Below are positions 1 to 32,744 of a DNA stretch of 32,744 nucleotides, in pieces. Within the stretch, counting starts at the first letter, position 1. Each line of letters opens with the position of its first letter. The notes below the pieces were generated by a model, which worked only from the letters and a program-made list of their open reading frames with translations, did no database searches and was not told the origin of the DNA. The stretch covers positions 1 to 32,744 of the forward strand of contig JASJCN010000015.1 of assembly GCA_030065975.1 (NCBI GenBank), read 5' to 3'. The position numbers were made by a program, and so were the translations under genes. Source of the DNA: Myxococcota bacterium (GTDB lineage: Bacteria > Myxococcota_A > UBA9160 > UBA6930).

Positions 1-260
1 CACCTGCTGCGGGCCGTGGCCAGCCACTTCGACATCCCGCTCCTGCTCGAGCAGCAGGGCGCCTGGCGCGTCGAGACCAACGGCTCCGAGGAGGCGCGCC
101 GCAAGCTCGAGTCGGGCTCCCACAGGACGGCGACGTCCACCGCGCCCGACTCGAGCTTGCGGCGCGCCTCCTCGGAGCCGTTGGTCTCGACGCGCCAGGC
201 GCCCTGCTGCTCGAGCAGGAGCGGGATGTCGAAGTGGCTGGCCACGGCCCGCAGCAGGTG
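1..260. repeat. Perfect 117-bp inverted repeat at the window edge (probable fold-back artefact)
   Basis: Bases 1-117 are the exact reverse complement of bases 144-260, with a 26-base spacer at 118-143 and no mismatch. The arm at 144-260 is coding on the minus strand inside the solute-binding protein that starts at 749. The outer arm reads the same codons on the opposite strand and would give that gene a meaningless tail. A perfect repeat of part of a coding sequence that begins exactly at base 1 is what a template-switch or assembly fold-back at a contig end produces. A genuine inverted duplication cannot be excluded from the sequence alone. Confidence 0.9.
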
Positions 261-749
261 CTCGCTCGGCGAGGCCGGCGTGAAGGCGACCTTCGGGTCG
301 GCGGCGGCCTTGAGCGCGTCGATGTCCGGGACCTTCTCCTTGCGGGCGACGATGGCGTCGCCGCCCTTGGACTCGTCGATCACGGCCACGATGTTGGCCG
401 GGAAGCGCTCGGCCGCGCCGTTCTGCAGGTAGGAGTCCACGGTGGCGACGGCCAGCTCGAGGTCGCCCTCGCGCAGGGCGCGCATGCGCGCGGGGTAGTC
501 GGCGGCGTCGTCCTCGCAGCGCAGCCGGTAGCCCTGGTCGCGCATCCGCGCCCGCATCACCGGCGAGCAGAGCGGGAAGTAGCCGACCCAGCTGTCGGTG
601 CCGATCCGCACCGTGCCGGCGCTGGCCGACGCGTCGCTGCTCATGCGCTGCTGCCAGTCCTCGAGGGTCGGCCGCAGGAAGTAGAAGCCCACGAGGCCGA
701 GGACGCCCACCACCAGCAGGCCGAGGCCGGCACTCACGTGTCGCGGCAT
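118..749 (-). CDS. Membrane-anchored NitT/TauT-type solute-binding protein, 3' end lost
   Basis: The ATG at 749-747 lies two bases after the stop of the VWA gene, so the two are probably translationally coupled. Residues 7-25 form a single hydrophobic segment (LGLLVVGVLGLVGFYF), likely an uncleaved anchor. A periplasmic-binding-protein fold follows: RIGTDSWVGYFPL near residue 48, then ADYPARMRAL, LELAVATVDSYL and ESKGGDAIVA, which resemble NMT1/SsuA-type binding proteins. The credible reading frame runs to about 118, ending AVDVAVLWEP. Bases 1-117 then repeat 144-260 in reverse, so the C-terminus is missing rather than encoded here. No permease or ATPase gene accompanies it, so a sensing or envelope role is as likely as import. 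Ligand unknown. Confidence 0.75.
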
Positions 750-751
750 GC

Positions 752-1513
752 CTACTGGAACTCCGTGGCGCTGAAGTCCGGCGCCTCGGCGAGCACCGCC
801 GAGAGCCCCGCACGGAGCTCGTCCTGGCTGCGGGCCGTGCGGTAGAGCGTGCGGCCCGGCTGATTGAGCGAGTGGTCGTCGTCGATGCAGAAGCCGATGG
901 TGTGGACCACCAGCGGCGACTCGGCGAGCACCTTGCCCACGATCTCGCTGGGATCCTCGCCGTCGCTCGCGAGTCCGTCGGTCACCACCACCAGGTGATA
1001 CTCGCCGTAGCCGAGCTGGCGGCTCCCCTGCACGAGCAGGGCGTCGTAGGCGCGCTCGATGGCCGTGCGCAGGGGCGTCCGCGCCGCGGGCTGGATCTTC
1101 TCGAGGGCCGCCTGGAAGGCCGCGCCGTCCACCGGCCCGAGCGCCATGCGTTCACGGACGCCGAGGCCGTCGAAGGCCAGGAGCCCGAGCTGCACCTCGG
1201 GCCCGAGCGCGGACGCGAAGGCGACCAGCGCCTCCTTCGCCGCGTCGATCTTGGGGCGGCCCTCGGAGCAGCCCGCCTCGCGCATGCTCCCCGAGGCGTC
1301 GAGCACCACGTAGACGTTCGTGTGGGTGAGGTCGTCGGCGAGGGTCGGACCGTCCTCCTGGGCCGTGGCCGGCGGCCAGGGCGGGAGCATCGCCTGGGGA
1401 GGCGCATCCGGCGCGCCGGCCTCGCACCCCACCTGCCGCACCAGCAGGAACGCCACTCCCAGCAGGATCAGGTTGCGGGCCGTCTGGCGTTCGCGTCGGC
1501 TGCGCCTCGCCAT
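752..1513 (-). CDS. Membrane-anchored von Willebrand factor A domain protein
   Basis: A 253-residue protein. The basic N-terminus MARRSRRERQ is followed by one hydrophobic segment (about 14-26) ending at Cys30, then a Pro/Ala-rich spacer and a VWA domain at about 65-245. The MIDAS metal site is visible as DASGS (72-76) and VVVTDG with Asp179, and Thr146 in TPLRT may supply the third ligand, so divalent-metal-dependent protein binding is expected. The domain probably faces the periplasm. Its ATG overlaps the stop of the upstream SBP-OmpA gene by one base (TGATG), and its own stop is two bases from the next ATG, so the three genes form one transcription unit. Partner and function are unknown. 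VWA proteins often assemble or scaffold other proteins, so it may link the two binding proteins beside it. Confidence 0.85.
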   Translation of the reverse strand: MARRSRRERQTARNLILLGVAFLLVRQVGCEAGAPDAPPQAMLPPWPPATAQEDGPTLADDLTHTNVYVVLDASGSMREAGCSEGRPKIDAAKEALVAFASALGPEVQLGLLAFDGLGVRERMALGPVDGAAFQAALEKIQPAARTPLRTAIERAYDALLVQGSRQLGYGEYHLVVVTDGLASDGEDPSEIVGKVLAESPLVVHTIGFCIDDDHSLNQPGRTLYRTARSQDELRAGLSAVLAEAPDFSATEFQ

Positions 1514-3282
1514 CAGAGCGGCCGGAAGACGCTCGACTCCGCCTCGACCTGGATGATGCGGAACTCGACACGCATGTTGTCGCGCCACTCCTTCTCGTTC
1601 TTGGGCGCGCAGGGATCCTTGCCGCACATCCCCGAGCCGGGGCGCGTGATGCCGTGGCCCACCACCGCGAACTGGCTGCGGTCGAGGGTGACGCTCTTCG
1701 ACCGGGCGAAGCCGACCACGCTGTCGCGGACGGCGTTGGCGCGGGCCAGGCTCAGGTTCTTGGCGGCCTGCTGGGTGCGGCGGAGCACCACGTCGGGCTT
1801 CCCTTCCTTCTTGGCGCGCAGATAGCCGAGGGGATCGCTGTGGCCCTCGACCGTGATCACGGCGCCGCCGTAGGTGGAGGCCAGCTCCACCACCCGCTCG
1901 AAGGCCTCGCCGTACAGGCTCGCCGGGAAATCGTTCTGGTTCGGCTGGAAGAACACCTCGAAGGCGAAGAGCTCGCCCTCCTCGAGGTTGCCCTGCTGCT
2001 GGCGCCGGGTCACGACCTTGGCCACGGCCTCGGTGTCGAAGCGCGGTACTTCCACGCCCTGGGTCTCGGTGAGTCCCTGGGCGAGCTTCGCGTAGTCCCA
2101 GTTCGCGGCGCCCATGCGAGCGCCCGCGGTCGCGAGGCCGAGGACGCCGAAGGCCCGCTGGATCTCCGCGTTGAGCTTGCCGATGCCGCGGGGATAGTTC
2201 GGATCGCCGAAGAAGCGCACGTTCCCGGGGTAGCCGACCAGCTCGGCGTCGCCGAGCAGCCCCTCCGCGTCGGCCGTGGCCTGGGCGCTGTCGAGCAGGA
2301 TCTCGGCCGAGGCCGTGAGCGTCTTCTTGAACGCGCCGCCCTTGGCCTTGGCGTGGCCCTTCAACGACTCGGCGCCCCGCAAGAGCCCGTGCACGAAGCG
2401 GCTCACCTCGGCCCGGTTGGCCTCGAGGTAGTCGCTGCGCACGACGTAGAGGTCGGCGATGACGCGGTTGGCGGTCTTGGTGGAGAGCAGGATGCGGCCG
2501 CCCTTCACGGAGTCCTCCGCGCCGCTGCCCACGTTTCCGCCGGAGGTGAGGGCGAGCGCGTCGGGCAGGATCACGAAGGCGGCGTCCACCGAGGCGTCCG
2601 ACTGCAGGGCGGCGCCCGGCGTGTTGCCTTCGAAGCCGACGAGGTCCTCGACCCATTTGAGGGTCACGTCGCCGGGGCCGAGGCCGGCGTCCTTCAGCAC
2701 CGTCGTCAGATAGTCCACGTGGGGGCCGTAGGACTGCAGGGCGATGGTCTTGCCGCGCAGGTCCCTGGGCGAGCCGATCCCCGGCTTCACGACGAGGGCG
2801 TCGCCTCCCGCCGACCAGGTCATCTGGTAGATGGGCACCATCAGGGTGCGCGGGTCCTTCGCCGTGAGCCCCGCGGCCATGTTGAGCATGCCGAGCGTCC
2901 CGCGCAGGTAGGGCGTCTCGCAGCGCAGGTAGGCCTCGACCTGGCGGGCGAAGACGTCCTCGCGGAACAGCTCGAGGTCGAGCTTCTCCGCCGCGAAGAG
3001 GCTTCCCGCCGCGGTGCGCCGGGCGTCACCGTTGGCGTGGATGGTCGCGATGTCGCCGCCCCAGGTGATGAGCGGCACCCGGATCGGCTTGCCGCCCTTG
3101 CAGTCGCCGACCTGGGCCTTCACGACCCGGTCGAGGGGTCCGGCCTGCTGGTAGTCGACGGAGCGGGCCGGAAACGGCACGAGAGCGAGGAGGGCCGCCA
3201 GCAGCAGCGGCAGGCAAGGGGCGCCGTGCCGATGATGGCGGTGGTGGCGGTCGGAAGCGCGCACGCGCAGAGATCCAGTCAT
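1513..3282 (-). CDS. Solute-binding protein fused to an OmpA-like peptidoglycan-binding domain
   Basis: A 589-residue fusion. A His-rich leader (residues 13-19) precedes a signal-peptide-like core (PLLLAALLALVPFPARS, about 25-41). Residues about 65-340 look like a NitT/TauT-type periplasmic binding protein: LRGKTIALQSYG, then DVTLKW, and VVRSDYLEANRAEV typical of the second lobe. Residues about 439-578 are OmpA-like: FFQPNQNDFP, VEGHSDPLGYL, SLARANAVRDSV and NMRVEFRI. The protein would hold a solute-binding lobe against peptidoglycan. I chose the ATG at 3282 because GGGGAGGGG sits about five bases upstream. An in-frame GTG at 3285 is too close to that site. First gene of the SBP-OmpA/VWA/SBP unit. 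Annotation pipelines sometimes name such proteins phosphate ABC transporter substrate-binding/OmpA family, but no transporter is present and the ligand is not evident. Confidence 0.88.
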   Translation of the reverse strand: MTGSLRVRASDRHHRHHRHGAPCLPLLLAALLALVPFPARSVDYQQAGPLDRVVKAQVGDCKGGKPIRVPLITWGGDIATIHANGDARRTAAGSLFAAEKLDLELFREDVFARQVEAYLRCETPYLRGTLGMLNMAAGLTAKDPRTLMVPIYQMTWSAGGDALVVKPGIGSPRDLRGKTIALQSYGPHVDYLTTVLKDAGLGPGDVTLKWVEDLVGFEGNTPGAALQSDASVDAAFVILPDALALTSGGNVGSGAEDSVKGGRILLSTKTANRVIADLYVVRSDYLEANRAEVSRFVHGLLRGAESLKGHAKAKGGAFKKTLTASAEILLDSAQATADAEGLLGDAELVGYPGNVRFFGDPNYPRGIGKLNAEIQRAFGVLGLATAGARMGAANWDYAKLAQGLTETQGVEVPRFDTEAVAKVVTRRQQQGNLEEGELFAFEVFFQPNQNDFPASLYGEAFERVVELASTYGGAVITVEGHSDPLGYLRAKKEGKPDVVLRRTQQAAKNLSLARANAVRDSVVGFARSKSVTLDRSQFAVVGHGITRPGSGMCGKDPCAPKNEKEWRDNMRVEFRIIQVEAESSVFRPL

Positions 3283-3320
3283 CACCCCTCCCCTGGTGCT
3301 TGCCTGGTGTGATCGGCTCG

Positions 3321-3348
3321 TTCGGTCTCTTCGACCCGAAGGAGTATA
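3321..3348 (-). promoter_or_regulatory. Possible -10 element and short hairpin ahead of the envelope cluster
   Basis: On the minus strand TATACT (3348-3343) is a good -10 hexamer at the end of the crotonase gene, about 60 bases before the SBP-OmpA start. I see no convincing -35. Just downstream, bases 3340-3321 can fold (TTCGGGTC / GACCGAA with one bulge) in the leader. This may give the envelope genes their own promoter, separate from the crotonase gene. Weak evidence. Confidence 0.3.
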
Positions 3349-3351
3349 GGC

Positions 3352-4200
3352 TCAAGTGGCTTCGGGGTCGTCGGCGAGGGCGGCCCCGAGCTCGGCCACG
3401 CGCAGCTCTCCCTCCCGGGTCTGGCCGCCGATGTCGCCGAAACGCTGCATCCGGCGCCGCGCCTCGGGGTCGCGCAGCAGGCGCTGGAACAAGTGGTCCT
3501 CTTCCTCGAGTCCTTCGGCCAGGGTGCCGTTCGCGGCGTCGACCGCGCGCTTGGCCAGGCGGACGGCCTCGCGCGGATGCCGTGCGATGCGCTCGGAGAG
3601 TGCCGACACGAAGCCCCGGAGCTCGCTCGCGGGCAGAGCCCGGTTCAGGTAGCCCCATCGCTCGGCGGTCTCGGCGTCGAGGTCGTCGCCGCCCAGGACC
3701 ACCTCGAGCGCCCGGCCTCGGCCGAGCAGGCGAGGCAGCCGTTGGGTCCCGCCGCCGCCCGGAAGGATGCCGAGCGGCACCTCCATCTGGTTCACGACGC
3801 AGCGCTCGCGCGAGCCGAAGCGCAGGTCGCAGGCGAGGGAGAGCTCGCTGCCGCCGCCGCCCACGCGCCCGTCGATCTCGACCATCGTGATGGCCGGGGC
3901 CGTCCGGAAGCGCTCGCACATCTGGTGGAAGGCGTTGGGCCTTCCGCGCGGTGCGTCGCCATCGATCGGGAAGCGGAGGATCGCCTCGACGTCGAAGTGG
4001 GCGATGAAGAAGTCGGGGTCGGCGCTGCGCAGCACCAGCGCCTGGACGCGCTCGTCCTCGTGCAGCCGGGCCGAGAGGGTCGCGAGCGCGCCGAACAGCT
4101 CGAGGGTCATCAGGTTGATGGGCGGCGCTTCGATCGTTGCGATCCAACGCCGGCCGTCCAGGTCCCGCTCGAGTCGGATGCCGTGCAGTGCCTCGTCCAT
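3352..4200 (-). CDS. Enoyl-CoA hydratase/isomerase (crotonase) family protein
   Basis: A 282-residue crotonase, within the usual 255-300 range. The oxyanion-hole/CoA region is DGRVGGGGSELSLACDLRF (about 110-128), followed by MEVPLGILPGGGGTQRLPRLLG. Both acidic residues used by true hydratases are present (Glu119 and Glu140), so hydration of 2-enoyl-CoA or a related CoA-ester reaction is credible. The exact substrate is not. The ATG at 4200 has GAGGGAGA about eight bases upstream; a longer frame to 4263 lacks such a site. It is divergent from the CoA-transferase gene at 4305, with overlapping candidate promoters between them. The two may act on the same CoA thioesters, which is inference from context. 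Cytoplasmic. Confidence 0.9.
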   Translation of the reverse strand: MDEALHGIRLERDLDGRRWIATIEAPPINLMTLELFGALATLSARLHEDERVQALVLRSADPDFFIAHFDVEAILRFPIDGDAPRGRPNAFHQMCERFRTAPAITMVEIDGRVGGGGSELSLACDLRFGSRERCVVNQMEVPLGILPGGGGTQRLPRLLGRGRALEVVLGGDDLDAETAERWGYLNRALPASELRGFVSALSERIARHPREAVRLAKRAVDAANGTLAEGLEEEDHLFQRLLRDPEARRRMQRFGDIGGQTREGELRVAELGAALADDPEAT

Positions 4201-4234
4201 CCCGGATCTCCCTCGGCTCGGTCGCAGACGGTCC

Positions 4235-4244
4235 ATGATACGAT
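4235..4244. promoter_or_regulatory. Overlapping divergent -10 elements
   Basis: The minus strand reads TATCAT at 4240-4235 (five of six matches to TATAAT), with a -35-like TGGACC 16 bases upstream, about 30 bases before the crotonase start. The plus strand reads TACGAT at 4239-4244 preceded by TG at 4236-4237 (extended -10), with the CoA-transferase ATG about 60 bases downstream. The two elements share bases, so polymerase could serve only one gene at a time. Confidence 0.35.
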
Positions 4245-4304
4245 GGCGGCACCCCGGGTCCACGAGACGGCTCTTCGGGCCTGGGTGCGACCAAGGAGGA
4301 TCCC

Positions 4305-5504
4305 ATGACGGGACCGCTCACCGGAGTGCGGGTCATCGACGTCTCGGCCGTTCTATCCGGCCCGATGGCCACCATGCTGCTGGCCGACCAGGGCGCATCG
4401 GTCATCAAGGTCGAGCCGCCGGGCATCGGCGATCTGCTGCGGCTGTCTCCGTTCCGACGCGGCGGGCAGGGCGCGTTCTTCGTGAACGGCAACCGGGGCA
4501 AGCGCTCGATCTCGATGGACCTGCACAAGCCCGAGGGCCGCGCACTCCTGCTGCGCCTCGTCGAGAACGCGGACGTGTTCGTGCAGAACTTCCGCCCGGG
4601 AGCCGTCCGGCGCCTGGGCATCGCCGAGGACGACCTGCGCAGCGTGAACCCCGATCTCGTCTACGTCTCGATCAGCGGCTTCGGGCAGAGCGGGCCCTAC
4701 GCCGACCGTCGCGTCTACGACCCGGTGATCCAGGCCCTGACCGGCCACGTCGCGATCCAGAAGCACCCCGACGGCGGCGACGTCGACCTGATCCGCAACG
4801 TGATCTGCGACAAGGCCTCCGCCCTCTACGCCGCCCAGGCGATCACCGCGGCGCTCTACGCCCGCGAGAAGGGTGCCGGCGGCCAGCACGTCCGGCTCGC
4901 GATGATCGATGCCGGGCTCGCCTTCTTCTGGCCCGACGGGATGATGGCGCACACCTTCGTCGGCGAGGGCGTGCAGCCGGGCCCGACGATCTCGGAGCTG
5001 TATCGGCTGACGCCGACGGCCGACGGACACCTCGTCTACTTCGCCGCGTCGGACTCCGAGTTCGACGGGCTCTTTCGGGCTCTCGGGCATCCCGAGTGGA
5101 GCGAGGACGAGCGCTACAACACCACCGAGGCGCGCGTCGAGAATCGCCTGGAGCTCGAGGCGCTCGTGCTGGCCGCGTTCCGGAAGCTCCCAACCGACGA
5201 GATCCAGCGGAAGCTCGTGGCCGAGCAGGTTCCCGTCGCCCCGGTCCACGACCTCGAGAGCGTGATCTCGGATCCCCAGCTGGCCCACAACGAGACGATC
5301 CTCGAGCGCGACCACGGGGAGGCCGGCGTCGTGCGCGAGCCGCGACCGGCTGCGCACTTCGACAAGACGCCGGCCGAGCCCGCCCGTCCGGCTCCCCTGC
5401 TCGGCGAGCACGGCGACGAGATCCTGGCGGAGCTCGGCGTCTCGCAGGAAGAGCGGGACGCCCTGCGCGAGGCGGGCGTGCTCGCGCCATCGCCGGCCGG
5501 CTAG
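4305..5504 (+). CDS. CaiB/BaiF family (class III) CoA-transferase
   Basis: A 399-residue class III CoA-transferase, the usual size. The N-terminus GVRVIDVSAVLSGPMATMLLADQGA is the family signature, followed by IKVEPP, FFVNGNRGKRSISMDL and VFVQNFRPGAV. Asp169 (in VICDKAS) is at the position of the catalytic aspartate that forms acyl-anhydride intermediates in formyl-CoA transferase. ALYAREKGAGGQHV follows. The reaction is CoA exchange between a carboxylic acid and an acyl-CoA; donor and acceptor cannot be read from sequence. AGGAGGA stands four bases before the ATG. A nitroreductase follows 29 bases after its stop on the same strand, with its own ribosome site, suggesting a two-gene unit. Cytoplasmic. 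Confidence 0.93.
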   Translation: MTGPLTGVRVIDVSAVLSGPMATMLLADQGASVIKVEPPGIGDLLRLSPFRRGGQGAFFVNGNRGKRSISMDLHKPEGRALLLRLVENADVFVQNFRPGAVRRLGIAEDDLRSVNPDLVYVSISGFGQSGPYADRRVYDPVIQALTGHVAIQKHPDGGDVDLIRNVICDKASALYAAQAITAALYAREKGAGGQHVRLAMIDAGLAFFWPDGMMAHTFVGEGVQPGPTISELYRLTPTADGHLVYFAASDSEFDGLFRALGHPEWSEDERYNTTEARVENRLELEALVLAAFRKLPTDEIQRKLVAEQVPVAPVHDLESVISDPQLAHNETILERDHGEAGVVREPRPAAHFDKTPAEPARPAPLLGEHGDEILAELGVSQEERDALREAGVLAPSPAG

Positions 5505-5533
5505 GATCCGCTCTGCATTCTCGGAGGAGACCC

Positions 5534-6196
5534 ATGGCCCATCCCCAGCTCGACCTCAGCAACGACCAGCTGCTCTCGACCACGCGCGCCGTGCGCAAGC
5601 GGCTGGATCTCGAGCGGCCGGTCGAGCGCTCGGTGGTCGACGAGTGCCTGGAGCTGGCGCTGCAGGCGCCGACCGGCTCGAATGCCCAGGGATGGCACTT
5701 CATGGTCGTGACCGACGAGGCCAAGCGCCGGCGCCTCGGCGAGCTCTACGCAAAGGCCTTCGAGGGCTACGCCGCCATGCCGCAGTCGGCCGCCAACGTC
5801 CACGCCGACGACCCGAGCATGGAGGCCACCCAGGAGCGCGTGATGTCGTCGGCCAGCTACCTGGCCGAGGTGCTCGGCCAGGTGCCCGTCCACGTGATTC
5901 CGTGCGTGGCCGGCCGCGTGGAGAACGTGCCGATGGTGATCGCCCAGGCCAGCATCTACGGCTCGATCCTGCCCGCTGCCTGGAGCTTCATGCTGGCGGC
6001 GCGCGCCCGGGGGCTCGGCACCTGCTGGACCACGCTGCACCTGATGCACGAGAAGGAGGCGGCCGAGCTGCTCGGCATCCCCTTCGACGAGATCACCCAG
6101 TGTGCGCTGATCCCGCTGGCCTACACGAAGGGCACCGACTTCAAGCCGGGCCCCCGAAAGGCCATGGACGGCATCATCCACTACGACCAGTGGTAG
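5534..6196 (+). CDS. Nitroreductase family FMN-dependent oxidoreductase
   Basis: A 220-residue nitroreductase-fold protein, normal length. TTRAVRKRL (16-24) gives the basic FMN-phosphate contacts, and QAPTGSNAQGWHF (44-56) is the conserved family stretch. GLGTCWTT and LGIPFDE near the C-terminus match the flavin-contact segment. These dimeric enzymes use NAD(P)H to reduce nitro groups, quinones or other electron-poor substrates. The physiological substrate here is unknown. GGAGGAGA lies three bases before the ATG. It follows the CoA-transferase by 29 bases and faces the convergent alcohol dehydrogenase, whose stop is 13 bases from its own. Confidence 0.92.
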   Translation: MAHPQLDLSNDQLLSTTRAVRKRLDLERPVERSVVDECLELALQAPTGSNAQGWHFMVVTDEAKRRRLGELYAKAFEGYAAMPQSAANVHADDPSMEATQERVMSSASYLAEVLGQVPVHVIPCVAGRVENVPMVIAQASIYGSILPAAWSFMLAARARGLGTCWTTLHLMHEKEAAELLGIPFDEITQCALIPLAYTKGTDFKPGPRKAMDGIIHYDQW

Positions 6197-6209
6197 AGCG
6201 GGCTCTCCG

Positions 6210-7292
6210 CTAGTCGAAGGTCACCACGCTGCGGGCGACCTCGCCCGCCTTCATGCGCTCGAGGGCGCCGTTCACGTCCTCGAGGGGGATGCGCGCCGAG
6301 ATCATCTCGTCGAGCCGCAGGCGACCCTCCATGTAGAAGTCGACGAAGCGCGGCATGTCGATGCGGAAGCGGTTCGAGCCCATCATCGAGCCCTTGATGG
6401 TCTTGCCCTGGAGCACGATGTCGAGCCCCATGAACTGCACCATGGTGCCGATCGGAACCACGCCGACCAGCACGCAGGTGCCGCCCTTGCGGATCATGCT
6501 CGCCGCCTGGGTCACCGTCGCCTGGAGGCCGATGCACTCGAAGGCGTAGTCCACGCCGCCGGTCGCGCCGAGCACGGCGGCGACCGGGTCGCCGGCCGAG
6601 CCGTCGATCACCTCGGTCGCGCCGAGGTCCTTCGCGAGGTCGAGCTTCCAGGACATGGTGTCGACGGCGAGGATGCGGCTGGCGCCGGCGATGCGGGCGC
6701 CCTGGATCGCCGCCAGGCCGACGCCGCCGCAGCCGATCACTACGCAGGTCTCGCCGGGGCGGATCTGGGCCGTGTTGAGCGCGGCACCCAGGCCGGTGGT
6801 GACGCCGCAGCCGATCAGTGCCGCCCGGTCGAGGGGCATGTCGTCGCGGATCTTCACCAGCGCGTTCTCGTGGCAGAGCATCTTCTCCGCGAAGGCCGAG
6901 AGGTGCGCGAACTGGTGGATGCGGTCGTCGCCCTGGCGGATCCGGGGCGCGTCGTCGGGCGTGCGGTTGGTGGCGTCGCCGCCACAGAGGTTGGGCTCGC
7001 CGCGGAGGCAGTACTCGCAGGTGCCGCAGAAGGCGGAGAGGCAGCCGATCACGTGGTCGCCGGGAGCCACGTGGGTGACGTCCGGGCCCACGGCCTCGAC
7101 GATGCCGGCGGGCTCGTGCCCGAGGATGCAGGGCGGCGGGACGGGCAGGGCGCCCTCGACGCAGTGCAGGTCGCTGTGGCAGATGCCGGTGGCGACCGTC
7201 TTCACGAGCACCTCGCGCGCGCGCGGCTCGTCGAGCTCCACGTCTTCCATCACCAGGGGCTCGTTGTAGGCGCGAAGCACCGCAGCCTTCAT
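6210..7292 (-). CDS. Zinc-dependent alcohol dehydrogenase (MDR family)
   Basis: A 360-residue class-III-like medium-chain dehydrogenase. Catalytic zinc ligands are visible as Cys38 (GICHSD), His59-Glu60 (LGHEPAG) and Cys162 (LIGCGVTTG). The structural zinc loop has Cys89, 92, 95 and 103 (FCGTCEYCLRGEPNLC). The Rossmann motif is VIGCGGVGLAAIQGA (185-199), and Asp211 in ILAVDTMSWKL favours NAD over NADP. It oxidises an alcohol or a glutathione/thiol adduct; the class cannot be fixed further. The ATG at 7292 has GAGGAGGAG about eight bases upstream. A -10-like TATGCT at 7338-7333 could start its transcript. Single gene, convergent with the nitroreductase. Confidence 0.93.
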   Translation of the reverse strand: MKAAVLRAYNEPLVMEDVELDEPRAREVLVKTVATGICHSDLHCVEGALPVPPPCILGHEPAGIVEAVGPDVTHVAPGDHVIGCLSAFCGTCEYCLRGEPNLCGGDATNRTPDDAPRIRQGDDRIHQFAHLSAFAEKMLCHENALVKIRDDMPLDRAALIGCGVTTGLGAALNTAQIRPGETCVVIGCGGVGLAAIQGARIAGASRILAVDTMSWKLDLAKDLGATEVIDGSAGDPVAAVLGATGGVDYAFECIGLQATVTQAASMIRKGGTCVLVGVVPIGTMVQFMGLDIVLQGKTIKGSMMGSNRFRIDMPRFVDFYMEGRLRLDEMISARIPLEDVNGALERMKAGEVARSVVTFD

Positions 7293-7344
7293 GAGATCCT
7301 CCTCCTCGGCCGCGGCGGCGGCCTCGACCGGAGCATACCGCGGC

Positions 7345-7749
7345 TCAGCTTCGGGGGAGGGGGTCCTCGGTCTCGCGCAGGGTCACGAGGGCGAACGCGA
7401 GCATGGTCCCGTCGGGATCCAGGAAGCTCGTCTCGACCCAGACGTTGCGCCCGCGCTGGTTCACCACCCGGCTGTCCATCTCGAAGCTCCCGGTGATGGG
7501 CTCGAAGTAGTCGAGACGCAGGTTCAGGGTGGCCAGCCAGCCCTTCGGCCGCTCCTGGGTGGTGCGGAACGTGAAGAGCGCGATCAGGTCGACGTACGTC
7601 GGGGTGAAGCCGCCGAACAGCTGTCCGCGCGGGTTCTTCACCCGGTCGGGCACGTGGGCCCGCACGCGCAGATGCCCCTTCCCTTCTTCCAGGATCTCCC
7701 ACTCGTAGGCCTCGAGGAGGTCGCCGGCCGTGTGGCCGCGGCCGATCAC
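7345..7749 (-). CDS. PaaI-like hotdog-fold thioesterase
   Basis: About 134 residues forming one hotdog domain: LEAYEWEILEEG, then HVPDRVKNPRGQLFGGFTPTYVDL, where NPRGQLFGG corresponds to the 4HBT-family active-site loop before the long helix, then LRLDYFEPITGSF and a strand VWVETSFLDPDG. Family members hydrolyse acyl-CoA thioesters, which fits the CoA-ester genes upstream; the specific substrate is unknown. The start is uncertain. I give GTG at 7749 (GGAG nine bases upstream), which begins just before the domain. An in-frame GTG at 7833 would add 28 disordered residues and has a -10-like TACGGT only seven bases upstream, so a leaderless start there is possible. It shares a divergent intergenic region with the GST gene. 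Confidence 0.8.
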   Translation of the reverse strand: MIGRGHTAGDLLEAYEWEILEEGKGHLRVRAHVPDRVKNPRGQLFGGFTPTYVDLIALFTFRTTQERPKGWLATLNLRLDYFEPITGSFEMDSRVVNQRGRNVWVETSFLDPDGTMLAFALVTLRETEDPLPRS

Positions 7750-7833
7750 CCGCCCGGGCTCCGGACGCAGTCCGGGCGCACCCGGCCCGCGAACCCGGCT
7801 CCCCCTCGTGGACTCGTCCTCCGATCCGCTCAC

Positions 7834-8053
7834 GGCCCGCACCGTAGCAGCCGACCGCCGTCCACCCGCGGGGGGTGGGAACTTTCTCGGCCGGGGCTGT
7901 CTGTTCTCGTCTTCGCCGATCGTCTTCCAGTCGGGCCCGGCTCGCCCGCGGCGGCGCCATCCCCGGCACACGACCCCGTCCCCTTGGGAGTACCATGGCG
8001 GGCCGGGCCCGAAGCTTCTCGAACCCGGCCTCCCGGCCGGAAAGGAGTGTCCG
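7834..8053. other. Divergent intergenic region, thioesterase/GST
   Basis: About 220 non-coding bases (304 if the shorter thioesterase is right). Candidate -10 elements are TACGGT on the minus strand (7846-7841) and TACCAT on the plus strand near 7992-7997, neither with a good -35. No convincing operator, riboswitch or terminator was seen. Confidence 0.4.
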
Positions 8054-8677
8054 ATGACGATCGAGATCCACGGCGGAAAGCCCTCTCCCTTCGCCCGCAA
8101 GGTGATCGTGGCGTGTGAAGAGAAGGGGATCGCGTACGAGTCCAAGGACCTGATTCCCTTCCCCAAGTCCCCCGAGCTGCTGGCGTTGAACCCGCTCGGG
8201 AAGATCCCGGTGTTGAAGGACGGTGACTTCACGATCCCCGACTCGTCGGTGATCGTGGCCTACCTCGAGCGCACCGGGGGCGGCCCGAAGCTCTACCCCG
8301 AGGACGCGAAGGAGTACGCGCGCGCGCTCTTCGCCGAGGAGTACGCGGACACCAAGGGGATCGAGATCACGAGCCCCTTCCTCTGGGAGCGCTTCATCAA
8401 GCCGAAGCTGATGCAGGCCGGCGACCCCGACGAGGAGCGGCTCGCGAGCGTGCGCGAGGAGCAGCTGCCGATCTTCCTCGACCATCTGGAGGGGCAGCTC
8501 GAAGAGGGCGCGACCACCCTGCTCTCGGGCTTCTCCATCGCCGACGTCGCCATGGGCGTGCAGCTCCAGAACCTCGAGATCGCGGGCGAGAGCGTCGACG
8601 CCAGCCGCTGGCCTCGCACCGCGCACTACGCCTCGGCGCTGCTCGGACGTCCCTCCTTCAAGGCGGCCCATCCCTAG
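8054..8677 (+). CDS. Glutathione S-transferase family protein
   Basis: A 207-residue protein with a thioredoxin-fold N-domain and a helical C-domain. SPFARKV at 11-17 places Ser11 where the catalytic Ser/Cys of bacterial GSTs lies. GKIPVL has the cis-proline at 52, and IPDSS (61-65) gives the acid-Ser pair that binds the glutamyl end of glutathione. FSIADVAMG near the C-terminus is the conserved N-capping motif of the helical domain. Expected role: conjugation to glutathione or thiol-dependent isomerisation; substrate unknown. AAAGGAG is six bases before the ATG. The next gene begins two bases after its stop. Confidence 0.92.
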   Translation: MTIEIHGGKPSPFARKVIVACEEKGIAYESKDLIPFPKSPELLALNPLGKIPVLKDGDFTIPDSSVIVAYLERTGGGPKLYPEDAKEYARALFAEEYADTKGIEITSPFLWERFIKPKLMQAGDPDEERLASVREEQLPIFLDHLEGQLEEGATTLLSGFSIADVAMGVQLQNLEIAGESVDASRWPRTAHYASALLGRPSFKAAHP

Positions 8678-8679
8678 AG

Positions 8680-9024
8680 ATGCAGTACGCCCTGCTGCTC
8701 TACAGCAAGGAGACGGACCTCCCCGATGCCATGCCCGACGCGGACCGCGAGGCCTTCTACGCCGAGTTCCGCGAGTTCGTGGCCGCCCTCCAGAAGGAGG
8801 GCGCCTTCCTCGGGGCCCAGCGTCTCGAGGTCGCGGGAACGGCGGTGAGCGTGCGCGTGGAGCAGGGCGAGGCCCTCGTCAGCGACGGCCCCTTCGCCGA
8901 GACGAAGGAGATCCTGGCCGGCTTCTTCCTGCTCGAGTGTCCCGACCAGGAAACCGCCGTGGCCTGGGCGAAGCGGATCCCCTCCGCGCGGATCGGGACC
9001 GTCGAGGTACGCCCGGTGCGTTAG
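8680..9024 (+). CDS. YCII/DGPF-domain protein
   Basis: A 114-residue protein starting two bases after the GST stop and probably translated by coupling, since no separate ribosome site is visible. It begins MQYALLLYSKE and carries SDGPFAETKEILAGFFLLE, the signature of the YCII-related DGPF family (ferredoxin-like alpha/beta fold, often dimeric). Such proteins are often encoded next to ECF sigma factors or small metabolic enzymes. No reaction is established for most of them and none is claimed here. Confidence 0.9.
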   Translation: MQYALLLYSKETDLPDAMPDADREAFYAEFREFVAALQKEGAFLGAQRLEVAGTAVSVRVEQGEALVSDGPFAETKEILAGFFLLECPDQETAVAWAKRIPSARIGTVEVRPVR

Positions 9025-9057
9025 GCGTCAGGCCGAACTCTTGCGGGCCTGGGAGGA

Positions 9058-9129
9058 GGCGGAGTCGGGTCAGGTCCGTCTCCGACGAGAATCGGGTGAT
9101 GTCGTCGCCGGACCGGACCCGACTCCGCT
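9058..9129. repeat. Long near-perfect hairpin between convergent genes
   Basis: Bases 9059-9078 (GCGGAGTCGGGTCAGGTCCG) pair with 9109-9128 at 19 of 20 positions, the exception being A9072 against G9115. After a small internal loop a second stem, CGACGA (9083-9088) with TCGTCG (9102-9107), closes a 13-base loop. It lies between the ends of the YCII gene (9024, plus) and the methyltransferase gene (9171, minus). No T-run flanks it on either strand, so it is not a textbook intrinsic terminator, but it could stop or protect both transcripts. Confidence 0.85.
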
Positions 9130-9170
9130 CACGCAGCTCGGGAGCCGCACGCCTCGGCCGCAGGCCGCAC

Positions 9171-9965
9171 TCAGGCGGCGGCGGCGAGGGTCGGGCGCGG
9201 CCGACCGGCCAGCACGACCACATCGGCCAGGGAGGGGACCGCGTCGGCCAGGCGATCGAGCCCCCGCAGTGCCGCGTCCGCCGCCGACTCGGGCATCCTC
9301 TGCACGGCGCGGTTCCAGCTGGGCAGGCCCCACAGCATGGACACGCCGCGAACCTCCTCGAGCTCCACGTGGCGCGACATCTGCTCGCGCATGAGCTCGA
9401 TCTCGTAGCGGGTGAAGTGGTCGGCAGGCACGTCGTAGTGACGTCGCCCGCGCCGGACCGGCCGCGACAGGATGCCCTCGCGCAGGTCGTCGGCCCGGCG
9501 AGCCGCACGGCAGGCGAGGGAGTCGAAGTTCGCGATCGCGAGCACGACGCGGCCGCCGGGCGCCGTCACCCGGGCCATCTCCGCGATCGCGCGCTCGGGC
9601 TGGTCGAAGTGGTCGAGCGCCCCCTTGCAGAAGCTCGCGTCGAAGAAGTCGTCGGGGAACGGCAGCGCGTCGGACCAGCCGCGAACCCAGTGCGGCAGGG
9701 GGCCCGTGGCCTCGCCGCTCTTCAGCCGCGCCCAGGCCGTCATGCGCGCCGAGGGCTCGGCACCGACCACCGAGGCACCCTGCGCACACAGAGCGATGGC
9801 GTCCTGACCGAAGCCGCTGGCCACGTCCAGGATCCGCTTCCCCGGCCCCGGGCGGGTGAGCTCCAGGGTCAGATCCGTCATCCGATCGAACAGGTACTCG
9901 CTGTCGCGCGTAGTTCCGGTGGGGATGACGTCCGACATGTCCCGGTCGAGGTCGACGACACGCAT
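9171..9965 (-). CDS. Class I SAM-dependent methyltransferase
   Basis: A 264-residue protein. Motif I is RILDVASGFGQDA (44-56), with Glu70 (VVGAEPS) as the ribose-binding acid. LPFPDDFFDASFCKGALDHF covers motifs II/III, and APGGRVVLAIANFD follows. This is the UbiE/Methyltransf_11 type, acting on small molecules or lipids; the acceptor is not predictable. The ATG at 9965-9963 has only a modest AGGG upstream. The gene starts 40 bases from the divergent coiled-coil membrane protein, so the two probably share a promoter region. Its 3' end faces the long hairpin at 9058-9129. Confidence 0.88.
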   Translation of the reverse strand: MRVVDLDRDMSDVIPTGTTRDSEYLFDRMTDLTLELTRPGPGKRILDVASGFGQDAIALCAQGASVVGAEPSARMTAWARLKSGEATGPLPHWVRGWSDALPFPDDFFDASFCKGALDHFDQPERAIAEMARVTAPGGRVVLAIANFDSLACRAARRADDLREGILSRPVRRGRRHYDVPADHFTRYEIELMREQMSRHVELEEVRGVSMLWGLPSWNRAVQRMPESAADAALRGLDRLADAVPSLADVVVLAGRPRPTLAAAA

Positions 9966-10005
9966 GGCGCCAGACCCTAGCGAAACCGGTACCCTCGGGG
10001 GATCG

Positions 10006-11403
10006 ATGCAGAAAATGGTCGAAGCCGACGCCCGCGAGCGCGCCCAGACGGACCCGGACCCGGACACGGACACCAACCCGGACCTGGACCCGGACCCGGA
10101 CACGAGCACGAATCGCGAGACGGCCCCGCAGAGCCCGCTGGCCGCCCCGACGAAGCCCGGGCCCGCGGGCGGCGCGGGGGATGCTCCCGATGCCGATCCC
10201 GTCGCCGGGCTCGAGGCCCTGGAGGGACGGACCGCCCTCGAGCGGCTCGCGTCCTTCCGCTTCACCTACATCGCCATCTTCCTGTTCGTGGTCGCCTACA
10301 TCTTCACCATCGAGGGTCTCGAGCGGGCGCTGTGGATGGACTTCCAGGCCCGCGTGGTGGAGGCGACGCAGGTTCCGCCGGACGTCGCCAACCCCGCCCA
10401 GGAGATCCAGAACCGCATCGGGGCGGTCAAGCGCGACTCGATCTGGCCGGGGCTCGGCGTGAGCGTGCGGCCCATCGTGCTCGGGAGGGACGGCCTCACC
10501 CTGCTGTACGCCGGGAGCCGCCCTCCTCCGGCCTCCATCGATCCGGTGCCGGCCGCGGACCTGCTGCCGGCGCTGGTCGACGTCGACGTCACGGTCTCGC
10601 ACAACACCCTGCTCGCCAACGGCATCCTGCTGCTCTACGGCTCGCTGCTGATCACCACCCTCTATCTCTACACCCGCCGGCTCACGACGCGGGCCGAGGC
10701 GCGGATCGAGGAGGTCACCCGGGCGCGCGACGCGGGTCGCGAACGCGCCCAGTCGATCGAGGGCGAGCTCCGCGCGGTGCGCGACCGCCTCGCCACGGTC
10801 GAGCCCGAGAACGAGAGCTTTGCCGGGGAGATCCAGGGCCTGCGCGACGAGCGTGCGCGGCTCCGCGACGCCCTCGCCTCGCTCGAGCACCGCGAGCGCG
10901 AGCTCATGGCCCAGTCCTCCGAGGCCCGTGACTCCCTCGAGAGCGAGCGCCGCGCGCTCGAGGAGCTGCTCGAGGAGGCCGTCCACGACGTCGAGCAGCG
11001 CGACGAGGAGATCCGCTCGCTGCAGAAGCTCGCCAAGCGGGCCGGTCGCGAGAAGGGCAAGGACGAGGAGATCTGGAGTCGCCGCCTGCGAACCCTCTAC
11101 CGCGACCTCGAGGTCGACGAGCGAGCCATCTCGGACCTCGCCGGCCTCGGCGACGAGAGCCTGCGCCTGAAGGCGGAGGAGGCGCTCAAGCGCCTGCACG
11201 ACGAGCCCGAGGGCGCGGCGGTCCGGCGCAAGCTGGGCGGGCTGCCCACCCACCTCTCGATCTTCGAGCTGGGCTTCGCCGGCAAGGGCCGCATCTACTA
11301 CACGCGCGGACAGAGCCGCCGCCACCGGATCCTCCTGATCGGCGGCAAGAACTCCCAGAAGCCCGACCTCGAGTACCTGAGCCGCCTGCCCAAGGGCACC
11401 TGA
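10006..11403 (+). CDS. Two-TM coiled-coil protein with RelE/HigB-like C-terminal domain
   Basis: A 465-residue protein I do not recognise as a named family. In order: an acidic tail with DP/DT repeats (16-33) and Ala/Pro-rich stretch, TM1 (about 87-102, TYIAIFLFVVAYIFT), an extracytoplasmic segment of about 100 residues, TM2 (about 202-222), a long charged coiled coil (about 226-350) and a C-terminal domain (about 395-463). The last part, PEGAAVRRKLGGL, then ELGFAGKGRIYYTRG, HRILLIGGKNSQKPD, follows the strand and basic-residue pattern of RelE/HigB (Gp49-like) toxins. That assignment is by pattern only. No antitoxin gene is adjacent. The ATG at 10006 has a poor ribosome site (GGGGGA); an alternative ATG is at 10015. 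A -10-like TACCCT at 9990-9995 suggests a very short leader. Confidence 0.8.
   Translation: MQKMVEADARERAQTDPDPDTDTNPDLDPDPDTSTNRETAPQSPLAAPTKPGPAGGAGDAPDADPVAGLEALEGRTALERLASFRFTYIAIFLFVVAYIFTIEGLERALWMDFQARVVEATQVPPDVANPAQEIQNRIGAVKRDSIWPGLGVSVRPIVLGRDGLTLLYAGSRPPPASIDPVPAADLLPALVDVDVTVSHNTLLANGILLLYGSLLITTLYLYTRRLTTRAEARIEEVTRARDAGRERAQSIEGELRAVRDRLATVEPENESFAGEIQGLRDERARLRDALASLEHRERELMAQSSEARDSLESERRALEELLEEAVHDVEQRDEEIRSLQKLAKRAGREKGKDEEIWSRRLRTLYRDLEVDERAISDLAGLGDESLRLKAEEALKRLHDEPEGAAVRRKLGGLPTHLSIFELGFAGKGRIYYTRGQSRRHRILLIGGKNSQKPDLEYLSRLPKGT
10051..10104 (+). repeat. Imperfect hexanucleotide repeat coding DP/DT
   Basis: Near-identical six-base units (gacccg, gacacg, gacctg, aacccg) run through codons 16-33 of the coiled-coil protein and encode DPDPDTDTNPDLDPDPDT. 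Copy number probably varies between strains. The encoded tail is acidic, disordered and cytoplasmic if the two-TM topology holds. Confidence 0.8.
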
Positions 11404-11460
11404 GCGACTCCCGTTGCGTGAGACGTGGGGCGTGGGGCGTGGCACACCAGGCGCCCGGCG

Positions 11461-11850
11461 TCACACGAGGTCGAGGGCGGCGCGGATCTCCCGCTTCAGC
11501 TCCTGATCGTCCCAGGGCTTCGAGACGAGCGCAGACAGCCCGAGCCGCACCCGCTCGGGCTCGTCGATCGACTCGGGCCATCCCGTGAGCAGGATCCGTC
11601 GCACGCTCGGATGCCGCGCCGCGATCTCCCCGATCAGCTCGATGCCGCTGCAGCCGGGCATCTTCTGGTCGGAGACCACCAGCCGGATCGGGTCGGCGTC
11701 CTCGCGGGCGTTGCGATCCAGCGCGGCCAGGGCCTCCGCCGCGGAGCCGGCGGTCTCTACGCTCACGGGCTCGCGGCGCAGGCTGCGCTGCAGCGCGGAG
11801 AGGATCCGGGGCTCGTCGTCGACGAGCAGGACCCGCGGGCCCTCGCTCAC
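11461..11850 (-). CDS. Single-domain response regulator (receiver only)
   Basis: A 129-residue receiver with no output domain. The acidic pair is in LLVDDEP (8-14), the phospho-acceptor is the Asp in VVSDQKMPG, the switch Thr is in ILLTGW and the invariant Lys is in SKPWDDQEL. DQKMPG together with KPWDD is typical of RpfG/PAS-linked receivers. The GTG start at 11850 overlaps the histidine kinase stop by four bases (GTGA) and has no ribosome site of its own, so it is translationally coupled to the kinase and probably its phosphoryl-group target or sink. Last gene of a three-gene minus-strand operon. Confidence 0.92.
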   Translation of the reverse strand: MSEGPRVLLVDDEPRILSALQRSLRREPVSVETAGSAAEALAALDRNAREDADPIRLVVSDQKMPGCSGIELIGEIAARHPSVRRILLTGWPESIDEPERVRLGLSALVSKPWDDQELKREIRAALDLV

Positions 11851-13835
11851 GGCGTTTCGGGTGAGCCGCCTTGCGGCGGCTCCACCGGAAGGCGAACGCG
11901 GAACGTGGCACCCTCGCCCTCCGGGCTCGCGACCGAGAGCTCTCCGCCGTGGCGACGCACCAGCGTGTACGTGGTGGCCAGGCCGAGGCCGGTCCCCTCG
12001 CCCACCTCCTTCGTGGTGAAGAAGGGCTCGAAGATGCGCTCGCGCACCTCGGGCGGAATGCCGCTGCCGTTGTCGGTGACCTCCACCACGACGCTCCCCC
12101 CCTCGGCCCGCGTGTGGAGGCGGATCTCGCCGCGGATCCCCTCGGCCCCCATGCGCTGCTCGACCGCCTGGGTCGCGTTCACCAGCAGGTTCATCCACAC
12201 CTGCTTGAGCTGCATGGGGTAGCAGGAGACGGGAGGCAGATCGCCGTAGTCCTTCGTGAGCTTCACGGAGTGCTTCATCATGGTCCAGACGATGTTCGCC
12301 GTGGAGTCGAGCGCCTTGTTGATGTCCGCGAGGGTGCGTTCCGCCGTGTCCTGGTGCGAGAAGGCGCGCAGGTCCTGGACGATGTGGCGCACCCGCTCGG
12401 AGCCCTCGAGCGACTCGCGCACGGCCTTGCCGAGGTCGTCGACCAGGAAGTCCGCCTCCACCTCCTCGACGGTCGCGTCGAACAGCTCCGCCGCGCGCCG
12501 GAGCTCGGGCGTCGCCGGCGCGTCGCCGATCGCGCGCCGCAGGCCGCGGACCTGATCCCACACGCGCGTGAGGTCGTCCACGTACTCGGAGACCTGGTAG
12601 AGATTCGCATGGACGAAGCCCATGGGATTGTTGATCTCGTGGGCCACGCCGGCGGCGAGCTGGCCGATGGACGCCATCTTCTCCGTCTGGAGCACCTGGC
12701 GCTGGAGCTGCTTGAGCTCGGAGAGATCCTGCAGGATCGCGACGGCGCCGCGCGGGCTCCCGCCCTCGTCGTGGAGCGGCGCGGCGGCGACGGCCACGGG
12801 CGCGGACGCCCCATCGGGCCGCCGTACCACGATCTCGACCCCGCGGATGCGCTCGCCGCGCTCGAGAACGGCGACCAGCAGGTCGCGGCCCGTGTCGCCC
12901 TGGATCCAGGCCCGGGCGTCCCGGCCCTCGGGCGAGGCGTCCCCGAGGAGCTCCAGGGCGCCCGGGTTGGCGAAGCGGACATGGCCCGTGGAATCGAGCA
13001 TCAACACGGCACCGTTCATGTTCTGGATGAGGTCTTCGTTGGTCCTCCGCAGATGTCCGACCTGGCGCAGCAGGTCCTCCACCTCGGTGACCTCGGAGAC
13101 CAGCAGCAGCGAGCGCCCTTCGGAGAGCGGAGCGGCCCGCAGGTCGAAGGCCCGGCCGGCCGCGTCGCCCTTCGCGAAGCGCGGCCCGGCACCGTTCCCC
13201 CGCGCCGCCTCCCGCCACACGGCCTCGGCGACGCTCCACAGCGAATCGGGCAGGAGCTCCCGGAGCGGACGCCCGGCGCTCGCCTCGACCGAGCGGCCAC
13301 ACAGCCGCGAGAAGGCCGGGTTGGCGCGCAGCACGTTCCCCACCGCGTCGAGCACGGCGAGGGCCGTCGGGATCGCCTCGACCACGGTGCGCGACAGGTT
13401 CTCGAGCCACTGGATGCGGGCGTCGGCCTCGTTGCGGGCGCGCTCGGAGCGCACCCGGCGGATCTGGTCGAGCACCGCCACCGGCAGGATCGACTCGAAG
13501 TCGGGCCCTGCCCGCACGCAGTCGCGGGCGCCCTGGTCGAAGGCCTCGACCGCGGCCGCGTCCCCTCCGGTGCGGATCAGGAAGACGCCGGGGACGCCGG
13601 CGTGCGCCGCCTCGGCCAGCAGGGGCAAGGCCTCGGCGCCGACGCGCTCGTCGACCACGGCGCAGTCGTGGACGGCTCCGGCAAGCAGTCGGCGCAGCGC
13701 GTCGCGCTCGTGCACGACCTCGATGCGGGCCCCCTTGCCCAGGCGTTGCAGCGCGCGCAGCGTGGCCGGGTCTCGCTGATCGGCCTGCTGCGGCTCGACC
13801 ACCAGGACCCGCACGACCGGCTCGTCGGTCGACAC
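11847..13835 (-). CDS. Histidine kinase with degenerate receiver and two PAS domains
   Basis: A 662-residue soluble kinase. Residues about 7-127 resemble a receiver (RVLVVEP, VVDERV with Asp62) but the Lys segment is CVRAGPD instead of a K-P motif, so it is likely a pseudo-receiver. Two PAS-like domains follow (about 145-250 and 265-375). HisKA has GVAHEINNP with phospho-acceptor His399, and the HATPase domain shows NLLVNATQAVEQ, DNGSGIPPEV and EGTGLGLA. No membrane segment was seen, so it senses something cytoplasmic. The GTG start at 13835 has GGGGGG three to eight bases upstream. It lies 30 bases after the sigma-54 regulator RR1 and overlaps the single-domain receiver, so it sits between two potential partners. 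Confidence 0.93.
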   Translation of the reverse strand: MSTDEPVVRVLVVEPQQADQRDPATLRALQRLGKGARIEVVHERDALRRLLAGAVHDCAVVDERVGAEALPLLAEAAHAGVPGVFLIRTGGDAAAVEAFDQGARDCVRAGPDFESILPVAVLDQIRRVRSERARNEADARIQWLENLSRTVVEAIPTALAVLDAVGNVLRANPAFSRLCGRSVEASAGRPLRELLPDSLWSVAEAVWREAARGNGAGPRFAKGDAAGRAFDLRAAPLSEGRSLLLVSEVTEVEDLLRQVGHLRRTNEDLIQNMNGAVLMLDSTGHVRFANPGALELLGDASPEGRDARAWIQGDTGRDLLVAVLERGERIRGVEIVVRRPDGASAPVAVAAAPLHDEGGSPRGAVAILQDLSELKQLQRQVLQTEKMASIGQLAAGVAHEINNPMGFVHANLYQVSEYVDDLTRVWDQVRGLRRAIGDAPATPELRRAAELFDATVEEVEADFLVDDLGKAVRESLEGSERVRHIVQDLRAFSHQDTAERTLADINKALDSTANIVWTMMKHSVKLTKDYGDLPPVSCYPMQLKQVWMNLLVNATQAVEQRMGAEGIRGEIRLHTRAEGGSVVVEVTDNGSGIPPEVRERIFEPFFTTKEVGEGTGLGLATTYTLVRRHGGELSVASPEGEGATFRVRLPVEPPQGGSPETP

Positions 13836-13865
13836 GTTCCCCCCCGTCCCTGTCTCGGCGGGAAA

Positions 13866-15386
13866 TTACCGGATGTACTCGACGGACCCAACGGCTCGCG
13901 GCGCCTGACCCGCCGGCTCCGAGCTCGCTTCCGGCCCTTCCGGCCCCTCCGAGTGAGACCGCGCGCGGCGCAGGGGCTCGATGCCGTGGCGTTGCAGCTT
14001 GCGGTAGATCGTCGAGCGCCCGATCCCGAGCCGGCGCGCCGCCTCGGTCGCGTCGCCCTCCGACTCGCGCAGCGCGCGCTCGAGGACGCAGCGCTCGTAC
14101 GCCGAGAGCGAGAGCGGCAGCCCCGCAGGCGCGTCGGCGCTCGCAGCGCCTACGCCGCCTTCGCCGCGGATGGGCCCGCCCAGGGAGAGATCGCTCTTGC
14201 AGAGTCGATCGCCGTGGGCCAGGGCCAGGCCCGACTCGATGGCGTTCTCGAGCTCGCGGACGTTGCCCGGCCAGTCGTAGCGGACGAGCGTCTCGAGGGC
14301 GTCGGGCTCGAGGCTGCGAACGCGCGAGCCCTCGCGAAGGTGCTTCGCCAGGAAGTGTCGGGCCAGCAGCGGTACGTCCTCGCGGCGCTCGCGAAGCGGC
14401 GGCACCTCGATGCGCACGACGTTCAGCCGGTAGTAGAGATCCCGCCGGAACGAGCCGTCCTCCACCATCGCCGAGAGGTCGCGGTGGGTGGCGCAGACGA
14501 TGCGGATGTCCACGGGAACGGCGGCGCGGGCGCCGAGCGGCCGCACCTCCTTGTTCTGCAGGGCCCGCAGCAGCTTCGACTGGATGCTGTTCGGGATCTC
14601 CCCGATCTCGTCGAGGAAGAGCGTGCCGCCGTCGGCCACGCGGAAGAGCCCCGGCGCGCCGAGCGCCCCCGTGAATGCGCCGCGCTCATGGCCGAACAGC
14701 TCGCTCTCGATGATCGTCTCCGGCAGTGCACCGCAGTCGACCGGCACGAAGGGGCTGCCGCGTCGCGGGGACAGGCCGTGCACGATGCGCGCGAGCACCT
14801 CCTTGCCGGTCCCGCTCTCGCCCTGGATCAGCACGTGGCTCTCGTTGTGGCGCAGACTGCGCGCGGTCCGCATCAGCGCGCGCATCACCTGGGACTGACC
14901 GATCCACTCCGGCAGCTCGTCGCGCCCGGAGAGCTCGTCCTCGAGCTCGCGGTTGCGCGTCACGAGGCGGCGATGCTCGATGGCCCGCTGGACCGTGGTG
15001 CGCACGCGCACCACGTCCTCGAAGGGCTTCTCGAGATAGTCGAAGGCGCCGAGCCGCATGCAATCGACGGCGCTCGAGACGCTGGCATGGCCCGTCATCA
15101 CGATGACCTCGACGTCCGGGCGCTCGTGCTTCAGCCGCGAGAGGAGCTCCTCGCCCCGCTCTCCGGAGAGCCGCAGGTCGAGCAGCACCAGGTCGAGGTC
15201 CTCGGACTCGAGGTGGGGCTGCATCGCTTCCCAGCCGTCGGCCGTCGCGATCTCGTGCTCGTCGCCGCGGAGGATGCGCTGGATGGCCCGCAGGAGCAGG
15301 TCGTCGTCGTCCACCAGCAGCAGGCGACCGCGCGGAACCGACCGCTCCGGTCGGCGCGGGACCTGGGTGTCGCTGGGGGCCGCCAT
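13866..15386 (-). CDS. NtrC-type sigma-54-dependent response regulator (RR1)
   Basis: A 506-residue NtrC-family activator. Receiver (about 20-135): VDDDD, Asp70 in LVLLDLRL, switch Thr in VMTGHAS, Lys120 in YLEKPF. AAA+ domain: Walker A GESGTGKE (189-196), an intact sigma-54-contacting GAFTGA loop (236-241), Walker B TLFLDEIGE and the R-finger region FRRDLYYRLNV. C-terminal Fis-type HTH: GDATEAARRLGIGRSTIYRKLQ. It should activate sigma-54 promoters when phosphorylated. The start at 15386 (MAAPSD) lacks a strong ribosome site; upstream in-frame starts are possible. First gene of the RR1-kinase-receiver operon and divergent from RR2, with 122 bases between them. A DNA target is not evident. Confidence 0.93.
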   Translation of the reverse strand: MAAPSDTQVPRRPERSVPRGRLLLVDDDDLLLRAIQRILRGDEHEIATADGWEAMQPHLESEDLDLVLLDLRLSGERGEELLSRLKHERPDVEVIVMTGHASVSSAVDCMRLGAFDYLEKPFEDVVRVRTTVQRAIEHRRLVTRNRELEDELSGRDELPEWIGQSQVMRALMRTARSLRHNESHVLIQGESGTGKEVLARIVHGLSPRRGSPFVPVDCGALPETIIESELFGHERGAFTGALGAPGLFRVADGGTLFLDEIGEIPNSIQSKLLRALQNKEVRPLGARAAVPVDIRIVCATHRDLSAMVEDGSFRRDLYYRLNVVRIEVPPLRERREDVPLLARHFLAKHLREGSRVRSLEPDALETLVRYDWPGNVRELENAIESGLALAHGDRLCKSDLSLGGPIRGEGGVGAASADAPAGLPLSLSAYERCVLERALRESEGDATEAARRLGIGRSTIYRKLQRHGIEPLRRARSHSEGPEGPEASSEPAGQAPRAVGSVEYIR

Positions 15387-15452
15387 GGGGCTTTCATCGG
15401 AGCGAGCCAGGGGCCACTTGAATCCCCTCGAACCGCCCTGCGAAGCGCGCAT

Positions 15453-15481
15453 TTGAAGAGCCCGGTGGCGGTTCCTATGTT
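15453..15481 (+). promoter_or_regulatory. Candidate sigma-70 promoter for RR2
   Basis: TTGAAG (15453-15458) and TATGTT (15476-15481) are separated by exactly 17 bases, each matching four of six consensus positions, and the -10 ends 27 bases before the RR2 ATG at 15509. This is the clearest -35/-10 pair in the divergent RR1/RR2 region. Confidence 0.45.
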
Positions 15482-15508
15482 CCGCGCCGCCTCCCCGCGA
15501 AAGGCTCG

Positions 15509-16921
15509 ATGAGCGAGCGGAACACACAGATTCTCGTCGTGGACGACCAGGAGCTGTACCGGCGCGCCCTGCGCCGGGTGCTCTCGCGCGCCGGACACGA
15601 GGTCGTCGAGGCGCGCGACGCCAGCGAGGCGATGGGCATCGTCACGAGCCAGCCCCTCGATCTGGTGCTGTGCGACGTCAAGATGCCGGGGCTCTCGGGC
15701 TTCGAGCTGGTCCGCCAGATCCGCGACGCCTGCCCGGACCTGCCCTGCATCATCATCACCGGCTACGCCAGCTCGGAGAGCTCGGTGGAGGCCCTGCGCT
15801 CCGGCGCCTTCTGGTACCTGGAGAAGCCCCTCGAGCCGGCCCAGCAGGACGTCCTGCGGCGGCTGGTGGACCAGGCGATCGAGCACTCGCGCCTCAAGAC
15901 CCACAACCGCCTGCTGCAGGATCAGCTCCAGAGCCGGTACCGCTTCGACAACATCGTGGGCGCCGACTCCGGCCTGCGCTCGGTCCTCGAGGTGGTGGGC
16001 AAGGTCGCGGACACCGACACGACCGTGCTCATCACCGGGGAGAGCGGAACGGGCAAGGAGCTGATCGCCCGCGCCCTGCACTACAACAGCCGGCGGGCCG
16101 ATCGCCCCCTGGTCACCGTCAACTGCGGCGCGATCCCCGAGGAGCTGCTCGAATCCGAGCTCTTCGGCCACGTGAAGGGCGCCTTCACCAATGCCGTGAG
16201 CAGCCGCGAGGGCCGCTTCGCCCTCGCCGACGGAGGCACCATCTTCCTCGACGAGATCGGGGACATGAGCCAGAACCTCCAGGTCAAGCTGCTCCGGGTG
16301 CTCCAGGAGAAGAGCTTCGATCCCGTGGGGTCGAACCGCACCCTCACCACGGACGTGCGGGTGGTGGCGGCCACCAACCAGGATCTCGAGCTCGCCCAGC
16401 GCGAGGGCCGGTTCCGCGAGGACCTCTTCTACCGGCTCAACGTGCTGCCCATCGAGCTCCCCGCCCTTCGCCACCGGCGCGAGGACGTCCCGCTGCTGGT
16501 CCGCCACTTCCTGAAGAACGTGCTCGAGCAGGAGCCCCAGCTCGGGCCCTGTCGGTTCACCGAGGAGGCCCTCGCCGGCCTGGTCGACTACGAGTGGCCC
16601 GGCAACGTCCGCGAGCTCGAGAACCTGGTGCGGCGCCTGGTGATCCTGAAGCGCAAGGGCGACATCCAGCAGGCCGATCTGCCTCCCTCCCTACGCTCGC
16701 ACGCCGCCACCGCCGACACCGCCGCGCCGCACCTCACGAGCGAAGGGCTCGTGCTGTCGGACGTGCTGGCGGACTGGGAGCGCCAGCTCGTGCTCCAGGC
16801 GCTCGAGCGCACGCACTGGAACAAGAACCAGGCGGCCAAGCTGCTCGGCATGAAGCGCCCCACCCTCGTCGACCGCATCCGACGGCTGGGGATCTCGCCC
16901 GAAGGCTCCGACGCCGACTAG
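15509..16921 (+). CDS. NtrC-type response regulator with GAFTNA variant (RR2)
   Basis: A 470-residue receiver/AAA+/Fis-HTH regulator. Receiver: VVDDQE, Asp56 in LVLCDVKMPG, switch Thr in IITGYASS, Lys106 in YLEKPL. AAA+: Walker A GESGTGKE (177-184), Walker B TIFLDEIGD, FREDLFYRLNV. The sigma-54-contacting loop reads GAFTNA (224-229) instead of GAFTGA. The C-terminal HTH is WNKNQAAKLLGMKRPTLVDRIRRLGI. AAAGG lies four bases before the ATG. It is divergent from RR1 and directly upstream, across a 417-base gap, of a FliA-type sigma factor with a sigma-54-like promoter, which it is well placed to control. Whether the G-to-N change affects sigma-54 engagement is unknown. Confidence 0.93.
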   Translation: MSERNTQILVVDDQELYRRALRRVLSRAGHEVVEARDASEAMGIVTSQPLDLVLCDVKMPGLSGFELVRQIRDACPDLPCIIITGYASSESSVEALRSGAFWYLEKPLEPAQQDVLRRLVDQAIEHSRLKTHNRLLQDQLQSRYRFDNIVGADSGLRSVLEVVGKVADTDTTVLITGESGTGKELIARALHYNSRRADRPLVTVNCGAIPEELLESELFGHVKGAFTNAVSSREGRFALADGGTIFLDEIGDMSQNLQVKLLRVLQEKSFDPVGSNRTLTTDVRVVAATNQDLELAQREGRFREDLFYRLNVLPIELPALRHRREDVPLLVRHFLKNVLEQEPQLGPCRFTEEALAGLVDYEWPGNVRELENLVRRLVILKRKGDIQQADLPPSLRSHAATADTAAPHLTSEGLVLSDVLADWERQLVLQALERTHWNKNQAAKLLGMKRPTLVDRIRRLGISPEGSDAD

Positions 16922-17213
16922 GAGCGCGCCCGCGGGCTGAAGCACCTCGAGGGCGCCCCGCAAGGCCCTGCAGCCTCGGCTGGCGGTGGGTGACGGAATC
17001 GAAACCGCCCCCGGCACTCGCGTCGGGCCTCCGACGCTTCCCCCGGGCCCCCGCACTTGCCGCCACCCGGTGCGGCAGCCGTCAAGGGCCGCCCCGGAGG
17101 CTGCAGAGGATCCGCTGGCGCGGGGATTCTCCCTTCTGGGACGGTGGGTTGGCGCCCGTTGGGAACCCGGGTGCCGGAACTTTGCCGCGTCGCTGAGCGC
17201 CTTTGCGGGCGGC
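16922..17213. other. Long intergenic region upstream of the sigma-factor promoter
   Basis: This is the upstream part of the 417-base gap between RR2 and the sigma-factor gene. It lies where enhancer sites for a sigma-54 activator would be expected, but I could not identify a convincing repeated or dyad activator site. A ten-base GC palindrome (GCCCGCGGGC) sits near 16929-16938. No credible small gene was seen. Confidence 0.4.
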
Positions 17214-17230
17214 TTGGCACGCCTCGTGCT
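17214..17230 (+). promoter_or_regulatory. Sigma-54 (-24/-12) promoter of the FliA-type sigma factor
   Basis: TTGGCACG (17214-17221), four bases, then GTGCT (17226-17230) matches the sigma-54 consensus YTGGCACG-N4-TTGCW at all positions except one T. The invariant GG and GC are exactly 12 bases apart. Transcription would start near 17241, leaving a leader of about 98 bases before the ATG at 17339. Two sigma-54 activator genes are encoded immediately upstream. Confidence 0.75.
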
Positions 17231-17338
17231 TTTCCCGCAGTCCGAATGCAAAGCGTCGGCAAGGCGACGATTCCCGTCCCAGGGACCCCCGCCACCGACA
17301 TTTCGACCGCCTCTCATACCCGCGCCCGGGGAGGATCC

Positions 17339-18109
17339 ATGGAAGCCCAGCTTCGAGATGCCAAGGCCAAGCACGGCGAGATTCCGTCCAGCCTGCGCGA
17401 GCAGATCGTGCTCGAGCATGCGCCGCTGATCCGATACATCGTGAATCGCATCGCCGTCCGACTGCCGTCGCACATCGATCTGGACGACCTGCACAACACC
17501 GGCGTGATCGGCCTGATGGACGCCATCGAGAAGTACGACCCCGGCAAGAACTGCAAGTTCAAGACCTACGCCGAGTTCCGCATCAAGGGCGCCATCCTCG
17601 ACCAGCTGCGCTCCCTCGACTGGGTGCCCCGCAGCGTGCGCCAGAAGAGCCGCAAGCTCGAGCGCGCCTACGGCGAGGTGGAGCAGCGGCTGGGCCGCTC
17701 GGCCACGGAGGACGAGGTGGCCGACAGCCTGGGCCTCCAGCTCGACAAGTTCCACGAGCTGCTGAACCAGGTGCGCGGCATCTCGCTGGTGAACCTCGAG
17801 GAGATCCGCGGCGGCGCCGGCCAGGACGGCGACCGGAGCGGCAGCTTCGCCGACATCATCGAGGACGTCCACGCCGAGAACCCCTTCGCGAGCTTCAAGC
17901 TGGCGGAGATGAAGGGCATCATCGCGGACACCATCGGAACGCTCCCGGAGAAGGAGCGCCTCGTGATCTCGCTCTACTACTACGAAGATCTCAACATGAA
18001 GGAGATCGGGAACATCCTCGGCATCACCGAGTCGCGGGTGTGCCAGATCCACACGAAGTCGGTGCTCCGACTGCGCAGCAAGCTCAAGAACAACCTCGAG
18101 CGCGCGTAG
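17339..18109 (+). CDS. FliA/WhiG family RNA polymerase sigma factor
   Basis: A 256-residue sigma-70-family protein with all FliA/WhiG regions: region 2 APLIRYIVNRIAVRLPSHIDLDDLHNTG and KFKTYAEFRIKGAILDQLR, region 3 SVRQKSRKLERAY, region 4 LPEKERLVISLYYYEDLNMKEIG with the HTH GITESRVCQIHTKSV. Family members direct late flagellar, developmental or motility genes. No flagellar gene lies in this window, so the regulon cannot be assigned. GGGGAGG is about four bases before the ATG. The sigma-54-like promoter at 17214-17230 implies a cascade in which sigma-54 activators control this sigma factor. It converges on the PP2C phosphatase. Confidence 0.93.
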   Translation: MEAQLRDAKAKHGEIPSSLREQIVLEHAPLIRYIVNRIAVRLPSHIDLDDLHNTGVIGLMDAIEKYDPGKNCKFKTYAEFRIKGAILDQLRSLDWVPRSVRQKSRKLERAYGEVEQRLGRSATEDEVADSLGLQLDKFHELLNQVRGISLVNLEEIRGGAGQDGDRSGSFADIIEDVHAENPFASFKLAEMKGIIADTIGTLPEKERLVISLYYYEDLNMKEIGNILGITESRVCQIHTKSVLRLRSKLKNNLERA

Positions 18110-18136
18110 TCAGCGAGGGGAAGCAGCCAGAAGGCC

Positions 18137-18207
18137 GCTACGCGTCCTTCCGGTCTGGTCGTCGCTACGCGTCCTTCGGACTGGGCGTCGCTATGCGTCC
18201 TTTTCGC
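18137..18207. repeat. Short tandem repeat copying the 3' end of the PP2C gene
   Basis: Units beginning GCTACGCGTCCTTC at 18137 and 18164, and GCTATGCGTCCTTT at 18190, repeat with a period of 26-27 bases. The third unit contains the last codons and stop of the PP2C gene (minus strand ...KDA-stop). The two extra copies lie just past the stop, in the 81-base gap between convergent genes, and each again encodes KDA-stop. It looks like a small tandem duplication. Confidence 0.75.
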
Positions 18208-18922
18208 AGCGCACCAGCACGACGGTGGTGTTGTCCTCACCACCCCGTCCGTTCGCGAGGTCCACGAGGCCTTCGCTCACTTCCTGCAGATCGGGCTCGC
18301 CCACCAGGGCCTTGGCGATCTCGTGGTCTTCGACGTGGCCCGTCAGGCCGTCGGAGCAGAGCACGAACACGTCGCCGGCGTTGGGCGTGAGCTCCGCGAG
18401 ATCCGGCTGCACCTTGGGACGGACGCCCAGGGCCCGGGTCAGCACGTGTCGGTGGGGATGCTCGCGAGCGGCATCCTCGCTGATCTCGCGGCGGCGAAGG
18501 AGCTCGCCCACGATCGAGTGGTCGTCGGTCAGCTGACGGATCCGCCCGCCGCGAACCAGGTACGCGCGACTGTCCCCCACGTGGGCCAGGGCGGCGCGCT
18601 CGCCGTCCGAGAGCACGGCCACCAGGGTCGTTCCCATGCCCGCGCAGTCCGGACGCTCGCAGGCCGCCCGGTGGATCGCGCGGTTGGCCGAGGCAACCGC
18701 CTGGCGGAGCTGCTCGGCCAGGCTGGTGGTCGAGCCCTGGAGCGTCTCCACCGCGCGGAGGGCCGACTGGGCGGCCAGGTGGGAGGCGACCTGGCCCGCC
18801 AGGTGGCCTCCCATGCCATCGGCGACCAGGAAGAGCCCGAGATGCGGCGCCAGCGCGTAGGTGTCCTCGTTGTCCTTGCGGCGCAGGCCGACGTCGGTGG
18901 AGCCCGATGCTCTCAGGATCAT
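18191..18922 (-). CDS. PP2C-family Ser/Thr protein phosphatase (Stp1-like)
   Basis: A 243-residue phosphatase of the bacterial Stp/PrpC type. Metal-binding motifs are visible in order: ASGSTDVGLRRKDNEDTY (5-22), FLVADGMGGHLAGQVAS, MGTTLVAVL, AHVGDSRAYLVRGG, FVLCSDGLTGHV and GGEDNTTVVLV. It dephosphorylates Ser/Thr residues with Mn or Mg and is probably cytoplasmic. I chose ATG at 18922 (AGAGAGG four bases upstream, beginning at the family's usual first strand) over an ATG at 18964. No Ser/Thr kinase gene is in the window. It is divergent from the receiver-linker protein at 19236. Confidence 0.93.
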   Translation of the reverse strand: MILRASGSTDVGLRRKDNEDTYALAPHLGLFLVADGMGGHLAGQVASHLAAQSALRAVETLQGSTTSLAEQLRQAVASANRAIHRAACERPDCAGMGTTLVAVLSDGERAALAHVGDSRAYLVRGGRIRQLTDDHSIVGELLRRREISEDAAREHPHRHVLTRALGVRPKVQPDLAELTPNAGDVFVLCSDGLTGHVEDHEIAKALVGEPDLQEVSEGLVDLANGRGGEDNTTVVLVRCEKDA

Positions 18923-19235
18923 GAAGCCTCTCTGGTGGCGGATCCTGTGTGTATCGGCCCTCACATGTCTGGACTTGAAACGAGCCCCGGCGGGGTGGGA
19001 GATCCCCGCTAGTCTGGCCGGGGATGGGGCCGCGGCGGGGGGCGCGCGCTCGAACGGGGCGCGCCCACAGCGAAAAAGGAGTCAATCGAGCTGCCGGCGG
19101 CGACGATAGGACCGTACGCAGGTGGCCCGCAGGCAAGGCGGGCCCGCGGCGGCTCTGGAGGCGACCCGGCGGCGAATCGGGCGTGACGGGGCCTCCATCA
19201 CAAGCCAGCGCCTGCATCCTTTTCCGGGGGGGAAC
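18923..19235. other. Divergent intergenic region with a GC-rich dyad
   Basis: This gap of 313 bases separates the PP2C gene and the receiver-linker gene. GGGCGCGC (19041-19048) and GCGCGCCC (19060-19067) form a perfect eight-base dyad with an eleven-base loop, too GC-rich and lacking a T-run to be a terminator; it could be an operator or leader structure. A CTAGTCT element near 18999 resembles other -10 candidates in the window. No gene fits well here. Confidence 0.45.
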
Positions 19236-20894
19236 ATGCCCAAGACTCTGCTGCTCGCCGACGACAGCGTCACCATCCAGAAGGTCGTGGGGATCAGCTT
19301 CGCGAGCGAGGACATCGAGCTGGTCACCGTGGACAACGGCGACGACGCCGTGGCGAAGGCCCGCGAGGTCCGGCCCGACATCGTGCTGGCGGACGTCGTG
19401 ATGCCGGGCATGAACGGCTACGAGGTCTGCGAGGCGATCAAGTCCGATCCCCAGCTGCGCCACGTCCCGGTCCTGCTCCTGACCGGCACCTTCGAGGCCT
19501 TCGACGAGGGCCAGGCCGACGAGGCCGGTGCCGACGGTCACATCACCAAGCCCTTCGAGGCGCAGTCGCTGGTCGACCTGGTCAACGCGCGGCTCGCCGA
19601 CGCGCCGGCCCCGCCGCCTGCCCCCGAGCCCGCGCTGGCCGCCGACTCGACGCTCGACCCGGTGACGCCGGCTCCCGTGGAGGCGCCCGAGGCGCTCACG
19701 ACCCTCGAGCCCGTGCCCGTCGGCGAGGCCGCCCCCGAGCCGCCGGCCTTCGACTTTGCGGCCGGAGCCGAGACCCAGATCCCGAGCGAGCCCGCACCGG
19801 CGCCGGTCGTCGAGGTGAACCCGACGCCGAGCGAGGAGCCGGAGGCGCTCACCACGGCCATGCTCGTGGACGCCGACGACGACGAGGCCGCCCGCACCCA
19901 GCTCGCCTTCGCGCCCGAGCCGGCCGCGGAGACCTTCGTGGCCTTCCAGGAGGACGGCGCGGCCGATCTGTTCGGCGCGGCGCCGGGGACCGAGGCCGCG
20001 CCCTCGCCCAGCACCGACCTGCTGGTGACGCCGGAGCCGAGCTCTCCGTCGGAGGCCGCTTCGGATGCCTCGTCGGATCTGTTCGCCGAGACCGGCGCGA
20101 CCTTCGCCGCAGCCGAGGACGACGGCGAAGACCCGCTGGCCGGCGCCCTCGCCGAGCCTGCCGACCAGGCGCCCGCCGCGCATGCGGCCGACCCGGACCC
20201 GGGTCGCGACTACGACGTCTCGGTCTCCGACCTCGGCACGCCGCTCGTGCCGCTCGCGGCCAGCGACCCGCTGACCGCCGACCCCGTCGATCCCGCCGAG
20301 CCCGCGGAGCCCGGCGATCCGGCCGATGCGAGCCCCTTCGAGAGCGACGCGGACGACGTGGCGAGCCCCTTCGAGGCGGCTCCGGTCGACGCCGGGCTGC
20401 CCTCGATGGACACCGGCGAGCCGGTGTTCGCCGGCGAGGCTCCGGCCGAGGACTCGCCTTTCGCGGGCCAGGCCGGCATCTCGGAGCCCGGCGAGCCGGT
20501 CTTCTCGGGCGAGGCCGTCGCCGAGGAGCCGGTGTTCGCCGGCGAGGCAGCGGCCGAGGAGCCGGTCTTCTCGGGCGAAGCCGAGGTGCCCGAGCCCGTC
20601 TTCTCCGGTGAGACCGAGGCGGCCGAGCCCGTCTTCTCCGGTGAGGCCTTGGCAGAGCCCATCGTCGCGAGCGCGGGCGCCTCGGGCGAAGCGCTTCCCA
20701 TGGACGACGAGGAGCTCCGCGGGCGTCTCCACGAGACCCTCGAGCGGATGGCCTGGGACGCCTTCGGCGACGTCACCGAGAGGATCGTGAGCGAGGCGGT
20801 CGAGCGCATCGAGAAGGTGGCCTGGGAGGTCATCCCGCAGATGGCCGAGACGCTGATCCGCGAAGAGATCAAGCGCATGAAGGGCGACGACTAG
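19236..20894 (+). CDS. Response regulator with long A/P/E-rich linker and helical C-terminal domain
   Basis: A 552-residue protein. A complete receiver occupies about 1-120 (LADDS, Asp53 in IVLADVVMPGMNG, Thr83 in LLLTGTF, Lys105 in HITKPFE). About 370 residues of acidic, Ala/Pro-rich, probably disordered linker follow, including six EPVF(S/A)GE repeats at 395-471. The conserved C-terminal amphipathic helical region (about 490-552) has ERMAWDAFGDVTERI, EKVAWEVIPQMAETLI and REEIKRMKGDD. This architecture recurs in deltaproteobacterial genomes from memory. It resembles RomR of Myxococcus only in layout (receiver, Pro-rich linker, Glu-rich tail), so polarity control is speculative. There is no DNA-binding or enzymatic output. 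GGGGGGAAC precedes the ATG. Confidence 0.88.
   Translation: MPKTLLLADDSVTIQKVVGISFASEDIELVTVDNGDDAVAKAREVRPDIVLADVVMPGMNGYEVCEAIKSDPQLRHVPVLLLTGTFEAFDEGQADEAGADGHITKPFEAQSLVDLVNARLADAPAPPPAPEPALAADSTLDPVTPAPVEAPEALTTLEPVPVGEAAPEPPAFDFAAGAETQIPSEPAPAPVVEVNPTPSEEPEALTTAMLVDADDDEAARTQLAFAPEPAAETFVAFQEDGAADLFGAAPGTEAAPSPSTDLLVTPEPSSPSEAASDASSDLFAETGATFAAAEDDGEDPLAGALAEPADQAPAAHAADPDPGRDYDVSVSDLGTPLVPLAASDPLTADPVDPAEPAEPGDPADASPFESDADDVASPFEAAPVDAGLPSMDTGEPVFAGEAPAEDSPFAGQAGISEPGEPVFSGEAVAEEPVFAGEAAAEEPVFSGEAEVPEPVFSGETEAAEPVFSGEALAEPIVASAGASGEALPMDDEELRGRLHETLERMAWDAFGDVTERIVSEAVERIEKVAWEVIPQMAETLIREEIKRMKGDD
20418..20648 (+). repeat. EPVFSGEA octapeptide-coding repeats
   Basis: Six copies of EPVF(S/A)GE(A/T) are spaced by short acidic stretches within the linker of the receiver protein. 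The underlying gagccggtnttc(t/g)cnggcgag units are close copies, so the array probably grew by slippage or unequal recombination. A degenerate copy, SPFAGQA, lies between the first and second. Confidence 0.85.
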
Positions 20895-20914
20895 AGGCTC
20901 CGCGAGCCCGTCTG

Positions 20915-20947
20915 GGCGCGCTCGGGGCACGCTCGGGGCGCGCTCGG
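20915..20947. repeat. Three tandem 11-bp units
   Basis: GGCGCGCTCGG, GGCACGCTCGG and GGCGCGCTCGG lie head to tail just after the receiver-linker gene and before nadC. One base differs in the middle copy. No function is evident. Confidence 0.75.
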
Positions 20948-20985
20948 CGCAGGCTCCGCGCGCCGCCAACGGGGAGACGGCCGGC

Positions 20986-20991
20986 TATCCT
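20986..20991 (+). promoter_or_regulatory. Candidate -10 of nadC (possible leaderless transcript)
   Basis: TATCCT is followed by six bases and then the nadC ATG, which would put the transcription start at or within a base or two of the start codon. No -35 match was found at 16-18 bases upstream and no Shine-Dalgarno sequence lies in between. Confidence 0.35.
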
Positions 20992-20997
20992 GGCCGG

Positions 20998-21849
20998 ATG
21001 CCGGCTCCCCCTGCCCTGCCCCATCCGTCCACCACCGAGGCGCTCCTGCGCCTGGCCCTCGAGGAGGACCTCGGGCCGGGCGACGTGACCAGCCAGCACG
21101 TGCTCGACGCCGCTGCAAAGGGGCGCGCGGTGATCGAGGCGCGTGAGGAGCTCGTCGTCGCCGCCCTGCCAATCGCAGCCCGCGTGTTCGCCCTCGTCGA
21201 TCCGGAGCTCGGCGTGAGCCTCGAGATCGAGGAAGGGAAGCAGGCCGCGGCGGGAGCCGCGCTGCTGCGCATCGAGGGCTCGGTGCGATCGATTCTCGGC
21301 GCCGAGCGGACCGCGCTCAACCTGCTGTCGCGCACCTGCGGCGTCGCGACCTGGACGCGGCGCTTCGTCGACCGCGTGGCCGGGACCGGCGCGGCGATCG
21401 TCGACACGCGGAAGACCCTCCCCGGCTGGCGCGTGCTCGACAAGTACGCCGTCGCGGTCGGCGGCGGCATCAACCACCGCGCCGGCCTCCACGACGCCAT
21501 CCTGATCAAGGACAACCACGTGGCCGCGGCCGGAGGCGTGGGCGCCGCGGTGACCCGGGCGCGGGCTTCGGCGCCGCCGCACCTGTGGCTGCAGGCCGAG
21601 GTCGAGTCGGCCGAGCAGGCCGAGGAAGCCCTGGCCGCAGGGGCCGACGCCCTGCTCCTCGACAATCGCAGCGTGGAGGAGACCCGCGCGCTGGTCGAGC
21701 GGTTCGGCGACCGCATCGTGCTCGAGTCCTCCGGCGGGATCACCCTGGACAACGTCCGCGACTACGCCGAGACCGGCGTCGCCCGCATCTCCCTCGGCGC
21801 TCTCACCCACTCGGCGCCGGCCGTCGACGTCGCCCTCGAGATGATCTGA
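20998..21849 (+). CDS. nadC: Nicotinate-nucleotide pyrophosphorylase (carboxylating)
   Basis: A 283-residue quinolinate phosphoribosyltransferase, normal length. It converts quinolinate and PRPP to nicotinate mononucleotide, CO2 and pyrophosphate in de novo NAD synthesis. The N-terminal EEDLGPGDVTS is typical, and the active-site run is visible: DTRKTLPGWRVLDKYAV (136-152), GGGINHRAGL (155-164), ILIKDNH (168-174), then LLLDNRS and ESSGGIT near the phosphate-binding end. There is no ribosome site. A -10-like TATCCT ends six bases before the ATG, so the mRNA may be leaderless. The stop abuts the GTG of birA with no gap. nadC-birA-coaX is a recurrent cofactor cluster. Confidence 0.96.
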   Translation: MPAPPALPHPSTTEALLRLALEEDLGPGDVTSQHVLDAAAKGRAVIEAREELVVAALPIAARVFALVDPELGVSLEIEEGKQAAAGAALLRIEGSVRSILGAERTALNLLSRTCGVATWTRRFVDRVAGTGAAIVDTRKTLPGWRVLDKYAVAVGGGINHRAGLHDAILIKDNHVAAAGGVGAAVTRARASAPPHLWLQAEVESAEQAEEALAAGADALLLDNRSVEETRALVERFGDRIVLESSGGITLDNVRDYAETGVARISLGALTHSAPAVDVALEMI

Positions 21850-22902
21850 GTGAGCGACGCCGACCCGCCCCGCGGCGATGCGCCCGAGGGGTCCGAACGC
21901 GTCCTGGCCCTGCTGCGCGAGGCCGAGGGCACCCTCTCCGGGGAGCGGCTGTCCGAAGCCCTCGGCGTGAGCCGGGCCCAGATCTGGAAGCACGTGGAGG
22001 CCCTGCGCAGCCGGGGCTACGAGATCCGCGGGGCCGCCGGAGGCGGCTATGCCCTCGAGGGCGCGCCCGACCGCATCTATCCGGCCGAAGTGCAGCGCGG
22101 CCTCGAAACCCTCTGGCTGGCCCGGGACCTGCGCTGGCTCGACAGCACGGACTCGACGAACCGCGTGGCCGACGAGCTGGCCCGCGAGGGCGCCGCCCAC
22201 GGCACCACCGTCGTGGCCGAGGGCCAGACCGCCGGACGCGGGCGTCTCGGCCGCAGCTTCTTCTCGCCGCCCTACACGAACCTGTACACGTCGGTGGTGC
22301 TGCGCCCGGAGATCTCGCTGCAGGACGCCCCCACGACGATCCTCGCCGCGGGCATCGCCGTGGCCGAGACCTGCCGTGGCGCCTGCGAGGCCGCCGGAAT
22401 CGACCCCGACGGGGTGGAGATCAAGTGGCCGAACGACGTCCTCCTCGGGGGACGCAAGACCAGTGGAATCCTGATGGAGCTCGCGGCGGAGGCCACCCGA
22501 GTTGCCCATCTGGTGCTGGGCATCGGGGTCAACCTGAACGTCGATGCGGCGACGTTTCCCGACGAGTTCCGGGCCCGGGCGACCAGCCTGCGGGCCTTCC
22601 TGGGCGCCCCGGTCGATCGGGTGGGCTTCGCCCGGTCGCTTTACGGTACCCTGGAAGACGTGCTCGACGATCACGCACAGGGTGGCTTCGCGGCCATCCG
22701 ACCGCGCTTCGAGGCCCTCTTCCGGATGGGGGGGAGCCCGGTGCGGGTCGCGGACCTGGCCGGCGACACCGTCGAGGGCACGGCCCTCGGAGTGGCGGAC
22801 GACGGCGCGCTCCGGCTGCAGCCGCCGGACCCGGCCGAGGAGGAGATCCGCGTTCTCGCGGGCGACGTAACCGTGCTGAAGGGTTCGGAAGCTCGCCCAT
22901 GA
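21850..22902 (+). CDS. birA: Bifunctional biotin-protein ligase / biotin repressor
   Basis: A 350-residue BirA with the full two-part layout. A winged HTH is at about 15-68 (LSGERLSEALGVSRAQIWKH, then RSRGYEIRG), followed by the ligase domain. STDSTN (99-104), GQTAGRGRLGR (125-135, the biotinyl-AMP loop) and IKWPNDVLLGGRKTSGIL (191-208) are all intact, as is the small C-terminal domain. It attaches biotin to carboxylase carrier protein, and the HTH suggests it also represses biotin genes, none of which is in this window. The GTG start directly abuts the nadC stop, and its own stop overlaps coaX by four bases (ATGA), so translation is coupled across the three genes. Confidence 0.96.
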   Translation: MSDADPPRGDAPEGSERVLALLREAEGTLSGERLSEALGVSRAQIWKHVEALRSRGYEIRGAAGGGYALEGAPDRIYPAEVQRGLETLWLARDLRWLDSTDSTNRVADELAREGAAHGTTVVAEGQTAGRGRLGRSFFSPPYTNLYTSVVLRPEISLQDAPTTILAAGIAVAETCRGACEAAGIDPDGVEIKWPNDVLLGGRKTSGILMELAAEATRVAHLVLGIGVNLNVDAATFPDEFRARATSLRAFLGAPVDRVGFARSLYGTLEDVLDDHAQGGFAAIRPRFEALFRMGGSPVRVADLAGDTVEGTALGVADDGALRLQPPDPAEEEIRVLAGDVTVLKGSEARP

Positions 22903-23720
22903 GCGACTCCCTTCTCCTCGCGATCGACGTCGGCAACACGAACGTGTCGCTCGGGGTCTTCGACTACGGCGAGGGAGAAGGCAACCTGGTCGAGCACTGG
23001 CGGCTCTCGAGCCGCCGGGAGCAGACCTCGGACGAGCTCGGCATCGCCCTGCGGGCGCTCTTCGGCAGCGCCGAGACCGAGGTGTCGAAGGCGCGGCACG
23101 TGATCCTCTCGAGCGTGGTGCCGCCGTTGGCGCCGATCTGGGAGCGCGTCTGCCAGAAGCTCTTCGGCGCCCCACCCGTCGTCGTGGGGCCCGGCATCAA
23201 GACCGGCATGCCGATCCGCTACGAGAACCCGCGGGAGGTGGGCGCCGACCGGATCGTCAACTCGGTGGCCGCCTACGAGCTCGTGGGCGGGCCGGTGATC
23301 GCCGTCGACTTCGGGACGGCCACCACCTTCGACTGCGTCTCCAAGGCGGGCGAGTACCTGGGCGGATCGATCTTTCCCGGCGTCCACGTCTCGATGGAGG
23401 CGCTCTTCGATCGGGCCTCGATGCTCCACCGCGTCGAGATCCTGCGGCCGCGCTCGGTGATCGGCCGCACCACCACCCAGTCGCTCCAGTCCGGCCTGCT
23501 CTTCGGCTACGCAGGGCTGGTGGACTCCATGGTCGCCCGGATCCGCGAGGAGCTCGGTCGGGACGCGCGCGTCATCGCGACGGGCGGGCTCGCCCAGCGC
23601 ATCGCCAGCGAGACCGAGACCATCGAGCGTGTCGAGCCCTTCCTCACCCTGGAGGGGCTGCGCATCCTGTTCGAGAAGAACCGGCCGGGGCCGGCGGAGG
23701 CCCCGCGAAAGGAGGCATAG
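22899..23720 (+). CDS. coaX: Type III pantothenate kinase
   Basis: A 273-residue CoaX of the ASKHA fold, catalysing the first step of CoA synthesis (ATP-dependent phosphorylation of pantothenate). Signature motifs: AIDVGNTNVSLGVF (8-21), ENPREVGADRIVN with Asp117 as the catalytic acid, DFGTATTFD (137-145) and GGSIFPGV. Unlike CoaA it is not expected to be CoA-inhibited, and it uses a monovalent cation. The ATG at 22899 overlaps the birA stop by four bases. The AAAGGAGG of the next gene (EF-G-like) is embedded in its last codons, so expression of the two is probably linked. Confidence 0.96.
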   Translation: MSDSLLLAIDVGNTNVSLGVFDYGEGEGNLVEHWRLSSRREQTSDELGIALRALFGSAETEVSKARHVILSSVVPPLAPIWERVCQKLFGAPPVVVGPGIKTGMPIRYENPREVGADRIVNSVAAYELVGGPVIAVDFGTATTFDCVSKAGEYLGGSIFPGVHVSMEALFDRASMLHRVEILRPRSVIGRTTTQSLQSGLLFGYAGLVDSMVARIREELGRDARVIATGGLAQRIASETETIERVEPFLTLEGLRILFEKNRPGPAEAPRKEA

Positions 23721-23724
23721 CGCC

Positions 23725-25782
23725 ATGCAAGAAGTCGAAGTCACGAAGACCCGGAGCTTCGCCCTGATCGGACACATGGCCGACGGGAAGACGACTCTGG
23801 GCGAGGCCCTGCTGCATGCCGCGGGCGCCACCGACGCCACGGGCTCCGTGGACTCGGGAACCTCGGTGCTCGACTTCTCTCCCGAGGAGCGCGACCGCCA
23901 CCACACCCTCTCCTCGAGCGTGTTCTCCTTCGACTGGGAGGGTCACCGGCTCACCCTCGTCGACACCCCAGGCGACTCCAACTTCCAGGCCGATGGCTGG
24001 ATCGCGCTGCCCGCCGTCGACGCCGCCGTACTGGTGATCTCGGCCAGCGACGGCGCCAAGGTCGGCAGCGAGCGCATGCTGGGAAAGGCCCAGGAGCTCG
24101 ACCTGGCCGCCGTGGCCGTGATCAACGGCCTCGACCAGGATCGCGCCGACTTCGCGGCCGCCCTCGAATCCCTCCGCACCGCCGGCGCGTCGGTGGTCGA
24201 AGCCAGCATTCCCATCGGCAGCGGAAGCGACCTCTCGGGCTGCGTCGACCTGATCTCGATGCAGGCCTTCGTCGGTGGCAACGCACAGCCGATCCCCGAC
24301 GACATGGCCGCCGAGGCGACCGCGGCCCGTGCCCGCCTGGTGGAGGCCGTCGCCGAGACCGACGACGAGCTCCTCGAGCGCTACCTCGAAGAGGGCGAGC
24401 TCGACGACGAGAGCGTGGCCCGTGGCCTCGTGACCGCCGTGCGCACGCGCCAGCTCGTGCCCGTGTTCGCCACTTCGGCCCTCCAGGGCATCGGGATCCA
24501 GCCGCTCCTCTCGGCGCTGACCGAGCTCCTGCCCTCGCCCCTCGAGCGCGCTCCCTTCGCGCTCGCCTCGGGCGACGGCGAGATCGCGGCGGATGCCGAG
24601 GCGCCCTTCAGCGCGCTCGTGTTCAAGACCTCGATCGACCGTTACTCGGGCACGCTCTCCTTCCTGCGCATCGTTTCCGGCCGTCTCGATCACGACACGC
24701 CGATCCTGAACGCGACGCGCGACACCCGCACGCGGCTCGGCAAGCTGCTCGTGGTCCGCGGCGAGTCCCACGAAGAGGTCCCGTCGGCCGGCCCCGGCGA
24801 CATCGTGGCGGTGGCGAAGGTCAAGGACGCCCATACCGGCGATGCCCTCACCTCCGAGAAGGGCGGCATCGTCCTCGCCCCCATCCCGATCCCGGAGGGC
24901 GTGCTCTCCTACGCGATCGAGGCCCACTCCTCCAAGGACGAGGACAAGGTCTTCACGGCGCTGGGCCGGCTGGTGGAGGAGGACCCGACGCTCCACCTCT
25001 CGCGCGACCCGGCCACCGGCGAGTTCCTGCTCACCGGCATGGGCGAGCTCCACATGCGGATCACCGTCCGCAAGCTCTCGCGGCTCTACAACGCCGAGGT
25101 CGACCTGAAGACGCCGAAGGTCCCCTACCGGGAGACCATCACCGGCACGGCGGCCAACGTGGAGGGCAAGCTCAAGAAGCAGACCGGCGGCAAGGGCATG
25201 TTCGGCGTCTGCTTCCTGACCGTGGAGCCGCTGCCCCGCGGGGGCGGAGTCGAGTTCGTCGACGAGATCGTGGGCGGCGCCATCCCGCGCAACCTGATCC
25301 CGGCCGTGGAGAAGGGGGTGCTCGAGTCGGCGGAGGCCGGGCCCCTGGCGGGCTACCCGGTGGTCGACGTCCGGGTGCGCTGCATCGATGGCAAGCACCA
25401 CTCCGTCGACAGCAACGAGATGGCCTTCAAGCTGGCGGGCTCCTTCGGCTTCAAGGCTGGGGTGGAACAGGCCCGCCCCACCCTGCTCGAGCCGATCATG
25501 AAGGCCGAGATCACCGTGCCCGACGACCACGTGGGCGACGTCATGGGAGACGTCTCGAGCCGCCGCGGGCGGGTCCAGAACACCGAGGCCCGCGGCGCCA
25601 ATCAGGTCATCAAGGCGGAGGTGCCGATGGCCGAAATGCTCGAATACGCGAGTGCCCTCACCAGCCTGACCGGCGGGACGGGGGCGTTCCACATGGAGTT
25701 TTCCCACTACGACGAGGTGCCCGCCTACGAGCGGGACAAGATCGTCGCAGAGGCCCGGAGAGAGCGAGCCGCCGAGTCCTGA
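23725..25782 (+). CDS. EF-G paralogue (FusA2-like) with altered GTPase motifs
   Basis: A 685-residue protein with all five EF-G domains. Domain IV is recognisable from EGKLKKQTGGKGMFG and VGGAIPRNLIPAVEKGV, and domain V from LEPIMKAEITVP and MGDVSSRRGRV. In the G domain, G1 is GHMADGKTT (16-24) and G2 keeps Thr61. G3 is DTPGDSNF (80-87) where canonical EF-G has DTPGH, so the catalytic His is Asp84. G4 is NGLD (134-137) instead of NKxD. Slower hydrolysis or altered guanine contact is likely, and it is probably not the main elongation EF-G. AAAGGAGG lies nine bases before the ATG. Role is unknown; other FusA2 proteins have been linked to specialised or stress translation. Confidence 0.9.
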   Translation: MQEVEVTKTRSFALIGHMADGKTTLGEALLHAAGATDATGSVDSGTSVLDFSPEERDRHHTLSSSVFSFDWEGHRLTLVDTPGDSNFQADGWIALPAVDAAVLVISASDGAKVGSERMLGKAQELDLAAVAVINGLDQDRADFAAALESLRTAGASVVEASIPIGSGSDLSGCVDLISMQAFVGGNAQPIPDDMAAEATAARARLVEAVAETDDELLERYLEEGELDDESVARGLVTAVRTRQLVPVFATSALQGIGIQPLLSALTELLPSPLERAPFALASGDGEIAADAEAPFSALVFKTSIDRYSGTLSFLRIVSGRLDHDTPILNATRDTRTRLGKLLVVRGESHEEVPSAGPGDIVAVAKVKDAHTGDALTSEKGGIVLAPIPIPEGVLSYAIEAHSSKDEDKVFTALGRLVEEDPTLHLSRDPATGEFLLTGMGELHMRITVRKLSRLYNAEVDLKTPKVPYRETITGTAANVEGKLKKQTGGKGMFGVCFLTVEPLPRGGGVEFVDEIVGGAIPRNLIPAVEKGVLESAEAGPLAGYPVVDVRVRCIDGKHHSVDSNEMAFKLAGSFGFKAGVEQARPTLLEPIMKAEITVPDDHVGDVMGDVSSRRGRVQNTEARGANQVIKAEVPMAEMLEYASALTSLTGGTGAFHMEFSHYDEVPAYERDKIVAEARRERAAES

Positions 25783-25807
25783 GGGTCCCACGGGCCCGGG
25801 GCCCGCG

Positions 25808-25844
25808 GCTCCTTCCGAAGGCCTGCGGAAGGCCGGGAAGGAGC
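25808..25844 (+). promoter_or_regulatory. Leader hairpin occluding a ribosome-binding site
   Basis: GCTCCTTCC (25808-25816) pairs perfectly with GGAAGGAGC (25836-25844), and inside it GGCCT (25820-25824) pairs with AGGCC (25830-25834). The right arm contains AAGGAG, the best Shine-Dalgarno candidate for the GTG start at 25854. Folding would therefore hide the site. It might alternatively end the EF-G transcript, but there is no T-run. Confidence 0.6.
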
Positions 25845-25853
25845 GGGCGGAGC

Positions 25854-26966
25854 GTGGTCGCAGGGCAGCCGGAGAAGGCGCAGAACGAGCGGATCAAGCT
25901 GCGGATCTCGCAGCAGGCCGAGCGCTACGTGCGCCGCGACGCCCCCGTGGAATCGCGGCGGATCGCGGCCGGCGGAGCCCTGCCCCTGCCGCCGGTGGAG
26001 CTGGCGACGGTCCTCTTCGCGCTGACCCACGACCCCGACGCCTCGGTCAAGGAGCGCGCCCAGAAGAGCCTCGAAGAGCTGCCGGACAACGTCTGCAACA
26101 CGGTGCTCAGCTCCGAGGAGAGCCAGGCCCCGGTGCTCTCCTACCTGGCGCACGCGTACAAGGACGATGCGGACCGCTCCGAGCGTCTGTCGCTGAACCC
26201 GAGCTGCGACGACCGCACCATCTGCTTCCTCGCGAGCCTGCCGCACCGGCGGGTGGTGGACATCGTCGCGAGCAACCAGCAGCGGCTGCTGCGCTGCCCG
26301 GAGATCGTGGATGCCCTGGGCGACAATCCGCTCACCGGCCGCGCCACCATCGATCGCATCCTCTCCTTCCTCGGCCTCGAGCGCCCGGCGGCCGAGGTGG
26401 TCGAGGACAGCGAGGACGACGCACTCCCGCCCCCGACGGAGATCACCGACGAGGACGCCCTCGACGCCCTGAAGCAGCTGCTCGGTGACGATGCCAGCGA
26501 GTTCGCTCCCGAGCTGCTGGCCGACCACGAGGGCGAGCTGGACGAGGAGGAGGAGGGAAGCCTCCTCTCCATGGTGTCCAAGATGAGCGTGATGCAGCGG
26601 GTGAAGCTGGCGCGCATGGGCAACAAGGAGGCGCGCAGCCTCCTGGTGCGCGACCGCAACAAGATCGTCGCCAGCGCCGCGATCCGCAGCCCGAAGATGA
26701 CCGACAACGAGGTCGAGGCCATCGCCAAGGCGCGCAACGTCTCCGACGAGGTCCTGCGGGTCGTCGCCAACAACCGCGACTGGACCCGCAACTACCAGGT
26801 CAAGCTGGGGCTGGCGACGAACCCCAAGTGTCCAGTACCCACTGCGCTCAAGTTCCTGAACTACCTCCAGGAGCGCGACCTGCGCAACATCATGAAGAGC
26901 AAGGACGTGGCTACGCCCGTGTCGACCCACGCGCGGCGCCTCCTGCAGAAGAAGGGAAAGATCTGA
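25854..26966 (+). CDS. Helical-repeat (LRV/HEAT-like) protein of the MglA-like module
   Basis: A 370-residue protein, unnamed. The N-terminal half has paired-helix, HEAT-like units (LATVLFALTHDPDASVKERA, then VLSYLAHAY). A very acidic hinge is at 181-235 (VVEDSEDDALPPP, LDEEEEGS). The C-terminal half has repeats with an LRV-like pattern, LLVRDRNKIVASAAIRSPKM, IAKARNVSDEVLRVVANNR and LGLATNPKCPVPTALKFLNYL. Such solenoids act as protein-binding scaffolds. Its stop overlaps the ATG of the MglA-like GTPase by one base (TGATG), strongly implying a joint function. The GTG start at 25854 is the best I can find, with GAAGGAG ten bases upstream inside a hairpin. No signal peptide, so cytoplasmic. Confidence 0.82.
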   Translation: MVAGQPEKAQNERIKLRISQQAERYVRRDAPVESRRIAAGGALPLPPVELATVLFALTHDPDASVKERAQKSLEELPDNVCNTVLSSEESQAPVLSYLAHAYKDDADRSERLSLNPSCDDRTICFLASLPHRRVVDIVASNQQRLLRCPEIVDALGDNPLTGRATIDRILSFLGLERPAAEVVEDSEDDALPPPTEITDEDALDALKQLLGDDASEFAPELLADHEGELDEEEEGSLLSMVSKMSVMQRVKLARMGNKEARSLLVRDRNKIVASAAIRSPKMTDNEVEAIAKARNVSDEVLRVVANNRDWTRNYQVKLGLATNPKCPVPTALKFLNYLQERDLRNIMKSKDVATPVSTHARRLLQKKGKI

Positions 26967-27892
26967 TGACGGAGTTCACGGGCGAGGCGGAGCTGGTGGA
27001 CGCTCGGATCGTCTACTGGGGCGTCGACGGCTCGGGCAAGCGCAGCAACATGCGGGTGATCCACGGCAAGCTCCGCCCGGACCACCGGGGCGACCTGCGG
27101 GAGGTCCCGACCCGCCTGGACCCGACCGTGACCTACGCGGTGCTTCCCATCGAGCTCGGCATGATCGGCGGCGTGCGGACCCGCATCCAGATCGTCGCGG
27201 TGCCGGGAGCGCCGGAGCACGCGCCGACGCGCAAGCAGCTGCTCGACGGGACCGACGGCGTGGTCTTCGTGGTCGATGCCTCGAAGGATCGCGTGGACGA
27301 GAACCTGCGTAGCTTCGAGGAGCTGCGCAGCGCGCTCCAGGACTACGGACGGAACCTGGAAGAGGTGCCGCTCGTCATCCAGTACAACAAGCGGGATCTG
27401 GGCGACGCCTTCACCCTGGACGAGCTGCACCGCAAGTTCTCCATGCGGGGCGTGGCGGCCTTCGAGGCGGTCGCCGATGAAGGCACGGCCGTGCTGCAGA
27501 CCCTCACGACGATCTCCAAGCGGGTCATCCGGACCATGCGCGAGCGCAACCCGGATCTCGGCGCGCCGGCGGCGTCCTCGGCCCCGGCTGCACCCGTGGC
27601 CCCGGAGGCGCCCGCCGCGCCGGCCCCGGCCGAGGTCGCAGCCCCCGCCCCGGCCCCGCCCCCGGCGGAGATGCTGAGCGAGACCCGGGCCGTGCTCGAC
27701 AAGAGCTTCGAGGAGGCGCGTGCGGCGGTCGAGGCCGAGGGCCCCGGCCTGCGCATCGCAAGCGTGGGTCAGGCGTCCCAGGAAGGCGACCACGGCCTGC
27801 GCATTCCGCTCTCGCTCGAGGACGAAGAAGGACGCGCCCGCCGCGTCGTCCTGCGCGTCACCCTCGAGCCCGAGGGCTCTGGAACGAGCTGA
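26966..27892 (+). CDS. MglA-like small GTPase with altered P-loop and C-terminal extension
   Basis: A 308-residue protein whose residues about 8-195 are MglA-like: YWGVDGSGKRSNMRVIHGKL for the P-loop, a VAVPGAPEHAPTRKQLLDGTDGVVFV switch-II run matching the TVPG...RK..L.G.DG pattern of MglA, and LVIQYNKRDL with a canonical G4 (NKRD, 141-144). The P-loop reads GVDGSGKRS (19-27): Arg26 replaces the Mg-coordinating Thr/Ser after the Lys. An Ala/Pro/Glu-rich linker (200-235) and a small C-terminal domain (about 236-305), absent in MglA, follow. MglA sets cell polarity in Myxococcus, but no MglB gene is adjacent and the function here is inferred only. Start overlaps the upstream stop by one base. 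Confidence 0.88.
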   Translation: MTEFTGEAELVDARIVYWGVDGSGKRSNMRVIHGKLRPDHRGDLREVPTRLDPTVTYAVLPIELGMIGGVRTRIQIVAVPGAPEHAPTRKQLLDGTDGVVFVVDASKDRVDENLRSFEELRSALQDYGRNLEEVPLVIQYNKRDLGDAFTLDELHRKFSMRGVAAFEAVADEGTAVLQTLTTISKRVIRTMRERNPDLGAPAASSAPAAPVAPEAPAAPAPAEVAAPAPAPPPAEMLSETRAVLDKSFEEARAAVEAEGPGLRIASVGQASQEGDHGLRIPLSLEDEEGRARRVVLRVTLEPEGSGTS

Positions 27893-27979
27893 TGCGGGGT
27901 CGCCTGGGGAAGCTCTGCACAGGTGCCGTCCGGCGCGAGCCCATGCGCCGCCGCGCGGCCCTCGGGGCCGGGTCCTGAC

Positions 27980-30268
27980 GTGCGCCGCAGCGTCGTCCTC
28001 TACGGGGCGTCGGACGAGTCGCTCGGGCTGCTGCCGGTGCTCGAGGAGAGCCCGGACGTCGAGATCGTGGCGATCTTCGACCCCGACCTCGCGGCGACCC
28101 GGGAGCGCCTGACCAAGCTGCACCCGAGCGTGGCCGAGCGCATGGCCTCGCGACTGGTGGATCGCACCGACCTGCTCTCCGGGCCGGTGGGCGCGGTGGT
28201 CGATGCGGGAACCCTCGAGCCCTTCGCCCAGGCCTTCCCCGAAGCTTCGGGCCGCGGCATCCAGATCGTCTCGCCGCTCACCGCGCGGCTGCTCTTCGGC
28301 TACGGCGGCGCGGATCCCGCTCACAAGGCGGAGCTGCTCCAGGCCCTGCGCGAGATCGTCGAGTCGGTGAACCTGACCGTGGACACCGACGAGCTGTTCG
28401 CCCGCATGCTCGAGATCGCCATGGCGGTCACCGGGGCGGACGGCGGCTCGCTGATGCTGCTCGACCCCGGCGGGAAGGAGCTGCGGATCCGCGTGGCGCG
28501 CGGCGTCGAGCCCGAGCTGTGGCCGAAGATCCGGGTCCCGGTGGGCTCCGGCGTGGCCGGCCGCGTGGCGGCACTCGGGCGGCCGCTCAAGATCCGCGGC
28601 CGCGCCGAGCGCGAGGACTTCCGGCTGCTGCGCGAGCGCATCGACGTGGAGTCGGCGCTGTGCGTGCCGCTGATCCACGCGGGGCGAACCCTCGGTGTGC
28701 TGAACCTCCACCACAGCAATCGCAGCGACGCCTTCGACGACGACGATCTCGCCTTCGCCGAAGAGCTCGGCCACCTCGACGCGCAGATCATCCACCGCGC
28801 CCAGGAGCACGAGCAGCTGCGCCGCGACGCGAGCCGCTACTCGGCAGTGCGCGAGGTGCGGGCGGCGCTGGCCGGAACGGCTCCCCTGCTCGACCGCCTG
28901 GCCGCGCTGTGCCGCAACCTGGCCGAACGCATGGGCGACGGCGTCGCCACGGTGCAGCTGCACGACCCCGACGAGCACGAGCTGCGCCTCGGCGCCACCT
29001 CGCTGGCCGGCGCCGGGCTCGGGGCCGAGCTGCGCACCCACCTGGGCGAGGGCCTCGAGGGCCGTGCGGCCGAGTCGCGCAGCCCCCTCTTCCTGCGCCA
29101 GGACGGCGGACGCCTGGGCTTCGCCGCCCTCCCCCTCCTCTCGGGCAGCCATCTCGTGGGGGTGCTCTCGGTGCAGACCGGCGGCCGCGAGCCCTCGCTG
29201 GGCCGTGGACGCGCGCTGGAGGAGACGCTGCTCGAGGTCGCCGCCGCCGTCGCCGACGAGGTGGCACAGTCCGAGCGGGAGACGCGCATCCAGAGCCGCG
29301 CCAACAAGGTCTCGGCGATCAACGAGGCGGGCATCCGACTGGTCTCCACGCGCGACCTCGCCGAGGTAGCGCGGCTCGCGACGTCATCCGGCGCGTTGAT
29401 CCTCGACGCCGACCACGCGGTGCTTCGGCTCCAGGATCCCGAGACGCGCCGCTACGTGATCCGGTCGTACTACGGATCCGCCGACGGCCGCACCCAGGAA
29501 CGCCTCTTCCGGCTGGACAAGCAGGTCGCGGTCGACTCGCTCAAGCTGCGGGCGCCGCGCCTGGTGCGCCACGTCGACGAGGTGCCCGCCTACGTCGAGC
29601 GCGACGGGGGCGCCTCCTCGGTGATGTCGGCGCCCCTGGCCCGTCAGGGAGCCATGGTCGGAACCCTCTCGCTCTACGACAAGATCCGGCCCGACGCCTT
29701 CCACGCCGGGCCCTTCCGCGACGACGACTTCCAGATCTTCAATCGCTGGGTATCGTACGTGGAGCGCGCCCTCGACGGGGCGCTCTCGTGGTCGCGAAGC
29801 CAGCAGCACAAGAGCTTCGACGAGGAGACGGGCCTCCCGAACGCCGACTACCTCGCAAGGCGTGTGGAGCAGGAGGTGGCGCGCGCCGCCACGCGCCCGG
29901 GCAGCCTGTGCGTCGCCACCTGCCGCATCGAGAACTTCGCGTCGATCCGACAGCGGGGCGACGCCGGCCACGTCGAGCGCCTGCTCCAGAAGCTCGCGAG
30001 CTCCCTGCGCGAGCAGCTGCGGGACTTCGACGTGCTGGCCCGCAGCGCCGACGACGAGTTCGCCATGCTGCTCCCCGAGCCCGGGAACAGCGAGGCCCGG
30101 GTCACCGAGCTGGCGCGATCGGTGGCGGACCAGTTCGCGAAGGAGGAGCGCTGGAGCCGCCCCGAGCGGCCGGCCCTGGCCTTCGGCCACGCGGTCCACC
30201 CGGCCGACGGCGAGAGCGGCCCCGCCCTGATGGAGCGGGCGCGCCAGGCGCGGATCCGTCTGATCTAG
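27980..30268 (+). CDS. Rossmann-GAF-GAF-GAF protein with degenerate GGDEF domain
   Basis: A 762-residue cytoplasmic signalling protein. Residues 1-110 look like a Rossmann-type nucleotide-binding domain (SVVLYGASDESLGLLPVL, then IVAIFDPD). Three GAF-like domains follow at about 115-275 (DGGSLMLLD, ALCVPLIHAGRTLGVLNLHH), 290-430 and 440-600. The C-terminal 612-760 is GGDEF-like (EETGLPNADYLARRV), but the active-site motif is SADDEF (689-694) and the metal-binding Asp is lost (CRIENFASI), so cyclic-di-GMP synthesis is unlikely. It probably binds ligands or nucleotides and signals to the GTPase upstream, 87 bases away. The start is uncertain: GTG 27980 begins at the fold; GTG 27923 has a better GGGGAAG upstream. 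Confidence 0.85.
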   Translation: MRRSVVLYGASDESLGLLPVLEESPDVEIVAIFDPDLAATRERLTKLHPSVAERMASRLVDRTDLLSGPVGAVVDAGTLEPFAQAFPEASGRGIQIVSPLTARLLFGYGGADPAHKAELLQALREIVESVNLTVDTDELFARMLEIAMAVTGADGGSLMLLDPGGKELRIRVARGVEPELWPKIRVPVGSGVAGRVAALGRPLKIRGRAEREDFRLLRERIDVESALCVPLIHAGRTLGVLNLHHSNRSDAFDDDDLAFAEELGHLDAQIIHRAQEHEQLRRDASRYSAVREVRAALAGTAPLLDRLAALCRNLAERMGDGVATVQLHDPDEHELRLGATSLAGAGLGAELRTHLGEGLEGRAAESRSPLFLRQDGGRLGFAALPLLSGSHLVGVLSVQTGGREPSLGRGRALEETLLEVAAAVADEVAQSERETRIQSRANKVSAINEAGIRLVSTRDLAEVARLATSSGALILDADHAVLRLQDPETRRYVIRSYYGSADGRTQERLFRLDKQVAVDSLKLRAPRLVRHVDEVPAYVERDGGASSVMSAPLARQGAMVGTLSLYDKIRPDAFHAGPFRDDDFQIFNRWVSYVERALDGALSWSRSQQHKSFDEETGLPNADYLARRVEQEVARAATRPGSLCVATCRIENFASIRQRGDAGHVERLLQKLASSLREQLRDFDVLARSADDEFAMLLPEPGNSEARVTELARSVADQFAKEERWSRPERPALAFGHAVHPADGESGPALMERARQARIRLI

Positions 30269-30291
30269 ACGCTCCCTGCGCGGCGCTCTAG
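30265..30291. terminator. Weak dyad spanning two convergent stop codons
   Basis: CTAGA (30265-30269) pairs with TCTAG (30287-30291), extended by GC pairs with a one-base bulge. The dyad contains the stops of the GAF protein (30266-30268) and alanine dehydrogenase (30290-30288), separated by only 19 bases. It is short and lacks a T-run, so a shared terminator role is tentative. Confidence 0.25.
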
Positions 30292-31415
30292 CCGTCCGAG
30301 GGCAGTCCCAGGATCTCCGCGACCGGACGCCAGGGCTTGCCGAGGCTCTCCGCCACCCCCTCGCAGCAGAGCTCGCCCTCGAAGCAGTTCACGCCCTCGC
30401 GCAGGGCCGCGTCCTCGGCCAGGGCCTCGCGAACGCCGAGCGTCGCCATCCGCTCCAGGTACGAGAACGTCGTATTGGTGAGGGCGAAGGTCGAGGTGCG
30501 CGGGACCGCGCCGGGCATGTTGGCGACGCCGTAGTGGATCACGTCGTGGACCATGTAGGTCGGATCGCTGTGCGTGGTGGGACGGATCGTCTCGACGCAT
30601 CCGCCCTGGTCGACGGCCACGTCCACCACGACCGAGCCCGGCTCCATGCTCGCGACCATGGCTTCGGTCACGAGGCAGGGAGCCCGGCGGCCGTGGAGGT
30701 AGACGGCGCCGATCAGGACGTCCGTCTGGGCCACGCTCCGCTCGATGTTGGCGCGGTTCGAGTAGAGCGTGCTGAGCTCGCCGCGGAATATGTCGTACAC
30801 GTAGGCCAGGCGCTTGAGATCGACGTCGAGCACGTCGACCTCGGCGCCGAGGGCGTGGGCGATGCGGACGGCGTTGATGCCGACGATGCCGGCGCCGATC
30901 ACCGTCACGTGCCCGCGCATCACACCGGGAACGCCCCCGACCAGGAGGCCCTTGCCGCCGCGGTTCTTCTGCAGGAGCGTGACCCCGATCTGCGCCGCGA
31001 GGCGGCCGGCCACCTCGCTCATCGGGGCGAGCACCGGGAAGCTGCCCTCGCCATCGCGCATCGTCTCGTACGCGATGCCGACCACGCCCCGCTCGAGGAG
31101 CGCATCGGCGAGGCCCGGAGCCGCCGCCAGGTGCAGGTACGTGAACAGGGTCTGGCCGCTGCGCAGGCGCGCCGCCTCGACGGGCTGGGGCTCCTTCACC
31201 TTCACGATCAGGTCCGGCTCGGTGAAGGCCCGCTCGGCATCGACGAGGCCGGCCCCTGCCGCCTGGTAGGCCGCATCGTCGAAGCCGCTTCCCAGCCCGG
31301 CGCCCTGCTCCACGAGCACCTCGTGGCCGGCCTCCACCAGCAGACGGGCGCCGTCCGGCGTCAGCCCGACGCGGTACTCCTGGTCCTTGATCTCGCGGGG
31401 GACCCCGATCCGCAT
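30288..31415 (-). CDS. ald: Alanine dehydrogenase
   Basis: A 375-residue Ald, very near the usual 370. It interconverts L-alanine with pyruvate and ammonium using NAD. The N-terminus RIGVPREIKDQEYRVGLTPDG carries Arg15-type substrate contacts and is diagnostic. VKVKEPQP gives the Lys-Glu pair, TYLHLAA the catalytic His, and the NAD-binding fold is HVTVIGAGIVGINAVRIA with acidic DVDLKRL. MVHDVIHYGVANMPGAVPRTST includes the second signature. GAGGAGA stands five bases before the ATG at 31415, just beyond the large hairpin at 31429-31506. ATP sulfurylase is upstream on the same strand, with 112 bases between them, but no functional tie is obvious. Confidence 0.96.
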   Translation of the reverse strand: MRIGVPREIKDQEYRVGLTPDGARLLVEAGHEVLVEQGAGLGSGFDDAAYQAAGAGLVDAERAFTEPDLIVKVKEPQPVEAARLRSGQTLFTYLHLAAAPGLADALLERGVVGIAYETMRDGEGSFPVLAPMSEVAGRLAAQIGVTLLQKNRGGKGLLVGGVPGVMRGHVTVIGAGIVGINAVRIAHALGAEVDVLDVDLKRLAYVYDIFRGELSTLYSNRANIERSVAQTDVLIGAVYLHGRRAPCLVTEAMVASMEPGSVVVDVAVDQGGCVETIRPTTHSDPTYMVHDVIHYGVANMPGAVPRTSTFALTNTTFSYLERMATLGVREALAEDAALREGVNCFEGELCCEGVAESLGKPWRPVAEILGLPSDG

Positions 31416-31428
31416 GTGCGTCTCCTCG

Positions 31429-31506
31429 GGAAGGCTCTGCAGATGTGGACTACACGTGACTGTCGGGCTCCGACGGTCCGTGTAGAGAACCGTGTGCAGA
31501 GCTTCC
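31429..31506. repeat. Large three-stem hairpin between ATP sulfurylase and ald
   Basis: Outer stem: 31429-31441 (GGAAGGCTCTGCA) with 31495-31506 (TGCAGAGCTTCC), 12 pairs and one bulged G. After an 8x9 internal loop, CTACACG (31450-31456) pairs with CGTGTAG (31479-31485). After a bulged T, GACTGTCGG (31458-31466) pairs with CCGACGGTC (31470-31478) around a three-base loop with one G-T pair. That is 28 base pairs in 78 bases, ending 13 bases before the ald start. No T-run follows on the minus strand. Confidence 0.85.
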
Positions 31507-31508
31507 GT

Positions 31509-31523
31509 CGGGGCGGCGCCCCG
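31509..31523 (-). terminator. GC hairpin just after the ATP sulfurylase stop
   Basis: CGGGGC and GCCCCG form a perfect six-base stem with a three-base loop, four bases past the stop codon. There is no U-tract, so it would be at best a weak or Rho-assisted terminator or an mRNA-stabilising end. Confidence 0.35.
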
Positions 31524-31527
31524 CTCG

Positions 31528-32744
31528 TCAGGCCTTGTAGGCCTCGATCAGGATGTCGGCGATCTCCGGCCGCAGGATCCGGGGGTCGGGCCGCTCGCCG
31601 CTGCCGAGCAGCTCCCGGACCTTGCTGCCGCTGATGCCGTAGGGCTTCTCATCGGCATGCCGCTCCATCAGGTCGACCCGCCCGAGCGACTCGTAGAAGG
31701 CCGCGAAGCCGATCTTGCAGGGCTGGATGTGCAGCTCGCCCGGCAGATCGTCGAAGATCTCCTGCGCGTCGAAGTCGCCCCAGATCGGGCTGCCGTCTTC
31801 GTAGGGCGCATCGGCGTGCTTGCGGCCGATCACCAGGTCGCTGAAGCCGTAGTTCTGGCGATAGACCGCGTGCATCAGCGCCTCGCGCGGGCCCCCATAG
31901 AACATCTTGATGTCGAGGCCGATCAGCTCGAACACCTCGGAGATGTCGTAGCCCACGTCCTTCCAGAGCGCCTCGTCCTTGTCGCCCTCGCCGAGCAGGC
32001 GCTGGTCGTGGAGCACGCGGTAGCAGCGCATCCTCGTCGCGGCCGGGACGTCGTCGCCCTTGAGCTCACCCACCAGGGGGTTCAGCACCACGCCGGTGAG
32101 ATGGCCCTCCTGGGTCAGGCGCTCGGCGCCGGCCACCAGCGCGTACTCGTGGGCGCGATGGAGCGGGTTGCGGGTCTGGAACGCCAGCGCCCGATCCCAC
32201 TGCTTGTCGGCGATGAAGGCCCGGGTCATGCGCGGCGAGAGCATGTACTCGCCGTACTCGTCGTTGCGCGGCTGGGGCAGCGCGCGCAGGGAGCCGCCGA
32301 GCAGCTGGTTGCGCGGATCGTTCTCGACCATGCGCCCGCCCGGATGATCCATCCGCTCGGTGCCGTAGACGCCCTTCACGTAGGCCGCCTTGTCCCAGGG
32401 GAAGACCTCGAGATCGTCGACGATGCCGACCACCTCGCCGGCCTCGTTGCGCAGGGTGACGGAGCCGCCGGCGCTGAGCGCCGCGGCCTCCTCGTCGGTG
32501 AGCGGCAGGGAGATCGGGATGCCCCACGCGTAGCGCTTGCCGCCCGACTCGATGCAGGCCTCCTCGAGAGCGAGCTTCCAGGCAGCGGCCTTCATGGGCC
32601 CTTCGAGCGGCGAAAGCGCACCGTCGGCGATGCGGTAGACCGACGAGAGATCGGCTCGGCTCACCACGACCGAAGGCAGGCTCTCGGCCTCGGCGAGGAA
32701 CTTCGCGCGCTGCTGCAGGGCGACGGTCCTGTTCACGAGATCGG
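31528..32744 (-). CDS. sat: Sulfate adenylyltransferase (ATP sulfurylase), 5'-partial
   Basis: More than 400 residues of the homo-oligomeric Sat type, forming adenosine 5'-phosphosulfate from ATP and sulfate (or the reverse in sulfur oxidation). After a PUA-like N-domain, the nucleotide site is [16 protein letters not shown], followed by [14 protein letters not shown], the second site [14 protein letters not shown] and a C-terminal [18 protein letters not shown] replaces the commoner GRDHAG of many Sat proteins. An in-frame GTG at 32736 could serve as a start, but the codons before it read DLV, matching the LVNR start-of-domain pattern, and the frame stays open to the window edge. I therefore treat the gene as truncated there. 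Assimilatory or dissimilatory use cannot be decided; no APS reductase or kinase is visible. Confidence 0.93.

Follow-up and report, generated by a model that had tools for sequence, protein, structure and literature searches.

A Group 1-type paralog of the polarity GTPase MglA, encoded next to a HEAT/ARM-like solenoid gene, is very probably a pseudoGTPase. As judged from sequence comparison, neither the arginine finger nor the catalytic glutamine survives in this protein throughout its order and class, while the G fold and purifying selection are kept, and we therefore classify it as a pseudoGTPase. The gene lies in a conserved unit on a window of 32,744 nucleotides (the whole stretch of DNA analyzed), which corresponds to contig C276 in a MAG of 5.54 Mb (85.5% complete); it was analyzed among relatives of the same order, one of which is MAG UBA9160, filed by NCBI under Myxococcota. 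There is about an even chance that the module at 25854-30268, taken together with an upstream EF-G-like gene, is a signaling adaptor in which the solenoid and the dead MglA feed c-di-GMP and GAF signals into RomR-MglA polarity.

Organization and conservation of the module

The module consists of a HEAT/ARM-like solenoid gene (gene 1, 25854-26966), the MglA-derived gene (gene 2, 26966-27892) and a gene for a protein with a Rossmann-like region, three GAF domains and a degenerate GGDEF domain (gene 3, 27923-30268). All three open reading frames are stop-free and located, with the features described within them, on the + strand. A first-pass annotation of the sequence had described a three-gene row with a 1-base overlap of the first two genes, in agreement with the reading frames and with the TGATG junction at which genes 1 and 2 share one base. 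The conserved unit extends beyond these three genes and includes an EF-G-like translation factor gene of the PRK12740 subfamily upstream (23725-25782, + strand), which synteny identifies as its fourth member. An NtrC-type sigma-54 response regulator is encoded at 15509-16921, upstream of the cluster. PADLOC returned no defence match and a defence role was therefore dropped.

Searches with the window proteins against related loci using tblastn recover the gene order EF-G-like, HEAT, GTPase, GAF in almost all order-level loci whose length allows a judgement. This arrangement recurs in another family of the class (f12) and in the distantly related loci L008 and L020, and L012, located on a short contig, contains the HEAT gene followed by the GTPase gene. 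Of 78 loci, 54 show an overlap of exactly 1 nt between the HEAT and GTPase genes, and a further six show one of 4 nt. Conserved synteny had been proposed at first pass as a check, with its absence counting against the module; the synteny is strong, so that this objection does not apply and the three genes represent a genuine conserved unit in related genomes. Gene 3 is not obligatory because GAF proteins are shortened or missing in some lineages (L158, L161 and L240). At one locus of genome G081 (L287 762-3423), the EF-G-like and HEAT genes are followed by a weak match to the GAF protein with no GTPase gene between.

Gene 2 encodes a probable MglA-derived pseudoGTPase

The 308 amino acid gene 2 protein matches Myxococcus xanthus MglA in the PDB with 133 bits and its predicted model aligns with MglA 6h17 at a TM score of 0.92; fold and sequence homology are those of MglA Group 1. 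The base-recognition motif NKRD conforms to NKxD and Lys25 is intact. The P-loop GVDGSGKRS (27020-27046) deviates from the Group 1 pattern GxxxxGK[ST] through an arginine (27041-27043) at the position of MglA Thr26, and the G3 motif reads AVPGA instead of the Group 1 TVPGQ that carries the catalytic glutamine, with alanine (27209-27211) replacing MglA Gln82. Arg53, the arginine finger of MglA (PMC6876712), is replaced by proline (27122-27124); the arginine finger in G2 is described as conserved throughout Group 1 (PMC4316618). M. xanthus strains carrying MglA K25A, T26N or Q82A/R are non-motile and MglA is undetectable in them (PMC3000849). Residues 234-299 (27665-27862) form a C-terminal extension of a helix and a small beta unit, the latter predicted at high confidence, which is conserved in relatives including L008, L012 and L020. 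The MglA-like identity, the P-loop Thr-to-Arg change and the C-terminal extension had all been recognized at first pass, and correctly so.

Residue tallies over 77 orthologs (70 order-level and 7 class-level) show Arg53 in 1/70 and 0/7, respectively, with proline in 68 of the 70, and Gln82 likewise in 1/70 and 0/7. Judging by these alignments, the lineage-wide change is the loss of both MglA catalytic residues. The P-loop lysine is present in 53/70 order and 5/7 class orthologs, the following residue is threonine or serine in 47/70 and arginine in 12/70 order orthologs, and the NKxD asparagine is kept in 65/70. Mapped on the HEAT tree, the arginine state at the Thr26 position needs at least 6 changes and P-loop lysine loss at least 11. 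Thr-to-Arg was consequently rejected as the key change, being only one recurrent P-loop variant. In genus g24 (G045, G051, G069 and G079; loci L282, L283, L284 and L285), nearly all nucleotide motifs are gone and the gene is still syntenic with HEAT. The module GTPases of L008, L012 and L020, which lie outside the class and adjoin the same HEAT gene, are fully canonical and retain every catalytic residue. The order and class pseudoGTPases form a single group with 100/100 support. Genome G118 (L272 3946-5619) encodes a 558 amino acid MglA-like protein with canonical motifs, a very long branch and an extra extension.

Pairwise dN/dS values of 0.08-0.40 among gene 2 orthologs indicate purifying selection and a decaying gene was rejected on this basis. 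Set against active MglAs, the gene 2 orthologs drop in information content from 3.94 to 2.92 bits in the P-loop and from 4.00 to 3.10 in NKxD and gain in alpha4, beta6 and alpha5 (alpha5 from 2.45 to 3.04), where only the relative pattern counts because the two sets are unequal in phylogenetic depth. In this relative pattern, the nucleotide pocket has lost constraint and the alpha4-beta6-alpha5 face has gained it, a shift to be expected if a protein is retained for binding.

These observations bear directly on how the gene 2 product might work. At first pass it had been read as a possible nucleotide-state switch under the control of the scaffold or the GAF protein, a model that is unlikely given that Arg53 and Gln82 are gone across order and class and that constraint on the P-loop and NKxD is relaxed; a pseudoGTPase serving as an adaptor fits the data better. 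An altered yet working MglA-like GTPase, for which the scaffold or GAF protein replaces MglB and provides catalytic residues in trans, appears quite improbable. NKxD and the P-loop lysine do remain in most orthologs and supply in trans has been proposed, with MglA of Groups 2-5 lacking the arginine and Group 1 Rup lacking the glutamine (PMC4316618), but here arginine and glutamine are both lost within one gene family that has also lost the lysine repeatedly, some lineages are almost motif-free and constraint has left the pocket. The catalytic losses, the repeated lysine loss under continued purifying selection and the canonical state of distant relatives therefore argue for a pseudoGTPase rather than a rewired switch.

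Nucleotide may still bind to the gene 2 product because NKxD is mostly intact. It is conceivable, if doubtful, that the protein is not nucleotide-free but permanently GTP-bound and never hydrolyzing, similar to Rnd or to a constitutive pilus effector of the Bdellovibrio MglA type. The window protein retains NKxD and Lys25, the GTPgammaS form of MglA comes first among the matches to its predicted fold, and the MglA of Bdellovibrio is believed to be GTP-locked (PMC3983030). Against this, the Thr26-to-Arg change should disturb Mg2+ binding, the lysine, asparagine or aspartate is lost in several orthologs, and a conformation ranking obtained from a predicted model is weak evidence.

The flanking genes encode a predicted helical solenoid and a candidate c-di-GMP receptor

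The gene 1 product is a 370 amino acid protein of a family for which Pfam has no model, and its HEAT_2 match is sub-threshold only. Its predicted model is an all-helical solenoid in two halves (residues ca. 20-172 and 231-367) joined by an acidic hinge at residues 176-236 (26379-26561), a region modeled at low confidence in which Asp and Glu account for 19-45% of the linker compared to 14% of the whole protein. Model and linker composition thus bear out an earlier description as a helical-repeat protein with an acidic hinge. A fold search against the PDB yielded generic ARM/HEAT solenoids only (best E 4e-3), from which no functional relative was taken.

Pfam matches in the gene 3 product comprise three GAF domains and a GGDEF domain, next to a Rossmann-like region. 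These matches and the degenerate GGDEF signature SADDEF (30044-30061) confirm the domain composition given at first pass. Translation probably starts at the GTG at 27980, where orthologs align. None of the 33 orthologs that have the signature region contains an intact GG[DE]EF. At the position of the GGDEF c-di-GMP I-site, the window protein carries the RxxD motif RDFD (30020-30031), and across the same orthologs the arginine is present in 33/33 and the aspartate in 32/33, with RxxE in the remaining one. Conservation of this motif suggests that the gene 3 product is a c-di-GMP receptor candidate; RxxD is also found in about two thirds of the readable active GGDEF domains of G000 and G001, so its retention supports and does not prove such a role.

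A RomR-like gene adjoins the module and MglB is encoded elsewhere

The protein encoded at 19236-20894 (+ strand) looks like RomR. It contains a receiver domain, a long, disordered, acidic and proline-rich linker and a helical RomR-C with the invariant Trp and Pro in a C-terminal WEVIP helix, the architecture published for RomR (PMC3441718), and the assignment is one by architecture. A PDB sequence search with the C-terminal helix mostly returned designed proteins and nothing useful. Almost all genomes with a RomR-like C-terminal domain, this one included, have a single copy of it, and the position of the gene is conserved in both order and class. Among the 63 genomes that carry this gene and the HEAT gene on one contig, the two are no more than 10 kb apart in 62. 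This proximity makes polarity a sensible direction, so that of the first-pass proposal of a polarity or signaling switch the polarity part stands and the GTP/GDP switch part does not. A polarity role of the module would still be a tentative assignment, for which we see slightly less than an even chance.

No roadblock gene is seen within the window and no MglB is found within four genes of gene 2, the distance used for MglA Group 1. The single Robl_LC7 (MglB) gene of the genome (G000:C89) adjoins a canonical mglA on a different contig. The earlier statement that no MglB-type GAP is present is therefore correct for the window, in the sense of a GAP dedicated to the module, and incorrect for the genome. 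Action of an MglB on the module GTPase had been named as a possible refutation, and the location of the only MglB beside a different, canonical MglA does not point that way.

The HEAT family is spread across the phylum and elsewhere mostly adjoins EF-G-like genes, often with no MglA present (families f16 and f20), from which it follows that its original role was not MglA-specific. This adjacency in many lineages without the GTPase, together with nadC, birA and coaX in the conserved gene block around the module, is compatible with a module that serves the EF-G-like protein in translation or ribosome quality control, with the RomR-like neighbor incidental to a large conserved block. Such a role is unlikely in our estimate, since what has been added is a paralog of MglA, the nearby RomR-like gene is present as a single copy, and HEAT-family genes in other lineages also adjoin polarity and pilus genes. 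Specifically, they are found directly downstream of canonical mglB-mglA in G144 and G169 (L148 2189-4002; L215 1730-3514) and next to pilM/pilN in L193, L202 and L203, where L202 and L203 carry the C-terminal half alone.

Module loss associates with PilM loss and MglB loss (Fisher p about 0.001 and 0.004, respectively), associations that are confounded by genome reduction. G003, G004, G007 and G083 carry neither the module nor the RomR-like gene, and MglB and a strong PilM match are missing from them as well. A strict link between the module and type IV pili was not accepted because several module-bearing genomes do not contain a strong PilM match.

Proposed function of the module

From these data we infer the following mechanism. 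The co-translated solenoid and pseudoGTPase would form a scaffold on which the gene 3 product, acting as a receptor for c-di-GMP and GAF ligands, could dock. The resulting complex would display an MglA-like surface to partners shared with MglA or to the RomR-like protein encoded nearby, and may in this way tune the canonical MglA/MglB polarity system, which is encoded separately, and probably type IV pili as well. In its strongest form, the proposal is that a lineage-wide bacterial family of Ras-like pseudoGTPases arose from MglA, no longer needs nucleotide and, together with the HEAT solenoid, serves as a constitutive adaptor between a c-di-GMP/GAF receptor and RomR-MglA polarity; we regard this full version as possible rather than probable.

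If correct, the pseudoenzyme route, in which an enzyme fold is retained as an adaptor, would be at work in a bacterial polarity system, and a missing link, the route by which c-di-GMP might act on RomR-MglA polarity, would become testable. The catalytically intact relatives located by the same HEAT gene in other lineages represent natural comparisons. Among the papers covered, a literature search on bacterial pseudoGTPases and MglA pseudoenzymes did not yield an MglA-type pseudoGTPase in bacteria.

Comparison with known systems

Gene 2 shares the fold (TM 0.92), about 35% sequence identity, the G3 Val-Pro-Gly and NKxD with M. xanthus Group 1 MglA (6h17, 5ymx). In contrast to MglA, it possesses no arginine finger, catalytic glutamine or coupled MglB, its P-loop is altered and it carries the C-terminal helix and beta extension. 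The RomR-like protein resembles RomR in its receiver domain, its disordered linker and the conserved Trp and Pro of its C-terminal helix. Bdellovibrio offers a precedent for the proposed mechanism, since its MglA functions in the absence of MglB and its RomR interacts with CdgA, a c-di-GMP receptor with a degenerate GGDEF domain (PMC3983030). The Bdellovibrio polarity network and the network proposed here both bring together an MglB-less MglA-type protein, a RomR or RomR-like protein and a degenerate GGDEF protein as actual or candidate c-di-GMP receptor. The Bdellovibrio protein has conserved GTP-binding residues in a genome from which mglB is absent (PMC3983030), while here catalysis appears to be lost and a canonical MglAB is also present. 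Similar to CdgA and other degenerate GGDEF c-di-GMP receptors, gene 3 has lost the GGDEF active site and carries RxxD at the I-site position; its GGDEF domain differs in being fused to a Rossmann-like domain and three GAF domains, and c-di-GMP binding is putative. Eukaryotic pseudoGTPases such as p190RhoGAP pG1/pG2, CENP-M and Rnd (PMC5593906) likewise combine a GTPase fold with missing G motifs and are kept for binding. The gene 2 product is distinguished from these by being bacterial and MglA-derived and by having its gene in one operon with those for a solenoid and a GAF/GGDEF protein.
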